Shown here in pieces: positions 1 through 64,000 of a stretch of DNA of 64,000 bases (its first letter is position 1; each line of letters begins with the position of its first letter). The notes beneath the pieces were generated by a model. That model did not search any database. It saw only the letters and a program-made list of their open reading frames with translations, and was not told the DNA's origin. The stretch is from an uncultured SAR116 cluster alpha proteobacterium (GTDB taxonomy: Bacteria > Pseudomonadota > Alphaproteobacteria > Puniceispirillales > Marisalimonadaceae): contig CABZSR010000001.1 of assembly GCA_902528415.1 (NCBI GenBank), positions 62,001 to 126,000 on the forward strand, in the 5' to 3' direction. Both the position numbers and the translations under genes were made by a program.

Positions 1-257
1 TTCATTACTCGAGAAGACATATCTCCATACAAAGTATAGTTTGAAGAATATACCAAAATCTTATTTTGCTTTATCAGTGTCTTATATAAGTGTAATGGAG
101 CACCCATGGGTATACCTAGAGTTTTTGCTTCATTAGATCTGGCAATAATACAGCCATCATTATTGGATAATACTACGACAGGCTTATCCCTCAACGATGG
201 ATTGAATACTCGCTCACAGGAAACATAAAAATTATTACAATCAACTAATCCATACAT
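1..257 (-). CDS. umuC: DNA polymerase V catalytic subunit UmuC (Y-family), N-terminal part only
   Basis: Translating the minus strand from the ATG at 257-255 gives an open frame of 85 codons that runs off the left edge. It begins MYGLVDCNNFYVSCERVF and continues through VVVLSNNDGCIIARSNEAK and LGIPMGAP, the palm and finger start of UmuC. Asp6 in the DCNNFY motif would be a metal-binding catalytic residue. UmuC carries out error-prone translesion synthesis together with processed UmuD. It starts one base after the umuD stop, so the two are probably one translationally coupled SOS operon. The C-terminal part, including the clamp-binding region, lies outside the window. The identification is secure despite the truncation. 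Confidence 0.93.
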   Translation of the reverse strand, partial: MYGLVDCNNFYVSCERVFNPSLRDKPVVVLSNNDGCIIARSNEAKTLGIPMGAPLHLYKTLIKQNKILVYSSNYTLYGDMSSRVM

Positions 258-258
258 A

Positions 259-768
259 TCATAAAAAATGAACCGAGCTTATAACTACTCCCCAAATTTC
301 CATGTTCATATGATCTTGGATTTCAATTGGTTTGTATAAGTCATTTTCTGGCATCAATATTATTTTACTAGAGCGCTTATATAATCTTTTAACAGTCATT
401 TGCCCGTCTAAAACAGCAATAATTACTTTTCCATGTGCTGGTTTAACACTTCTATCCACAACCAGAATATCATTATCATTGATACCAGCATTAATCATTG
501 AATCACCGTTAACACGAACAAAAAAGGTTGCCGCTGGACGTTTAATTAAATAACTGTTTAAATCTAAACTTTTTTCTAAATTATCATCTGCAGGAGAAGG
601 AAAACCAGCTGAAACTTTAGAGCTATAAAGAGGAAAAGTTTGAGAACGATTTAAGCACGGCTTAAATACTTCTAGTTTATTAGGAGTTTTATAGTGTCCA
701 TTTTGGACTAGGATTTTTTTAGTTACTTCTAAATTCATCATTTTTAATTCCAGACATATTTTGTTCAT
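259..768 (-). CDS. umuD: UmuD-type translesion polymerase subunit, S24 self-cleaving peptidase
   Basis: The protein has 169 residues. UmuD is cleaved with RecA help to UmuD', which joins UmuC. The cleavage site is visible as SAGFPSPADD (Ala54-Gly55). The Ser-Lys dyad is Ser90 in NGDSMI and Lys127 in MTVKRL. There is no helix-turn-helix domain, so it is not LexA. It is about 30 residues longer at the N-terminus than the 139-residue E. coli protein. The ATG at 768 has an AGGAG eight bases upstream, but an ATG pair at residues 10-11 would give a more usual length. An SOS box lies over the first start codon. umuC follows after one base. Confidence 0.9.
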   Translation of the reverse strand: MNKICLELKMMNLEVTKKILVQNGHYKTPNKLEVFKPCLNRSQTFPLYSSKVSAGFPSPADDNLEKSLDLNSYLIKRPAATFFVRVNGDSMINAGINDNDILVVDRSVKPAHGKVIIAVLDGQMTVKRLYKRSSKIILMPENDLYKPIEIQDHMNMEIWGVVISSVHFL

Positions 769-777
769 GTTTTGTTC
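763..777 (-). promoter_or_regulatory. LexA operator (alphaproteobacterial SOS box), GTTC-N7-GTTC
   Basis: The plus strand has GTTC at 763-766 and GTTC at 774-777, separated by exactly seven bases. This is the direct-repeat LexA box known from alphaproteobacteria (GAAC-N7-GAAC on the coding strand). It lies at umuD, a classical SOS target. Unusually, it sits between the AGGAG and the first ATG of umuD and overlaps that ATG. If translation really starts at the ATG pair nearer 740, the box would instead lie upstream of the gene. Confidence 0.72.
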
Positions 778-855
778 TCCTACAAAATTAACTAAGAGTC
801 AAGTCTTAAAAAAATATTGAAGTATTGGAATATGACTGCAACAGAATTAAACAAA

Positions 856-2463
856 TTAATGAGTTCTTCCAAAAACTCCTGGTTTCACACCATAATCAAC
901 AGCCAAACCGTAACTAGGATCATCATCAGCATCTACGACTAACTGACCAGCCTTCCTTAATAAGGAATGACAGTCTGTTGATAGATGTCTCAATTGTAAC
1001 TGTTTCTTTCTTTTTTTATATTTAACAGCAAGATCCTCTATTGCTTGTAACGCTGACTGATCTACGACACGACTATTGATAAAATCAACAACTACGATAT
1101 CAGTATCACTTTCTAAATTGAATATTTCTGAAAAGCCTTGGACAGATCCAAAAAACAAAGGACCCTCTATATAATAAATTGTGTTACCATTATCATCTGT
1201 TGCAACATTGCCTGTTATACGAATTGCATTATTCCAAGCGTAGGCAAGAGCCGAAACAATAACTCCACATATAACAGCAATTGCCAAATCGTAGATAACA
1301 GTAATGACCGTTACAATTATCATAACGACCACATCTGTTCTTGGAATACGTTTAATAACCAAAATACTCTGCCAAGCAAAAGTACCAATGACTACCATAA
1401 ACATAACACCAACTAACGCTGCTAAGGGAATTTGCTCGATAAGAGAAGATCCAATTACAATGAATAAGAGTAAAAACAAAGATGCCGTAATACCAGATAT
1501 TCTTGTACGGCCACCAGATTTTACATTAATCATTGATTGACCAATCATTGCACAACCACCCATACCACTAAAAAACCCAGTTACCATATTAGCAATACCT
1601 TGAGCGACGCACTCCTGAGATGCCCCTCCAATTTTTCCAGTAATATCACCCACTAAATTGAGCGTTAACAAACTCTCAATCAAACCAATTATTGCTAAAA
1701 TCAAGGCATATGGAAGTATTATTAAAAGAGTGTCGGTATTAAGAGGAACTGATGGAATATGAAATGTTGGTAACCCTCCTTTTATGGAAGCAAGATCACC
1801 TACACGAGGAACATCTATATCTAGTGATATAACAAGCACAGCTACGAAGATTATGCCTGCTAAAGGGGCTGGAATAATAGTAGTTATTTTAGGCATCACC
1901 CATATTACAATCATGGTAATAATTACAAGCAAAAGCATAATTAGCAAAGTTTGTTCTTCCATCCATTGTTTGTTTCCAGATAAATCTGTTATTTGAAATT
2001 GGGACATTTGAGCTAAAAAAATAACGATGGCTAAACCGTTCACAAAACCAAGCATAACAGGATAAGGAACTAGTCTAATAAATTTCCCTAATCTTAAAAA
2101 AGCAGCAGTAATTTGAAAGATTCCCATTAATACAACCGTGGCAAATAAATACTCAACACCGTGTAAAGAAACTAAAGCAACCATAACAACTGCTAATGCA
2201 CCTGTTGCACCGGAAATCATACCAGGCCTCCCTCCAATTAAAGCCGTAATTAATCCAACTATAAAAGCCGCGTATAGACCTACTAAAGGATGAACTCCAG
2301 CGACAAATGAAAAAGACACAGCCTCAGGTACTAATGCTAGAGCAACTGTTAAGCCTGCTAAAATTTCTGTTTTAAACTTTAATATTGATGAAAATTTTAG
2401 ATTCGAAAATTGTAATTCATTATCTGATATTTTTTGGGATAATTCTTTAAAGATTTTTTGTAT
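856..2463 (-). CDS. SulP family anion transporter (SLC26-like) with STAS domain; non-canonical start inferred
   Basis: This is an inner-membrane anion carrier, probably for bicarbonate or sulfate; the substrate cannot be told from sequence. The first ATG, GTG or TTG in frame is a GTG at 2319. Conserved SulP sequence continues upstream of it (KTEILAGLTVALALVPEAV, the first membrane helix), so starting there would remove TM1. The frame stays open to a TAA just upstream of 2466. The only start-like codons there are ATT (2466-2464) and ATA (2463-2461), behind TTAGGAG. I place the start at ATA, seven bases from the GGAG, giving 535 residues. The C-terminal ~100 residues form a STAS domain. Motifs such as GGRPGMISGATGALAVVM are clear. 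The exact start is uncertain; family membership is not. Confidence 0.85.
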   Translation of the reverse strand: MQKIFKELSQKISDNELQFSNLKFSSILKFKTEILAGLTVALALVPEAVSFSFVAGVHPLVGLYAAFIVGLITALIGGRPGMISGATGALAVVMVALVSLHGVEYLFATVVLMGIFQITAAFLRLGKFIRLVPYPVMLGFVNGLAIVIFLAQMSQFQITDLSGNKQWMEEQTLLIMLLLVIITMIVIWVMPKITTIIPAPLAGIIFVAVLVISLDIDVPRVGDLASIKGGLPTFHIPSVPLNTDTLLIILPYALILAIIGLIESLLTLNLVGDITGKIGGASQECVAQGIANMVTGFFSGMGGCAMIGQSMINVKSGGRTRISGITASLFLLLFIVIGSSLIEQIPLAALVGVMFMVVIGTFAWQSILVIKRIPRTDVVVMIIVTVITVIYDLAIAVICGVIVSALAYAWNNAIRITGNVATDDNGNTIYYIEGPLFFGSVQGFSEIFNLESDTDIVVVDFINSRVVDQSALQAIEDLAVKYKKRKKQLQLRHLSTDCHSLLRKAGQLVVDADDDPSYGLAVDYGVKPGVFGRTH

Positions 2464-2516
2464 AATGCAACTCCTAATTTATCGGCAAAAAACAAAAAAT
2501 AATATTTATCTAAATA

Positions 2517-2777
2517 TTAACGATCTTTGAATTTTTTGAATAAATCTTCTAAATCATGATCTACTTGCTCATCAAATCCATGTCGAGAAGAAAAGAAAGC
2601 CAAGGACATTAGACCAGAACCTAACAATATAGTAAAAAAAGCGCCCAAAAAGATTGCAATCTTACCATTATAGCTAATTGCAACGTCTGACATTTGCAAC
2701 CACAGATTGATCGCAAAAATTGTGATTATTAGAAGAACACATGATGCCACAATTATTAGTAATAAAATGTTTTTCAT
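2517..2777 (-). CDS. small two-helix membrane protein of unknown function
   Basis: This is an 86-residue protein that I do not recognise. Residues 1-26 form a hydrophobic helix (MKNILLLIIVASCVLLIITI), and residues ~40-64 form a second (IAIFLGAFFTILLGSGLMSL). The tail is charged, with an acidic-basic end (DLEDLFKKFKDR). It sits between the M20 hydrolase and the SulP transporter, all on the minus strand, and could be co-transcribed with sulP. The short gap to sulP carries only a weak AT-only inverted repeat. The coding call rests on the regular membrane topology and good placement. Confidence 0.65.
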   Translation of the reverse strand: MKNILLLIIVASCVLLIITIFAINLWLQMSDVAISYNGKIAIFLGAFFTILLGSGLMSLAFFSSRHGFDEQVDHDLEDLFKKFKDR

Positions 2778-2819
2778 ATATGGATTTATATTAGTAAACT
2801 GTAAACAAGTCTATCAATA

Positions 2820-4007
2820 TTATTTAAGAGGTAATTCTGATTTAACTAATTGCTCCCAGTATGAAATACCCAAAGGTATAATATTATCATTAAAATCGTA
2901 TTTAGTATTATGAAGCATACAACCTGACTTTCCCTCGCCCGCACCCAACCAAATATATGATCCTGGAATTTTTTCTAACATGTAAGCGAAATCTTCTGCT
3001 CCCATGGAAGGAGCCATGTTAGTTTTTACTGAGTCTTTACCAAATAAATTGGACGAAACTTCAATTGCTTTTTCACTAGATTGAACATCATTTACCGTTA
3101 CTGGATAACCTTTGATAACAGACACCTCTGCTACACATCCATAAGCTAGTGCCATTGCATTACATATTTCTGTAAACTGTTTATGAACATTTATTCTTGT
3201 ATCAGGATTAACAGTCCTAATAGTACCAATAAAATCTGCTTTTTGAGGTATAATATTAAATCCAGATCCTGCATTAATTTGAGTAACAGAAACAACAACT
3301 GCATCAAGTGGATTTTGTTTACGTGAAACTATTTGCTGCAAGGCTTGAACAATAGCAGTGACTGCTAAAACAGGATCATTTGTTGCTTGAGGCATTGCCG
3401 CATGACCACCGTTTCCAATTATGGTAACTTCAAATTTATCGGCAGCAGCCATCACAGAACCTTTATGTATAGCAACAGTACCTTCATTCATACCTGGCCA
3501 ATTATGCATCCCCCACACACTATCCATAGGAAATTGTTCAAACAAACCATCATCTATCATTGCAAGGCCACCACCACCACCTTCTTCTGCTGGCTGAAAT
3601 ATGAAATATACTGTTCCATTAAAATCATTTTTTAAGGATAATAATTTAGCTGCTCCAAGTAGCATAGCTGTGTGACCATCGTGACCACATGCATGCATGC
3701 GGCCTTCAAATTTTGATTTATAAGAAAAGTTATTTTCTTCAGTCATAGGTAAAGCATCCATGTCTGCTCTTAAACCAATTGCCTTATTCCCTCCACCACC
3801 AAGGGTAGGGTCAAGGCCCTTTAAAACCCCAACAATTCCAGTTTTTCCTAACCCCCTATGAATCTCTAAGCCAAAAGATTCTAGTTTTTCTGCAACAAAA
3901 TTAGATGTCCATTCCTCCTCATATCCAAGCTCTGGATGTGCATGCAATTGTTGCCTCCATTTTTTAATTTCAGGAACAATATTTATAATTTCATTAGATA
4001 TTCTCAT
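2820..4007 (-). CDS. M20 family metallo-amidohydrolase (hippurate hydrolase / N-acyl amino acid hydrolase type)
   Basis: This is a 395-residue cytoplasmic hydrolase of amide bonds in N-acyl amino acids or related compounds. The M20D metal-binding pattern is complete: RADMDALPMTE, MHACGHDGHTAML, the Glu-Glu of PAEEGGGG, MHNWPG, and GAEDFAYML near the C-terminus. The central part (residues ~180-300) is the dimerisation lid. The ATG at 4007 is chosen over an upstream start at 4028 because AAGGAG lies six bases before it and the protein then begins MRISNEIIN. The substrate cannot be fixed; these enzymes are usually annotated as hippurate hydrolase or IAA-amino acid hydrolase. It is transcribed away from the MFS gene across a 160-base divergent gap. 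Confidence 0.9.
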   Translation of the reverse strand: MRISNEIINIVPEIKKWRQQLHAHPELGYEEEWTSNFVAEKLESFGLEIHRGLGKTGIVGVLKGLDPTLGGGGNKAIGLRADMDALPMTEENNFSYKSKFEGRMHACGHDGHTAMLLGAAKLLSLKNDFNGTVYFIFQPAEEGGGGGLAMIDDGLFEQFPMDSVWGMHNWPGMNEGTVAIHKGSVMAAADKFEVTIIGNGGHAAMPQATNDPVLAVTAIVQALQQIVSRKQNPLDAVVVSVTQINAGSGFNIIPQKADFIGTIRTVNPDTRINVHKQFTEICNAMALAYGCVAEVSVIKGYPVTVNDVQSSEKAIEVSSNLFGKDSVKTNMAPSMGAEDFAYMLEKIPGSYIWLGAGEGKSGCMLHNTKYDFNDNIIPLGISYWEQLVKSELPLK

Positions 4008-4167
4008 ATAACTCTCCTTGCCAATCATTATAAATACTCTTAAAAGAAAACGTCAACTTTCTAATCATTATGCTACAATTGTAAGAGTTGATATACTAAT
4101 TTGATCGAATCTAATTTCAAAGTCTATAAATCATTTATTCAACAATATTTTTTGGAGTTTTACAGAT

Positions 4168-5430
4168 ATGAGACAAATGAATATTCTTCCTGAAACAAAC
4201 TTTCAAAAATTTACTTTTATTTTTTTACCTTTCGCTTGCGGATATTTTTTATCTTACCTTTACCGATCTACTAATGCGGTTCTTGCTCCCTACTTAAGTA
4301 ATGATTTAAGTCTGAATGCAGAACAACTTGGCTTAATTACATCTGCATATTTTTTAACATTTGGACTGTTTCAATTACCCTTAGGAGTTCTACTTGATAA
4401 ATATGGTGCTAGAAGAGTTCAAAGTATTCTATTTTTAGTAGCTGCTACTGGAGCTATATTATTCAGTCTGGGAAATGACGTTTGGTCACTTGTTATAGCT
4501 CGTGGTTTAATAGGGTTAGGAGTTTCCGGCGCTTTAATGGGTGCATTTAAAGCTTTTGCCGTTTGGTTCCCCAAAGAAAGACTCCCTCTTCTAATAGGTC
4601 TATTCATGTCAGCAGGTGGCATGGGCGCTATTGTAGCGTCGACACCTTTGGAAATGGCATTACAAATAACTGATTGGAGAGGAGTTTATTTATTCCTTGG
4701 AGCAACTACAATCTTTATTGGACTATTGATTTTTTTAGTAGTTCCAGAAAAAAAAGAAACTCTTAACAATGAAGAAACATTACCAATTTTGGAAGTATTA
4801 AAAGATATTTATACTAGCTATGCTTTTTGGAGAATTGGTCCATTATCCGGAATCGCCGGAGGAACTGGACTTGCAATATTAGGGTTATGGGCAGGACCCT
4901 GGCTTTCTGATATAGGTAATTTTAATAAAAAAGAAATTGCTAGCATCCTTTTTATTTCTACAATCATGATGACCATTGGGACAACATCTTTAGGTGTAAT
5001 TACAGATTATTTAAGAAAATTCAATATTTCTCCCGTTGGCGTAATGGGTGGGGCGTTACTAGTTTTTATAATACCATTCACTATAATAACATTTGGGTTA
5101 ATACCAAAAGCTATATGGCCATGGGTTGTTTTAAGTATAACGTCATTGGCTGCAACATTAGCTTACGCTGGTCTAAGTCAACACTTTCCAACAAGTTATG
5201 CAGCTCGCGCGTCTACAGCTATAAATTTAATATGTTTTTTAATGGCTTTTATCGTTCAGTATGCAATTGGATTTATCATGCAAATAATTGAACCAGGAAA
5301 ACAAAGTGGATATTCAATAGAAGCGTACAAAGCAGGCTTTGGTTTATTTTTGGGATTACTTATAATTTTCTATGTCATTTTTATAATAATGAGCTTAATA
5401 GAATTAAGAAAAAATAGACATAAATCCTAA
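4168..5430 (+). CDS. major facilitator superfamily transporter
   Basis: This 420-residue inner-membrane transporter has about twelve hydrophobic helices. The MFS motif A-like loop between helices 2 and 3 is visible as GVLLDKYGARRV (~residues 72-83). RGLIGLGVSGALMGAFK resembles the helix 4-5 region. A hydrophilic central loop (KKETLNNEE) separates the two six-helix halves. The substrate is unknown. A divergent hydrolase upstream hints at import of an amide or acid, but this is only inference. Its stop overlaps the end of the convergent pdxH by four bases (5427-5430). Confidence 0.88.
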   Translation: MRQMNILPETNFQKFTFIFLPFACGYFLSYLYRSTNAVLAPYLSNDLSLNAEQLGLITSAYFLTFGLFQLPLGVLLDKYGARRVQSILFLVAATGAILFSLGNDVWSLVIARGLIGLGVSGALMGAFKAFAVWFPKERLPLLIGLFMSAGGMGAIVASTPLEMALQITDWRGVYLFLGATTIFIGLLIFLVVPEKKETLNNEETLPILEVLKDIYTSYAFWRIGPLSGIAGGTGLAILGLWAGPWLSDIGNFNKKEIASILFISTIMMTIGTTSLGVITDYLRKFNISPVGVMGGALLVFIIPFTIITFGLIPKAIWPWVVLSITSLAATLAYAGLSQHFPTSYAARASTAINLICFLMAFIVQYAIGFIMQIIEPGKQSGYSIEAYKAGFGLFLGLLIIFYVIFIIMSLIELRKNRHKS

Positions 5431-6020
5431 GGATAATGACGTTTAGCAATCCATTCATTTTTTATCTTTGTAGGCCTTAAAATAAATCTGTCGTGTAATC
5501 TAAAATTACCATCTTCCCAAAATTCAAACTCAATAGGTTTTAGAGCGAAACCGCCCCAAAAACTTGGACGAGGTATATTATCGTTGTACTTAGCTTCAAA
5601 TAATTTTACTTCTTCCATCAAAACTTCTCGAGATTCTAATTCTTTTGATTGTTTTGACGCCCAAGCGCCAATTCGACTACCTTTTGACCGAGATTTGTAA
5701 TATTTGTCAGAAATCTCACCAGAAACCTTTTGTATACTTCCAATCAACCTCACTTGACGGTTTAAGCTTTTCCAATAAAAGCAAATAGCACCTTTTGCTG
5801 TTTCATTTATTTCTTCAGATTTACGACTTTCATAATTTGTGTAAAAAACAAAATCCCCGTTAATAATATCTTTTAATAAAACAGTCCTCACTGAAGGCAT
5901 ACCGTTTTTTGACACAGTCGCTAACTGCATAGCATTAGGGTCTCTAATTTCTTTTTTTTCAGCTTCAGACAACCATTCTTTAAATAATAGTATTGGATCT
6001 ACTATCTTTTTTAATTCCAA
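5427..6020 (-). CDS. pdxH: pyridoxamine/pyridoxine 5'-phosphate oxidase
   Basis: This is an FMN-dependent cytoplasmic oxidase that makes pyridoxal 5'-phosphate, at 197 residues the usual length. FMN and substrate-binding segments are clear: RTVLLKDI, FVFYTNYESRKSEEI, ICFYWKSLNRQVRLIG, and the C-terminal RLHDRF with WIAKRHYP. The start is a TTG at 6020 with GGAG seven bases upstream. A nearby ATG is out of frame, so TTG is the only sensible start. The gene ends inside the last codons of the convergent MFS gene. No other vitamin B6 gene lies nearby. Confidence 0.95.
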   Translation of the reverse strand: MELKKIVDPILLFKEWLSEAEKKEIRDPNAMQLATVSKNGMPSVRTVLLKDIINGDFVFYTNYESRKSEEINETAKGAICFYWKSLNRQVRLIGSIQKVSGEISDKYYKSRSKGSRIGAWASKQSKELESREVLMEEVKLFEAKYNDNIPRPSFWGGFALKPIEFEFWEDGNFRLHDRFILRPTKIKNEWIAKRHYP

Positions 6021-6133
6021 CCATTAACTCCATTTTAATTAAATTATTTTTATATTTTAGTACTAATTTTGCCATATTTCATAATTATATATAATTATTA
6101 AATTTGAATTTGAAAGAATTATATGAGGTTTAA

Positions 6134-6664
6134 ATGCTTAAAAAATTTATTTTATTCGTTGCATGTGTGATATTAATTTCTAGCAATAGTTACTCTAAAA
6201 CAAATTTTTATCAGGTAACTGGATCTATATCATCTGTTGAAGTGCTTAAAACATATTCTACACAAAAAGTACCAAGAGATGAGAAAAGATGCTCAATTCA
6301 AAGAGTCCCAGTAAATCAAGAAGCTAATAAATTTGGAGCAGATAATTTTATAGGAGCGCTAATTGGAGGTGCCATTGGAAATAGAATTGGCGAAGGTGGA
6401 GGTAAGTCAGGAGCTACAGCTTTAGGAGCTTTAATTGGATCGGAGGTTGTTAGAAGTGACAAGGCAACTGCAAACCAAAACTTTGTTGAGAAAGAAGTTT
6501 GTCGTATCCAAAGAGTTATACATACTGAAAAAACAGAAAGAATAAGTGGATATAAATTAATTGTAGATGTAGATGGTGAAACTATATCTTTCAATAGTAA
6601 TAAATCATATAACCCTGGTGATTTAATAACATTAACAAAAAAGATAAGTTACTCTCTTAATTAA
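6134..6664 (+). CDS. exported glycine-zipper protein (17-kDa surface antigen / SlyB-like)
   Basis: This 176-residue protein has an N-terminal signal peptide (MLKKFILFVACVILISS). A glycine zipper at residues ~74-102 (FIGALIGGAIGNRIGEGGG, then GATALGALIG) is typical of the Rickettsia 17-kDa antigen and SlyB-like envelope proteins. Family members are often lipoproteins. Here Cys11 follows FVA after only ten residues, so a lipobox is doubtful and ordinary cleavage near SNSYS is more likely. Two further cysteines (Cys53 and one in EVCRIQRV) could form a disulfide in the periplasm. It is monocistronic. Its exact role, probably envelope integrity, is not established. Confidence 0.75.
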   Translation: MLKKFILFVACVILISSNSYSKTNFYQVTGSISSVEVLKTYSTQKVPRDEKRCSIQRVPVNQEANKFGADNFIGALIGGAIGNRIGEGGGKSGATALGALIGSEVVRSDKATANQNFVEKEVCRIQRVIHTEKTERISGYKLIVDVDGETISFNSNKSYNPGDLITLTKKISYSLN

Positions 6665-6707
6665 ATTTCAAATTTTAATATTAGATATATTAAATTAGAG
6701 TAATTAA

Positions 6708-6728
6708 TTATATAATAATATTATATAA
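6708..6728. repeat. perfect AT-only inverted repeat upstream of fabI
   Basis: Two 10-base arms (TTATATAATA and its exact reverse complement) flank one central base. The repeat lies 46 bases before the fabI start, in a 109-base gap. It could be an operator or part of a promoter. It is composed only of A and T in an AT-rich gap, so chance is a real alternative. Confidence 0.3.
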
Positions 6729-6773
6729 GATTATCTTAATTTAGTTATTGTACTAAAAATCAGGAAGTTAATT

Positions 6774-7607
6774 ATGGAACAAGAAAAGCTCAATAACAGA
6801 ATCATGAATGGTAAACGTGGTATAGTTATGGGGGTAGCTAATGACAGGTCTATAGCTTGGGGTATAGCTGAAGCAGTTGCCAAACAAGGAGCAGAAATAG
6901 CATTCACTTATCAAGGTGATGCACTTGAGAAAAGAGTCAAACCTCTTGCTGAAAAAGTTGGTTCTAATATTATAATACCATGCGATGTTTCTAGCGATGA
7001 AGCAATTGAAAAAACCTTTAAATTACTAAAAGAACAATGGGACACTATTGACTTTATAGTTCATGCAATAGCCTATTCAGACAAAGAAGAATTAAAAGGT
7101 GAGTATGTTGATACTACAAGGGAAAATTTTTATAAAACAATGGACATATCTGTCTATTCATTTACCGCAATAGCCCAAAGAGCTGCTAAGATGATGCCTA
7201 ATGGTGGTTCAATGATTACATTAACATATTATGGTGCAGAGAAAGTGATGCCACATTATAATGTAATGGGAGTAGCAAAGGCTGCTTTGGAATCTTCAGT
7301 AAGATATTTAGCGGCTGACTTAGGAAGTAATAAAATTAGAGTTAATAGTTTATCCGCAGGCCCTATTAAGACACTTGCTGCTAGTGGTATAGGTGACTTC
7401 AGATATATATTAAAATGGAACCAGTATAATTCTCCATTGAGAAGAAACGTTACATTAAATGATGTTGGTGGATGTGGAGTTTATCTTTTGTCAGACTTAT
7501 CAGCCGGAGTAACTGGTGAAACTCATCATGTTGATTGTGGCTATCATGTTGTCGGCATGAAAGCAATTGACGCACCAGATATGTCTCCAGAAAAAAAAGA
7601 GTATTAA
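6774..7607 (+). CDS. fabI: enoyl-[acyl-carrier-protein] reductase (NADH)
   Basis: FabI reduces trans-2-enoyl-ACP in the last step of each fatty acid elongation cycle. The protein has 277 residues. The divergent SDR nucleotide site is present (GVANDRSIAWGIAEAVAKQGA). The catalytic Tyr152, Tyr162 and Lys169 occur in TYYGAEKVMPHYNVMGVAK, matching E. coli Tyr146, Tyr156 and Lys163. The C-terminal part SAGPIKTLAASGIGDF covers the substrate loop. AGGA precedes the ATG. aroC follows after 32 bases on the same strand and may be co-transcribed. It is the expected target of triclosan-type inhibitors in this organism. Confidence 0.96.
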   Translation: MEQEKLNNRIMNGKRGIVMGVANDRSIAWGIAEAVAKQGAEIAFTYQGDALEKRVKPLAEKVGSNIIIPCDVSSDEAIEKTFKLLKEQWDTIDFIVHAIAYSDKEELKGEYVDTTRENFYKTMDISVYSFTAIAQRAAKMMPNGGSMITLTYYGAEKVMPHYNVMGVAKAALESSVRYLAADLGSNKIRVNSLSAGPIKTLAASGIGDFRYILKWNQYNSPLRRNVTLNDVGGCGVYLLSDLSAGVTGETHHVDCGYHVVGMKAIDAPDMSPEKKEY

Positions 7608-7639
7608 TTTACCAAAACGAAACTATTTGAAAGAATAAA

Positions 7640-8734
7640 ATGGCAAGCAACTCTTTTGGACATATTTTCAAATTTACAAGCTTTGGTGAAAGCCATGGTA
7701 AAGCAATTGGATGCATAGTTGACGGTGTTCCACCATTAATTTCAATAGAAGAAAAGGACATTCAGCATTACTTGGATAGAAGAAAACCAGGTCAATCTAA
7801 GTTTGTCACACAAAGGAAAGAAAGTGATACTGTTGAGATTCTTTCAGGAACTTTTGAGGGTAAAACTACAGGACATCCTATTGCTCTTCAAATTAAAAAT
7901 GAAGATCAGAGAAGTAAAGATTACTCTGAGATTGCCAAACAATTTAGACCTGGACATGCAGACATTACTTACCAAAACAAGTATGGAATCAGAGATTATA
8001 GGGGTGGTGGCAGATCGAGTGCTAGAGAAACTGCAGTAAGGGTTGCCACTGGAGCAATAGCTTTTAAAGTCTTAGAACATAAGCTAAAAAAAACTATCAA
8101 AATTAGAGCAAGTGTTGTTCAAATGGGCCCCAATAAAATAAATAGAGAAAATTTCAATTGGAACGAAGTTAATCATAACCCTTTTTTCTGCGGAGATCGA
8201 GAGGCTGCAAAAAAATGGGAAATATATTTAGATAGCTTAAGAAAAAGTGGAAATAGTACAGGTGCTATAATTGAAGTTATTGCTGAAAATGTTCCAAGAG
8301 GCTTAGGAAGTCCTGTATATAAAAAATTAGATAGTCAAATTGCTGAAGCTATGATGAGTATAAATGCAGTTAAAGGGGTCGAAATTGGTTCTGGTTTTGG
8401 TTTAGCTTCTTTAACAGGTGAAGAGTCAAATGATGAAATTTTTCCAGATAATAAAGGAGATTATTACTTTGGCTCTAATCATTCTGGAGGAATACTTGGA
8501 GGGATTTCATCTGGACAGCCTATCGTTGCAAGATTTATAGTTAAGCCCACGAGCTCTATTCTTAAAGAAAAAAGCTCTATAAATTTAAATAATGAAGCAA
8601 TTCAAATTAGAACAAAGGGTAGGCATGATCCTTGCGTTGGTATTAGAGCCGTTCCAGTCGCTGAGTCTATGATGGCCATAACCATACTTGATCAATTATT
8701 AGAGCATGAAAGCCAAATTGGAAAAGTTAAATAA
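7640..8734 (+). CDS. aroC: chorismate synthase
   Basis: This 364-residue cytoplasmic enzyme converts 5-enolpyruvylshikimate 3-phosphate to chorismate using reduced FMN. Diagnostic motifs are [16 protein letters not shown] at the N-terminus, [13 protein letters not shown] (~residues 118-130), and the C-terminal [17 protein letters not shown]. The FMN-binding segment [15 protein letters not shown] is intact. It follows fabI in the same direction and converges with tlyA, whose stop lies seven bases after the aroC stop. Nothing unusual is seen. Confidence 0.97.
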
Positions 8735-8741
8735 ATTTCTC

Positions 8742-9482
8742 TTAATCTAATTTATTTGCTACAATCACAAATTCTTTATTTCCACTTTGTCCTAATATAG
8801 GACTTTCTACAACACCTGATAAATACATATTCATATCATGTTGAAGCCAATTTTTAATATCAGCTACAACTTCTTGATGTAGTTCCGGATCTCTAACAAT
8901 ACCACCTTTACCAACGAGACCCTTCCCCACCTCAAACTGGGGTTTAATTAGAGCAGCAAGCCACCCTTTAGTTTTTAATAAACTGAGCCCTGGAGGTAGA
9001 ACTTTTTTTAATGATATAAAAGAAGCGTCACATACTATTGCATCCAATGGATCTTTTATAATTTGATCCGTTAAAAAACGTGCATTAGTTTTTTCTTTAA
9101 CAATAACTCGTTCATTTTGTCTTAATCTCCAATCTAATTGACCATAACCAACATCAACTGCATAAATTTTCTTTGCCCCTCTTGCTAATAAAACATCTGT
9201 AAAACCACCAGTACTTGCTCCAATATCAAGTGCTATTATTAAATCACAATTAAGTTTGAACTCTAAAATAGCTTTTTCTAACTTAATACCTCCTCTTGAC
9301 ACCCAGGGATAAGTTTTACCTTTTATTTCAATTGTTGAATCAGTCTTGACTTGTTGTCCTGCCTTTTCAACACGTTTTTCGTTAATAAATACATTACCTG
9401 ACATAAGAAGAGAATTAGCTTGCTCCCTACTTTTGGCAAGGCCATTTGAAACCATTAGTTTATCTATTCGTTCTTTTGTTAT
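8742..9482 (-). CDS. tlyA: TlyA family rRNA 2'-O-methyltransferase; probable AUA start
   Basis: TlyA proteins combine an N-terminal S4 RNA-binding domain with an FtsJ/RrmJ-like methyltransferase that modifies ribosomal RNA riboses. The SAM site is IALDIGASTGGFTDVLL, followed by VDVGYGQLDW and CDASFISLKKVLP. The first in-frame ATG (9455) cuts into the S4 domain. Upstream codons encode KERIDKL, the conserved first S4 helix, and no ATG, GTG or TTG lies between them and the in-frame dxs stop. An ATA at 9482 stands eight bases after AAGG and would give 246 residues. It is the last gene of the xseB-ispA-dxs-tlyA run, 30 bases after dxs. If the ATA is not used, the protein starts at 9455 with a trimmed S4 domain. 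Confidence 0.88.
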   Translation of the reverse strand: MTKERIDKLMVSNGLAKSREQANSLLMSGNVFINEKRVEKAGQQVKTDSTIEIKGKTYPWVSRGGIKLEKAILEFKLNCDLIIALDIGASTGGFTDVLLARGAKKIYAVDVGYGQLDWRLRQNERVIVKEKTNARFLTDQIIKDPLDAIVCDASFISLKKVLPPGLSLLKTKGWLAALIKPQFEVGKGLVGKGGIVRDPELHQEVVADIKNWLQHDMNMYLSGVVESPILGQSGNKEFVIVANKLD

Positions 9483-9512
9483 TTTAAAAACCTTGAAATA
9501 TTGTTTTGTAAA

Positions 9513-11465
9513 TCACTTTGCTAGAAATTCATTGTTTAAAGGTAAAGTAGTAATCATATCTCGAATAATTTTTAACAATCCTTTTACGTCTAAACCTGCT
9601 TTAGCTAGTTGCTCATTTTGAGAGGCATGATCTTGGAAATGATCCGGCATAGTTAAACATCTAATTTCTTTATCATTTTGATTCAGTATGCCTTTTGAGG
9701 ATAAAAAGTGTAAACAATGTGAACTAAATCCACCAGCAGAACCCTCTTCAATTATTATTAGCTTTCGATGATCATTCCATAATTTTTGAACTAAATCTGT
9801 ATCAATTGGCTTAGCAAATCTAGCGTCTGCAACAGTTATTGAACAATTGTCAGTATTCAAAATATCTGCAACCTTTAACGCAGTTCCTAATCTTGTTCCT
9901 AAAGCAAGAATAGCTATATCTTCTCCTTCTCTCACAATTCGACCTTTACCAATCTCTAAGTTTTTTAAAGATTCAGGAAGTTCTACCCCCTCACCTTCAC
10001 CTCTGGGATATCTACAAAAAATGGGACCATTGCTATAACTTGCTGAAGTAAAAACCATATTGGCTAACTCACTTTCATCACTTGGTGCCATAACAACTAC
10101 ATTTGGCAAACAACAAAGATATGCCAAATCAAAAGATCCAGAATGAGTGGCACCGTCTGCACCAACGAAACCTGATCTATCAAGCATAAATCTCACCGGT
10201 AATTTTTGAATTACTACGTCATGAATAATTTGATCGTAAGCCCTTTGTAAAAAAGTTGAGTAAATAGCAACAAATGGTTTTAAACCCTCTGAAGCCATAC
10301 CTGCAGCAAATGTTACAGCATGTTGTTCAGCAATACCTACATCATAAAATCTATCTTGGAATTTATCTGCAAATTTATTTAACCCAGTTCCTGAAGGCAT
10401 GGCAGCAGTAATAGCTAAAACTTTTTTATCTTTTTCAGCAATTTTACATAAAGTTTCTGAGAAAATATTAGTATACGTTGGAGCATTTGAGGTTGATTTG
10501 ACAGTATCGCCTGTTACAACGTCAAACTGTGATACTGCATGATACTTTTCGTGAGAACCTTTAGAAAAAGGATGGCCTCTTCCCTTTTCAGTTACAACAT
10601 GAAGCAAGATTGGCTTATCTTGAGGACCATTTTTTAAATTTTCTAATATTTTGACCATAGACTTAACATCATGTCCATCAATAGGACCTAAGTAACTCAT
10701 ACCCATTTGACTAAAAATAGTTCCTTCTGAGTTACCAAGAAAATTACGTGCTAAATTTTCTGCTCTTTTTGCGGTTTCTCCAATTTCTTTTGGAAAAAAA
10801 TTAACCATCTGTTTTGCAATTTCACGTACATTATTAAATGGACGACTAGATACAACATTAGACAAATAATTACTTAAAGCACCTACAGCAGGTGCAATAG
10901 ACATATCATTATCGTTCAAAATAACTAACATATTAGTTTTAAGAGCACCTGCATTATTCATAGCCTCATATGCCATTCCAGCACTCATAGCTCCGTCCCC
11001 AATAACGGCTATTACATTATTAGTTTTACCTAATTTATCTCTTGCAACTGCCATACCTAAAGCCGCAGAAATAGATGTTGATGAGTGTCCCGCGCCAAAA
11101 GGGTCGTAAACAGACTCCGTTCTTTTTGTAAATCCAGAAAGACCGTTCAGTTTTCTCAGTGTAGACATTTCATGTCTTCTATTCGTTAAAATTTTATGAG
11201 GATAGGCTTGGTGTCCAACATCCCATATCAATCGATCATAAGGAGTGTCAAAAACATAGTGAATGGCAATAGCAAGTTCAACCACACCCAAGCCAGCTCC
11301 TAAATGGCCACCAGTTTTAGAGACGCTGTCAATCATATCAGATCTTAATTCAGAAGATAAGTTTTCAAGATCTTCTATTTTTAGAAACTTTAAATCATTA
11401 GGATTATTTATCTGATCAAGCAGAGGCGTAGATATGGGCTTTTCGTTTTTATCTTTATTTGCCAT
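9513..11465 (-). CDS. dxs: 1-deoxy-D-xylulose-5-phosphate synthase
   Basis: This TPP-dependent enzyme condenses pyruvate and glyceraldehyde 3-phosphate in the first step of the MEP isoprenoid pathway. It has 650 residues, the normal length. Motifs include GGHLGAGLGVVELAIA with the catalytic His, the TPP-binding GDGAMSAGMAYEAMNNAG, GPIDGHD, and the pyrimidine-domain DVGIAEQHAVTFAAG and DRSGFVGADGATHSG. It lies in a minus-strand cluster with ispA and xseB upstream and tlyA downstream, a common arrangement in proteobacteria. ispH, a later enzyme of the same pathway, is at 50119. Confidence 0.97.
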   Translation of the reverse strand: MANKDKNEKPISTPLLDQINNPNDLKFLKIEDLENLSSELRSDMIDSVSKTGGHLGAGLGVVELAIAIHYVFDTPYDRLIWDVGHQAYPHKILTNRRHEMSTLRKLNGLSGFTKRTESVYDPFGAGHSSTSISAALGMAVARDKLGKTNNVIAVIGDGAMSAGMAYEAMNNAGALKTNMLVILNDNDMSIAPAVGALSNYLSNVVSSRPFNNVREIAKQMVNFFPKEIGETAKRAENLARNFLGNSEGTIFSQMGMSYLGPIDGHDVKSMVKILENLKNGPQDKPILLHVVTEKGRGHPFSKGSHEKYHAVSQFDVVTGDTVKSTSNAPTYTNIFSETLCKIAEKDKKVLAITAAMPSGTGLNKFADKFQDRFYDVGIAEQHAVTFAAGMASEGLKPFVAIYSTFLQRAYDQIIHDVVIQKLPVRFMLDRSGFVGADGATHSGSFDLAYLCCLPNVVVMAPSDESELANMVFTSASYSNGPIFCRYPRGEGEGVELPESLKNLEIGKGRIVREGEDIAILALGTRLGTALKVADILNTDNCSITVADARFAKPIDTDLVQKLWNDHRKLIIIEEGSAGGFSSHCLHFLSSKGILNQNDKEIRCLTMPDHFQDHASQNEQLAKAGLDVKGLLKIIRDMITTLPLNNEFLAK

Positions 11466-11497
11466 GAATTAACTTAAACCTAAAAATATTCGTAAAA

Positions 11498-12415
11498 TTA
11501 ATAATTTCTGTGTACAGTATATTTAGCCAAAGATACAAGATTTTCTGACGCACATTGAAAGTTTTGAATTAAGTCAATTGCTTCATTAGATACTTGTAGT
11601 GCTTTTTTATAAGCTTCCTCTTTACCTAAAAGTGTTACAAAGTTTGGAGTTTCATTTTTTTTGTCTTGCAAGACAGGCTTTCCAATAACATCTTCGCTAC
11701 CTTCTGAGTCTAGGAGATCATCAGCAATTTGAAATGCTAAGCCAATATGATTTGCATAATTAATAAGAATATTTTTTTGGTTTTCATTAGCGTCTAGTAA
11801 AATAGAAGCTAAATGAGAACAGCAAGAAATTAATGCACCTGTTTTATGATTCTGAATCCATTCAATTTCTTCTAAACTCAAATTATTCTGAGTGTTAAAA
11901 TCCATATCAGCTTGCTGCCCTCCAACCATTCCGTTTGGACCTATAGCTTTAGCCAAAATAAAGCAAATATCAGCTCTTTTTTGTGGATTTTTTATAAAAT
12001 TACTATTACCAATGGTTTCAAATGCCCAACTAAATAAAGCGTCTCCAGCTAAAATAGCTGTATGGTCATTATATTTTACATGATTTGACGGTTTGCCTCT
12101 TCTAGTAGGAGAGTTGTCCATTGCAGGTAAATCATCATGAATGAGAGAGTAAGAGTGAATCGCCTCGATCACTGAAGCTATTGTAATTAATTCTTTATAT
12201 TTTGATTTTGTAATGTCTTTATTATTTATTACACTCAAAAATTTACCCGATTCGACAACTAAAAAAGCTCGTAATTTTTTTCCACTTCTAATTGAAGAGT
12301 ACCTCATAGCTTCAAAGAGTTTTGCGTTTAAACCATTACCAAATGGAAGATTATGATCTAAAAACCTATCTATTTCGAGGGAGTTTTCCTCAAGTTTACC
12401 TTTAAAATCAATCAT
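11498..12415 (-). CDS. ispA: polyprenyl diphosphate synthase (farnesyl/geranyl diphosphate synthase)
   Basis: This 305-residue trans-prenyltransferase builds geranyl or farnesyl diphosphate from isopentenyl and dimethylallyl diphosphate. Both aspartate-rich motifs are intact: DDLPAMD at ~94-100 and DDLLD at ~232-236. GGQQADM and KTGAL are also typical. The ATG at 12415 is preferred over the adjacent TTG at 12418 because AGGGA lies seven bases upstream. It sits between xseB and dxs, the standard cluster. Its product would feed heme O (ctaB), quinones and undecaprenyl phosphate. Chain length is inferred from context, not proved by sequence. Confidence 0.94.
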   Translation of the reverse strand: MIDFKGKLEENSLEIDRFLDHNLPFGNGLNAKLFEAMRYSSIRSGKKLRAFLVVESGKFLSVINNKDITKSKYKELITIASVIEAIHSYSLIHDDLPAMDNSPTRRGKPSNHVKYNDHTAILAGDALFSWAFETIGNSNFIKNPQKRADICFILAKAIGPNGMVGGQQADMDFNTQNNLSLEEIEWIQNHKTGALISCCSHLASILLDANENQKNILINYANHIGLAFQIADDLLDSEGSEDVIGKPVLQDKKNETPNFVTLLGKEEAYKKALQVSNEAIDLIQNFQCASENLVSLAKYTVHRNY

Positions 12416-12443
12416 CAAAGTATCCCTGCTATTTTTAGAATAG

Positions 12444-12692
12444 TTAATCGGTACCGAAAGACGTCAATTTATTTGGAATAACTTTACTATCACCCGACGA
12501 TTGTATAGTTTCAACCTTCATTTTGGCTTCATTAAGTTTTTTTTGACAATGATCTTTTAATTGTGAACCTCTATCATAAGCTGCAATTGCCTCATCAAGG
12601 GATACATCACCTTTGTCAAGATCGTCCACAAGTCTCTCTAGTTCTTTCATAGCTTCTTCAAAAGTCATCTTTTCTAGCGAATCGTTAACCAT
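12444..12692 (-). CDS. xseB: exodeoxyribonuclease VII small subunit
   Basis: This 82-residue protein is the small subunit of exonuclease VII, which degrades single-stranded DNA with XseA. The family pattern is clear: MTFEEAMKELERLVDDLDKGDVS (residues ~9-31), then LDEAIAAYDRGSQLKDHCQKKL and a helical tail. Length is typical. It is the first gene of the xseB-ispA-dxs-tlyA run, as in many proteobacteria. xseA is not in this window. Confidence 0.94.
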   Translation of the reverse strand: MVNDSLEKMTFEEAMKELERLVDDLDKGDVSLDEAIAAYDRGSQLKDHCQKKLNEAKMKVETIQSSGDSKVIPNKLTSFGTD

Positions 12693-12772
12693 AATTAATC
12701 AGGGACCTAACATATAAATTTATTTACAAAACATTAAATAAATTAACTGCTAAGAATAATTTAATCAATAAA

Positions 12773-13717
12773 TTACTTAATGATATGAAGTGCGTTTATA
12801 AGCTTTCTACTTATATTAACTTCAAAAGCAGAATGACCTGCATCCTCTATAATTTCAATTTCAGCAGCATTCCAAGCATTTGAAAGCATTGATGCCTTAA
12901 AAGGCGGACATATTACATCATGTCTTCCTTGAACAATAATAGCGGGGATATTAGAAACGTTTTTAATGTTATCTATAATAAAATTATTAGGTATAAAACA
13001 ATCATTCATAAAATAATGAGTTTCAATTTTAGAAATTGCTAGAGCATTTTCACCTGATATTGGACGTGCAACGTAATCAAGTGAAGAGCAAGAATTTTCA
13101 TATTCAGCCCATATAGATGCTGCCTTTAAATTAACTGATCTATTATTCGCCGTAAGTTGCTTATGAAACCATTCTAGGATATTATTTTTAAATCTTAGTG
13201 GAACATAAGAAATAAACTTGTCATACGCTTCTGGGAAAAACTTTTTAATATCATATAAAAACCAATTTACTTCTTCTTTAGAACCTAAGAAAATTCCTCT
13301 TAAAACAAAACCTAAACATCTTTTTGGATATTTTATACCATACAACAAAGCTAGAGTACTACCCCAAGAACCTCCAAAAAGATACCATTGATCAATATTA
13401 AGAAGTGATCTTAAAAGTTCAATATCTGACAAAAGCGCTTTTGTATTATTATTATCTATTTCAGCATAAGGAATACTTTTTCCAGAACCTCTTTGATCAA
13501 AAAAAATAACTCTAAATAACTTTGGATCAAAAAAACCTTTATGAGAATTAGAAAAACCCGCACCAGGACCACCATGCAAAAATAAAACTGGTTTCCCATT
13601 CGGATTGCCATACTGCTCATAGTATATTTTGTGACCGCCACCTACATCAAGATAATCATTATGGTAAGAGGGTATAGATTCAAAAAATAAATCAGATTTA
13701 CGCTGTAAGTTTAACAT
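12773..13717 (-). CDS. pip: proline iminopeptidase
   Basis: This 314-residue cytoplasmic alpha/beta-hydrolase (peptidase family S33) removes N-terminal proline from peptides. The oxyanion region is FLHGGPGAG. FDQRGSGKS is the family signature. The nucleophile is Ser117 in GGSWGSTLALLY. The other triad members are Asp in QGRHDVICPP and His in DAGHSAFE. It lies 12 bases downstream of carD on the same strand, so the two may be co-transcribed, although no functional link is known. Confidence 0.94.
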   Translation of the reverse strand: MLNLQRKSDLFFESIPSYHNDYLDVGGGHKIYYEQYGNPNGKPVLFLHGGPGAGFSNSHKGFFDPKLFRVIFFDQRGSGKSIPYAEIDNNNTKALLSDIELLRSLLNIDQWYLFGGSWGSTLALLYGIKYPKRCLGFVLRGIFLGSKEEVNWFLYDIKKFFPEAYDKFISYVPLRFKNNILEWFHKQLTANNRSVNLKAASIWAEYENSCSSLDYVARPISGENALAISKIETHYFMNDCFIPNNFIIDNIKNVSNIPAIIVQGRHDVICPPFKASMLSNAWNAAEIEIIEDAGHSAFEVNISRKLINALHIIK

Positions 13718-13729
13718 TTAAAAAATTAA

Positions 13730-14263
13730 TTACGCGGCTTCCTCAGCATTGTCTTCAATTATTTTTTCTAATTTGACAACTGCACTATCTTTGTCAGTAT
13801 TATCCACGGCTGCAAACTCACTTGCCAACCGCTCTAAGGCAGCTTGATACATTTGTCTTTCTGAATAAGATTGTTCGCCTTGGTCATCTTTACGGTACAA
13901 GTCTCTTACTACTTCAGCGATAGAAACCAAGCTTCCAGAATTAATTTTAGTTTCATATTCTTGGGCTCGTCTGGACCACATTGTCTTTTTTACTTTTGCT
14001 TTACCTTTAAGAGTAACAATAGCTTCATCCATTTGTACTTTACTGGATAAGGTTCTTAGACCAGATTCATTTGCTTTTGACAAAGGCACTCTAAGCGTCA
14101 TTCTTTCATGTTCAAACCTAACTACAAGTAATTCTAAATTTATATCCTCAACCTTACGATTTTCTGTTCCAATTATTTTTCCTACCCCATGACTTGGATA
14201 AACAACATAATCGCCAGGTATGAAAGAATTAACTACATTTTGATCTTTTGACAATTTAATCAC
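13730..14263 (-). CDS. carD: CarD family transcriptional regulator
   Basis: CarD proteins bind the RNA polymerase beta subunit and stabilise open promoter complexes, notably at rRNA promoters. The 177-residue protein has the N-terminal Tudor-like RNAP-interaction domain (GDYVVYPSHGVGKIIG) and the helical DNA-binding domain (WSRRAQEYETKINSG, then AEVVRDLYR). The acidic C-terminus (EKIIEDNAEEAA) is typical of alphaproteobacterial forms. The longest frame starts at GTG 14263. A TTG three codons later (14254) is better placed, six bases after AGGTG. Order with fdxA, the S4 protein and the helicase is conserved in alphaproteobacteria. Confidence 0.95.
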   Translation of the reverse strand: MIKLSKDQNVVNSFIPGDYVVYPSHGVGKIIGTENRKVEDINLELLVVRFEHERMTLRVPLSKANESGLRTLSSKVQMDEAIVTLKGKAKVKKTMWSRRAQEYETKINSGSLVSIAEVVRDLYRKDDQGEQSYSERQMYQAALERLASEFAAVDNTDKDSAVVKLEKIIEDNAEEAA

Positions 14264-14385
14264 CTATATTTAAAAATTTTATTAAATGATTTTTAATAAT
14301 TTAAATCTATTAGAATTAAAAAAATGAAATTGTATCATACTATCAACTCTATGGCTAGAGATAACAGGACAGTGTTATTTAAGAT

Positions 14386-14721
14386 TTATATTTCTCCGGG
14401 ATTTTTTGAACCATATTTTTCAAATTTACCTTCTTCATTAGCATACTTATCTGCATCTGGTAATGGATCAATTTTCATAGTAATATTAGGCCAAATCTCT
14501 GACATCTCTTTATTATATTCTAACCATTGATCAGCACCTGGATCAGTGTCGGACTGAATTGCATCAACAGGACATTCAGGTTCACAAACTCCACAATCAA
14601 TACATTCATCTGGATGTATTACAATTGTGTTTTCACCAATATAAAAACAGTCCACAGGACAAACTTCTACACAATCAGTATGTCTACAATTAATGCATTT
14701 ATCATTTACTATGTAAGTCAT
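14386..14721 (-). CDS. fdxA: 7Fe ferredoxin (FdxA family)
   Basis: This 111-residue cytoplasmic electron carrier binds a [3Fe-4S] and a [4Fe-4S] cluster. Cysteines are at 9, 17, 21 and 25 in the first half and at 40, 43, 46 and 50 in [12 protein letters not shown]. The C-terminal half (residues 60-111) matches the long tail of the Azotobacter-type FdxA. GGA lies six bases before the ATG. It is placed between the S4 protein and carD, as in other alphaproteobacteria. The redox partner is not known. Confidence 0.95.
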
Positions 14722-14790
14722 TCTTATTCCAATTTTTTTTAGTTTTTAAACTACAAAAAATAAGATTACAAGCTTAGATTAAATATAAAT

Positions 14791-15186
14791 TTAGTCTCTA
14801 CCCATTAACTTATCAGTTTGACGCCTCTCTAACTTAGTTGGACGACCAACTCTTTCAACAAATTTAAACTTAGGAGTAATATTAACTTTATTTTCTTGTG
14901 TTTTTAAAGGAGTGATATCCTCATAATAATTCAATGCTTCTGAGAAAGGACCTCGTCTTTTTGGTATATCAACTACCTTTAAAATCTTCACATAATCTTG
15001 GATTGGCAATGATAATACATCACCAATTGAGATTAACTTGTGCGGTTTTTGAGTTACTTGTCCAGATATTCGTAATCTGTTAGAAATAATAAACTTTGTT
15101 GCTAAATTTCGACTTTTAAATATTCGAATATAAAACAAATAAAGATCAAGTCTAATATTTTTTGTTTCAAAAGCATTTGATGTCAT
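14791..15186 (-). CDS. S4-domain RNA-binding protein (HslR/Hsp15-like)
   Basis: This is a 131-residue basic protein. The S4 fold is seen at residues ~10-60: RLDLYLFYIRIFKSRNLATK, then SNRLRISGQ and PHKLISIGDVLSL. The C-terminal half is charged (RPTKLERRQTDK). The family includes Hsp15, which binds stalled 50S subunits carrying peptidyl-tRNA; that role here is inference. It starts four bases after the helicase stop, and the pair is probably translated from one message. Confidence 0.88.
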   Translation of the reverse strand: MTSNAFETKNIRLDLYLFYIRIFKSRNLATKFIISNRLRISGQVTQKPHKLISIGDVLSLPIQDYVKILKVVDIPKRRGPFSEALNYYEDITPLKTQENKVNITPKFKFVERVGRPTKLERRQTDKLMGRD

Positions 15187-15190
15187 ATAT

Positions 15191-17890
15191 TTATTTGATT
15201 TTCATAGATTTCAATACTGCAAACGGTGATAAAGGATCTGGCAACTTTTCTTTATTTTGCTTTTTAGAACTCGAATTTATATTTTTTTGATTATTTCTAG
15301 ATTTTTTGACCTTTTCATTAAAAATTTTACTCTTTGCTTTTAGTATTTTCTTTTTACGATCGAATATAATAATTGGAACCTGATCAACTAAAGTAGAAGG
15401 TTCTTCACCAGCTTTAATGTAGCCCATATCATACAAAACTTCTTCCATTTGAATTTTTGTAGATCCAGCAATAGATAACATTGTATCGTTTATTTTAAAT
15501 TTACCTTTTCTTGCTTCCACTCTTATTAAAGCTGACAACCTTTCAGCAATGTCCGCCCTTAATGCTAATTTTCCTAAAGGGACAAAACCGATAGCTCTAT
15601 AATATTCATGATTAGCATCTGGATCAATTATTACGCTAACTCGACCGTCTGGAGGTAATGCATTTAAAGGAAAATTTTGATTAAAAACTGACCACAACAA
15701 AGCTCTTAATTTGACTGATGCAGGTTTTAAGAGATTAGGTAAATATATAGTTTCAACACCTAATCTCAATCCCAATCTTGCTAAGTTTCTTTTATCATTT
15801 TCTGATAGATTATTCACTGACATTGATAAGTTAACTGTTTTTGCTGAACCTAATCCTTCATAAACTTGATATGCTATGCCAAGAGCTTTTCCAGATAAAC
15901 TATTATTATCATCGATTTCTTTATTACCTTCATTTTCTATATCTGTATTTTGTTTTTCTTTATTTAAGACTTTTAAATTATCTAAAACAGGTTTTTCAAG
16001 GTTTATAGATTCTGATAAAATATCTCTAATGTTTTTTTGGACAGCTTCGCCTATTCTCAATTCAATTTGCTTGATTTGTTCGTCAGATAATAGTTCATAA
16101 TTATTAATATTTATTTTAGGAGAATAAATATCTTTGCCATTTAGCAAAGTCGCAACTTTATTGTTTTGCCATAAAATTGAAGCATCATTATTAAATTTAA
16201 ATGCTGCATTATCAGACATCAAAAGTTCTCTAACGCGTCTTTCAATTTCTCTTGGTAAAATTTTTCTCGCGGCTGTTAAAATGGGACCTGCTTTTTCACC
16301 TTGAGATAAGGAAGGGATAAAATCAAAGCCATTCAGTGTTCCAACCTCTTCACCTTCCACAAAAACTGTCCCATCTAATCTTATTACTGCTTCCAAATTA
16401 TTATGCTCTTTTAGTGTTTTATTTAGGATTACAATTCGCTTATCTACAAATCTCTGTGTTAATCTTCTATGTAATTCATCAGACAATTTATCTTCAATAT
16501 TTTTGGCTTTATTTTGCCAGTAGTCAGATTCGTCTAACCATTTTGTTCTATTGGTTATAAAAGTCCAAGTTCTAATATTTGATATTCTATTTAATAGGGT
16601 ATCTATCTCCCCGTCAAAATTGTCTAGCCTATTGATTTGGGATTTAATCCAGTCATTGTCTAATTTACCTTTAAATAATAATAATTCAAAAGTTTTTTCT
16701 AGCAAGTTAAAATGCATGCCTGACAATGAATTACTAAAATCTGGGATTTGACAAACATTCCACAAGAGAGACAGAGTCTCTTTGCTGTTAATTTTGCTTT
16801 TAATCGAATCTATTTCTGACAAATAATTAAGACAGAGTGTATCTAAAGCTCCAACTTTTTTTCTCATGAAATTAAATGGAGGATTTGCCTCAAGAGAACT
16901 AAACAATTTTTTTAGAGAGTTAAAATCTAATTCAGTATTTCTCCACCATATAGTTTTTAAAGGTGAAAAAGAATGACTTTCGATTTGATCAATCGTGTCT
17001 TCATCAAATTTAATATTATCTTCAACGACGCCAAAAGATCCATTTCGACTATGACGTCCTGCCCTACCTGCTATTTGAGCAATTTCTGGAGGTGTAAGGT
17101 AACGTGGAGTGTTACCATCAAATTTTGTGTCTGAAGCAAAAGCCACATGATCTATATCCATGTTCAATCCCATACCAATAGCGTCTGTAGCAATTAAATA
17201 GTCAACTTGACCACTTTGATAAAGTTCTACTTGCGCATTTCTCGTCCTTGGAGAGAGCGCGCCCATAACAATAGCTGCGCCACCTTTTTTAGTTCTGACA
17301 AGTTCTGCTATTTGATAGACTTCGGGCACAGAAAAAGCGACAACTGCCGACCTTGGTTTCAACCTTGTTATTTTTTTTATTCCTACATAACTTAAAACTG
17401 ACAATCTGGGTCGTATTTCTATAGAACATTTAGGTAAAATTTTCTGCAGTAAAGGTTTGATTATTTCAGCTCCAAGAAAGACAGTTTCTTCAGAGCCTCT
17501 TGCGTTTAGGATTCGATCAGTAAAAATATATCCTCTATCAGGATCAGCTGCTAATTGGATCTCATCTATTGCCACAAAAGCAAATGACCTTTCTAATGGC
17601 ATTGACTCTACCGTACAACAAAAATATTTTGCGTTTGGAGGAATAATTTTTTCTTCACCAGTTACAAGAGCAACTACAGATTTTCCTAATTGTAGAACGG
17701 CTTTATCATAGTTTTCTCTTGCTAATAATCTGAGAGGAAAACCTATTATTCCCGTACGGTGGGAAAGCATTCTATCCATTGCATAATAAGTTTTACCTGT
17801 ATTTGTTGGTCCTAAAAGAGCTTTAACTTTAGAATCATTAGAAAATGAATTTGGTTTTATATTTGAAATATTTTTTAGACTTAAATTCAT
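15191..17890 (-). CDS. SUV3-like DExH-box RNA/DNA helicase
   Basis: This 899-residue helicase belongs to the group annotated as helicase-related protein in alphaproteobacteria, related to mitochondrial SUV3. Walker A is LLGPTNTGKTYYAMDR (residues ~25-40), the DEAD-like box is AIDEIQLAADPDRG, and the RecA-2 motifs are LIATDAIGMGLNMDI and QIAGRAGRHSRNG. A long middle region and a lysine-rich tail follow. I start at the ATG at 17890; the longer frame to 17950 adds a leader unlike the family. It is the first gene of the run to the S4 protein, fdxA and carD. The role in RNA turnover is by analogy. Confidence 0.9.
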   Translation of the reverse strand: MNLSLKNISNIKPNSFSNDSKVKALLGPTNTGKTYYAMDRMLSHRTGIIGFPLRLLARENYDKAVLQLGKSVVALVTGEEKIIPPNAKYFCCTVESMPLERSFAFVAIDEIQLAADPDRGYIFTDRILNARGSEETVFLGAEIIKPLLQKILPKCSIEIRPRLSVLSYVGIKKITRLKPRSAVVAFSVPEVYQIAELVRTKKGGAAIVMGALSPRTRNAQVELYQSGQVDYLIATDAIGMGLNMDIDHVAFASDTKFDGNTPRYLTPPEIAQIAGRAGRHSRNGSFGVVEDNIKFDEDTIDQIESHSFSPLKTIWWRNTELDFNSLKKLFSSLEANPPFNFMRKKVGALDTLCLNYLSEIDSIKSKINSKETLSLLWNVCQIPDFSNSLSGMHFNLLEKTFELLLFKGKLDNDWIKSQINRLDNFDGEIDTLLNRISNIRTWTFITNRTKWLDESDYWQNKAKNIEDKLSDELHRRLTQRFVDKRIVILNKTLKEHNNLEAVIRLDGTVFVEGEEVGTLNGFDFIPSLSQGEKAGPILTAARKILPREIERRVRELLMSDNAAFKFNNDASILWQNNKVATLLNGKDIYSPKININNYELLSDEQIKQIELRIGEAVQKNIRDILSESINLEKPVLDNLKVLNKEKQNTDIENEGNKEIDDNNSLSGKALGIAYQVYEGLGSAKTVNLSMSVNNLSENDKRNLARLGLRLGVETIYLPNLLKPASVKLRALLWSVFNQNFPLNALPPDGRVSVIIDPDANHEYYRAIGFVPLGKLALRADIAERLSALIRVEARKGKFKINDTMLSIAGSTKIQMEEVLYDMGYIKAGEEPSTLVDQVPIIIFDRKKKILKAKSKIFNEKVKKSRNNQKNINSSSKKQNKEKLPDPLSPFAVLKSMKIK

Positions 17891-18023
17891 TATTCTTATT
17901 CGCACATAAAATAGATTAATATAATTCCAAAACAATTCATTATATATCAAACTTACGTCATCAAAAATTAATATACACTTTTTAAAATTTTCAATAAGGT
18001 AAAAATAATCTTAGGAGCAACAA

Positions 18024-18803
18024 ATGTCTAAAATAAGTCGCAAAGCAGTAATTACAGGAAGTAGCAAAGGTATTGGTAAAGCTATAGCTGAACGATTTGC
18101 TCAAGAAAATATTGATGTTTATTTACTAGCGTCCAATGAAAAAAATCTGCAGAAAACAACATCCGAATTAAAAAGTAAATTTAAAGTAAATATATATTAT
18201 CACGCATCTGATTTAAAAACAAAGTCAGGATGTGAGAGTGCTATTAAAGCAATTGAAAATGAATTTACTGATTTTGATACTTTGATATTTAGCGCTGGAG
18301 CTACAAAAAGTGGTGACTTCTTAGAGCAGCCTATTGAAGATTTTGAAGATGGTTTTGCTCTAAAATTTTATAGCGCAGTTAGATTGTCAAAAGCATTTTG
18401 GCCAACTCTTTCTAAAAATAAAGGATGGATTGTTTCAATTAATGGGGCAATGAGTCATTCACCAGATCCTTTTTTTATGGTTGGTGGAGCTGTTAATGCT
18501 GCCTTCTTAAATTTTTCAAAGGCTTTATCTAAAAAAGGTTTAAGTGATGGTGTAAATGTAAACTCTATTAATCCTGGAATGACGTCAACTGATCGTTTAA
18601 TAACTATCATTCAGAGTAATGCAGATAGAGAAGGGATAAGTTTTGCTGAAGCAGAAAAAAAAGCTCTCAATAATATTGGATTAGACAGATTTGGTACACC
18701 TAAAGAGGTCGCTGAATTGACTTATTTTCTATGTGATCCAAAGATGCGTCATCTTACTGGCACTGAAATTAATTTAGACGGCGGAAAAAAAACAACTATA
18801 TAA
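18024..18803 (+). CDS. short-chain dehydrogenase/reductase-like protein lacking the catalytic tetrad
   Basis: This 259-residue Rossmann protein has an intact cofactor motif (TGSSKGIGKAIAERF, residues 11-25), the NAG-like SAGA at 90-93 and a C-terminal INLDGGK. By alignment from memory, the catalytic tetrad Asn-Ser-Tyr-Lys is replaced by Lys114, Gly141, Gly154 and Asn158 (segment FFMVGGAVNAAFLNFSKAL). The Tyr-x3-Lys pair is therefore absent. It may bind NAD(P) without classical SDR catalysis or use another mechanism. AGGAG lies six bases before the ATG. The TPP enzyme gene follows after 19 bases, so the two likely act together. Function is unknown. Confidence 0.85.
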   Translation: MSKISRKAVITGSSKGIGKAIAERFAQENIDVYLLASNEKNLQKTTSELKSKFKVNIYYHASDLKTKSGCESAIKAIENEFTDFDTLIFSAGATKSGDFLEQPIEDFEDGFALKFYSAVRLSKAFWPTLSKNKGWIVSINGAMSHSPDPFFMVGGAVNAAFLNFSKALSKKGLSDGVNVNSINPGMTSTDRLITIIQSNADREGISFAEAEKKALNNIGLDRFGTPKEVAELTYFLCDPKMRHLTGTEINLDGGKKTTI

Positions 18804-18822
18804 AATCAAGGAAATTTAAATT

Positions 18823-20490
18823 ATGGTAAGGAAAGCTGCTTCAGTTTTTGTTCAAACTTTGAAAAATCACGGAGTTAATAGATTCTTTTGTGTTCCCGGT
18901 GAATCATATTTGTCTGTAATGGACGAATTATTATACTCACCTGGAATAGACGTTGTTACTTGCAGGCATGAAGGTGGAGCTGGATTTATGGCTGTAGCTG
19001 ACGCAAAATGTACAGGTAAAGCTGGCGTTGCATTTGTCAGCAGAGGACCTGGAGCAACAAATGCTTCGATCTCTGTTCACTCGGCACATCAAGGTGGAGT
19101 GCCAATGGTCCTATTTATTGGACAAGTAAATAGGATTAGTACTGGTAAAATGCATTTGCAAGAGATGGATTTTGTGAAGACATTTTCTGACATGGCCAAA
19201 CATGTAGAGCAAATTAACACACCAAGTGAGATTGCGAATGTAACTGCTAGGGCTTTCCACATTGCTGAAAGTGGCATTCCAGGGCCCGTAGTAATAGCTA
19301 TACCAACAGATGTATTAGAGGCAAAAGTTGAAATATATGATGTAAAAAGAATTAAAATCAATCCACCATTAGCTTTTCCAGAAAAAGTTGTAGAAGTATC
19401 AAATATCTTATCATCTGCAAAAAAGCCCGTATTGGTAGTAGGAGGTCAAGTACACACATCTAGTAAGGCAAGAGAACTTGTTAGAAACATATCTGAAGTC
19501 CATAATTTACCAGTTTTATGTACTTATGAGCATCAAGATATCCTTTCTCATAATCACTCACACTATGCTGGTGAATTAGGTTTACGACCTCCAGAACCTA
19601 TAAGAAAAAATGCTTTGGAAGCAGACGTTGTATTAGTAGTTGGGCATCGATTTAATGGTGTCCCAAATATGGCTTATAAGTTTCCATCATCAGATCAGAC
19701 TTTTATACATGTATTACCAGATCCCAATACAATTGGAAAAATATTTAGAACAGATATGAGTGTTGTTGCTGATTCAGAAAATTTTCTTGAACAGTTATTA
19801 AATTTAAAAAGTAGGAATGTTAGTGTTGAACGAAATGAGTGGGTGACCTTATGTCATCAACGTTATTTACATAACGATGCAACTCAACCTCCCAAAAATG
19901 CTAGTGATGGGCTTGATTTTGCTCACTTAATTGACGCATTAGGTGAACTTGCACCAAAAGATTCTGTTATAACGAATGACGCAGGCAATTTTACAAGTTG
20001 GATGCACCATAGGTTTCCTTTTAGATCTTCCATGACACTTATTGGATCAGAGATTGGTGCTATGGGGATGGGAATCCCAGCAGGTATTGCAGCTGCTTTA
20101 AGGTTTCCAGACAGACAAGTTTTCTCAATCGTTGGAGATGGTGGAGCTTTGATGACAGGATCTGAACTTGCTACGGCAGTAGCACAAAATGCAAATATTA
20201 GAGTTATAATTGCAAATAATCAACATTATGGGACTATTCGCTATCATCAAGAAGTACATTTTCCCACCAGAGATCATCACGCTACAAATTTAGTTAATCC
20301 AGACTTTGCTAAGTATGGAGAAAGCTTTGGTTTAAGATGCTTTACTATTGAAAAAATTGAAGAAATTGTACCTGCTATACAAGAAGCAATGGAAGTGAAC
20401 GGACCATCGTTAATAGAATTTAAAATGAGCCTTGAATTAAATACAAGCACAACAACAATTTCTCAGCTTCAAATGAATATAAATAATTAA
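18823..20490 (+). CDS. thiamine diphosphate-dependent enzyme, acetolactate synthase large-subunit-like
   Basis: This 555-residue protein has all three domains of the acetolactate synthase/benzoylformate decarboxylase family. Glu50 in CRHEGGAGFMA is the catalytic glutamate that activates TPP. The central cofactor-like domain spans ~190-330. The TPP/Mg motif is GDGGALMTGSE at 438-448, ending with NN at 465-466. GAMGMGIPAGIAAAL is also typical. There is no regulatory subunit gene (ilvN) beside it, and its partner is an SDR-like protein, so it is probably a catabolic 2-keto acid lyase or carboligase and not the valine pathway enzyme. The substrate is not evident. Confidence 0.88.
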   Translation: MVRKAASVFVQTLKNHGVNRFFCVPGESYLSVMDELLYSPGIDVVTCRHEGGAGFMAVADAKCTGKAGVAFVSRGPGATNASISVHSAHQGGVPMVLFIGQVNRISTGKMHLQEMDFVKTFSDMAKHVEQINTPSEIANVTARAFHIAESGIPGPVVIAIPTDVLEAKVEIYDVKRIKINPPLAFPEKVVEVSNILSSAKKPVLVVGGQVHTSSKARELVRNISEVHNLPVLCTYEHQDILSHNHSHYAGELGLRPPEPIRKNALEADVVLVVGHRFNGVPNMAYKFPSSDQTFIHVLPDPNTIGKIFRTDMSVVADSENFLEQLLNLKSRNVSVERNEWVTLCHQRYLHNDATQPPKNASDGLDFAHLIDALGELAPKDSVITNDAGNFTSWMHHRFPFRSSMTLIGSEIGAMGMGIPAGIAAALRFPDRQVFSIVGDGGALMTGSELATAVAQNANIRVIIANNQHYGTIRYHQEVHFPTRDHHATNLVNPDFAKYGESFGLRCFTIEKIEEIVPAIQEAMEVNGPSLIEFKMSLELNTSTTTISQLQMNINN

Positions 20491-20515
20491 CTTATTAATA
20501 GTAAGATTTTATGAT

Positions 20516-21361
20516 TTATCTTTTAAGGACTTTATAAACTTCAGTATGATCTGAATTTTCTCCAAGTTCTGCTAAGGATTTTGAAAGATAATTTGAAACA
20601 TTCTCAGACAAAGGCTTATCGGCTGATAAATCTTTGATTAAACTATCTGCAATTGATACATCTTTGAGCATTAAATCAAGCGCAAAACCTGAATTAAACT
20701 TTTCTGATATAACAAACTTATCCAATTTTACTTCAGTTGTATTATTTTTTCCAGTAGCTCCATTTATTATTTTTAAGAAATTATCTGGATCAATACCAAA
20801 AGATTTAGCAGTAGCTAAAGCCTCAAAACTTGCTATTAAACCTGCCGCAGATACGTAATTATTCAAAGCTTTTATAGCGTGACCAGATCCCAATGGACCT
20901 GCATATTGCACTTTCCCCATGACAGATAATAACTCTTGTACACTTTCAATGTGATCTTCGTTACCACCTGTCATTATCATTAGCTCTCCAATTTTAGCTC
21001 TTGAAACTCCTCCCGAAACTGGCGCATCTAAAAATTTAACATTTTTAATTTTTAATTTTTTTCCTAACAGCTTTGTATCTCTAGGATCACTTGAAGACAT
21101 ATCTATTAAAATTGATTTAATATTATTTTGTAGTAATTTATCTGTTACATCAGCAACTATTTTACCATCAGGTAACATGAAAATTATAACATCAAGATTA
21201 CTCAAGTCTCTAATATTAGAAACCTGTTTAATACCAGAGGATTTGTCAATTTTAGTATGTATATCATAACCAAAAACATGATAACCAGCACTTACGATTA
21301 AAGGAGCCATAACAGATCCCATAGCACCAAGACCTATAAATCCAACATTATTTATTTTCAT
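20516..21361 (-). CDS. 3-hydroxyisobutyrate dehydrogenase family NAD(P)-dependent oxidoreductase
   Basis: This 281-residue beta-hydroxyacid dehydrogenase oxidises a 3-hydroxy acid such as hydroxyisobutyrate, or reduces tartronate semialdehyde. The dinucleotide motif GFIGLGAMGSVMAP is at residues 7-20. The substrate motif DAPVSGGVSRAKIGELMIM is at 112-130. The catalytic Lys164 lies in GSGHAIKALNNYV. It is four bases downstream of the CoA-transferase gene and probably in one operon with it. It converges with the TPP enzyme gene. Which hydroxy acid it uses cannot be read from the sequence. Confidence 0.9.
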   Translation of the reverse strand: MKINNVGFIGLGAMGSVMAPLIVSAGYHVFGYDIHTKIDKSSGIKQVSNIRDLSNLDVIIFMLPDGKIVADVTDKLLQNNIKSILIDMSSSDPRDTKLLGKKLKIKNVKFLDAPVSGGVSRAKIGELMIMTGGNEDHIESVQELLSVMGKVQYAGPLGSGHAIKALNNYVSAAGLIASFEALATAKSFGIDPDNFLKIINGATGKNNTTEVKLDKFVISEKFNSGFALDLMLKDVSIADSLIKDLSADKPLSENVSNYLSKSLAELGENSDHTEVYKVLKR

Positions 21362-21364
21362 AAT

Positions 21365-22585
21365 TTAACTTTCATCTATGTATATTTTAATTACACCCTT
21401 AGAAGCCAGATTATCAATTTCAAATTCTGAAAACCCTAAATCAGATAAAATATCTTTCGTGTTTTCTCCTAGATTAGGAGCATGTAATGGACCTTCATTT
21501 CTATCTTCGTCAAATTCTACTGGAAAACTTGGATATAATAAATCACCTTCCGTAGGATGTTGGTTCTTTTTAAAAAAATTCGTTTTCTTTAAATGTTCAT
21601 CATGAAAAATATCTTCTGGAAAATTCACTTTAGTTGCTGGGATATCATTTTGTTTTAAATTTTTAATCCAATAATCAGTTTTTTCTTTTTCTAATGCTTT
21701 TGACATAATAAAATATATTTGATTAATATTTTCATTTCTAGATTTCGCTGTCGAATATTTAGGATCTTGAAAAATAATTTCTTTTTTAATTAATTTAAAA
21801 AATCTTAACCACTGTTCATCGCTATACGGCATGACAGCAATATAACCATCTTGAGTTTTGTAAGGTCTTCTATTTGGTGAAGATTGTCTTGGATAAATAG
21901 GAGGCGCTTTTGGAGGAACAAAGTTATAACCATATAAATGCTCCACAAGTGTAAAATCAACCATTGTCTCCATCATAGGCACCTCAACTTGAGTTCCAAT
22001 ACCTTTTTTTTCTCGTTGAAATAATGCACTGATAATTGACATTCCCAGCATAAGGCCAGTTACTTTGTCAGCAGTTGCACCTGAAGTATAACTTGGTTGA
22101 TTAGAGTAAACTTCTTGATAACCTGCCATTCCACTTATTGCTTGAATTGTATCGTCAAAAGCGGGCAGCCCTGAATAAGGTCCTTTAGAAGAAAAACCTA
22201 CGGCATTAGCGGTTATAATTTTAGGATTAATTTTTTTAAAATGTGAGTGTGTTAAACCAATTTTTTTTAATGCAACTTTTCTTATGTTAGAAACAAAAAC
22301 GTCTGAGATTTTGATTAGTTTATAAATAATTAACCGACCTTCTGGTGACTTCAAGTCTATACAAACACTTTTTTTATTTCTATTTATATTTAAAAAAACT
22401 GCCCCCATTCCCTTATTTACACTAGGACCAATATGTCTGGTTATGTCACCGTTTATGGTCTCTATTTTAATTATTTCTGCTCCCATATCTGCTAGCAACT
22501 TTGTACAATATGGAACCATTAATACAGAAGATGCGTCAATAATTTTGATACCTTTTAAAGGCCCTTCATTCATGCCAGCATCCAT
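21365..22585 (-). CDS. CaiB/BaiF family (class III) CoA-transferase
   Basis: This 406-residue protein moves CoA between carboxylic acids through an aspartyl-CoA thioester. Family marks are LADMGAEIIKIE, SDVFVSNIR, GFSSKGPYSGLPAFDDTIQA with the likely catalytic Asp144, and QVEVPMMETMVDF. A second possible start is the ATG at 22573, with GGA seven bases upstream; the protein would then begin MNEGPLKG, the usual place. It is followed directly by the hydroxyacid dehydrogenase gene. Family members act on oxalate, succinate, carnitine, mesaconate and others; the substrate here is open. Confidence 0.9.
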   Translation of the reverse strand: MDAGMNEGPLKGIKIIDASSVLMVPYCTKLLADMGAEIIKIETINGDITRHIGPSVNKGMGAVFLNINRNKKSVCIDLKSPEGRLIIYKLIKISDVFVSNIRKVALKKIGLTHSHFKKINPKIITANAVGFSSKGPYSGLPAFDDTIQAISGMAGYQEVYSNQPSYTSGATADKVTGLMLGMSIISALFQREKKGIGTQVEVPMMETMVDFTLVEHLYGYNFVPPKAPPIYPRQSSPNRRPYKTQDGYIAVMPYSDEQWLRFFKLIKKEIIFQDPKYSTAKSRNENINQIYFIMSKALEKEKTDYWIKNLKQNDIPATKVNFPEDIFHDEHLKKTNFFKKNQHPTEGDLLYPSFPVEFDEDRNEGPLHAPNLGENTKDILSDLGFSEFEIDNLASKGVIKIYIDES

Positions 22586-22705
22586 TCATTTTTTAAAAAA
22601 TTTATCTCATAAGTATAAGTTTAGAAAAACTAATCTTAGTTACAAGACTTTTCAATAATTATTGTATAAAACTAGGTGATTAATAAATATTTTATTAGGT
22701 AGAAA

Positions 22706-23350
22706 ATGCTTTATCTTAAAGATCTAACAATACAAAGAGGTAACAAAATCGTATTTTCTAATTTTAATGCGGTCATTAGATCTGGATATACAACTCTTAT
22801 AAAAGGTAAAAATGGGTCTGGTAAATCTACATTATTACGAGCTATTGCTGGATTTACTCCATTAGAAAGAGGAACAATAAAACAAGATAAAAAAGATATT
22901 TTTGAAAATAATGAAGAATGGGTTAAAAATTTAATTTTTTTAGATACCAAGAACGGCCTATCAAAGGATTTAACAGTTGCTGAAAACCTTAATGCTTGGT
23001 TAACAATGAAAGGATGGTCATCTAATAAAGAAATTATAAAAATGGCACTAAAAAGTGTAGGCATGGAAAAATATGCTGAATTATACATTTCGCAGTGTTC
23101 TGAAGGCTTAAAAAAAAGAGCTGCTTTATCTAGATTATATATTTCATTTATTAATAAAGTTGATTTTTGGATATTGGACGAACCAACTAATGAATTAGAT
23201 ACAACAAGCTTGGTTTTATTTAAGAAATTAGTTTTTAATTTTTTAGAACAAAAGGGAACAATTATTATAGCTAGTCATGATCAAACTATAATTGAAAAAA
23301 ATTTTTATACTCTAGATTTAGATGAATTAAAAAAACAGAGGGTTTCATGA
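22706..23350 (+). CDS. ccmA: heme exporter ATP-binding protein CcmA
   Basis: This is the ATPase of the CcmABCD complex, which releases holo-CcmE so that heme can be attached to apocytochrome c (System I). The 214-residue protein has Walker A GKNGSGKST (residues 34-42), the signature CSEGLKKRAALSR and Walker B DFWILDEPTNELD, followed by the switch His in IASHD. It is the first gene of a nine-gene operon. ccmB overlaps it by four bases (ATGA), which implies coupled translation. Confidence 0.95.
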   Translation: MLYLKDLTIQRGNKIVFSNFNAVIRSGYTTLIKGKNGSGKSTLLRAIAGFTPLERGTIKQDKKDIFENNEEWVKNLIFLDTKNGLSKDLTVAENLNAWLTMKGWSSNKEIIKMALKSVGMEKYAELYISQCSEGLKKRAALSRLYISFINKVDFWILDEPTNELDTTSLVLFKKLVFNFLEQKGTIIIASHDQTIIEKNFYTLDLDELKKQRVS

Positions 23351-24039
23351 ATTCAGTTTACACTAGCTGGTCAAGTATATTCATTGCTCATGTTAAAAGA
23401 GATATACTAACAAACTCGCGTTCATTAATTGATTTGATCTCCATAGTTGGTTTTATGATCTTGATTATTATATTATTTCCACTTGGACTTGGTCCTATTC
23501 AAGAAAAATTAAATATAGTGTCAAACGCTGTTATTTGGGTTGGTTTAATTTTAGCAATAATGCCCTCTTTAGAAAAATTATTACAAAAAGATTTTGAAAA
23601 TGGATGGTTAGATCAAATTGCTACAAGCCCAATTCCTTTAGAAGTAGTTATGTTGTCTAAAGGAATATCATATTGGTTGATCATATTAATTCCATTAATA
23701 ATAACGTCACCAATATTCGCAATATTACTTGATATGGATTTAAAAAATATTCCTTGGCTTGTTATTAGTATTTCATCAGGTAGTCTTGCAATTTCACTGA
23801 TTGGGTTAAGTGGCTCAGCATTAATTTTAGGAGCAAGAAGAGGAAATATTTTACTACCTATATTGATCATACCACTAATGACACCTATTTTAATATTTGG
23901 AGTTGGCGTCAATGAGGCTATAAAAATAAATGCATCACCGTATGGAAATTTGTTCTTATTATTAGCGTTAACTCTAGTATATTTAGTTATCTCACCATTC
24001 ATTTCAGCTTTGTTAGTAAGAATAGCTATTGGACGGTGA
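23347..24039 (+). CDS. ccmB: heme exporter membrane protein CcmB
   Basis: This 230-residue inner-membrane protein has six hydrophobic helices. It is the permease-like partner of CcmA in cytochrome c maturation. Recognisable segments are FENGWLDQIATSPIPLE, the GSALILGARRG loop, and LLPILIIPLMTPILIFG. Length matches the family (about 220). It overlaps ccmA by four bases and precedes ccmC by 39 bases. What it transports, if anything, is still debated for the family. Confidence 0.94.
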   Translation: MNSVYTSWSSIFIAHVKRDILTNSRSLIDLISIVGFMILIIILFPLGLGPIQEKLNIVSNAVIWVGLILAIMPSLEKLLQKDFENGWLDQIATSPIPLEVVMLSKGISYWLIILIPLIITSPIFAILLDMDLKNIPWLVISISSGSLAISLIGLSGSALILGARRGNILLPILIIPLMTPILIFGVGVNEAIKINASPYGNLFLLLALTLVYLVISPFISALLVRIAIGR

Positions 24040-24078
24040 TAAGAATATATAAAATTGATTTATGAAAGTTTAATATAA

Positions 24079-24810
24079 ATGTTTGATTGGTTGGCTAATC
24101 CAAATAGGTTTAAAAAAATTACAAATAAGCTTGAGCCATCACTATTGGTAATTTCATTATTATTCATTATTTTCGGATTATATTTTAGCCTTTTCGATAG
24201 TCCTAAGGATTATCAACAAGGTGATGCTGTAAGGATAATGTATGTACATGTTCCTTCAGCTTGGCTTGCTTCGTTTTTATATTTAAGTTTAGCTATATCA
24301 TCTATTTTTTATTTAGTCTGGAAACACCCATTAGCAGATTTGATTTCAAGTTCAATTGCTCCTATTGGGGCTTTGTTCTCTATATTAACATTAATAACGG
24401 GATCATTGTGGGGAAAGCCAATGTGGGGAACTTGGTGGGTGTGGGATGCCAGGTTGACCTCAATGCTAATATTATTTTTTTTCTACTTGGGATTTATTTT
24501 ATTACATAACGCTTTTGAGAGAAAAGTCGATGGTTCTAAATCCGCATCCGTACTTGCTATAATTGGAATAATAAATCTACCTATAATAAAATTTTCTGTT
24601 GATTGGTGGCACACGCTACATCAACCATCGAGTATACTAAAGTTTGACGGTCCTTCTATCGACAACCAGATGTTACTTCCATTAACTTTAATGATAATAG
24701 GGTTTGGTCTTTTTTCTCTTTATTTAATAATTGTTAATGTTAAGACAAAGTTAATTGAGAAAAAATGTGAGGCACTTATATTAAAATTAAATCTTAAAGA
24801 ACTTTCGTAG
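24079..24810 (+). CDS. ccmC: heme handling protein CcmC
   Basis: CcmC binds heme at the periplasmic face and loads it onto CcmE. The 243-residue protein has six membrane helices and the tryptophan-rich WWD loop, here WGTWWVWDARLTSM (~residues 117-130). Conserved flanking histidines are in MYVHVPSAWLA and WWHTLHQPSS. It lies between ccmB and the very small ccmD. Confidence 0.96.
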   Translation: MFDWLANPNRFKKITNKLEPSLLVISLLFIIFGLYFSLFDSPKDYQQGDAVRIMYVHVPSAWLASFLYLSLAISSIFYLVWKHPLADLISSSIAPIGALFSILTLITGSLWGKPMWGTWWVWDARLTSMLILFFFYLGFILLHNAFERKVDGSKSASVLAIIGIINLPIIKFSVDWWHTLHQPSSILKFDGPSIDNQMLLPLTLMIIGFGLFSLYLIIVNVKTKLIEKKCEALILKLNLKELS

Positions 24811-24822
24811 ATTGGTTATAAT

Positions 24823-24981
24823 ATGCATATAACACCTTGGATATTTGAAAGTTATAATCTTTATATATTACCTAGCTATATTTTAACTTTGTTATGTATT
24901 GGCTTTTTATTTATTCGGTCGATTTACCAATCAAAAAAAGCAAAAAAGTTATTAGAAAAATTGTTAAATTCTGATAATTAA
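24823..24981 (+). CDS. ccmD: heme exporter accessory protein CcmD
   Basis: This is a 52-residue frame starting ATGCATATAACACC, 12 bases after the ccmC stop and before ccmE. It encodes one membrane helix (ILPSYILTLLCIGFLFIRSI) followed by a lysine-rich cytoplasmic tail (QSKKAKKLLEKLL), the usual CcmD layout. CcmD joins CcmABC and is needed to release holo-CcmE. Sequence identity in this family is low, so the assignment depends mainly on size, topology and exact position. Confidence 0.85.
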   Translation: MHITPWIFESYNLYILPSYILTLLCIGFLFIRSIYQSKKAKKLLEKLLNSDN

Positions 24982-25008
24982 TGTTTCCTTAAATTCAAAG
25001 TGGACTAA

Positions 25009-25455
25009 ATGAACCCTAAATATAAACGTCTTTTAATATTATTTTTAATTTTAAGTATTCTTGGGGTGGCCACTAAACTAGTTTTAATGGCTCTTGAAGA
25101 AAATATTATTTATTTTTACACTCCAAATGAATTAAAAAAGAAATATGGTAATGTTAAAAATATTGAGAACAAAATTAGAATTGGAGGCCTGGTACTTGAA
25201 GATTCTGTAGTAATTAATAAGAATGAATCAATTTTTGAAATTACCGATAAGAAAGATAATATAAAAGTTTTTTTTAAAGGACAACTTCCAGATTTATTCA
25301 GAGAAGGTCAGGGTATAGTGGCTGAGGGTATTTTGAAAGATAATAAGTTAATTGCCAACCAAGTTCTAGCAAAACATGATGAGAACTATATGCCACCAGA
25401 AGTCGCAGACGCTCTAATCAAAAGTGGTGTGTGGCAGGGAGAAAAGAAAAAATGA
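25009..25455 (+). CDS. ccmE: periplasmic heme chaperone CcmE
   Basis: This 148-residue protein has an N-terminal membrane anchor (residues 8-29) and a periplasmic OB-fold domain. The covalent heme ligand is His123 in AKHDENYMPPEV, with Tyr127 in the HxxxY motif. Segments IRIGGLVLEDSV and VFFKGQLPDLFREGQG are typical. It receives heme from CcmC and passes it to CcmF/H. Its stop overlaps the ccmF start by four bases. Confidence 0.96.
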   Translation: MNPKYKRLLILFLILSILGVATKLVLMALEENIIYFYTPNELKKKYGNVKNIENKIRIGGLVLEDSVVINKNESIFEITDKKDNIKVFFKGQLPDLFREGQGIVAEGILKDNKLIANQVLAKHDENYMPPEVADALIKSGVWQGEKKK

Positions 25456-27398
25456 TCCCAGAAATAGGACATATATTTCTTATAATCACCTTTGTTGCAA
25501 CAATCATGCAGATATTATTTTGGATATATAATATCAAATCATTTGATGGCTTTACGGTCCATATTCTTAAAAGGAGTGCCTTAATGAATTTTTTATTTAT
25601 TTTGTCATCTTTTTTTATTTTAACTTATAGCTTTATTATCTCAGATTTTTCTTTGCTACTTGTTTCAAATAATTCACACTCGCTCAAACCCTTAATATAT
25701 AAAATTAGTGGTGTTTGGGGAAATCATGAGGGCTCTCTATTACTTTGGGTATTGATTTTATCCACATTTACTTTTCTAATTTCAATAAAAAATTCTAGTA
25801 TCAACTCCAAACTTCTATCCTCAATAATAGGCGTGCAAACGATAATATTATGCCTTTTCTTAGCTTTTATTCTATTCACCTCTAACCCATTTGAAAGAGT
25901 TCAAGTTCTACCTTTAGATGGACGTGGATTAAACCCGCTACTTCAAGACCCAGGATTAGCCTTACATCCACCTATGCTATATATTGGTTATGTAGGTTTA
26001 TCAGTTTCGTTTTCGTTTGCAGTTGGTGCTCTAATTACAGGTCAAATAAATAAAGAATGGGCCCAGCAAATGATGCCATGGATAACAATTGCTTGGTCAG
26101 CTCTAACAATTGGCATAGCCCTGGGAAGTTGGTGGGCTTATTACGAGTTGGGATGGGGTGGATGGTGGTTTTGGGATCCAGTTGAAAATGCGTCATTTAT
26201 GCCTTGGTTAATTGCAACTGCTTTATTACATTCAGTAAGAGTATTAGAAAAAAAACTTGTATTAATTAATTGGATCATTCTTTTATCAATCTTGGCTTTT
26301 TCATTTTCACTACTAGGAACTTTTATTGTTAGGTCTGGGTTACTAACTTCAGTTCATGCATTTGCATCAGACCCATCTAGAGGAGTTTTTATTTTGATTA
26401 TATTGGCAATCGCCATAGGTGGTCCATTAATTTTGTATGCTTTGAAAAGTTCGTCATTCAAAGAACATAAAGTACAATTTAATTTAATGAGTAAAGAAAG
26501 CGCTATTTTAATGAATAATTTATTTCTGACTACAGCAACAGCTACTGTCCTAATTGGAACTTTATACCCTCTATTTTTAGATGCATTTAATGGTAATAAA
26601 ATTTCTATTGGGCCTGCCTACTATAATGCAACCTTTGCTCCAATTATGGCTCCAGTGGTTTTTTTGATGGCAATTGCCCCCTTGTTAAATTGGAACCAAA
26701 CCAAAAACAAGAATTTATCCAAAAAGTTAATTTTCCTAATTGTAGCAACATTCTTCGGTATGATATGTTTATATATGATTGAACAGTCGTCATTATTCGC
26801 AGTTATATGCGGCTCACTTTCTATTTGGCTTTTTAGTGGTGTAGTAACTGATATTATTTCTAAAATAAAAGAATCCAAAATTAAATTTAATAAATTACGC
26901 CAGTTTTTTTTCTTTATATCAAAAATAAATCTTGGAATTCATTTTGCGCATATAGGAGTTGCAGTATTTTTAGCTGGTGTGACGGGAGAGCAGTTTTTTA
27001 AAACGGAATATAGTGGAAGAAAAAATATAGGAGATGTTTTTAATGTTGGAAATCAATCATTAGAATTTAAAAAGATAGAAATGCTAGACGGTCCTAATTA
27101 CAGATCTCAAACTGCAACCTTTAATCTACTAAAAGATGGTAAGATTATTAATAAACTAAAACCAGAAAAACGTTTTTACCCGACAGAAAAAAGTCAAACA
27201 ACAGAGGCTGCAATCTTAACTGGTTTTTTAGGCGATACATATTTAGTACTGGGAGATGGTAATAAAGAAATTGGTTGGTCAATTAGAGTTTATTTTAATC
27301 CTTTAGTTTCATGGATTTGGGGAGGCGCTTGCCTAATGGCTTTAGGTGGATTGGTATCAATTTTACAAAATAGAAAATCTAGAAAAATAATAAATTAA
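25452..27398 (+). CDS. ccmF: cytochrome c heme lyase subunit CcmF
   Basis: CcmF is the large membrane component that attaches heme to apocytochrome c. With the start at ATG 25452 (ATGA overlap with ccmE) the protein has 648 residues and starts MIPEIGHIFL, as in the family. The WWD domain is ELGWGGWWFWDPVENAS (~residues 235-251). Conserved HxxP and histidine regions appear as VWGNHEGSLLLW and LALHPPMLYIGYVG. It has about 14 membrane helices. A GTG-initiated frame seven codons longer is less likely. Confidence 0.96.
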   Translation: MIPEIGHIFLIITFVATIMQILFWIYNIKSFDGFTVHILKRSALMNFLFILSSFFILTYSFIISDFSLLLVSNNSHSLKPLIYKISGVWGNHEGSLLLWVLILSTFTFLISIKNSSINSKLLSSIIGVQTIILCLFLAFILFTSNPFERVQVLPLDGRGLNPLLQDPGLALHPPMLYIGYVGLSVSFSFAVGALITGQINKEWAQQMMPWITIAWSALTIGIALGSWWAYYELGWGGWWFWDPVENASFMPWLIATALLHSVRVLEKKLVLINWIILLSILAFSFSLLGTFIVRSGLLTSVHAFASDPSRGVFILIILAIAIGGPLILYALKSSSFKEHKVQFNLMSKESAILMNNLFLTTATATVLIGTLYPLFLDAFNGNKISIGPAYYNATFAPIMAPVVFLMAIAPLLNWNQTKNKNLSKKLIFLIVATFFGMICLYMIEQSSLFAVICGSLSIWLFSGVVTDIISKIKESKIKFNKLRQFFFFISKINLGIHFAHIGVAVFLAGVTGEQFFKTEYSGRKNIGDVFNVGNQSLEFKKIEMLDGPNYRSQTATFNLLKDGKIINKLKPEKRFYPTEKSQTTEAAILTGFLGDTYLVLGDGNKEIGWSIRVYFNPLVSWIWGGACLMALGGLVSILQNRKSRKIIN

Positions 27399-27403
27399 AA
27401 GAT

Positions 27404-27964
27404 ATGAAAAATAATTTCTCAATTTTAAAAACTTTACCACTCACATTCTTTTTATTAATATTTTTTATTTCGGCATTAGTACTATATCAACTGAAAAATG
27501 AACCCAAAAAAGTACAATCTATCAAATCACAATTAATTGGTAAAAATATTCCTGAAATATTAATCCCAGAAGTTAAATATTTTGGATCATTAAATCAAAA
27601 ACAAAATCTAAATTTCAAAAATTTTGAAAATCAAATATTTGCTGTAAACTTTTTTGCATCTTGGTGTGCTCCGTGCAGAATAGAAGTACCAATTATGGAA
27701 GAATTAAGTAAAATTATACCTGTGGTTGGCGTTGCTTATAAGGATAAATTTGTAGATACAAAAAAATTTTTAACAGAATTTGGCAACCCTTATAAAAATG
27801 TTGGGCTTGATGATTATGGCAAAGTCGCAATTGAATGGGGCGTGTATGGAGTACCTGAAACATTTTTAATTAATGAAAAAGGTAAAATTATTTATCGTCA
27901 TGCTGGTCCATTATTATATGATAGTTTCAAGTTTGAAGTTTTACCTTTAATACAAGAAAATTAA
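27404..27964 (+). CDS. ccmG: periplasmic thiol:disulfide protein CcmG (DsbE)
   Basis: This 186-residue membrane-anchored thioredoxin keeps the CXXCH cysteines of apocytochrome c reduced. The anchor is at residues ~11-30, and the active site FFASWCAPCRIEVP has Cys88 and Cys91. The cis-proline segment GVYGVPETFLI and the acidic active-site surroundings fit DsbE. It lies five bases after ccmF. Reducing power probably comes from the DsbD-like protein at 53053. Confidence 0.94.
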   Translation: MKNNFSILKTLPLTFFLLIFFISALVLYQLKNEPKKVQSIKSQLIGKNIPEILIPEVKYFGSLNQKQNLNFKNFENQIFAVNFFASWCAPCRIEVPIMEELSKIIPVVGVAYKDKFVDTKKFLTEFGNPYKNVGLDDYGKVAIEWGVYGVPETFLINEKGKIIYRHAGPLLYDSFKFEVLPLIQEN

Positions 27965-27967
27965 AAA

Positions 27968-28363
27968 ATGTTTAGAAATATAAAAATATTCCTGTTTTGT
28001 TTGGTTTTATCAATATCTCAGAATAATTTATTAGCTGACATAAATAGTCCCCATAAAGATTTTATTATAAAAAAGACAAGGGAAATTTCTCAAAATATTA
28101 AATGCCTTGTTTGTCAAAATCAAAGTATTGATGATTCTAATTCAGAAATAGCTAAAGACTTAAAAGTCTTAATAAAAGATAAATTACAAGACGGAATAAG
28201 TGATGAAGAAATATATAATTTTTTGAGAGACCGATATGGAGATTCTATTTTGTTAAAACCACCATTAAAAACAAATACAATTTTATTATGGTTTTTACCT
28301 TTTATAATTTTAGCTTTTGGTTCGTTTTTTGTTATAAGGTTTTTAAAATCTAATTATAAATAA
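27968..28363 (+). CDS. ccmH: cytochrome c maturation protein CcmH (CycL)
   Basis: This 131-residue protein has a signal peptide, a periplasmic three-helix domain and a C-terminal membrane anchor (~105-125). The redox pair is Cys46 and Cys49 in IKCLVCQNQSIDDSN, the LRCxxCQ family motif with Ile for Leu and Lys for Arg. FLRDRYGDSILLKPP is also diagnostic. It handles apocytochrome thiols with CcmG and CcmF. Confidence 0.94.
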   Translation: MFRNIKIFLFCLVLSISQNNLLADINSPHKDFIIKKTREISQNIKCLVCQNQSIDDSNSEIAKDLKVLIKDKLQDGISDEEIYNFLRDRYGDSILLKPPLKTNTILLWFLPFIILAFGSFFVIRFLKSNYK

Positions 28364-28377
28364 AAGAGCCTTACACA

Positions 28378-29598
28378 ATGCTATTTATTATAATCTTTGC
28401 TTTAACTCTTCTATTAACAATTTATATTTTTAAAAGTAGTTTATCTAATGAAGATTTAACTCTAAAGATTGGGTTAAGGCCAAAATCAAAAAAACTTTTA
28501 TTTTATATTGGGGGAATATCTCTTTTTTTACTTAGCTCCATTCTCTACTATGAGTTAGGAAGTCCCTTTATAGACATGAATAAACTCCATACGGCTAAGG
28601 AAAAACTTTTAAAAGAAAATATCATTCAAAACAAAAATAGAAAACAAGATTTAAAGATATTTGAAGAATTAGTTTCTAAGTCTAAGAAAAGTCCCAATAA
28701 TATTAATATACTTCTAGACTTAGCCGCAACCGCATCACGAATTAACAAGATTGATGTTGAAATTTCAACACTTACTAGAATTTTATCTATTAAAAATTCA
28801 CCAAGATTAAAATCTTTGCTGGCTCAAGCAATTGTAAGAAAGGCTAGTGGTCAAGTGACATCAAAAGCACAAATGTTAATTAATGAAGCATTATCTGAAA
28901 ACCCAATGGACCCTGGAGCAAATTTCTTAAATGGATTATTACAATCACAAATTGGAAATGAAAAAAAGGCATTTGAAATATGGACAAAATTATATAGAAA
29001 TACCTCCAGCGATGATGCTTGGGGAAAAGATCTTGAAACTAATATTCGTTCGGCTGCGAGAAATTTAGGTGTTTCTGACCAAGTTTTAAACAAAAGTCTT
29101 AAAAAAAGATTAAATATAGATTCTCCAATTACTAGTGAAATTTTGAATTTAAACGAGAAGGATCAAAAAATTAAGATTAACCAAATGGTCGAACAGCTTG
29201 CATCTCGCTTAACAAAAAACAAAGAAGATTTAGATGGCTGGGTTAAATTATACAAATCATATAAAGTTCTTAATAATATGGATAAAGCTATAAATGCATT
29301 ACGTACTACTATAGAAATTAGCCCTCAAAATCTGAATCTTAAAAAAACGCTTTTAAAAGAATTGTTACCTCCTCAAAAAGACCCAAACTTCACCCCCGAA
29401 ATAGACAGACTTGTTAATGAAATATTAGAAAGCGAACCTAATAACATAAATGCTTTATTTTTTAGAGGTTTGAAGGCTTTTAAAACAGGTGAAGATAAAA
29501 TAGCAATCGATAATTGGACTACATTGTTAAGTCAACTTCCACCAAAGTCCCAAATGGCTCTTGAACTTTCGAAAAAACTAGAAAGTATTAAAAAATAG
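28378..29598 (+). CDS. ccmI: cytochrome c maturation TPR protein CcmI (CycH)
   Basis: CcmI is an apocytochrome c chaperone. The 406-residue protein has two N-terminal membrane helices (residues ~1-18 and ~38-56) with a cytoplasmic loop between them, then a periplasmic TPR-rich domain with repeats near 155-205 (INEALSENPMDPGANFLNG), 270-310 and 345-385. It ends the ccm operon. Sequence conservation is weak in this family, so position strengthens the call. It converges with yciB, whose stop is two bases away. Confidence 0.88.
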   Translation: MLFIIIFALTLLLTIYIFKSSLSNEDLTLKIGLRPKSKKLLFYIGGISLFLLSSILYYELGSPFIDMNKLHTAKEKLLKENIIQNKNRKQDLKIFEELVSKSKKSPNNINILLDLAATASRINKIDVEISTLTRILSIKNSPRLKSLLAQAIVRKASGQVTSKAQMLINEALSENPMDPGANFLNGLLQSQIGNEKKAFEIWTKLYRNTSSDDAWGKDLETNIRSAARNLGVSDQVLNKSLKKRLNIDSPITSEILNLNEKDQKIKINQMVEQLASRLTKNKEDLDGWVKLYKSYKVLNNMDKAINALRTTIEISPQNLNLKKTLLKELLPPQKDPNFTPEIDRLVNEILESEPNNINALFFRGLKAFKTGEDKIAIDNWTTLLSQLPPKSQMALELSKKLESIKK

Positions 29599-29599
29599 T

Positions 29600-30157
29600 T
29601 TAGTCTTTTTTAATCTGATGTTTTTGCATTATTGGTAATGATAGTAGACCGAAACCGAGAGATAAAACTGGAATACCAAAGGCTTTAAAAGAGACCCATT
29701 GATCAGTCGTTAAATTACGCCAAGCTATTTCATTGGCGATAGCCATGATAATAAACATGCCAACCCATAACCAAGTCAGTTTGTTCCAACCTTCTAAATC
29801 TAAGTTTACTGCAGATTTCATAATAGCTGCCAAAGGATTTTTGCCTAAAATTTTTCCTGACGCAAGGATGCCAGCTATTATTATAGACACAATAGTTGGT
29901 TTTATCTTTATAAAAAACTCATCGTCAAAAAAAATTGTTAATCCACCAAAAAAAACAACTGCAACACATCCAGCTGCAGCCATCATTGGTATATTTTTAA
30001 ACCAATACCATGACAGAATAAGAGAAAACAAAGTACTTACAACTAAAACTGCCGTACCTGCCATTATCCCATAAAAATAATTTACTCCAAAAAACAACAA
30101 TAAAGGTCCCATTTCTAATATAGACCTATATCCCTCTTTTTTATTAACTTCTTCCAA
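29600..30157 (-). CDS. yciB: YciB/IspZ family septation-associated inner-membrane protein
   Basis: This small polytopic membrane protein has about 185 residues and five to six helices. The family takes part in septation and cell envelope synthesis. Recognisable parts are SILEMGPLLLFFGVNYFYGIMAGT near the N-terminus, GCVAVVFFGGLTIFFDDEFFIKIKPT in the middle, and LTWLWVGMFIIMAIANEIAW. The start is decided by a perfect AGGAGG (30169-30164): the TTG directly touching it (30163) is too close, whereas the TTG at 30157 is six bases away. That AGGAGG overlaps the end of dusA. Confidence 0.9.
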   Translation of the reverse strand: MEEVNKKEGYRSILEMGPLLLFFGVNYFYGIMAGTAVLVVSTLFSLILSWYWFKNIPMMAAAGCVAVVFFGGLTIFFDDEFFIKIKPTIVSIIIAGILASGKILGKNPLAAIMKSAVNLDLEGWNKLTWLWVGMFIIMAIANEIAWRNLTTDQWVSFKAFGIPVLSLGFGLLSLPIMQKHQIKKD

Positions 30158-30167
30158 CTGCAACCTC

Positions 30168-31172
30168 CTAGGCTAAAATCAAACTTTTGCTATGTATAAA
30201 TTCTTCTATATTATCTGTTGCCAACCTTAAAATGTCTCCATTTTTTGAAAACCTGGTATCCTCACTTAATATTCGCCTCCATTCTTTAGCACCAGGAAGG
30301 GAGTTATACAAACCTAAAATATGTCTAGTAACTGCATGAACAGAACCTTCTTCTTTTTTCATAAACTTATCTATATAATCTGCCATTTCCATGGCGACTT
30401 TATATCTAGATTTTATCTTTTCTTCACCATTAAACACAATTCTATCCATAGAAGATAATATATACGGATTTTTATATACTTCTCTACCAATCATAAACCC
30501 ATCTAGTGAAAACTTACTTACTAAATCTTGGCCTTCTTCTATAGATTTAATACCGCCATTAATAACAATTTTTAAATCAGGTCTTCTTTTTTTTAATAGT
30601 CCAACCCTATTATAATTTAAAGGAGGTATCTCTCTATTTTGTTTTGGACTTAGACCTTTTAAAAGTGCTTTTCTAGCATGGATCACAAACAAATCGATAC
30701 CATTTTCAGATATTTCATCAATGAATTCATCTAGTCCTTGCACCTCGTGCATATCATCAACACCAATCCTACATTTTATAGTTATAGGTATTTGACAATT
30801 ATTTTTTATAATTTTAACGCATTCAGCAACTAGTTTAGGATTCTTCATTAAGCATGCACCAAAAGCACCATTCTGCACTCTATTAGATGGACAACCAATA
30901 TTTAGGTTAATTTTGGAGTAGCCATAATCTTGTCCATACTGCGCAGCCAAGGCTAATTTTTTAGGATTATTACCTCCCAATTGAAGAACACAAGGTAACT
31001 CTTCTTTGTTAAAGTTTAATAATTTTTCACGAGGCCCAAATATTATAGCATCTGCAGAAATCATTTCAGTATATAAAGTTGAACAATGAGACATAAGTCT
31101 AAAAAAATATCTACAATGTTTATCTGTCCATTCCATCATTGGAGCAACAGAAAATTTTTCGTCAAATGCCAC
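30168..31172 (-). CDS. dusA: tRNA-dihydrouridine synthase A
   Basis: This 334-residue FMN enzyme reduces uridines in the tRNA D-loop. VAPMMEWTDKHCRYFFRL is the typical DusA start. The catalytic cysteine is Cys94 in NIGCPSNRVQNGAFGACLM. FMN phosphate contacts are in IVINGGIKS and DGFMIGREVYKNP. The C-terminal helical domain (HAVTRHILGLYNSLPGAKEW) distinguishes DusA from DusB. The start is a GTG at 31172 with no visible Shine-Dalgarno sequence, so it may be leaderless. Confidence 0.95.
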   Translation of the reverse strand: MAFDEKFSVAPMMEWTDKHCRYFFRLMSHCSTLYTEMISADAIIFGPREKLLNFNKEELPCVLQLGGNNPKKLALAAQYGQDYGYSKINLNIGCPSNRVQNGAFGACLMKNPKLVAECVKIIKNNCQIPITIKCRIGVDDMHEVQGLDEFIDEISENGIDLFVIHARKALLKGLSPKQNREIPPLNYNRVGLLKKRRPDLKIVINGGIKSIEEGQDLVSKFSLDGFMIGREVYKNPYILSSMDRIVFNGEEKIKSRYKVAMEMADYIDKFMKKEEGSVHAVTRHILGLYNSLPGAKEWRRILSEDTRFSKNGDILRLATDNIEEFIHSKSLILA

Positions 31173-31312
31173 AATACTATCTATAATATATAAAAATCAT
31201 AATAAGTTATTTACAATATTTAAAAAAAATATCCAACATTTATAAAATTACTTAAGCCATTTAATAATTATTCATTCATAGAAATTTAATTTTTGGAGAC
31301 GACAGTACTTTG

Positions 31313-31804
31313 TTAATGATGACTATGTTTTTTCTTTTTAATGATGTTTATTTTTGCTTTAACTGGCATTTCTAATAATATTGTACCAGCATTTTGAAAA
31401 GTAAATCTAACTTTATATTTATTTATAACCTTAAGAGGCTTAATTAATTTTATGAACATTATGTGAAAACTACCCGGTCTGAAAATTAGTTTTGAGTTAG
31501 CCTTTATAGTTATACCCTTATCCACATGTTTCATTTTCATGATATCATTTTCAACGGTCATATTGTGTAATTCGGTTTTTTCTGAAAAATTCGAAACTAA
31601 ATGAATTAAGTGTTCATCTTTTTTATTTGTATTTTCAATTGTCAAATAACCTGAAGTAATTTTTTGATTAGCAAATACTTCATTAATCTTAAGATCAGAA
31701 AATACCAAGCCCTTAATACTAATTGTTTCTGAAAAACAAGTTGAAGATATTGTAAATAAAATAACCAGAAATAAAATTTTATAAATATAATGAAATAGCG
31801 ACAT
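31313..31804 (-). CDS. periplasmic copper chaperone, PCu(A)C family
   Basis: This 163-residue exported protein has a signal peptide at residues 1-25. The copper site H-x-M ... M ... H-x-M is visible as LHNM (His80, Met82), Met91, and HIM (His114, Met116) after the conserved RPGS. PCuAC proteins deliver Cu(I) to the CuA or CuB centre of cytochrome c oxidase, which fits the aa3 genes at the right end of the window. The tail KKKKHSHH is an extra possible metal-binding site. No SCO gene is adjacent. It is transcribed away from pgi. Confidence 0.87.
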   Translation of the reverse strand: MSLFHYIYKILFLVILFTISSTCFSETISIKGLVFSDLKINEVFANQKITSGYLTIENTNKKDEHLIHLVSNFSEKTELHNMTVENDIMKMKHVDKGITIKANSKLIFRPGSFHIMFIKLIKPLKVINKYKVRFTFQNAGTILLEMPVKAKINIIKKKKHSHH

Positions 31805-31889
31805 AGATTTTTATCCATAACTAAGTTAAATTATGCTATAAATCTTTGAAACGTTGGTGTCAAACTCTACATAGGTAATAAACAGTTGT

Positions 31890-33395
31890 ATGCAATTATC
31901 CCAAAACCCGATTACAAAAATTATTAATGATAAGCTAAAATTTAAGGATTGTAACAATCTATGTAATCTTATTTTTGATCAACAAAGAATTGCTGAGTTT
32001 CAATTTGAATTTCAAAGTCTTAAAGTGGATATAACAAGACAGAACCTAGACAAAGAAATTAAAGATGATCTAATTAATCTTGCTAAGAAAGCAAATATTA
32101 AGTCAAAAATTAAAAGAATGATGTCAGGAGCAGAAATAAATCGCTCCGAAAACCGGTCTGTTGATCATTTCAATCTTAGAAAAAAAGAACGTTTTGAAAC
32201 AAAGGAATGGAAAAATCTTATTAATTTTACGAAAATAATTTTAAATAAAAAATCATTCAAAAGTATTGTAAATGTTGGCATTGGGGGATCTGACTTAGGA
32301 CCATTAATGGTTAATCAAGCACTAAAAAGTTTTTATAAAGGACCTAAAGTTTTTTATATTTCAAATATTGACCCAATAACTCTAATTGAAATATTTGAGA
32401 AATGTGACCCTAAATCTACTTTATTTATAATAACGTCTAAAAGCTTTGGAACTCTTGAAACTCTTGAAAATGCAAAAATTATATATAATTGGCTCACAGA
32501 GAGTAACGTTAGTTTGAATGATGCAATGGTGGCTGTTACTTCATCTGAAAAAAAAGCTAAGAAATGGGGATTTAAAAAATCTAATATTTTTCATATTTCT
32601 GAAAATATTGGAGGAAGGTATTCATTATGGTCTTCAGTAGGAATGTCGATTCTGTGTGGTTTAGGAGAAGATAATTACAAGAAATTTTTGAATGGCGCCG
32701 AGATAATGGATCAACATTTTTTTAATGAGGAAATTGAGAGCAATATACCGGTTATTTTAGCTTTACTTAGAATATGGAATCGAAATTTTTTGAATCGAAA
32801 TAACCACTGTATAGTTCCATATACTGACAGTCTTTCAAAATTGCCCGCCTGGGCACAACAGTTAGAAATGGAAAGTAATGGGAAAAGTGTTGATATAGAA
32901 GGTCAACCTTTACAAATGCCAGCAAGTCCAATTATTTGGGGAGAAGTTGGTACTAATGCTCAGCATAGTTTTTTCCAATTTTTACACCAAGGCTTAGAAA
33001 CCACCCCTGTAGATATACTTATACCCCGTAAGCCAATAAAAGACACAAAATTTAGTCATATTTTTAGTAATCATAAACATTTAGTTATAAATGCAGTTGC
33101 TCAAGCAGAAGCGTTAGCTATTGGCTCAGTAGATTTAGCTAATGCAAATAAAAACTTTCCAGGGAATCGGCCATCTACAATTATAAGTTGGGATGAAAAT
33201 AATCCATTTTCCATTGGAATGTTAATTTCGCTATATGAGAATATTACAATTGCATCTGGATTTTTATGGAACATTAATAGTTTTGACCAGTGGGGAGTAG
33301 AGCTTGGTAAAAGTACTGCTATTAAAATTTCTAATTATGAGGGGTATGAAGAATTAAGTCCCTCTGCCAGGGAATTTTTACAAAAGCAAGTATAG
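31890..33395 (+). CDS. pgi: glucose-6-phosphate isomerase
   Basis: This enzyme interconverts glucose 6-phosphate and fructose 6-phosphate in glycolysis and gluconeogenesis. It has 501 residues. Recognisable segments are NVGIGGSDLGPLMVNQAL, FIITSKSFGTLETLENA, GGRYSLWSSVGMSI, the family signature around QQLEMESNGKSVD, and WGEVGTNAQHSFFQFLHQG with the active-site His. The protein is a little shorter than the 549-residue E. coli enzyme. It stands alone between divergent and unrelated genes. Confidence 0.96.
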   Translation: MQLSQNPITKIINDKLKFKDCNNLCNLIFDQQRIAEFQFEFQSLKVDITRQNLDKEIKDDLINLAKKANIKSKIKRMMSGAEINRSENRSVDHFNLRKKERFETKEWKNLINFTKIILNKKSFKSIVNVGIGGSDLGPLMVNQALKSFYKGPKVFYISNIDPITLIEIFEKCDPKSTLFIITSKSFGTLETLENAKIIYNWLTESNVSLNDAMVAVTSSEKKAKKWGFKKSNIFHISENIGGRYSLWSSVGMSILCGLGEDNYKKFLNGAEIMDQHFFNEEIESNIPVILALLRIWNRNFLNRNNHCIVPYTDSLSKLPAWAQQLEMESNGKSVDIEGQPLQMPASPIIWGEVGTNAQHSFFQFLHQGLETTPVDILIPRKPIKDTKFSHIFSNHKHLVINAVAQAEALAIGSVDLANANKNFPGNRPSTIISWDENNPFSIGMLISLYENITIASGFLWNINSFDQWGVELGKSTAIKISNYEGYEELSPSAREFLQKQV

Positions 33396-33522
33396 AAATA
33401 GATTTGTTTTCTTAAAATTTTAAAAATTTACAAATTTGACTTTTACTTCTAAAAATTAAATGAGCTTTCGAGTATTTATTTTTTTATAATAAAATTAGCT
33501 TTATAAAATAGAGAAAAATAAA

Positions 33523-35025
33523 ATGACACAAACTGTAAGAAATTTAATTAACAATAATGATGATGAAAGTATTGCGATATCATCGAGTCATGGTAGTAAA
33601 ATCAAGTACTCAGACTTGAAAAAACATGTTTTTGACATATCTGGGCAACTTAGCAAAAAAGGTTTTCTAAATTCAGATAGAGCAGCAATCGTTCTCCCAA
33701 ATGGCCCTGAGATGGCGACAACTTTTTTAGCTGTAGCAAGTTATATGTCTGCTGCGCCACTTAACCCTTCTTACAAGTTTAGTGAATATGAATTTTATTT
33801 AAAAGATTTAATGCCTAAAATCGTTATTGTGGAAAAGAATAGCAGTAATCCTGTTGTTGAAGCCGCGAAAAAGTTAGGTATAGAAGTATGTGAAATAAAA
33901 AAAATAGATAATGCGCCAACCGGAATATTTAATCTTTATGATGAAAGTTCTAGTTTTGAATTATCTAAAGAAACATATGAGGCTCTTGTACTTCATACAT
34001 CTGGAACTACATCTAGACCTAAAGTAGTGCCTTTGACAAATAAAAATATTTATTCTTCTGCAGTAAATATTTCAAATTCTCTTAACTTGAACTCTGATGA
34101 TCATTGTTTTAATATTATGCCTCTTTTTCATATACACGGCTTAATTGCAATATTGTGTTCATCAATATTTTCAGGAGCCTCAGTTTATGCAAGTATCGGT
34201 TTTAATGCATTAAAGTTTTTAGATATAGCAAAAAAAGAGAAAATATCTTGGTATTCAGGGGTTCCTACTATGCATCAAGGAATATTGATGAGGGCAAAAA
34301 AAAATATAAAACTTGCAGAAAACCTCTCACTGAGATTTATAAGATCATCCTCAGCATCTTTACCACCAGCCGTTTTTGAAGAATTAAGAGAAGTTTTTAA
34401 AACAACTGTTATTGAAGCTTATGGAATGACCGAAGCATCTCACCAAATGACGTCAAATCCAATGCCTCCTCAGATTCAAAAAGCTGGATTTGTTGGAAAA
34501 CCTGCAGGTCCTGAAGTGTGTATAATGGATGCCGATGGAAATATCCAGAAAAATGGTCACGAGGGAGAAGTTTGTATTAGGGGTGATAATGTAACTACTG
34601 GTTACGAAAACAATGATGAAGCTAATAAATCTTCGTTTATTAATGGCTGGTTTAGAACTGGTGACCAAGGGTTCTTTGATAATGATGGTTATTTAAAAAT
34701 TTCCGGAAGATTAAAAGAAATTATCAATCGTGGAGGCGAAAAAGTGTCTCCTCTAGAAATAGATAATATATTAATGGAACATGAAGCAATTGAACAAGTT
34801 GTTACTTTTGGGGTAAAGGATAAGTTACTAGGAGAAGCTATAGGCGCTGCAATTGTCCTAAAAAATGAGAAAAAATGTACTGAAATTGAAATTAAAAGTT
34901 ATGCTCGAAGTCATCTAGCTGATTTTAAAGTTCCCAAATATATAAGTTTTTTAGAAGAAATACCCAAAGGAGCCACTGGTAAACTTCAAAGGATAGGTCT
35001 TGCTGAAAAACTCGGCTTAGAATAG
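33523..35025 (+). CDS. AMP-forming acyl-CoA synthetase, oxalate-CoA ligase-like
   Basis: This 500-residue adenylating enzyme activates a carboxylic acid to its CoA ester. The P-loop is LHTSGTTSRPK (157-167), the A5-like motif is EAYGMTEASHQM, and the hinge is GRLKEIINRGGEKVSP, with the catalytic lysine in PKGATGKLQR. From memory, SGTTSRPK, PLFHIHGLIA and EAYGMTEA resemble plant AAE3 and yeast Pcs60 oxalyl-CoA synthetases more than fatty acyl-CoA synthetases. The PanE-like gene begins nine bases after its stop. Oxalate as substrate is inferred. Confidence 0.88.
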   Translation: MTQTVRNLINNNDDESIAISSSHGSKIKYSDLKKHVFDISGQLSKKGFLNSDRAAIVLPNGPEMATTFLAVASYMSAAPLNPSYKFSEYEFYLKDLMPKIVIVEKNSSNPVVEAAKKLGIEVCEIKKIDNAPTGIFNLYDESSSFELSKETYEALVLHTSGTTSRPKVVPLTNKNIYSSAVNISNSLNLNSDDHCFNIMPLFHIHGLIAILCSSIFSGASVYASIGFNALKFLDIAKKEKISWYSGVPTMHQGILMRAKKNIKLAENLSLRFIRSSSASLPPAVFEELREVFKTTVIEAYGMTEASHQMTSNPMPPQIQKAGFVGKPAGPEVCIMDADGNIQKNGHEGEVCIRGDNVTTGYENNDEANKSSFINGWFRTGDQGFFDNDGYLKISGRLKEIINRGGEKVSPLEIDNILMEHEAIEQVVTFGVKDKLLGEAIGAAIVLKNEKKCTEIEIKSYARSHLADFKVPKYISFLEEIPKGATGKLQRIGLAEKLGLE

Positions 35026-35034
35026 GAAATTAAT

Positions 35035-36051
35035 ATGATTAACATTTGCGTGTTTGGTGCCGGAGCAATAGGCGGCTATATTGGATGTAGCTTAAGTAAA
35101 GCTGGAGCAAACGTCTCATTGATAGCTAGGGGCCCTCACAAAGAAGCTATTAAAAAAAATGGTTTAACCTTAATTTCAAATAACAAATCAGAAATATTTA
35201 AATTGAAAGTCACTGAAAACTCAAGTGAATTAGGTATACAAGACTATATAATTATTGGCGTTAAAGCTCATGCAATTTCAGGGATCGTTAATCAATTAAA
35301 ACCCCTTTTGAATGACAAGACTGCTATTTTATCCGCAGTTAATGGATTACCATGGTGGTATTTTTATAAATCTAACACAGGTACAAAACTCGAAAATACT
35401 CACATAGACTCAGTAGATCCCCATGGAATTATCTGGAAAACTCTTAATCCAAAACGAGCATTAGGATGCGTTGTTTACCCAGCATGCGAAATTGAAAAGC
35501 CTGGCACAATAAAGCATATAGAAGGAAATAGATTTAGCCTTGGTGAACCAAATGGAATAAATTCAGAAAGATTAAAGATATTATCCGATCTATTTATAAA
35601 AGGTGGGCTAAAAGCTCCTCAAAAAAAGAATTTAAGAGATGAAATTTGGATTAAACTTTGGGGGAATTGTTCTTTTAACCCATTAAGCGCTATTACTGGA
35701 GCAAGCTTAGATGTTATAGGTAATGATCCAAGTTCAAGATTATTGATAAAAGAAATGATGGAAGAGTGCCAAAGAGTTGGTAAAGCAATTGGAGTTAACT
35801 TCAGTGTAACAATTGAAAAACGGATTGATGGTGCATCATCTATAATTGGCCATAAGCCTTCAACACGACAAGATATTGAAATGAAACGACCTTTAGAAAT
35901 TGACCCTATTATGAGCGCAATTATAGAAATTGGAACAAAACTAAATATACCAACACCAATGTTAAAACATATGAATGGAATACTTAAATTAAAAGCTGAT
36001 TATTTAGGCTTATATAAAAGAAGCCAACTAATAGAGAATTTAACAATTTAA
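35035..36051 (+). CDS. 2-dehydropantoate 2-reductase (PanE/ApbA) family protein
   Basis: This 338-residue NADP-dependent reductase has the dinucleotide motif GAGAIGGYIG at 8-17, the conserved Lys in IWIKLWGNCSFNPLSA, and the C-terminal RQDIEMKRPLEIDPI with the substrate Glu. It is longer than E. coli PanE (303), with an extra segment near 105-135 (LPWWYFYK and following), as in many PanE paralogues of unknown substrate. It may reduce ketopantoate for CoA synthesis, but pairing with an acyl-CoA ligase suggests a catabolic 2-keto acid instead. It overlaps the convergent DUF1491 gene by 12 bases. Confidence 0.88.
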   Translation: MINICVFGAGAIGGYIGCSLSKAGANVSLIARGPHKEAIKKNGLTLISNNKSEIFKLKVTENSSELGIQDYIIIGVKAHAISGIVNQLKPLLNDKTAILSAVNGLPWWYFYKSNTGTKLENTHIDSVDPHGIIWKTLNPKRALGCVVYPACEIEKPGTIKHIEGNRFSLGEPNGINSERLKILSDLFIKGGLKAPQKKNLRDEIWIKLWGNCSFNPLSAITGASLDVIGNDPSSRLLIKEMMEECQRVGKAIGVNFSVTIEKRIDGASSIIGHKPSTRQDIEMKRPLEIDPIMSAIIEIGTKLNIPTPMLKHMNGILKLKADYLGLYKRSQLIENLTI

Positions 36052-36390
36052 ATTTTGAAAAGGATTTCTTCCTTCTTTGTCTTCAATTTCTACTATCCAA
36101 CAATCGCTATCTATTTCTATTTCTTTAGTAATTCTTTTATCTATATCGATATTTTGTAATTTTTTTTCAGGATATAAATTTACAAAATCTACAACATCAT
36201 TCTCATTAATTAAATCATATTTCAAATTACGTGTGAAAAGCTTCGCATAGCCATCTAGCGTGTCAACTTTAACAAAAATAGCACCAGCTTCACTATCACC
36301 TCTTTTAGTAACATAAGCGTTGGTAAAATTTCTTTCGGCCGCTCTAATACCTGCATTTATCAGTATTTCTGATTTTAATTCAATTATCAT
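36040..36390 (-). CDS. DUF1491 family protein
   Basis: This 116-residue cytoplasmic protein of unknown function is characteristic of alphaproteobacteria. The family pattern is visible: INAGIRAAERNFTNAYVTKRGD, AGAIFVKVDTLDGYAKLF, and the ending DSDCWIVEIEDKEGR. No catalytic motif is evident. It lies 18 bases after the DUF1674 gene on the same strand, and its 3' end overlaps the panE-like gene by 12 bases. Confidence 0.82.
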   Translation of the reverse strand: MIIELKSEILINAGIRAAERNFTNAYVTKRGDSEAGAIFVKVDTLDGYAKLFTRNLKYDLINENDVVDFVNLYPEKKLQNIDIDKRITKEIEIDSDCWIVEIEDKEGRNPFQNLNC

Positions 36391-36408
36391 TACTAGAGTA
36401 TCATCAGT

Positions 36409-36573
36409 TTAAAAATCTGAGCATCTTCCCGCTTTTTCCCAATCTCCATATCTAGTTGGTTCCAATCCCTTAGGACCACCTTTTTCTTTGGGGACAGTTT
36501 TATCCATGGACACATTCTCGTTTGAATCATTTTCTTCTTTTTGTTTACTTAATTTTGTAATTTTACTATCCAT
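36409..36573 (-). CDS. DUF1674 family protein (SDHAF4-like succinate dehydrogenase assembly factor)
   Basis: This 54-residue protein has the diagnostic C-terminal motif GGPKGLEPTRYGDWEKAGRC followed by SDF. In eukaryotes the related SDHAF4/Sdh8 protects flavinated SdhA during complex II assembly; the same role here is inferred. The N-terminal half is disordered and charged. I start at the ATG at 36573; a TTG at 36597 adds eight residues but has no ribosome-binding sequence. It is followed by DUF1491 and is divergent from rsmB. Confidence 0.82.
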   Translation of the reverse strand: MDSKITKLSKQKEENDSNENVSMDKTVPKEKGGPKGLEPTRYGDWEKAGRCSDF

Positions 36574-36650
36574 TATTATAACTTTCTTATTAGCCAATAT
36601 CTAAATAATTTACATAATATTTATTATTAATACAAATACAAGGCAGTAGT

Positions 36651-38030
36651 TTGATAGAAAAAAAAACATTTAACACCAAAAAAAAATTAAACAAGACTGT
36701 AAGACTTGTAGCATTGGAAATTTGGATACTTGTTTTTTACAAGAATAAAAAATTTGATGATATCATTAAAAAATCTTTTGACTTTAATAAATTAGATAAA
36801 CGAGACAAATCTTTTCTATTTTTACTAATAAACACATGTATGAGAAGGCATAACCAAGCCCAAAAAATTTATAATAAATACTCAAGGTTTGGAATAAAGA
36901 AAAAAAATCGTTACTTAAATGGCATTTTAGTTATTTCTACAATTCAATTAATTTGGTTGAATATAGCCCCTTATGCAGTTTTAAATGAAGCAGTTAGTCA
37001 AGCTAAAATTCATATTGGAGAAAAACAATCTAAGCTCGTCAATGCAATTCTACGTAAAATAGTTGCAAATAAAAATGATTGTTTAAACTTCATTCCTGAA
37101 GATAAATGCAACCTTCCAGAATGGCTTTTAAAAAGTTGGACATCTTCATATGGTGAAAAAAATGTCAATGAAATAGTAAAAATAGCCATGGAACCACCAC
37201 CAGTCGATATAGTTGTTTCAAATAAAATGAAAGAAAGTGAATTGAACCAATTTAAGCACAATCTCTCAGGTAAAAAAATCTTGCCTAATGTCATAAGATG
37301 TAATTTAAAAGAGTCAGTTGAAAGTTTACCAGGATTTTCTGATGGTTTGTGGTGGATACAAGATGCAGCATCCCAGATACCCTGTAATTTATTATTGTCT
37401 AAAATAAAACAACATTTTTCTCAATCTGTTGATTCTATTAAGGTATTAGACATGTGTTGCGCACCTGGAGGTAAAACAGCGCAACTTTTAGATAACAAAT
37501 TAAACGTTGTATCTATTGAAAAAAATAAATTAAGGTCTCATAAATTCAGAGAAAATATGAAGCGTCTTAACTTTAATCCTTGTTTAATTATTGCTAAAGC
37601 AGAAGATTATCTACCAAACTTTAAACCTGATGTTATTTTAATTGACGCTCCCTGTTCTGCGACAGGCACGATTAGAAAAAATCCAGATATTTTTATTAAA
37701 CCAGCACCAATCAATTTAAAAGATTTAATTTTAACTCAAGATAATATCTTAAATAATGCTTCAAAAATATTGAAAAAAAATGGATTAATTATGTATGTTA
37801 CATGCTCTCTTCAAAAAATTGAAGGTGAAAGAAGGATTGAAAAGTTTTTAAAAAAAAATCAAAGTTTTTCTATTGTTCCATTTTTTTCCTCTGATTATCC
37901 TATGATTAGCGATTGTATAACTAAAGAAGGCTTCATAAGAATCCTTCCAAATTATTTTAATTTTAATTCTGATAATGTTATGAATGGATCAGACGGTTTT
38001 TTTATCGCATTAGTTAAAATGGAAAACTAA
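36651..38030 (+). CDS. rsmB: RsmB/Sun family 16S rRNA (cytosine-C5)-methyltransferase
   Basis: This 459-residue protein has an N-terminal NusB-like RNA-binding domain (residues ~15-150) and a SAM methyltransferase domain. Motif I is VLDMCCAPGGKTAQLL, the catalytic cysteine lies in IDAPCSATGTIRKNPD, and the second cysteine in YVTCSLQKIEGERRI. It probably modifies 16S rRNA C967 (E. coli numbering). The start is a TTG at 36651 with AAGG seven bases upstream. The following order rsmB, heparinase family, purH is conserved in alphaproteobacteria. Confidence 0.93.
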   Translation: MIEKKTFNTKKKLNKTVRLVALEIWILVFYKNKKFDDIIKKSFDFNKLDKRDKSFLFLLINTCMRRHNQAQKIYNKYSRFGIKKKNRYLNGILVISTIQLIWLNIAPYAVLNEAVSQAKIHIGEKQSKLVNAILRKIVANKNDCLNFIPEDKCNLPEWLLKSWTSSYGEKNVNEIVKIAMEPPPVDIVVSNKMKESELNQFKHNLSGKKILPNVIRCNLKESVESLPGFSDGLWWIQDAASQIPCNLLLSKIKQHFSQSVDSIKVLDMCCAPGGKTAQLLDNKLNVVSIEKNKLRSHKFRENMKRLNFNPCLIIAKAEDYLPNFKPDVILIDAPCSATGTIRKNPDIFIKPAPINLKDLILTQDNILNNASKILKKNGLIMYVTCSLQKIEGERRIEKFLKKNQSFSIVPFFSSDYPMISDCITKEGFIRILPNYFNFNSDNVMNGSDGFFIALVKMEN

Positions 38031-38034
38031 TTTT

Positions 38035-39579
38035 ATGCTTAAATTTATAGATTTAATTACAAATAATTATTTTCTCAAAAAAAAGCTAAAAGTAGATGGA
38101 CAGAATTCTCCTGCAAGAAGACTTACTGATAACTGGCAAGGCAACTCAGAAATTGGTAAAACAATAGTCAATGGTAAAACTAATCCCAAACTAATTAAAG
38201 ATTTTAACAGGTTTTATTTTTTGAGAGATTTGAAAGCTGAGGGTAGTATTAAAGCAAGATCCATAGCACGTTCTTTAGTTTCAAATTGGATCAATGAGAA
38301 ACATAATCTTCTGTCAAAGGAATTTGATTCTCAAATAATGGCGGAAAGAATAACTTGTTGGAGTTTCAATTTTTCATGGTTTGCAGAGAGTGGTGAATTA
38401 GATTTACAAAAGAAAATTTTGTATTCTATTGCATTGCAAACAAAATATCTTGAGATAAAACTCACAGAAACGAATAATCATCTACAACAAGTTATAATAA
38501 TTAAAGGTATTTTAGTTGCTAAGTCTATTTTATTTGACGATATAATGATTGTCGATGAATTATTAAATATTATAGATCAAAAACTTGAAATTTTAACAAA
38601 TAATGATGGTGGACACACCTCTAGAAGTCCTGTCCTGCATATAAATTTATTAAGACATTTAATAGAAATTAGATCTATAGTTGGAATTTTAAAAAATGTT
38701 GATGCAGAGAACTTACATAAAAAAACAATTAAAATGGGCGAATTCTGCAGAGGCTTTCAGATGCCAAATGATGGTTTTGCATGGTTCCACGGAGGATCAT
38801 TAGTTCCTAAAAATATTATAAAACAAACTTTAAACAGGATAGGTTACAAAAATAGAATTTTTCAACTTGCTGAAGACACTGGTTTTTGTAGATTATCCAA
38901 TATGGATACAGTTGTATTTGTAGATGTTGGTTTAAAACCAATAGTAAGTACGAATACAAAAGCAAGTTTATTTGCGTTTGAGTTTTTTTATAAAAAAGAA
39001 AAAATTATTTCTAATCTAGGAGAATTAACTAAATCTAGTATTAAGAGTGCTAAAAATTCATTAGCGTCATCTGCTGCTCACTCTACTTTAAATATTGATG
39101 ATAGAAATAATATAGATCTAACAGGAAAAAGAAATACTGAGATATTAGAAGTCAAATACGGAAAGACAAAGGATGGAAACCTTCTAGATTTAACACATTC
39201 TGGTTATAAGACTATTTTTGGGATAAATCATAAAAGACAAATTTATCTATCCAATAAAAAAAATGAAATAAGGGGTAAAGACGTAATCATAAATCTTGGA
39301 AATATTGGTACAATACCCAAAGTAGCAAATATTCACTTTCATTTAAATCCAAGCATTGAACTTATAAAAACTAGAAGTGGTTCAATTTTATTAAACCACT
39401 TAAAGGGCTTTGTTTGGAAAATGATCTCTGACAATCAAGATATAGTTATCCGGGATTCAGTTATGTTTACCCCAAAAGGTCCTACTCCTTGTAAAGAAAT
39501 AATGATAATTATGAAGCTTGAAAAAATAAGGGCTTATAAGATGATCTCTTGTAATTGGGCATTTCAATTACAAAAGTAG
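38035..39579 (+). CDS. heparinase II/III family protein
   Basis: This 514-residue protein has a helical N-terminal toroid (~20-240, with GSIKARSIARSLVSNWI) and a C-terminal beta-rich lyase-like domain containing ADTGFCRLSNMDTVVFVDVG, AHSTLNIDDRNN and DLTHSGYKTIFGINHKRQI. The family contains polysaccharide lyases, but the alphaproteobacterial member next to rsmB and purH has no established substrate and may act on cell-surface glycans. No signal peptide is obvious, which argues against an exported degradative enzyme. It starts four bases after rsmB. Confidence 0.85.
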   Translation: MLKFIDLITNNYFLKKKLKVDGQNSPARRLTDNWQGNSEIGKTIVNGKTNPKLIKDFNRFYFLRDLKAEGSIKARSIARSLVSNWINEKHNLLSKEFDSQIMAERITCWSFNFSWFAESGELDLQKKILYSIALQTKYLEIKLTETNNHLQQVIIIKGILVAKSILFDDIMIVDELLNIIDQKLEILTNNDGGHTSRSPVLHINLLRHLIEIRSIVGILKNVDAENLHKKTIKMGEFCRGFQMPNDGFAWFHGGSLVPKNIIKQTLNRIGYKNRIFQLAEDTGFCRLSNMDTVVFVDVGLKPIVSTNTKASLFAFEFFYKKEKIISNLGELTKSSIKSAKNSLASSAAHSTLNIDDRNNIDLTGKRNTEILEVKYGKTKDGNLLDLTHSGYKTIFGINHKRQIYLSNKKNEIRGKDVIINLGNIGTIPKVANIHFHLNPSIELIKTRSGSILLNHLKGFVWKMISDNQDIVIRDSVMFTPKGPTPCKEIMIIMKLEKIRAYKMISCNWAFQLQK

Positions 39580-39646
39580 ACTGAGTTTAAATTAATAAGA
39601 AATATTTTAATGATAATATAATCAAATTAAAGATCGGTTAAATAAA

Positions 39647-41257
39647 ATGGACAATGTTAACAGTGATAAATTATTTACTGACAAAGTTAAAATTAAAAGG
39701 GCTTTGATTTCAGTAACCGACAAAACTAATATTGAAAAATTAGCTAAAGTTCTTGAGGATTATAATATAGAAATTTTATCTACTGGAGGCACAGCTAAAT
39801 TTTTAAAAGAAAATGCAATACCAGTTAAAGACGTTTCAGATGAAACAAATTTCCCCGAAATCTTAAATGGGAGAGTAAAAACGCTACACCCTAAAATACA
39901 TGGAGGGATACTTAGCAAAAGAAATAATTCAGTTCATACAGACCAATTGCAAAAACATCATATTAAAGAAATTGATCTCCTAATCATTAATTTATATAAA
40001 TTCCAGGAAACCGTAGAAAATAATAAGAATGAGACCGAAGTTATTGAAAATATTGATATTGGTGGACCTGCAATGATAAGGGCCGCAGCTAAGAACCATG
40101 AGTTTGTTACTATTTTAACTGATCCTGGGGATTACTCTAAGCTTATAAATGAACTTAAAGATGAATGTGAAACCTCATATGCTTTTAGAAAATATCTTGC
40201 TGGAAGAGCTTTTAAATTAACTAATGAGTATGATCAAGCAATTTCTGACTGGTTTAATAATGAAACCATTAACGCCATTGACCTACCTCAAACATTTTCA
40301 ATAGATTTTAAAAAATTCTTAGAAATGAGATATGGAGAAAATCCACATCAAAAAGCGGCATTTTATAAAACGAATGACCTTAGAATTGGAATTGCTACAT
40401 CTAACCAAATTCAAGGGAAAGAGCTTTCATATAATAATATTAATGATGGCAATGCTGCTTATGAATTAATTTGTGAATTTAATCAGCCAGCAATTGCAAT
40501 TATTAAACATGCTAATCCTTGTGGTGTCGCTGAGAACGCTAATATAAATTTAGCATGGGAAAAAGCACTACAAACAGATCCAATTAGTGCATTTGGTGGA
40601 ATAGTGGCTTTAAACAGAGAATTAACCCTAGATTTAGCAAAGCAAATGAAATCTTTATTCTTAGAAGTAATAATTGCACCTTCTTTTACTAAAGAGGCAC
40701 TTCAAATTTTAAGGGACAAACCCAATATAAGAATTTTAGCATCAGGATCAATGCCTATACCTCAGGAAAACGGACTGGATATAAAATCTATTTCAGGAGG
40801 TATGCTGGTCCAAACTCGCGACAACAAAGTTTTACAGACAAGTGACCTGAAGATAGTAACAAAGAGAGTACCTACACAATTAGAAATAAATAATTTACTT
40901 TTTGCATGGAAGGTAGCAAAACATACTAAATCCAATGCAATCATATATGCCAAAGATCTTCAAACTGTCGGAATTGGGGCAGGACAAATGAGTAGAATAG
41001 ATTCCACAATGATAGCAAATGAGAAAGCTAAAAAATCTTCAATATTAGCAAACTTAAAATCATTAATGACTTTTGAAAGTGTAGTTGCTAGCGACGCATT
41101 CTTCCCATTCGCCGATGGTTTAGTAGCCGCTGCAGATGCAGGAGTTACTGCTGTAATTCAACCAGGTGGATCAATTAGAGATCAAGAAGTAATAGCTGCT
41201 GCAGATGAACGCAATATTGCAATGGTTTTTACATCAGTAAGACATTTCAAACATTAA
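39647..41257 (+). CDS. purH: bifunctional AICAR formyltransferase / IMP cyclohydrolase
   Basis: PurH catalyses the last two steps of IMP synthesis. The 536-residue protein has an N-terminal MGS-like cyclohydrolase domain (~15-150; LSTGGTAKFLKE, GRVKTLHPKIHGGIL, NIDIGGPAMIRAAAKN) and a transformylase domain (~200-536; KHANPCGVAENANI, DPISAFGGIVALNRE, VASDAFFPFADGL, AIIQPGGSIRDQEV-like end). The formyl donor is 10-formyltetrahydrofolate. It is the last gene of the rsmB run and converges with mutY with a single base between the stops. Confidence 0.96.
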   Translation: MDNVNSDKLFTDKVKIKRALISVTDKTNIEKLAKVLEDYNIEILSTGGTAKFLKENAIPVKDVSDETNFPEILNGRVKTLHPKIHGGILSKRNNSVHTDQLQKHHIKEIDLLIINLYKFQETVENNKNETEVIENIDIGGPAMIRAAAKNHEFVTILTDPGDYSKLINELKDECETSYAFRKYLAGRAFKLTNEYDQAISDWFNNETINAIDLPQTFSIDFKKFLEMRYGENPHQKAAFYKTNDLRIGIATSNQIQGKELSYNNINDGNAAYELICEFNQPAIAIIKHANPCGVAENANINLAWEKALQTDPISAFGGIVALNRELTLDLAKQMKSLFLEVIIAPSFTKEALQILRDKPNIRILASGSMPIPQENGLDIKSISGGMLVQTRDNKVLQTSDLKIVTKRVPTQLEINNLLFAWKVAKHTKSNAIIYAKDLQTVGIGAGQMSRIDSTMIANEKAKKSSILANLKSLMTFESVVASDAFFPFADGLVAAADAGVTAVIQPGGSIRDQEVIAAADERNIAMVFTSVRHFKH

Positions 41258-41258
41258 T

Positions 41259-42371
41259 TTAAAATAAATTTTCGTCTTCAAGATATTTTATAATCTTCTT
41301 AATTAAACTTGGTATTGCTAATTTTTTTAAATTTTGGGTATCAATAAACCTATAGGATTTCTTAACTGATTGATCTTTCAAAATGTCATTATTATCAATA
41401 TAAGCTATTGCAATTGAACAGTTTAATTTAAAATGTGTAAATACATGTATTATTTTTTTTTCAAGAATATTCCAATCAAGACCAAACAAAGAATCTTTTT
41501 TTGTTATAAAATTAGGTGATTTTGAGAAATAATTCTTATCTTCTTTTAGCCAACCTATGGACGGAATTACATCCATATTCGATAATAATCCTTTATTATT
41601 ATTTTTAGTCATTAGAATATCACCGTGCTGATTAATTAAACAAAAAAATAAACCATATCTATTATTTTTAATTTTTTTTGGTAGTCGTTTAGGATATATT
41701 TTAGCGTTAACAGATCCACCTACTTTACAAAAACTAATCAAAGGACAAGAAGAACACCTGGGAGACTTAGGTATACAAATTAATGATCCTAAATCCATTA
41801 GTGCTTGCGCATAATCTCCATATCTTTGATTTGGCAAATACCTTTCTGAGATTTCTTCAATATATTTTTTTGATTTTTCTAATGGCTCATCAACGGCATA
41901 TAATCTAGAAAATATCCTTTCGACATTGCCATCAATAACATTTGATTTAATATCAAAAGCAATTGCCATTATAGCTGACGCAGTGTAGTTGCCAATCCCT
42001 GGCAAAGATAATAATTTACTTTTGTCACAAGGAATTACCGAATTATAATCATTAGAAATTATTTTTGCTGTCTCATGAAGATTTTTTGCCCTACTGTAAT
42101 AACCTAAACCAGCCCAATAAGAAGATACTTCTTGAAAATCTGCTTTAGCAAGTTGATCAATAGTAGTCCATTTTTTTACAAAATTTAAAAAATAGGGAAT
42201 AACTGTTGACACTACTGTTTGCTGCAACATAATTTCTGATAAATACACAAAGTAAGGGTTTGGTAACTCCCCAGATAAAGCTCTCCAGGGCAGATTTCTT
42301 CTATTTTTGTCATACCAATTTAATAATAAATTAGAAAAATTTTTGTAATTATCTTTTTTTGTCTTATTCAT
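41259..42371 (-). CDS. mutY: A/G-specific adenine DNA glycosylase
   Basis: MutY removes adenine mispaired with 8-oxoguanine. The 370-residue protein has Glu46 in EIMLQQTVVSTV, the helix-hairpin-helix LSLPGIGNYTASAI, and catalytic Asp147 in NVIDGNVERIFSR. The [4Fe-4S] ligands Cys199, 206, 209 and 215 are spaced C-x6-C-x2-C-x5-C. The C-terminal NUDIX-like domain (~225-370) recognises 8-oxoG. It is divergent from the DUF721 gene, with 52 bases between them. Confidence 0.96.
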   Translation of the reverse strand: MNKTKKDNYKNFSNLLLNWYDKNRRNLPWRALSGELPNPYFVYLSEIMLQQTVVSTVIPYFLNFVKKWTTIDQLAKADFQEVSSYWAGLGYYSRAKNLHETAKIISNDYNSVIPCDKSKLLSLPGIGNYTASAIMAIAFDIKSNVIDGNVERIFSRLYAVDEPLEKSKKYIEEISERYLPNQRYGDYAQALMDLGSLICIPKSPRCSSCPLISFCKVGGSVNAKIYPKRLPKKIKNNRYGLFFCLINQHGDILMTKNNNKGLLSNMDVIPSIGWLKEDKNYFSKSPNFITKKDSLFGLDWNILEKKIIHVFTHFKLNCSIAIAYIDNNDILKDQSVKKSYRFIDTQNLKKLAIPSLIKKIIKYLEDENLF

Positions 42372-42423
42372 GGTTTTATGTATATATTATGTTATCTGTT
42401 AAAAATATTCTTTTAAAAAAATT

Positions 42424-42879
42424 GTGATTTATAATATGAAGTCATTAGTAAAAATTACAGAAAATATTGTTGAAAAAAAGTTAAGCAGACTTGGTGCCGT
42501 TCAAACACATATTTTACTAAATTGGAATTATATAGCAGAACATTATTCTAATATTACAATTCCTGATAAAATTAAGTTTAATAGAAACAAAAATACTGAA
42601 GGCCAAATTACTATAAAGGTTCAAAATGGTTTTGGACCAGAAATTCAACACGCCATTCCATTTTTGTTAAATCAAATAAACTCAAGATTTGGCTATAAGG
42701 CTATAACAAAAATCAAAATAATACAGTCTGAACTTGGATATATAAAAAAAATAGAAAAAAACTTTTTTCAACAAAAAGTTTTTACTGATGACCCAGACTT
42801 AATTTCTAATATTTTGCCAGATGGAGAACTAAAATTAGCAATGCAAAGATTCGAAATTTCTAGAAAAAAAATGCTCTGA
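42424..42879 (+). CDS. DUF721 (DciA-like) protein
   Basis: This 151-residue protein has a DUF721 core: LSRLGAVQTHILLNWNYIAEHYS, then VQNGFGPEIQHAIPFLLNQIN and YKAITKIKI. DciA loads or regulates the replicative helicase DnaB in bacteria without DnaC. The alphaproteobacterial copies share the KH-like fold, but a replication role is not shown here. The longest frame starts with GTG 42424; ATG 42436 is equally likely, since neither has a clear ribosome-binding sequence. The neighbouring DsbA-like and smc genes follow on the same strand. Confidence 0.8.
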   Translation: MIYNMKSLVKITENIVEKKLSRLGAVQTHILLNWNYIAEHYSNITIPDKIKFNRNKNTEGQITIKVQNGFGPEIQHAIPFLLNQINSRFGYKAITKIKIIQSELGYIKKIEKNFFQQKVFTDDPDLISNILPDGELKLAMQRFEISRKKML

Positions 42880-42958
42880 TATTTTAAATATCTATTATTT
42901 AATCAGTTGATTTAGTGTATAAGAATATAAATAAATATAATGTTAAAAGGTAAAGATT

Positions 42959-43597
42959 TTGAAAAAACAAATTATAGTAAATAGACGAAATACATTATTA
43001 AGTTTATTGGCCGTTAGTGTTTTCCCTAAATATAGTTATTCAAATCAAGACCTATTAAGTGACAATATGCGTAAACAATTTATGGGTTCAAAAAATGCAC
43101 CTATTAAAATTAAGGAATATTTTTCTCTAACCTGTGGTCACTGCGCAAATTTTCATGTTAAGACTTTACCTCAACTCAAGGAGCGATACATTGATACTGG
43201 TAAAGTTCAATTAGAATTTATTGACTATCCTCTTGATAGGCTTGCAATTATCGCTGCCACCTTAGCCCGAACACTTCCAACTGAGGACGGATATTTGGAA
43301 GCTATAAGTATATTATTAAAAAAACAAAAGCAGTGGGCATATTCAAAAAAGCCTCTTGATGAATTACGCTCTATAGCAAAATTATTTGGAGTTTCTTCAA
43401 AACAATTTGATGAAATTTTAAAAAATATTCCGCTTATGCAAGAAATTATTAATAAAATGGAAAAGGAGTCTAAAAATTTTAATATAGAGTCCACACCGAC
43501 ATTTATTATAAATAATAATCATAAAATTTCAGGCGCTTTGTCTTTTAAAGACTTTGAAAAAGAACTTTTAACTTTAATTAAAGCAAAGAATTCTTAA
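42959..43597 (+). CDS. DsbA family thiol:disulfide oxidoreductase
   Basis: This 212-residue exported thioredoxin-fold protein has active site Cys59-Gly-His-Cys62 in SLTCGHCANFH and a cis-proline loop in ESTPTFIINN. The first 28 residues hold NRRNTLLSLLAVSVF, an export signal with two arginines that resembles, but is not a perfect, twin-arginine signal. It belongs to the Com1/BdbD-like DsbA group common in alphaproteobacteria and would oxidise periplasmic cysteines. The start is a TTG at 42959 with AAAGG eight bases upstream. smc follows after 19 bases. Confidence 0.88.
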   Translation: MKKQIIVNRRNTLLSLLAVSVFPKYSYSNQDLLSDNMRKQFMGSKNAPIKIKEYFSLTCGHCANFHVKTLPQLKERYIDTGKVQLEFIDYPLDRLAIIAATLARTLPTEDGYLEAISILLKKQKQWAYSKKPLDELRSIAKLFGVSSKQFDEILKNIPLMQEIINKMEKESKNFNIESTPTFIINNNHKISGALSFKDFEKELLTLIKAKNS

Positions 43598-43616
43598 GAT
43601 TAATAAAGGATAATTA

Positions 43617-46600
43617 ATGAAGTTCAAATCTGTTAGGATTTCTGGGTTCAAATCTTTCTTAGAACCAACTGAAATACTGATTAACAATGGCTTGACTGGA
43701 GTTGTAGGTCCTAATGGTTGTGGGAAGTCAAACATTGTTGAAGCGGTAAAATGGGTTATGGGCGAAAATTCTGCTCGTCAAATGCGTGGCGATGAAATGG
43801 ATGATATTATTTTTGCAGGTACAAGTGAGAGACCAGCTAGAAACTTTGCAGAAGTATCTATTAAATTAGACAATTCAGAGCGAAAAGCTCCAGCAAATTT
43901 CAACCACCTTGAAGAAATTGAAATTTCTAGAAAAATTGAAAGAGAAAAGGGATCAATCTATAGGGTTAATTCAAAACAAGTTAGAGCAAGAGATATACAA
44001 TTAATTTTTGCTGATAATGGAACCGGTGCACGATCGTCAGGGATAGTTGGTCAAGGTAGAATAGCACAAATAATAGATGCAACCTCTGAAGATAGAAGAA
44101 TAATTCTTGAAGAAGCAGCGAATATAAAGGGTTTACATAACAGAAGACATGAGGCTGAACTAAAACTGAATGGAGCTAATGAAAATCTAAATAGATTAAT
44201 AGACATTGAGCAAACTTATCAAGATCAGCTTATAGAATTAGAAAAACAAGGAAGAAAGGCTGCTAGATATAGATCAGTAGGTGACAGACTAAGAAAAGCT
44301 GAGGCAACTTTATTTTTAACACTTTTAAATACAGCAGAAAATGAGTTTAATGATTTTAAAAAACATTTAGATATAGCCAAAGAAAATGTACATAAAGGAC
44401 AAATTAATGTGTCCAAACATACTGAAGCAAAAAAAGAAATTTTAGATGAATTACCTGAGCTTAAAAAATTAGAAACAAAAAAGATAACAGTTTTACAATC
44501 TCTCAATATAACAAAAATTAGATTAGAAGAAGAGAAATCTTCTGCAAAAACAACTTTAAACAATACCTTAAATCAAATTTACCAAATAGAAGCAGACATC
44601 CAAAGAGAAGTTGAAATTAAACAAGACGCAAAGAAAACATTGTTGAGCCTATTTACAGAAGAAGAAAAATTAAAATCTGAGTCAACAAATTTTTTGACTA
44701 AGAAAACTGAAGCCTTGAAGCTAGTAAAAGATCTAAAGGCCAAAACAGAAGAAGCAAATACAAAACTTTCCACTATAACTTCAGAAATATATTCAATTAA
44801 ATCTGATAAATCAGATCTTGAAAAGCGTATATCTGTTCTAACAGATAAGATTAAAAACTCTGAATTTCAAATATCTGAGTTTAACTCAAAGGAAGATGAA
44901 CAACTTCTTAAAAAGAATAATCAGCAATTAAGTAAATTAAAACAAATATTAAGAAATAAAAATCAAAATTTAGTGTCTAATAAACAGGAATTAATAAAAT
45001 TAGAAGAAAAAGAAGTTAAACTTAGTAATCAAAAGAGTAATACTGACCAAAATTTTAATGTAATTAACGCAGAGTTAAATTCTCTTTCTTCGATATTAGG
45101 TGATGATATTTTAAATAAAAACTCACTAGAAAAAAGCATAAATAATATTGGTAATCTTGAAAAAGCAATAGGGTCTGCCTTAGGTGAAACCTTATTAGCA
45201 CCAATTCATTCCAATCAAAATCATTTTCTTAACAATACATATTGGAGAAATGATTTAAAGACTAAATTCAACTCAGAATTACCCAAAGGCGCAATCCCTA
45301 TAATTTCAAAAATCAAAAAAAATTCGATTTTAGATATTGCTTTGATTGGTGTAGGTATAGTTAAAGATAAAGAAACTGCTTATGATCTACAGAAAGATTT
45401 ATCATTTGGGCAAGCACTTACAACTTCCAAAGGTGGTTTATGGAGGTGGGACGGTTTTGTACAACCTCAAGGTGTAAAAAATAGTTATTTCGAAAGACTT
45501 CAACAAATTGCAAAATTAAGATTACTTCAAAATAAATTACCTGCTGTAAAAAAAGAAAAAAAAGTTATTGAAAGTAAAATTGATGGAAATAAATTAGGTA
45601 TAAGTAAATGTAAACGTGATATTATTGAGTTAGAATCGCAAATATCAGAAATAATTAAAAATTCAAATACATTAGAATTAGCTAACTCACAATTAGATGC
45701 AAAACTTCTTTCATCTAAAGTTTTATTAAAAGAGCATCTAGATATAACAAAAATATCTCAAAAAGAGTTAGTTGGACTTAAAAATGAATTAAACAATTCT
45801 ATTAATTTACCATCATTATTAGCTGATGAACTGAAAATAAGAAATATAGCCGATCAATGTAGAAATGAATTGGCTGACGCAATGGCATCAGAACAACAAA
45901 TAAAGACACATGAAAGTTTTCAAGCAAGAAACCTAATGCAGATCAATAATCAAAGTGAGAATTGGAAAAAAAGAGAAAATGAGGCTTCCATGAGATTGAT
46001 GTCTTTGCAAGATAGATTGAAAAAGTTAAAAGATGATCAAAAGAGATTGACAAGCCTACCAGATGATTTTGAAAAGAGGGAAGAAGATCTCAACAGACAA
46101 ATTGATAAGGCTGTTCAAGACAAGAATATTGCCTCTGATAAATTAGTACATACTGAGACTAATCTTCATAATATAGAAAAATTGGAAAGGGAAGCAGAAC
46201 AAAAAGTTTCATTCTTTCGGGAAGAAATGATAAAAATAGAGGCCTCGTTGGATCTTGCTAGAACCAAAATACAGAACATCGAGGCTAGGGTTTTTGAAAA
46301 GCTAAGAATAAACACAGATAAATTGTTTGAAATTGTAGGTTTTAATGAAAAAAATAATTTAAACGTTTCTGTTGAGTTATTAGAAAAAACTGTTCAACGT
46401 CTTATAAATGAAAGGGAATCACTAGGTGCCGTAAATTTACGTGCAGAAGAAGAAATGAAAGAGATGAAAGAAAAAATTGAGACTATGTCATCTGAAAGAA
46501 TTGATCTAGAATTAGCAATAGAAAAACTTAGAACTGGAATTTTTGAACTTAATAAAGAAGGCAGGCAGAGATTAAAAGATAGCTTTAATGATGTTAACAA

Positions 46601-47048
46601 AAATTTTAAAGATCTTTTTCAAAAACTCTTCGGAGGTGGAGATGCTGAATTAAAATTAGTTGGAAGTGAAGATCCTCTTAAAGCAGGTCTAGAAGTTTTA
46701 GCAAGTCCGCCTGGAAAGAAAATGCAACTTCTTTCACTTTTATCAGGAGGAGAACAAGCCTTAACGGCAATCTCTTTGATTTTTTCAGTATTTTTGTGTA
46801 ATCCTGCACCTATTTGTATTTTAGACGAGGTAGATGCACCACTTGATGACACAAATGTAGGAAGATTTTGTGAATTACTTAATAAAATAGTTGCAGATAC
46901 AAACACTTATTTTATGGTTGTAACGCATCATAGACTTACAATGGCTAAAATGGATAGACTATTTGGAGTTACAATGGAACAAAAGGGAATCAGTAGGTTA
47001 GTATCTGTTAATTTAGAAGAAGCTAACAGAATAAGGGACATTGCTTAA
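43617..47048 (+). CDS. smc: chromosome segregation protein SMC
   Basis: SMC forms the condensin-like ring that compacts and separates chromosomes with ScpA/ScpB. The 1143-residue protein has Walker A VGPNGCGKSNIVEAVKW (30-46), a long coiled coil (~165-490), a hinge (~495-620), a returning coiled coil (~640-930), the ABC signature LSGGEQ at 1042-1047, and Walker B ICILDEVDAPLDD with Asp1070-Glu1071. Order after a DsbA-like gene is common in alphaproteobacteria. All ATPase motifs are intact. Confidence 0.96.
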   Translation: MKFKSVRISGFKSFLEPTEILINNGLTGVVGPNGCGKSNIVEAVKWVMGENSARQMRGDEMDDIIFAGTSERPARNFAEVSIKLDNSERKAPANFNHLEEIEISRKIEREKGSIYRVNSKQVRARDIQLIFADNGTGARSSGIVGQGRIAQIIDATSEDRRIILEEAANIKGLHNRRHEAELKLNGANENLNRLIDIEQTYQDQLIELEKQGRKAARYRSVGDRLRKAEATLFLTLLNTAENEFNDFKKHLDIAKENVHKGQINVSKHTEAKKEILDELPELKKLETKKITVLQSLNITKIRLEEEKSSAKTTLNNTLNQIYQIEADIQREVEIKQDAKKTLLSLFTEEEKLKSESTNFLTKKTEALKLVKDLKAKTEEANTKLSTITSEIYSIKSDKSDLEKRISVLTDKIKNSEFQISEFNSKEDEQLLKKNNQQLSKLKQILRNKNQNLVSNKQELIKLEEKEVKLSNQKSNTDQNFNVINAELNSLSSILGDDILNKNSLEKSINNIGNLEKAIGSALGETLLAPIHSNQNHFLNNTYWRNDLKTKFNSELPKGAIPIISKIKKNSILDIALIGVGIVKDKETAYDLQKDLSFGQALTTSKGGLWRWDGFVQPQGVKNSYFERLQQIAKLRLLQNKLPAVKKEKKVIESKIDGNKLGISKCKRDIIELESQISEIIKNSNTLELANSQLDAKLLSSKVLLKEHLDITKISQKELVGLKNELNNSINLPSLLADELKIRNIADQCRNELADAMASEQQIKTHESFQARNLMQINNQSENWKKRENEASMRLMSLQDRLKKLKDDQKRLTSLPDDFEKREEDLNRQIDKAVQDKNIASDKLVHTETNLHNIEKLEREAEQKVSFFREEMIKIEASLDLARTKIQNIEARVFEKLRINTDKLFEIVGFNEKNNLNVSVELLEKTVQRLINERESLGAVNLRAEEEMKEMKEKIETMSSERIDLELAIEKLRTGIFELNKEGRQRLKDSFNDVNKNFKDLFQKLFGGGDAELKLVGSEDPLKAGLEVLASPPGKKMQLLSLLSGGEQALTAISLIFSVFLCNPAPICILDEVDAPLDDTNVGRFCELLNKIVADTNTYFMVVTHHRLTMAKMDRLFGVTMEQKGISRLVSVNLEEANRIRDIA

Positions 47049-47075
47049 AAAAATAAATTTTTTTCAAGTAAACTC

Positions 47076-47104
47076 TTGACTTATTTGCTTGGTCAAAATA
47101 ATTT
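47076..47104 (+). promoter_or_regulatory. possible sigma70-type promoter for the F0 operon
   Basis: TTGACT at 47076-47081 matches the -35 consensus well. After 17 bases there is TAATTT at 47099-47104, a weak -10. It lies 35 bases before the likely atpI start, in the only gap between smc and the atp genes. The weak -10 and the AT-rich background keep confidence low. Confidence 0.3.
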
Positions 47105-47138
47105 AAGCACGCTTATATTATGTATGCGAAAGTATGTT

Positions 47139-47438
47139 ATGAGCTCATTTAAAAAAGAAAAAAATTTAAATTCAAGAATAGATAATGCTTTAGCAAAAAA
47201 AGGGAATAAAAAAGAAGTTAATAACAATAACCAAACTTTAGTTAATACATTTTCTAGAGTTGCTACTGAACTACTAGCTGGATTATTGGTTGGTGCAGGT
47301 ATAGGTTGGACGTTAGATAAGTGGTTAAACACAAATCCTTGGTTCCTAATCTTATTCTTTTTGCTAGGTGGAGCCGCTGGTATACTAAATCTTTGGAGAG
47401 TGGTAACTGGAAAAGGCCTCAAAATTGGATACTTTTAA
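47139..47438 (+). CDS. atpI: ATP synthase F0 accessory protein AtpI
   Basis: This 99-residue membrane protein assists assembly of the c-ring. It has a charged N-terminal part and two helices: VATELLAGLLVGAGIGWTLD and WFLILFFLLGGAAGILNLW, the AtpI/Q pattern with glycine-rich helices. I take the ATG at 47139 (MSSFKKEK). Longer frames from 47076 add residues unlike the family and would run over the candidate promoter. atpB follows after 21 bases. Confidence 0.88.
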   Translation: MSSFKKEKNLNSRIDNALAKKGNKKEVNNNNQTLVNTFSRVATELLAGLLVGAGIGWTLDKWLNTNPWFLILFFLLGGAAGILNLWRVVTGKGLKIGYF

Positions 47439-47459
47439 CATTTGATATAGAAAAAAATA

Positions 47460-48203
47460 ATGAATTCACCCGTCGAGCAATTTAAAATAAAAGTTTTATA
47501 TGAATTAGACATTATGGGCATAGATATTTCTTTCACTAATGCATCATTATTTATGATATTATCTATTCTGGGTTCTGCTGGATTTTTATATATGGGAGCA
47601 AGAAAACAAGCTCTCGTTCCTAACAGATTTCAGTCTCTAGTAGAAATGTCATATGAATTTGTAGCTAATATGGTTAAAGAGAATGCTGGTAAAGGCAGTC
47701 AAGCTTATTTTCCATTTATATTCACTCTATTTATGTTTATTTTATTTGGTAATTTACTTGGCATGATTCCATACAGTTATACTTTTACTTCACAAATAGC
47801 AGTCACTTTTACATTAGCAGCTATCATATTTATTGGAGTTACAATTATCGCACTTTTTAAGCATGGATTGAAATTTTTTACATTTTTCTTCCCATCAGGG
47901 GTGCCTATTGGTTTAGCGCCATTGCTTATTCCAATAGAAATAATATCTTACTTTATTCGTCCTATTAGTCTATCAGTCAGATTATTTGCCAATATGTTAG
48001 CTGGACACACTATGATGAAGGTGTTTGCTGGTCTTATAATAATGATGGGATCTGCGAGTGGTTTTTTAAAGGTTGGTGCAATTTTACCACTGATGGCCGT
48101 TATAGGATTAACTGGACTTGAATTTCTAGTTGCAGCCTTGCAAGCCTATGTCTTTAGTATTCTAACATGTATGTATCTTCATGATGCACTACATTTACAT
48201 TAA
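47460..48203 (+). CDS. atpB: ATP synthase F0 subunit a
   Basis: Subunit a forms the two proton half-channels against the c-ring. The 247-residue protein has five to six helices. The essential arginine lies in YFIRPISLSVRLFANMLAGH (~residues 161-180). GMIPYSYTFTSQIAVT and the C-terminal ALQAYVFSILTCMYLHDALH are family marks. It is in the conserved alphaproteobacterial order atpI-B-E-F'-F, without F1 genes. Confidence 0.97.
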   Translation: MNSPVEQFKIKVLYELDIMGIDISFTNASLFMILSILGSAGFLYMGARKQALVPNRFQSLVEMSYEFVANMVKENAGKGSQAYFPFIFTLFMFILFGNLLGMIPYSYTFTSQIAVTFTLAAIIFIGVTIIALFKHGLKFFTFFFPSGVPIGLAPLLIPIEIISYFIRPISLSVRLFANMLAGHTMMKVFAGLIIMMGSASGFLKVGAILPLMAVIGLTGLEFLVAALQAYVFSILTCMYLHDALHLH

Positions 48204-48242
48204 TTCATAACTAAATTATATAATTAACGAAAGGAAAATAAA

Positions 48243-48470
48243 ATGGAAATGGATGCCGCAAAATTAATAGGAGCAGGTCTAGCAGTTATAGCGCTAGCCG
48301 GTGTGGGAGTTGGAATTGGTAATATCTTTGCTTCTTTAGTTACTGCTGTTGGTCGAAATCCAGCTGCAAAAAATGAAGTTTTTGGTATAGCTATTCTAGG
48401 TTTTGCTTTAACTGAAGCCGTTGCTTTGTTTGCACTTGTTATTGCACTTTTGTTATTATTTACATTCTAA
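48243..48470 (+). CDS. atpE: ATP synthase F0 subunit c
   Basis: This is the 75-residue proteolipid of the rotor ring. Two helices are joined by the polar loop GRNPAAKNE. The ion-carrying carboxylate is Glu58 in [11 protein letters not shown]. The N-terminal helix has the glycine repeat GVGVGIGN (20-27). The residue after Glu58 is Ala, and the usual Na+ ligand set is not seen, so proton coupling is expected. ACGAAAGGA precedes the ATG. A strong RNA hairpin follows the stop. Confidence 0.97.
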
Positions 48471-48481
48471 ACAATAAATTT

Positions 48482-48514
48482 TTTTGCCTGTAGCACAATA
48501 AGCTATAGGCAAAA
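48482..48514 (+). other. intercistronic RNA hairpin between atpE and the b' gene
   Basis: Arms TTTTGCCTGTAGC (48482-48494) and GCTATAGGCAAAA (48502-48514) pair over 13 bases with a single G-U wobble and a seven-base loop. It begins 12 bases after the atpE stop and lies 20 bases before the next start. No U-tract follows on the plus strand, so a full terminator is unlikely. It may protect the atpE message end or reduce expression of the downstream genes, matching the excess of subunit c. Confidence 0.6.
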
Positions 48515-48533
48515 TATAGTTAGAAAATTAAAA

Positions 48534-49118
48534 ATGTTATATTTTAAAAAATTATTTTTAACTTCAATATTTGTTATTAATGTTGAAACTGCAATCGCTT
48601 CACAAGCAAAAACAGGTCTTCCCCAATTAGATCTTAACACTTATCCATCCCTAATGTTTTGGTCAATTATTTCTCTTATGATTGGTTTTGCATTGATGAA
48701 ATATTTTGTAACTCCAAATATTAAATCAATTTTAAACTCTAGAGAAACCTCCATACAAAATGATTTAGTTAAAGCCAAGACTTCAAATCAAGAATCTGAG
48801 AAAATTAAACAATCAATTATAAAAAGTCAGGAAGATATTAAATCAAAGTCACAAAAAATTATTTCTGACGCAATATTAGAGTCGAAACAAAGTATTGAAA
48901 AAAAAGAAAAAGAGATTTCTGCAAAGTTGGTATTGAAGGTTTCAGAGGCAGAAAAGAAAATAATTAATACACAAAATACTGTTATTAACGATGTGATAAA
49001 TGTTGCTGAAGAAATAACAGCTGATGTAGTCAAAAAATTTACAGATATAAAATATGATAAAAGCAATGTTAAAAAAGCAATAAAGTTAGCTTCGAATAAT
49101 ATATTGATGGAGAAATAA
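48534..49118 (+). CDS. atpG: ATP synthase F0 subunit b'
   Basis: This is a peripheral-stalk subunit of 194 residues. A short signal-like or loop region is followed by GLPQLDLNTYPSLMFWSIIS and one membrane helix (~35-58), then PNIKSILNSRETSIQNDL and a long charged coiled coil. The QLDxxTxxxQxFW-like pattern is that of b' in bacteria with two different b chains. It pairs with the b subunit gene, which starts one base after its stop. In older nomenclature the gene is called atpG or atpF2. Confidence 0.92.
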   Translation: MLYFKKLFLTSIFVINVETAIASQAKTGLPQLDLNTYPSLMFWSIISLMIGFALMKYFVTPNIKSILNSRETSIQNDLVKAKTSNQESEKIKQSIIKSQEDIKSKSQKIISDAILESKQSIEKKEKEISAKLVLKVSEAEKKIINTQNTVINDVINVAEEITADVVKKFTDIKYDKSNVKKAIKLASNNILMEK

Positions 49119-49119
49119 C

Positions 49120-49605
49120 GTGTATCTTGATGAAACAGCTTGGGTTGCAATAGCATTTATTATATTCATTGGCTTGGTTTGGAAAAAAGCAAGCAAAGCA
49201 ATAGTGTCCATATTAGATGATAGATCCGTGTTAATACAAAATGAATTACAGGAAGCTAAATCTCTTAAAGAAGAGGCTTTAGAAGAGCTTAGAAAATCTC
49301 TACAAACCCAAAAAAAAGTTTCAGAAGAAGCCGAAAATATAATTCGTGAAGCAAAAGAGACAGCAAAAAAGATACAAGAAGAAGCCTATTCCAAATCTTC
49401 AGATATTATAAAAAGAAAAGAAGATCAGGCTAAACAAAAGATTATCGCGTTAGAAATTGATGCAATTAAAAATATAAAAAAAATAACTGGTAACGTTATA
49501 ATCGAATCTTCAAAAATATATATAGAATCTAATATTGATAAAAAAGAAAACGTAAATTTAATAACCAAATCTTCTAACGAGATAAAGCCATCATTGTTGG
49601 CTTAA
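49120..49605 (+). CDS. atpF: ATP synthase F0 subunit b
   Basis: This 161-residue peripheral-stalk subunit has one N-terminal helix (WVAIAFIIFIGLVWKKASK) and then a charged coiled coil (ILDDRSVLIQNELQEAKSLKEEA onward). It dimerises with b' to hold F1. The start is a GTG at 49120, one base after the b' stop, so reinitiation is likely. It is the last gene of the F0 operon, and the convergent lipoprotein gene ends at the very next base. Confidence 0.92.
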   Translation: MYLDETAWVAIAFIIFIGLVWKKASKAIVSILDDRSVLIQNELQEAKSLKEEALEELRKSLQTQKKVSEEAENIIREAKETAKKIQEEAYSKSSDIIKRKEDQAKQKIIALEIDAIKNIKKITGNVIIESSKIYIESNIDKKENVNLITKSSNEIKPSLLA

Positions 49606-50034
49606 TTACCTTAACCCCAAATGAACTTGACCGCCGTTAGGTATTTTTATATCAAAATCCGTTTCTCTATCAACTATTTTACTTCCCTTTAAAAGAAACT
49701 GCGAATATTTAAAACTATCTCTATCATATTCTTTGTTGTTCATGTCAGTTGAAACTAATGTAATATTTACAGGGACATAATCTTCAATATTATTGTCTTT
49801 TCTGATAGCCCTCACGTTTACTGAAATTTCCATTTCAATATTATCTTTATCTTTAGTACAATATGTTTTTACACCTCTCAAACCAATATAAACAGGTAAT
49901 TTATTTTCAGATTTAACAATAACTTCTGCGGCCTTTTTGGGTGCTGTTACTTTAGGACAATCTACAACATCCATTTTGAGAGATGAGCAACCATTTAAAA
50001 TTAAAAAAAAACAAAGTATAATAAATTTAACCAT
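49606..50034 (-). CDS. lipoprotein of unknown function
   Basis: This is a 142-residue protein with a clear lipoprotein signal: hydrophobic residues 3-13 and the lipobox LNGC with Cys16. The mature part is beta-rich (VYIGLRGVKTYCTKDKDN, ISVNVRAIRKDNN, PVNITLVSTD) and ends QVHLGLR. Two later cysteines occur (DVVDCPK and TYCTKD). I do not recognise the family. It is transcribed towards the atp operon with no base between the two stops, and is divergent from ispH. Confidence 0.75.
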   Translation of the reverse strand: MVKFIILCFFLILNGCSSLKMDVVDCPKVTAPKKAAEVIVKSENKLPVYIGLRGVKTYCTKDKDNIEMEISVNVRAIRKDNNIEDYVPVNITLVSTDMNNKEYDRDSFKYSQFLLKGSKIVDRETDFDIKIPNGGQVHLGLR

Positions 50035-50118
50035 TGATAGTTACCTTTTAGCATAAAAAACTTTAAAACAAGATTAATCTTTATTGACGTAATCAATGTA
50101 ATACATCAAAAGTAAATT

Positions 50119-51072
50119 ATGAAGAAACAAAAAATAAATTTATATTTAGCTTCACCTAGAGGTTTTTGCGCTGGTGTTGATAGAGCAGTTAAAATAGTTG
50201 AAGAATCTATTAAAAAATTTGGAGCCCCAGTTTACGTCAGACATGAAATAGTTCATAACAAAGATGTTGTGAATTCATTAGCACGAATTGGAGCTATTTT
50301 TGTAGATGAGGTTAAAGAAGCACCAATAAATCGACCAATAATATTCTCTGCACATGGTGTTGCTAAATCCGTTGTTAATGAAGCTAAAAAAAGAAAAATG
50401 ATATCCATTGATGCAACCTGTCCGTTAGTCACTAAAGTTCATAATGAAACAATACGTCATTATAATATAGGTAGACACGTTTTATTAATAGGTCACAAAA
50501 ATCATGTTGAAGTGATAGGTACCATGGGACAAGTACCTGAAAATAGTATTACATTAATTGAAACTGAAGAAGATGCTCATAAAGTTAAAGTTTCTAATCC
50601 TGATAATTTAGCTTTTGCCACACAAACAACCTTATCATTAGATGATACTAGTAAAATTTTAAACATATTAAAAAATAGGTTTCCTAACATTAAAGGACCA
50701 AGCTCTGAAGATATATGTTATGCAACTACAAATAGACAGTTGGCTGTTAAATCAATGTCAAAAATATGTGATTATATTTTGGTAATAGGAGCAGAAAACT
50801 CTTCAAACTCAGTTCGCTTAGTTGAAGTGGCATTGTCACGTGGTGTTCAAAAAGCAATTTTGATTCCAAATGAAGAAAAATTAGATATGTTTTTAAATAA
50901 TTTTAATCCAAAAAAATATCCTAATATTGGATTGACAGCAGGTGCTTCCGCCCCTGAAACTTTAGTCCAAGTTTTAATATCAAAACTAAAAAAAGATTTT
51001 GACGTTAATCTCATAGATCATGAAGTCACAAAAGAAGATGTAAAATTTAATTTACCAAAAATATTACGATAA
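50119..51072 (+). CDS. ispH: 4-hydroxy-3-methylbut-2-enyl diphosphate reductase
   Basis: IspH makes isopentenyl and dimethylallyl diphosphate in the last MEP step using a [4Fe-4S] cluster. The 317-residue protein has cluster ligands Cys17 (PRGFCAGVDRA), Cys101 (DATCPLVTKVH) and Cys200 (DICYATTNRQ). The acid-base Glu131 is in GHKNHVEVIGTMGQ. ENSSNSVRLVEVA and TAGASAPE bind the diphosphate. It heads the ispH-thrB-rnhA run, an order seen in other alphaproteobacteria. dxs and ispA are at 9513-12415. Confidence 0.96.
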   Translation: MKKQKINLYLASPRGFCAGVDRAVKIVEESIKKFGAPVYVRHEIVHNKDVVNSLARIGAIFVDEVKEAPINRPIIFSAHGVAKSVVNEAKKRKMISIDATCPLVTKVHNETIRHYNIGRHVLLIGHKNHVEVIGTMGQVPENSITLIETEEDAHKVKVSNPDNLAFATQTTLSLDDTSKILNILKNRFPNIKGPSSEDICYATTNRQLAVKSMSKICDYILVIGAENSSNSVRLVEVALSRGVQKAILIPNEEKLDMFLNNFNPKKYPNIGLTAGASAPETLVQVLISKLKKDFDVNLIDHEVTKEDVKFNLPKILR

Positions 51073-51089
51073 GAAATTAGGACACAAAG

Positions 51090-52076
51090 TTGGCAGTTTA
51101 TACTAATTTAAATGATGAACAAATATCTGATTTTTTAAAACTATATAGAATTGGTAAGTTAATTTCATTTACTGGAATTACAGAAGGAATAGAAAATAGT
51201 AATTTTCATTTAAAAACTACTAGTGGTGAATTTATACTTACAATTTTTGAAAAGAGAGTTAACAAAAAAGATTTACCATTTTTTATAAATGTAATGAAAC
51301 ATCTAAGTAAAAAAAAGTTTTTTTGTCCAAAACCAATTGGTGATGCAAAAGATAATTATCTTCAGGAATTACGTGGAAAACCTGCAATAATTGTAAACTA
51401 TTTACAAGGAAAATCTAAAACTAAAATAACAATAGAAGACTGTTACAAAGTCGGATCTAAAATAGCCTTAATGCATATAAAAACTAGAGATTTCTCTTCT
51501 GAAAGGGAAAATTCCCTTTCAATAAATGGATGTCAAAATCTTATTAAAAAATGTGATGTTTCAATTCCTAATGATATTCTAAATAAAATTGAACCTAACA
51601 TTTTAAAAGAGATACAAAATTCATTTAATTACTGTGTAAAGTTTTGGCCATACAATTTACCCAAAGGTTTTATTCACGCTGACATTTTTCCCGATAATGT
51701 ATTTTTTCATGAAAATAAATTATCAGGCATAATAGATTTTTATTTTTCTTGTACTGATATTTTATCTTATGACTTAGCTATAGCCATAAATGCTTGGTGT
51801 TTTGATCAAGAAAAAAATTTCAACCAAAAAAAATATCAATCTTTACTTGATGGATACAACTCTCAAAGAACATTAAGTAGTGATGAAATTTTTTATTTGC
51901 CTCTTTTATCTAAAGTTGCATCTATGAGGTTTTTACTTACAAGATTATATGACTGGGTACACACACCAAAAGATGCAGATGTTCTTCCTAAAAATCCTGC
52001 AGAATATATAAATAAGTTAAAACACTTTAAAGAAGTAGTCGAAAAAATAAATTACCACGAAACTTACCAGCTATGA
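51090..52076 (+). CDS. thrB: homoserine kinase (ThrB, aminoglycoside-phosphotransferase-like type)
   Basis: This 328-residue kinase phosphorylates homoserine for threonine synthesis. It is the APH-fold type and not the GHMP type. The catalytic loop is GFIHADIFPDNVFF and the metal motif is GIIDFYFSCTD. The N-terminal part YRIGKLISFTGITEGIENSNFHL matches this ThrB family. The start is TTG 51090 with AGGA seven bases upstream. rnhA overlaps it by four bases. thrC, the next enzyme, is at 56892 on the other strand. Confidence 0.94.
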   Translation: MAVYTNLNDEQISDFLKLYRIGKLISFTGITEGIENSNFHLKTTSGEFILTIFEKRVNKKDLPFFINVMKHLSKKKFFCPKPIGDAKDNYLQELRGKPAIIVNYLQGKSKTKITIEDCYKVGSKIALMHIKTRDFSSERENSLSINGCQNLIKKCDVSIPNDILNKIEPNILKEIQNSFNYCVKFWPYNLPKGFIHADIFPDNVFFHENKLSGIIDFYFSCTDILSYDLAIAINAWCFDQEKNFNQKKYQSLLDGYNSQRTLSSDEIFYLPLLSKVASMRFLLTRLYDWVHTPKDADVLPKNPAEYINKLKHFKEVVEKINYHETYQL

Positions 52077-52507
52077 ATGAGATAACAATTTACACAGATG
52101 GCGCTTGTTCGGGTAACCCAGGTAAAGGCGGATGGGGTGCTATATTGATATACGCTAAAGAAAAAAAGTACATGTCAGGATCAAAACAACTAACAACAAA
52201 TAATCAAATGGAATTAACTGCTACTATTGAAGCCCTTAAAGTAATTTTAAAACCTAGCAAAATAGCTTTATATACTGACTCGCAATATGTAAAAAATGGC
52301 ATAACTTCTTGGATTTTTAATTGGAAAAAAAATGGATGGAAGACAGCAAATAAGAAACCCGTTGCTAATAAAGATTTGTGGATAGAGTTAGAAAAGTATG
52401 TTGATTTTCACTCAGTAAATTGGTTTTGGGTTAAAGGTCATTCAGGAGATCACTATAACGAAATAGCAGACGAATTAGCCGTTAAAGCTATGAACGAAAG
52501 ATCTTAA
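52073..52507 (+). CDS. rnhA: ribonuclease HI
   Basis: This enzyme degrades RNA in RNA-DNA hybrids. It has 144 residues, the family length. The active-site carboxylates are Asp9 (YTDGACSGNPGKGGWG), Glu47 (NQMELTATIEAL), Asp69 (LYTDSQYV) and Asp133 (EIADELA), with the flexible-loop His123 (VKGHSGD). It overlaps thrB by four bases (ATGA), so translation is probably coupled. It converges with the peroxiredoxin gene. Confidence 0.96.
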   Translation: MNEITIYTDGACSGNPGKGGWGAILIYAKEKKYMSGSKQLTTNNQMELTATIEALKVILKPSKIALYTDSQYVKNGITSWIFNWKKNGWKTANKKPVANKDLWIELEKYVDFHSVNWFWVKGHSGDHYNEIADELAVKAMNERS

Positions 52508-52511
52508 GAGA

Positions 52512-52991
52512 TCACAAATGTTTTAACATATTCTCAGCTGAGGAAACTTCAAAAGCACCTACCTCTTCAACAAATAATTTAGATATAATATTATTTTCAA
52601 CAACCATAGAAAATCTTCTTGACCTTCGTCCCATAACTTTTCCAAAGTCCATATCTAGTCCTAGAGCTTCCGAGATTGAACAATCTGTGTCTGCAAGCAT
52701 GTCTATTTTTCCGACCACACTATTTGCTTCACCCCAGGCACGCATAACATGTGGATCATTAACTGCCATACATGCAACTACAGTTACACCTTTTTTTAAA
52801 ATTTGTTCATAATTTTTAATATAACTGGGTAAATGTTTAGCAGAACAAGTAGGAGTAAAAGCACCAGGTAATGCAAAAAGAACTACTTTTTTTGATTTAA
52901 AATATTCTTCAGTACTAATATGCTTGACGCCTTCATGATCTTTCAAAAGAAAAGTACCAGATGGGAAACTATCTCCTACACCTATTGACAT
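52512..52991 (-). CDS. peroxiredoxin, Prx5/type II (glutaredoxin-like) group
   Basis: This 159-residue thiol peroxidase reduces hydrogen peroxide and alkyl hydroperoxides. The peroxidatic Cys49 is in PGAFTPTCSAKHLPSY, the Prx5 signature. The conserved Arg region is GRRSRRFSMVV. No second conserved resolving cysteine is obvious near the C-terminus, which suggests reduction by an external thiol such as glutathione or glutaredoxin. It is encoded next to the DsbD-like gene. Confidence 0.93.
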   Translation of the reverse strand: MSIGVGDSFPSGTFLLKDHEGVKHISTEEYFKSKKVVLFALPGAFTPTCSAKHLPSYIKNYEQILKKGVTVVACMAVNDPHVMRAWGEANSVVGKIDMLADTDCSISEALGLDMDFGKVMGRRSRRFSMVVENNIISKLFVEEVGAFEVSSAENMLKHL

Positions 52992-53052
52992 ATAAACTCC
53001 TTAATTTTAATAAGTTCATACAATAAACAAATATAAATTATTTTAAACTGAT

Positions 53053-55017
53053 TTATTTAGCTGTATCTAAATATTCTCTAATCACTTTAACGGTTAAAAG
53101 CTCAGGAAAAATTTTACCATCAGGTATTAAAGGACTATATATCTCGTTAAAAGGTATTCCATAGCGCCCTTTTAAAGCTAAAAATTGCTTGATTTTTTCA
53201 TTTGGCTTTGTCCAATCTAATCTTAAAATTATAACATTATTTTTCTTAAATAGTTCTGAAACTTCTTTGGTATCAATAACAAAAATTTTATTTACCTTAC
53301 ACGTTAAACACCAATCAGCAGTAATATCTACAAAAACAGTTTTACCTTCGTTTACTAATTGATTAGGTAAACTAGAATTACCACTTATATCCCAATTAAT
53401 TATTGATTTATCAGAGATATTTGTTTCACTAAATTTGTTAGTATTAATTTGTAATCCCACTAAAACATTAATCAACCATAAAGAGGTTATTAAAAGTAAA
53501 AGAGCCATTAGTTTTTTGAAGATTATTAACCAATTACCAGGCTTGGGAATGAATGATACTATCCTCGGAAAAAAGCCAAATAAAATCAATGGTAGAGACA
53601 AGCCAAATCCCATTATTAAAAGGACAGAATAAATTTCAATTGTGCTCCCTGACAGAGCAAAACCAATTGCTGTTCCTACTAGTGGGGCTGTACAAGGTGT
53701 TGCCAAGAAAGTTAAAAACATTCCTGTTAAAAAATCACCAAAGAAACCTTCTCCTTTGTAAGAGAAGATTGACAGGAGTTTTGCAGGTAGAAAATAATGG
53801 AATATACCTAAAAGATTTAACGCAAAAAAAGACGTTAATGCAATCATAAATATAAGGAAATATGGGTTTTGAAATTGTATTCCCCAACCAACAAGATTGC
53901 CAGAAGCTTTAATGAAATATGTTATTGTTGCTAATAAGAAAAATGTAGTCAGAATTCCTAATATATTAAAAAATAATTTTTTATTATAAACTGTTTTGCT
54001 CGTAGAACTTAGACTCACAAGTTGTATCATTTTAAGCGACAATACAGGTAAAACACATGGCATAAAATTCAATATAAACCCACCTATGAAGGCTATAAGT
54101 AAAATTTGAAAACCTAAAGGATTATCAATATTGTTTAAAACATTATTTGTTTTTAATGTTTTCAAGTTACTAATGGATGCTTGATAGCTATAATTATCAG
54201 TAAGAAAAGTAAATTTCAAACCAGTAAAATTATATTTATTTTTATTGGTGAGATTTATCGATAGATTCAACAAATTTTCTTTCGACGAGTAGTATGGCTT
54301 AGAATAAATATGCCCTTTACCATCCTCAATAATGATATCATATGGTTTTATATTTAAGTTATTTTCAAAAGTTATTTTTAATTTATTCTCTTCAAAATTA
54401 GATGATACTAACTTTAAGTTTTGTTCTGCTAATCTTGGCACTTGATTTTTATACTTAATAATTTCTCCTAATTGGATTTTACTTTCATTATCAAGATTGA
54501 GTGCATTTAAGTTAAACTTATGAGTTACAGGCACACAAATATCTGAGCAAACCTGCGCATTCAATTCCAGAAGACCTGACATAACTTGTTCCTGTTGTTC
54601 AAGTATGATTTCTAATGGAAAAATAACTTTTTTTTCATAACCAAATGTTTCTATACCAAAAAAATCAAATCTTTTCGGATTTGGAAACAGGAGTTTTGCT
54701 GATTTAATATTATTGGTATTGTTAAAGTTTATTTCAGGAGGTAGACCTGCATCTCCTGGATTTCGCCAATATATTTTCCATTTTGGTAAAAGATTAACCT
54801 TTAAGCCAAGTAAAATTTCAGACGGGTTAATTTCAGATTTTTTTCCAAACAAAAGTTCGAAGTTAACAAATTTGTAATTTTCATTAGTTTCTAAAGTATT
54901 ATTAGAAGATAAAAAATTTGAGAAACATTTGTTAATTTTTAAAAAGTTAACAAAAAATAAACAAAAAAAGATTAATACAATTTTTTGATATTTTAAACTC
55001 ACTACATTATTGTACAT
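53053..55017 (-). CDS. dsbD: DsbD/ScsB-like transmembrane thiol:disulfide reductase
   Basis: This 654-residue protein relays electrons from cytoplasmic thioredoxin to periplasmic thiols. All three modules and cysteine pairs are present: the periplasmic N-domain with Cys157 and Cys161 (AQVCSDICVP); the eight-helix core with FMPCVLPVLSLK and ATPCTAPLVGTAIG; and the C-terminal thioredoxin domain ITADWCLTCKVNKIF. The N-domain with LPKWKIYWRNPGDAGLPPEI is the ScsB type. Likely partners are CcmG and other periplasmic thiol proteins. A signal anchor occupies residues 12-33. Confidence 0.92.
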   Translation of the reverse strand: MYNNVVSLKYQKIVLIFFCLFFVNFLKINKCFSNFLSSNNTLETNENYKFVNFELLFGKKSEINPSEILLGLKVNLLPKWKIYWRNPGDAGLPPEINFNNTNNIKSAKLLFPNPKRFDFFGIETFGYEKKVIFPLEIILEQQEQVMSGLLELNAQVCSDICVPVTHKFNLNALNLDNESKIQLGEIIKYKNQVPRLAEQNLKLVSSNFEENKLKITFENNLNIKPYDIIIEDGKGHIYSKPYYSSKENLLNLSINLTNKNKYNFTGLKFTFLTDNYSYQASISNLKTLKTNNVLNNIDNPLGFQILLIAFIGGFILNFMPCVLPVLSLKMIQLVSLSSTSKTVYNKKLFFNILGILTTFFLLATITYFIKASGNLVGWGIQFQNPYFLIFMIALTSFFALNLLGIFHYFLPAKLLSIFSYKGEGFFGDFLTGMFLTFLATPCTAPLVGTAIGFALSGSTIEIYSVLLIMGFGLSLPLILFGFFPRIVSFIPKPGNWLIIFKKLMALLLLITSLWLINVLVGLQINTNKFSETNISDKSIINWDISGNSSLPNQLVNEGKTVFVDITADWCLTCKVNKIFVIDTKEVSELFKKNNVIILRLDWTKPNEKIKQFLALKGRYGIPFNEIYSPLIPDGKIFPELLTVKVIREYLDTAK

Positions 55018-55069
55018 TATTTCTTTTCGGTTATTATTTATTTGTTAATAATATATTGGAATACAACAT

Positions 55070-55630
55070 ATGGATCAAGAATTGTTAGGTAAACTTTTGA
55101 TTGCATCTCCAGGACTTGAAGATGTAAGATTTCAAAATTCAGTTATACTAGTCTGCGAACATACTAATGAAGTTACTATGGGTTTGATTTTAAATAAACC
55201 TCTATATAATTTTGACACCTCCCAATTCTTAAAAAAAATGAAAATAAATAATGACCTCAAAATTAAATCTAATCCAACTTTTTTTGGAGGTCCTGTGCAT
55301 TTAAATCAAGGTTTTATTATACACTCTAATGAAAAAAAATATCCTACTTCAGAACACATTCTTGAAGGAGTAATGATTACTAGTTCTGAGGAAATTTTAC
55401 AAGATATTTCAAAAAATCAATCACCAGAAAATGCTAAAATTTTTTTAGGTTGTGCAGTATGGGATAAAGGACAACTAAATAATGAAATGCTTGAAAATTC
55501 TTGGATTATTACAAATTCTTCAAAGGAATTAATTTTCCATAATGATTTAGAAATATCTTTATGGAAAGATTCACTTAAAAAGATGGGGATTGATCCTAAA
55601 AAGCTAGTATCATACTCTGGGAGAGCCTAA
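55070..55630 (+). CDS. YqgE/AlgH family protein
   Basis: This 186-residue cytoplasmic protein belongs to the UPF0301 family. Family segments are LLIASPGLEDVRFQNSVILVCEH at the N-terminus, GLILNKPL, FFGGPVHLNQGFIIHS, and FLGCAVWDKGQLNNEMLENSW. The molecular function is not established; AlgH was linked to alginate regulation in Pseudomonas. It is divergent from the DsbD-like gene and converges with the M16 protease, whose stop is five bases away. Confidence 0.93.
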   Translation: MDQELLGKLLIASPGLEDVRFQNSVILVCEHTNEVTMGLILNKPLYNFDTSQFLKKMKINNDLKIKSNPTFFGGPVHLNQGFIIHSNEKKYPTSEHILEGVMITSSEEILQDISKNQSPENAKIFLGCAVWDKGQLNNEMLENSWIITNSSKELIFHNDLEISLWKDSLKKMGIDPKKLVSYSGRA

Positions 55631-55635
55631 ACAAT

Positions 55636-56892
55636 CTAATTAAGCAAATTACCGACGTTTAATTTCTTTAATGATGACGCATCTGGACCTATTACAGATA
55701 GGACTGGTTTTGCTGAAACAAACAACTTTTCTACAACATCATAGATAGAAGTAATAGATATACTTTCAATTTTTTTTATCACTTCATTAGTTTCTATAAG
55801 TTTCCCAAAATTAATTATACTTTTTGCATAATATTCAGCTCGTGCACTGTTACTTTCTTGCGCCATAATAAAACCTGAACGCATTTGAGCTTTTGCTCTA
55901 GTTAATTCATCATTAGTAATAGAGTTTTTGATATTTTTCCATTCGTTTAAACTTGCTTCAAGTAATTCATTTAAATCATTTGGTGAAGTGCCTGCATAAA
56001 ATCCAAACACTCCTGAGGAATTTTGCATTTGTGTAAAAGAAAAAATAGAATAACATAATCCTCTTTTTTCTCTTATTTCTTGGAATAACCTTGATGACAT
56101 ACCACCACCTAGTATAATAGTGAGTGCACGTAACGAATAACGATCAATATCAGTATTTTTAACACCCTCAATACCAAAAACTAATTGTGTTTGTTCTAAA
56201 TCTCTATCTTCTCCACAAAAACCTGAATTCCATCTTGATAAATTTTTTCTGTATTTAAAAATATTTTTTATATTTGAAAATTTTTCTTCCACAGTTCTAA
56301 AAAACCAATCTCTATCTATATTACCAGACGAGGCAACAACCATATTTTCTGGGGCATAATTAGCTTTCAAAAATGATTTTAAATCACATTGTTGAAAATT
56401 ACTTACAGTCTCTCTTGTTCCAAGAATTGGCCTGCCTATAGATTGATTTTTAAAAGCTGTTGAAGTAAAATTTTCAAATACCTTATCATCTGGAGCGTCG
56501 TATGACTGACCTATCTCTGAAATAATAACCCCGCGTTCCCTTTCAATTTCCTCTACTGGAAAAGTAGAGTTTTTAATTATGTCAGATAAAATATCAATAC
56601 CAAGATTTGTGTCCTCTTTTAACACTTTTAAATAATAAGCTGTGACTTCTTTACTTGTGTATGCATTAATATCGCCACCAACATCTTCTATTTCTCTAGC
56701 TATTTTTTCCGCATTTCTGTTTTCGGTTCCTTTAAATGCCATATGTTCTAGCATATGTGCTATTCCACATTCATCCTTTGCCTCTTGCGCACTTCCAGAT
56801 CCAATATAAACTCCAACTGAAGTACTATGAACATCCATCTGGTCATGCAATAATGTAAGGCCACTATCTAAGATTTTGAATTCTACATCCAT
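55636..56892 (-). CDS. M16 family zinc metallopeptidase (mitochondrial processing peptidase-like)
   Basis: This 418-residue peptidase has the inverted zinc motif HxxEH (His46, Glu49, His50 in AHMLEHMAFKGT) and the downstream glutamate in EIERERGVIISEIGQ. The C-terminal M16 domain shows LGGGMSSRLFQEIREKRGLCYS. The position after thrC is conserved in alphaproteobacteria and related to the ancestor of mitochondrial MPP-beta. The physiological substrate is unknown. Its start overlaps the thrC stop by one base (TGATG type). Confidence 0.94.
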   Translation of the reverse strand: MDVEFKILDSGLTLLHDQMDVHSTSVGVYIGSGSAQEAKDECGIAHMLEHMAFKGTENRNAEKIAREIEDVGGDINAYTSKEVTAYYLKVLKEDTNLGIDILSDIIKNSTFPVEEIERERGVIISEIGQSYDAPDDKVFENFTSTAFKNQSIGRPILGTRETVSNFQQCDLKSFLKANYAPENMVVASSGNIDRDWFFRTVEEKFSNIKNIFKYRKNLSRWNSGFCGEDRDLEQTQLVFGIEGVKNTDIDRYSLRALTIILGGGMSSRLFQEIREKRGLCYSIFSFTQMQNSSGVFGFYAGTSPNDLNELLEASLNEWKNIKNSITNDELTRAKAQMRSGFIMAQESNSARAEYYAKSIINFGKLIETNEVIKKIESISITSIYDVVEKLFVSAKPVLSVIGPDASSLKKLNVGNLLN

Positions 56893-58307
56893 CAGTTTCT
56901 CATATTAGATTTAATAAAATTTTGAACATCATTTATGCTTGGATCCATTATATTAAAATATTCTTTACTGCTCATTATATTTTCCAAATGAAAAGGCTTT
57001 TTTGGCATTATATTTATACTTTTACTAATTATCTCTGGAAACTTAGCCGGATGAGCACATGCAAGTGAAATTACTGACATATCTTTTGATATAATATTAT
57101 TATCAAGTGCTTTTTGAGCTGCTCCATATCCAATTGCACTATGAGGGTCAAGAATGTAATTATAGTCTGTATAAACTTTGTTTATTATCTCTAAAGTTTC
57201 CTCGTCTGAAATCATATATGCAGAAAATAAATTAGTAATTTTTTGAAGTTGATTTTTTGTGATTTCAAAATTACCCTTATTTTTGAACTCTTTCATTTGT
57301 TGCTTAACTTTATCTGTATCTCTTTCGTTTATCTCGTATAAGAGCCTTTCAAAATTACTAGAAACTTGTATATCCATACTCGGACTATATGAAGGAAGCA
57401 CATTTTTTCTTTCCATTAATCCATTATTGAAGAACCTTGTTAATATATCGTTCTGATTTGATCCACATATTAATTTTGATATAGGCAAACCAATTTTTTG
57501 GGCCATCCATCCTGCTAATATGTTCCCAAAATTACCTGTAGGAACTGAGAATACAATCTCTTTATTTGGCACACCTATTTTTAAAGCAGAGTAAAAATAA
57601 TATACAATTTGAGGTAAAAGTCTTACCCAGTTAATAGAGTTTATAGCAGACAATGAAGTTTCGTCTTTAAATTTCAAGTCTTCAAAACAATCTTTTACTA
57701 TTTCCTGACACCCATCAAAATCTGTTTTAACCGATAAAGCGTAAGCTCCTCTTTTATTAATCCAAGTCATCTGCTTTTGTTGAACACTTGAAACTCTTTG
57801 ATGTGGAAAGAGTATAAAAATATCTATATTTTCTTTACCCTTGAAAGCCTCTAAAGCAGCGGATCCTGTATCACCACTAGTAGCACCCAAAATTACACCC
57901 TTTTGAGCTCTTTTGTTTAGTGCTTGATTAAAAGCTCTAGCTAAAAACTGCATGGCATAGTCTTTAAAAGCAAAGGTTGGACCCTGGAACAGTTCAAGCA
58001 CGTGTAAGTTCTTATTAAGTTGATATAAGGGTGCAACATCTTTGTTAAATACAGTGTAGGTATCTTTGGAGATGTTTAATAATTCGTTTTCACTTAAACA
58101 AGGTTCTACGAAAGGTCTTATAATTTTAGCTGATAATTCCGCATAATTTAAATGCTTCATTTCATTTAAGTCAGAATGGCTAAATTGTGGCCATTCTTCT
58201 GGCATAAACAAACCTCCGTCCCTAGCTAAACCTGACAAAAGAACGTCTTCATAAGAAAGGGATGATTCTCCACCTCTTGTACTTGTATATTTAATCGAAT
58301 TACTCAT
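56892..58307 (-). CDS. thrC: threonine synthase
   Basis: This PLP enzyme converts O-phosphohomoserine to threonine. It has 471 residues. The PLP lysine is Lys115 in GPTFAFKDYAMQFL. TSTRGGESSLSYEDVLLSGLARDGG is the family start. ILGATSGDTGSAALEA and VPTGNFGNILAGW bind the cofactor phosphate. Its start lies inside the last eight bases of surf1, implying coupled translation from the oxidase operon. The kinase that makes its substrate is at 51090. Confidence 0.96.
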   Translation of the reverse strand: MSNSIKYTSTRGGESSLSYEDVLLSGLARDGGLFMPEEWPQFSHSDLNEMKHLNYAELSAKIIRPFVEPCLSENELLNISKDTYTVFNKDVAPLYQLNKNLHVLELFQGPTFAFKDYAMQFLARAFNQALNKRAQKGVILGATSGDTGSAALEAFKGKENIDIFILFPHQRVSSVQQKQMTWINKRGAYALSVKTDFDGCQEIVKDCFEDLKFKDETSLSAINSINWVRLLPQIVYYFYSALKIGVPNKEIVFSVPTGNFGNILAGWMAQKIGLPISKLICGSNQNDILTRFFNNGLMERKNVLPSYSPSMDIQVSSNFERLLYEINERDTDKVKQQMKEFKNKGNFEITKNQLQKITNLFSAYMISDEETLEIINKVYTDYNYILDPHSAIGYGAAQKALDNNIISKDMSVISLACAHPAKFPEIISKSINIMPKKPFHLENIMSSKEYFNIMDPSINDVQNFIKSNMRN

Positions 58308-59043
58308 TGTTGTCTTTCTTTTTGAAACTTAATCTACCAGAAGACACGTGATACGAGAAATATACAAATAACAAAGACAAAGCCAAGCCATACCAGGTGA
58401 CAGCATATGATAGGTGTTGATTCCTTAATTTTGGTTTACCTGTAACTCCTATTGGAAGAGTTAGCTTTTCTCCTTGTCGAAGAGCATCTATGTAATAATT
58501 ATTTATAACTTGATTTGAAGCTAAATTTAAAAAGTTAATAATTTCATTTGGCTTTATTGTAAACCAAAAACCATTCTTGCCGTCATTTTCAGGAACGAAG
58601 TAACCTTTTTTTTGTGGATACCTTATTATTCCTTTTAATAAAACTTCCCCCTCGACCAAACTAAATTTTCTCTTTTTGGGATTTTTGTAGCCTTCAGATA
58701 CCCAACCTCTATTGATAAGTATTATTTTATTATTTCTAAGTTTCAATGGTGTAATAACATGAAACCCTGCATTACCCTCAAAAGTTTTACCTGTAATATA
58801 TGTTTCTTCTTTATGTAAAAATAATCCTGAAACTTCTATAGATTTAAATTCTTTTATTTTTGGTGAGTCTAATTCTGAGGGATTTTTAATTGGATTTGAC
58901 TGGCTTTCAGTAACATATCTTTCTATCAATGCTTCCTTCCAAAATAATCTCTTAACTTGCCATGTACCGAAAGTAAATAAAATAGCAAAAATTATTATAG
59001 AGAATATTGATGGCCAAAGCATTGGCTTAAAATAGATATTCAT
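58300..59043 (-). CDS. SURF1 family cytochrome c oxidase assembly protein
   Basis: SURF1 assists insertion of heme a into subunit I. The 247-residue protein has a first helix (~10-28) followed by FGTWQVKRLFWKEALIE and a second helix at ~214-233 (HLSYAVTWYGLALSLLFVYF). The periplasmic domain between them has GLFLHKEETYITGKT and ILINRGWV. Both termini and their motifs match the family. It lies between ctaE and thrC, the usual alphaproteobacterial order. Confidence 0.93.
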   Translation of the reverse strand: MNIYFKPMLWPSIFSIIIFAILFTFGTWQVKRLFWKEALIERYVTESQSNPIKNPSELDSPKIKEFKSIEVSGLFLHKEETYITGKTFEGNAGFHVITPLKLRNNKIILINRGWVSEGYKNPKKRKFSLVEGEVLLKGIIRYPQKKGYFVPENDGKNGFWFTIKPNEIINFLNLASNQVINNYYIDALRQGEKLTLPIGVTGKPKLRNQHLSYAVTWYGLALSLLFVYFSYHVSSGRLSFKKKDNNE

Positions 59044-59091
59044 GAGTTATATATAAGCTCCAATTTATTTAACAAGTATGATCTATACTTA

Positions 59092-59877
59092 TTAGCCACC
59101 CCACCAATATATACAAACAAATAAAAATAACCAAACCACATCTACAAAATGCCAATACCACGCAGCAGCTTCAAACCCAAAATGGTGATCAGGAGTGAAG
59201 TGGCCCTTTACACCTCTAAATAAACACACCGTTAGAAATATTGTACCTACAAGAACATGAAACCCATGAAATCCAGTAGCCATGTAAAACGTAGAAGCAT
59301 AAATACCATCAGTAAAGGAGAACGCTGCATGATCATACTCATATGCTTGAAGTACTGTAAATAATGCTCCCAACAACACTGTTAAAACAAGACCAATTAT
59401 AAAGTCTTTTCTATTGTTGTGCTGTAATGCGTGGTGTGACCATGTAACTGTACAACCGGATAAAAGAAGTATAAGAGTATTCATGAGCGGTAGATCAAAA
59501 GGGTCAAAGGTAACAATACCTTCTGGAGGCCAAACACCTGTATCAGGATATAAACTTGAATCAAAAAAGGCCCAAAAAAAAGCAACAAAGAACATAACTT
59601 CAGAACATATGAAAAAAATCATACCATAACGCATACCCAATTGAACTATTGGTGTATGATGGCCTTGATATTCAGCTTCTCTTACAACGTCTCTCCACCA
59701 CAGGAACATTGTAAGTAATACCATTATCCCACCAGCTATCATAACATACAAACTGTATGGATAGTCATGCATAAACAAGGTTAATCCTAAAACAAGAGTA
59801 AAACCTGATGCAGCTCCTAAGGCAGGCCATGGGCTAGGTTCAACTAAATGATACTGATGCTTTTGTTCGCCACTCAT
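59092..59877 (-). CDS. ctaE: cytochrome c oxidase subunit III
   Basis: This 261-residue inner-membrane protein has seven helices. Recognisable parts are HQYHLVEPSPWPALGAASGF, GMRYGMIFFICSEVMFFVAFFWAFF with the conserved Glu, WSHHALQHNNRKD, GFHGFHVLVGTIFL, and the C-terminal EAAAWYWHFVDVVWLFLFV. The aa3-type subunit carries no redox centre and stabilises subunit I. GAGGAG precedes the ATG. It follows ctaG and precedes surf1. Confidence 0.97.
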   Translation of the reverse strand: MSGEQKHQYHLVEPSPWPALGAASGFTLVLGLTLFMHDYPYSLYVMIAGGIMVLLTMFLWWRDVVREAEYQGHHTPIVQLGMRYGMIFFICSEVMFFVAFFWAFFDSSLYPDTGVWPPEGIVTFDPFDLPLMNTLILLLSGCTVTWSHHALQHNNRKDFIIGLVLTVLLGALFTVLQAYEYDHAAFSFTDGIYASTFYMATGFHGFHVLVGTIFLTVCLFRGVKGHFTPDHHFGFEAAAWYWHFVDVVWLFLFVCIYWWGG

Positions 59878-59931
59878 ATTTTTCTCCTCAGCAATATCAT
59901 AGAATTAAAAAAGCGATCAATCATAAATATA

Positions 59932-60525
59932 TTACAAATTATTGACTAAATTAAAATTATTTTTTGAATTTTTAACTTGTTTTTCATATTTTTTAAAAAA
60001 AGTATAAGACAAAGTTATTTCACTAAGATTTTTTAAACTTTCGTCACTATCAACCATAGGATCAATATAAAACACCACTGGCATTTTTACCTTTTCACCT
60101 GGTAATAACGTCTGCTCAACAAAGCAAAAACAGTCAATTTTCATAAATATGGAACCAGCTTTTGGGGGAGAAACATTATAAGTTGCTGTTCCAACGATTG
60201 TTTTGTCTGACAAATTTTTAGCAGTATAATAAATGATTTTTTCGACGCCAGGTTGTACTAATATTTCATCTTTAGGTGCTAGAAATTCCCAATTCAAACT
60301 ACTATTCACGTTTGCATCAAATCTAACTTGAATATTTTTATAATTACCTTTTGAGCCTGGAGCAAGAGATGATTTTTGAGTTGTACCACCATAACCAGTA
60401 ACCCTACAAAATAAATCATAAAGTGGAACAGATGCATAAGATATCCCAATCATTAAAAAAACAAAAATAGTTATCTTAATCAATAATCTGTAATTTTTAA
60501 TATTAATATTATCAAATTGTGACAT
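59932..60525 (-). CDS. ctaG: cytochrome c oxidase assembly protein CtaG (Cox11), CuB insertion
   Basis: Cox11 delivers copper to the CuB site of subunit I. The 197-residue protein has one N-terminal helix (~15-35) and a periplasmic beta domain. The copper ligands are the CFC pair Cys132 and Cys134 in MKIDCFCFVEQTL, with a third conserved Cys40 in YDLFCRVTGYGG. MPVVFYIDP is also typical. It begins two bases after the small CoxF-like frame. All required residues are present. Confidence 0.96.
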   Translation of the reverse strand: MSQFDNINIKNYRLLIKITIFVFLMIGISYASVPLYDLFCRVTGYGGTTQKSSLAPGSKGNYKNIQVRFDANVNSSLNWEFLAPKDEILVQPGVEKIIYYTAKNLSDKTIVGTATYNVSPPKAGSIFMKIDCFCFVEQTLLPGEKVKMPVVFYIDPMVDSDESLKNLSEITLSYTFFKKYEKQVKNSKNNFNLVNNL

Positions 60526-60527
60526 TT

Positions 60528-60668
60528 TTAATCAGTTATATTCATTCGTAATATAGTTATTAGAAAAAACAAAGTTGCAAGACTAATAATTATTAGAAGT
60601 ACAGCCATGTTTTTAGATTTTTTGTTTTCATACAAGGCCTCAACATTTTTGGGTTTTTCGTTTTTCAA
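60528..60668 (-). CDS. small single-helix protein in the CoxF position
   Basis: A 46-residue frame runs from a TTG at 60668 (GAGG five bases upstream) to a TAA at 60528, two bases before ctaG. It encodes a charged N-terminus (KNEKPKNVEALYENKKSKN) and one helix (MAVLLIIISLATLFFLITIL), ending RMNITD. In alphaproteobacteria a small CoxF-type protein lies exactly between ctaB and ctaG; I assign by position and topology only. Its start is 10 bases after the ctaB stop. Confidence 0.7.
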   Translation of the reverse strand: MKNEKPKNVEALYENKKSKNMAVLLIIISLATLFFLITILRMNITD

Positions 60669-60678
60669 ATAAACCTCT

Positions 60679-61599
60679 TTAAAAACTTTGATAATATTTA
60701 TCGATGCATATAGTTAAAAAAAGAAAAAACAAATAAAAAATAGAGTATAAAAACAAATTTTTTGCAGAATAAACTTTATCATTTGTAAGAAGAAAAGTGC
60801 GTCTTAAAAACTCAAGTCCAAGGATAATTGATACTATAATGTAGATATGAGAAGAATAACCCAGTATAAAAGGTAACGTTGAAAATGGTACTAAAGCTAA
60901 TACGTAGTATAATATATATTTTTTAGTTATTTTTTCTCCATGGACAATGGGTAACATGGGTATTTTAGCTAATTGATAATCTTTTTGTCTTAAAAGTGCC
61001 AAAGCCCAAAAATGTGGTGGTGTCCACAAGAATATTATTCCAAAAAGTAACAAAGGCTCTGCAGAAAAACTACCTTCTACAAGAGAGAAACCTATTACAG
61101 GAGGAAATGCCCCCGCAGCACCTCCAATTACAATATTTTGATATGTATATCTCTTAAGATATACAGTGTAAAATACAGCATAAAATAATATCGTAAATGC
61201 TAGTAAAAAAGAAGAAACCCAATTGATTGCCAACCCTAGGATTACAATAGAAATTAAAGATGCAACAATCCCAAATGTAAAAGCTTCTGATGGTTTAATT
61301 CTTTTTGAAGGTACAGGCCTATTTTTAGTCCTATCCATCACACTATCTATATCTCTTTCATACCACTGATTTAGAGCCCCAGATGCACCAGCACCTAGAG
61401 CAATTGCAAAAAGACCTATAGCTGCTAAAATTGGATTTAACTCAAACATACTGTCATGAGAAGCAGAGAAATAACCCACAAAAGCTGTAAAAACAACTAA
61501 AGACATAACTCTGGGCTTCATTAAGACAAAGTAATCAATTGGAGAGCTGTTAAACCTGTTTTCAGAACTTAATTCATTGATATATGTTTTAGTATTCAA
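60679..61599 (-). CDS. ctaB: heme O synthase (protoheme IX farnesyltransferase)
   Basis: CtaB adds a farnesyl chain to heme b, giving heme O, the precursor of heme A. The 306-residue protein has about nine helices. The prenyl-diphosphate site is NQWYERDIDSVMDRTKNRPVPS, and a second motif is PPHFWALALLRQKDYQLAKIPMLP. KPRVMSLVVFTAFVG is the family start. The farnesyl donor would come from ispA. No ctaA (heme A synthase) is in this window. Confidence 0.96.
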   Translation of the reverse strand: MNTKTYINELSSENRFNSSPIDYFVLMKPRVMSLVVFTAFVGYFSASHDSMFELNPILAAIGLFAIALGAGASGALNQWYERDIDSVMDRTKNRPVPSKRIKPSEAFTFGIVASLISIVILGLAINWVSSFLLAFTILFYAVFYTVYLKRYTYQNIVIGGAAGAFPPVIGFSLVEGSFSAEPLLLFGIIFLWTPPHFWALALLRQKDYQLAKIPMLPIVHGEKITKKYILYYVLALVPFSTLPFILGYSSHIYIIVSIILGLEFLRRTFLLTNDKVYSAKNLFLYSIFYLFFLFLTICIDKYYQSF

Positions 61600-61624
61600 A
61601 ATAACTTATCTCACTTTATTCAAA

Positions 61625-64000
<2,376 letters not shown>

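Follow-up and report, generated by a model that had tools for sequence, protein, structure and literature searches.

Comparative evidence for AUA as the start codon of tlyA in a family of SAR116 Alphaproteobacteria

Background

The closest described systems are bacterial genes that begin at AUA, AUU or AUC (grouped here as AUH). The infC gene, which encodes initiation factor IF3, carries an AUU, AUC or AUA start and is autoregulated by IF3; in Escherichia coli the codon is ATT. According to one source, the chromosomal pcnB gene of E. coli is held low by an inefficient AUU start (PMC4245954, with Binns and Masters 2002 as the cited reference). For Staphylococcus aureus, one report describes AUA starts in ccpN, citZ and infC and an AUU start in cvfC1, with Shine-Dalgarno sequences present and several of the starts conserved in relatives; in poor medium such starts yield roughly 10% of what AUG gives, and IF3 limitation has been proposed for ccpN and cvfC1 (PMC13009471). 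The Streptomyces sigR gene has a GTC start which is repressed by IF3 and is sensitive both to IF3 level and to fidelity mutants (PMC5472188). AUA is a very rare start codon, but its use in bacteria is already in print (PMC13009471, PMC13068326).

The gene considered here is tlyA of an uncultured SAR116 cluster alphaproteobacterium. It shares its putative start codon class with infC, which in this order has the same AUA preceded by a Shine-Dalgarno sequence, but tlyA does not encode IF3, and the autoregulatory loop is one described for infC. A likeness to E. coli pcnB lies in a pcnB/cca-like gene of this lineage that reads as starting at ATT or ATA; this gene occurs in another bacterial class, and it matches the PcnB and CCA-adding models with scores all below their cut-offs. 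Whereas the S. aureus starts were established by ribosome profiling and reporters, those described here are known by comparison only, across a whole family and in other genes. As in sigR, a non-canonical start would lower the output of one protein; the codon and the function differ, and it was in Streptomyces that the mechanism was tested. In the literature covered (titles and abstracts from partial listings, with subscription journals thinly represented), nothing was found on AUA or other AUH starts in tlyA or in this SAR116 gene set, and the family-wide AUA-start set seems new.

The start of tlyA in the window

The window, that is, the whole stretch of DNA analysed, covers 64 kb of a 1.72-Mb draft genome (58 contigs, 73% complete). 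Near named relatives of this genome are alpha proteobacterium SCGC AAA536-K22 and SAR116 isolate AG-430-M22, both of the same genus. The features of the dxs-tlyA junction are as follows.

9513..9515, minus strand: TGA stop of dxs, in frame with tlyA (sequence read)
9491..9494, minus strand: AAGG, Shine-Dalgarno-like, 8 nt 5' of the tlyA AUA (three- or four-base motif 7-10 nt upstream in 45/47 genomes)
9480..9482, minus strand: predicted AUA start codon of tlyA (sequence read, and the same codon across 47 family genomes)
8742..9482, minus strand: tlyA coding sequence as predicted from the AUA, 246 aa, S4 and FtsJ domains (TIGR00478 and Pfam S4 alignments)
9453..9455, minus strand: internal ATG, earliest standard codon after the dxs stop, which we do not take for the start (it would cut the beginning of S4)

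After the dxs TGA the frame continues TTT ACA AAA CAA TAT TTC AAG GTT TTT AAA and then ATA ACA AAA GAA CGA ATA GAT AAA CTA ATG. The last of these codons (9455-9453) is the first ATG, GTG or TTG after the stop, and KERIDKL is already encoded upstream of it. Counted from the AUA, position 1 of the TIGR00478 profile falls at residue 5 and that of Pfam S4 at residue 4. The window protein scores 221.4 bits with TIGR00478 (cut-off 185.8), and PF01479 (S4) and PF01728 (FtsJ) both exceed their cut-offs. The product is predicted to be a TlyA-family rRNA 2'-O-methyltransferase. The 23S-specific model NF049952 gives 171.9, below its cut-off of 250, so that the rRNA target is not settled by the models.

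ATA makes up about 3.7% of codons in conserved frames of the window genome, and ATA, ATT and ATC together 9.5%. An ATA at this place in one genome alone could therefore be a matter of chance, and it is the comparison across genomes that settles the question.

Conservation of the start codon in the family

Searches were run against 40 genus genomes (g1), 58 family genomes (f1) and 136 from the order. Fifty f1 genomes have a tlyA match, and the junction was read in 47 of them (30 g1 loci, G001 and 16 of g2-g4), the partial matches of G008, G027 and G040 falling outside this set. The codon corresponding to the window AUA is ATA in 42 genomes, ATT in two (G001, G042), ATC in two (G043, G044) and GTG in one (G041); it is ATG in none. 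The flanking codons vary, and exchange among ATA, ATT, ATC and GTG at one fixed position is the behaviour of a start codon. Only G019 and G041 depart from the Shine-Dalgarno pattern, the GTG of G041 having no visible motif. In 42 of the 47 genomes there is no in-frame standard start upstream of the codon; one or two are present in G011, G012, G013, G019 and G048. At the G019 junction (L028), the AGG of the Shine-Dalgarno sequence is changed to ATG, four codons before the ATA, and it is possible that the start of this gene has recently moved to a standard codon.

The same comparison bears on the view that translation really begins at the internal ATG and that the S4 domain is simply shortened. 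This codon is the first standard start and is ATG in 28 of the 47 genomes, but it is absent in the other 19; it has no Shine-Dalgarno sequence in the window, its use would clip the beginning of both TIGR00478 and S4, and the KERIDKL stretch upstream of it is conserved as protein. A start at 9455 is accordingly judged very improbable. The two observations from which the earlier note set out, the lack of any ATG, GTG or TTG between the dxs stop and the S4 domain and an ATA 8 nt past AAGG, were borne out on rereading. That note had named orthologues beginning at the equivalent of 9455, with the same short S4 domain, as evidence against its own reading; the comparison does not turn against it, ATG being absent at the AUA position in all 47 genomes and at the 9455 position in 19.

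In 78 of the best 80 named tlyA loci across bacteria, a standard codon (ATG, GTG or TTG) occurs in the stretch from the upstream stop to S4, and the two that lack one are AAA536-K22 and AG-430-M22, both of the window genus; the named outgroups are mostly not AT-rich, and their long open frames would make a standard start easier to find. A standard start precedes S4 in 18 of 19 tlyA loci of families f3 and f4 (L167 was misread by the motif). No tlyA match was obtained in the five f2 genomes (G058-G062, 61-88% complete), and a search of plasmid records with tlyA DNA returned two partial matches with no bearing on the question. Taken together, an AUH or GTG codon at one position in 47 f1 genomes and a standard start in 78 of 80 control loci identify AUA, by comparison, as the tlyA start codon and not an error. 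Among the loci read, this predicted AUA start is confined to f1.

An artefact of sequencing or assembly might be suspected, given that the window genome is a draft and incomplete, and one could also imagine that AUA is read as methionine in this lineage. Both ideas are exceedingly improbable: the AUH/GTG pattern recurs in 47 separate genomes, the named single-cell genome AAA536-K22 included, and AUA alternates with AUU at a conserved isoleucine within tlyA. This residue, the isoleucine of RIDKL, is encoded by ATT in g2-g4 and by ATA in almost every g1 row; AUA still reads as isoleucine, and its reassignment to methionine was rejected on this ground.

A further idea is that ribosomes read through the TGA, which in the window is indeed in frame with tlyA, and so produce TlyA fused to Dxs. 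The tlyA frame is bounded, however, by TAA rather than TGA in 20 of 29 genus rows, with the stop at a varying distance, and several g2-g4 rows contain more than one in-frame stop between dxs and tlyA. The TAA stops, the varying distance and the multiple stops rule this idea out for practical purposes.

AUH starts in other genes

A second gene of the window, sulP, has the same arrangement.

2471..2475, minus strand: AGGAG, Shine-Dalgarno-like, 7 nt 5' of the sulP AUA (sequence read)
2461..2463, minus strand: very probable AUA start codon of sulP (sequence read; among 18 genomes, 16 with ATA and two with ATG)
856..2463, minus strand: sulP-family transporter as predicted from the AUA (PF00916 position 1 at residue 30)

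A GTG at 2319 (residue 49) is the earliest standard codon of this frame and lies inside the PF00916 domain. The gene was found in 18 of the 58 f1 genomes, and in two of these (G012, G013) the ATA is replaced by ATG. An ATG at exactly this codon is strong evidence for a start there, and AUA is very probably the sulP start. A TTG lies upstream in rows L318, L319, L320 and L326, and L323 has an ATG three codons downstream.

How widespread such starts are was estimated from 1.21 Mb of genome G000 and 1.17 Mb of G033, which gave 573 non-shadow reciprocal pairs. Those that scored 120 bits or more and had complete frames numbered 526 and were kept; a pair was flagged when 7 or more aligned residues preceded the first standard start of either member. 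Twenty-nine pairs were flagged; inspection by eye assigned 7 to AUH starts, 1 to a possible AUH start and 21 to ordinary starts, overlaps or broken frames. An earlier scan of 197 pairs had given 18 candidates, among which tlyA alone was judged to have an AUH start. The putative starts read by eye, G000 first and G033 second, are listed below; six genes have AUH in both genomes and tcuA in one only.

tlyA: ATA, ATA
dnaX: ATA, ATA
DUF2062 gene: ATA, ATA
hemD: ATT, ATT
pcnB/cca-like gene: ATT, ATA
DctQ-type permease: ATC, ATC
tcuA: ATG, ATT
A5134 (possible): ATT, ATG

The exchanges of ATT with ATA in the pcnB/cca-like gene and of ATG with ATT in tcuA, like that of ATA with ATG in sulP, fall on one fixed codon, as expected of a start. 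The dnaX frames reach codons 48 and 145 (145 in G033) before any standard codon appears, and dnaX has no clear Shine-Dalgarno sequence. In G033 there is no standard start before codon 169 of hemD or codon 221 of the pcnB/cca-like gene, so that in the latter the whole polymerase head domain lies upstream. In G000 a standard codon follows the AUH by 8 codons in hemD, 9 in the pcnB/cca-like gene and 4 in the DUF2062 gene. The pcnB/cca-like gene occupies L270:3318-4640 (G033:C4) and L189:16803-18155 (G000:C6). TTG appears to be a common start in these genomes: in 54 of 527 G000/G033 pairs, both members have TTG at the first column where they share a standard start.

Comparison thus supports the use of AUA, AUU and AUC starts in several genes of the lineage; infC and sulP are not among the 526 pairs and add to the seven. 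The count of 7 in 526 can be set beside the six fixed non-canonical genes among 2265 described for Listeria (PMC13068326); Fisher's test gives p 0.005 (0.014 with 6 genes), but the methods are mixed, and a rate above that of Listeria is only a hint. Two genes with AUA at a good distance from a Shine-Dalgarno sequence, tlyA and sulP, had earlier been taken as a sign that the lineage may tolerate AUA more than usual. The sulP case holds, with AGGAG 7 nt before a codon that is ATA or ATG across 18 genomes, and the pairs with AUH starts, together with infC, speak for the tolerance; that it is more than usual stands only in relation to published counts.

IF3 and initiator tRNA

In all 51 genomes of the order in which infC was read, an ATA stands at Shine-Dalgarno distance (27 g1, 9 g2-g4, 2 f2, 9 f3 and 4 f4; G082 was left out, and the G027 contig breaks off at the ATA, leaving the upstream sequence unseen). 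Some rows, for example G005 and G103, have a TTG or ATG farther upstream. On this comparison AUA is the infC start codon of the order, and among the loci read only f1 appears to place tlyA on it.

The IF3 protein itself carries a family-specific residue. Position 107 (E. coli count) is phenylalanine in 36 of 36 distinct f1 genomes (41 rows; G082 was dropped, the motif having matched thrS) and tyrosine in all 15 outgroup genomes (f2 2/2, f3 9/9, f4 4/4) and in E. coli. There are family differences at positions 115 and 120 too, but at these the outgroups are variable. Tyr107 and Lys110 of IF3 are reportedly required for ribosome binding, as de Bellis is said to have found in 1992. An IF3 that we take to be from Geobacillus (5me0 chain Y) likewise has phenylalanine at residue 107, and the family change is therefore not decisive as a cause. 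The replacement probably arose once on the tree, and it is found elsewhere too; as a cause of AUA use it is suggestive.

The initiator tRNA gene (77 nt, with A29-U41 in the anticodon stem of the tRNA) is identical in the f1 genomes G000, G001, G005, G043 and G044 and in G061 of f2; that of G056 has two substitutions. The f3 copies read are truncated 3' halves of the gene, and in these the anticodon-stem strand CCTGA is unchanged. The gene read is common to f1 and f2, and seems to be shared with f3. With no change specific to the family, the initiator tRNA was rejected as the cause of the AUA starts. The earlier note had offered altered IF3 or altered initiator tRNA as possible explanations: a change in IF3 that may be causal is indeed seen, and the proposal for the tRNA is not supported. 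The 16S 3' end was sought in the retrieved family sequence and was not found.

Partial copies of the initiator tRNA gene recur in these genomes. Within 15 kb of G005 (G005:C1:72453-87350; L374, L395) there are one whole gene and four partial copies, and further 3' halves lie in L378-L387 and L396-L400. Recurring 3' halves are as expected of attachment sites left by integrating elements.

A possible role in limiting TlyA

What comparison establishes is the position of the codon, its conservation and the occurrence of the same putative start class in infC, sulP, dnaX, hemD, the pcnB/cca-like gene, the DctQ-type permease gene, the DUF2062 gene and, in one genome, tcuA. Beyond this, we consider it quite probable that tlyA starts at the AUA at 9482 as a weak start discriminated against by IF3, of the infC and pcnB kind, and that TlyA is thereby kept scarce. 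The ordinary initiator tRNA (anticodon CAU) would read the AUA, helped by the upstream AAGG, and the internal AUG would go unused as a start. Discrimination by IF3 against the AUU, AUA and AUC class would make initiation weak and TlyA scarce and sensitive to IF3. With the same start in infC, the levels of TlyA and IF3 would be expected to move together. Initiation at AUA, its low efficiency, control by IF3 and selection for low output are the parts of this proposal that we infer, and the AUA start may be a means of holding TlyA output low.

It is possible, if rather unlikely, that the use of AUA is neutral: in an AT-rich family with lax initiation, AUG would decay to AUA or AUU without cost and without any regulation. 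AUH starts occur in genes of unrelated function (hemD, DctQ, DUF2062 and tcuA among the 7 of 526 pairs), sulP and tcuA exchange ATG and AUH between species, and IF3 has its family-specific change, all of which would fit. Against this, 519 of the 526 pairs have no sign of an AUH start, by a rule blind to extensions of fewer than 7 residues. ATG is found at the start codon in none of the 47 tlyA and none of the 51 infC genes, while sulP and tcuA do switch with it; the missing tlyA ATG is weak proof of selection, since the genomes share ancestry and, of their codons ending in A or G, only 16-21% have the G. A Shine-Dalgarno sequence was read in 8 of 9 AUH genes, as if to offset a costly codon; a simple rule finds one in 210 of the 527 ordinary pairs.

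An extension of the preferred reading, a weak and IF3-sensitive tlyA start, is more speculative, and we regard it as doubtful. It would make the AUH start the defining mark of a regulon in which infC, tlyA, dnaX, hemD, the pcnB/cca-like gene, sulP and others answer to IF3, reset by the Tyr107 to Phe change, with TlyA feeding back on the discrimination that limits it. The feedback is suggested by the 16S target of TlyA, which we take to be C1409 in helix 44 and which would lie beside the second IF3 site. That site is placed at h44 1407-1408 of 16S rRNA in a published account (PMC5037330).

Gene callers limited to ATG, GTG and TTG are unable to place AUA, AUU and AUC starts, so that the proteins concerned are annotated as truncated or are missed. 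A family in which comparison alone reveals such starts, among housekeeping genes and beside an AUA-started infC, would offer a natural test of the way in which discrimination between start codons evolves. The same family may also allow a test of whether this discrimination serves regulation beyond IF3 itself.
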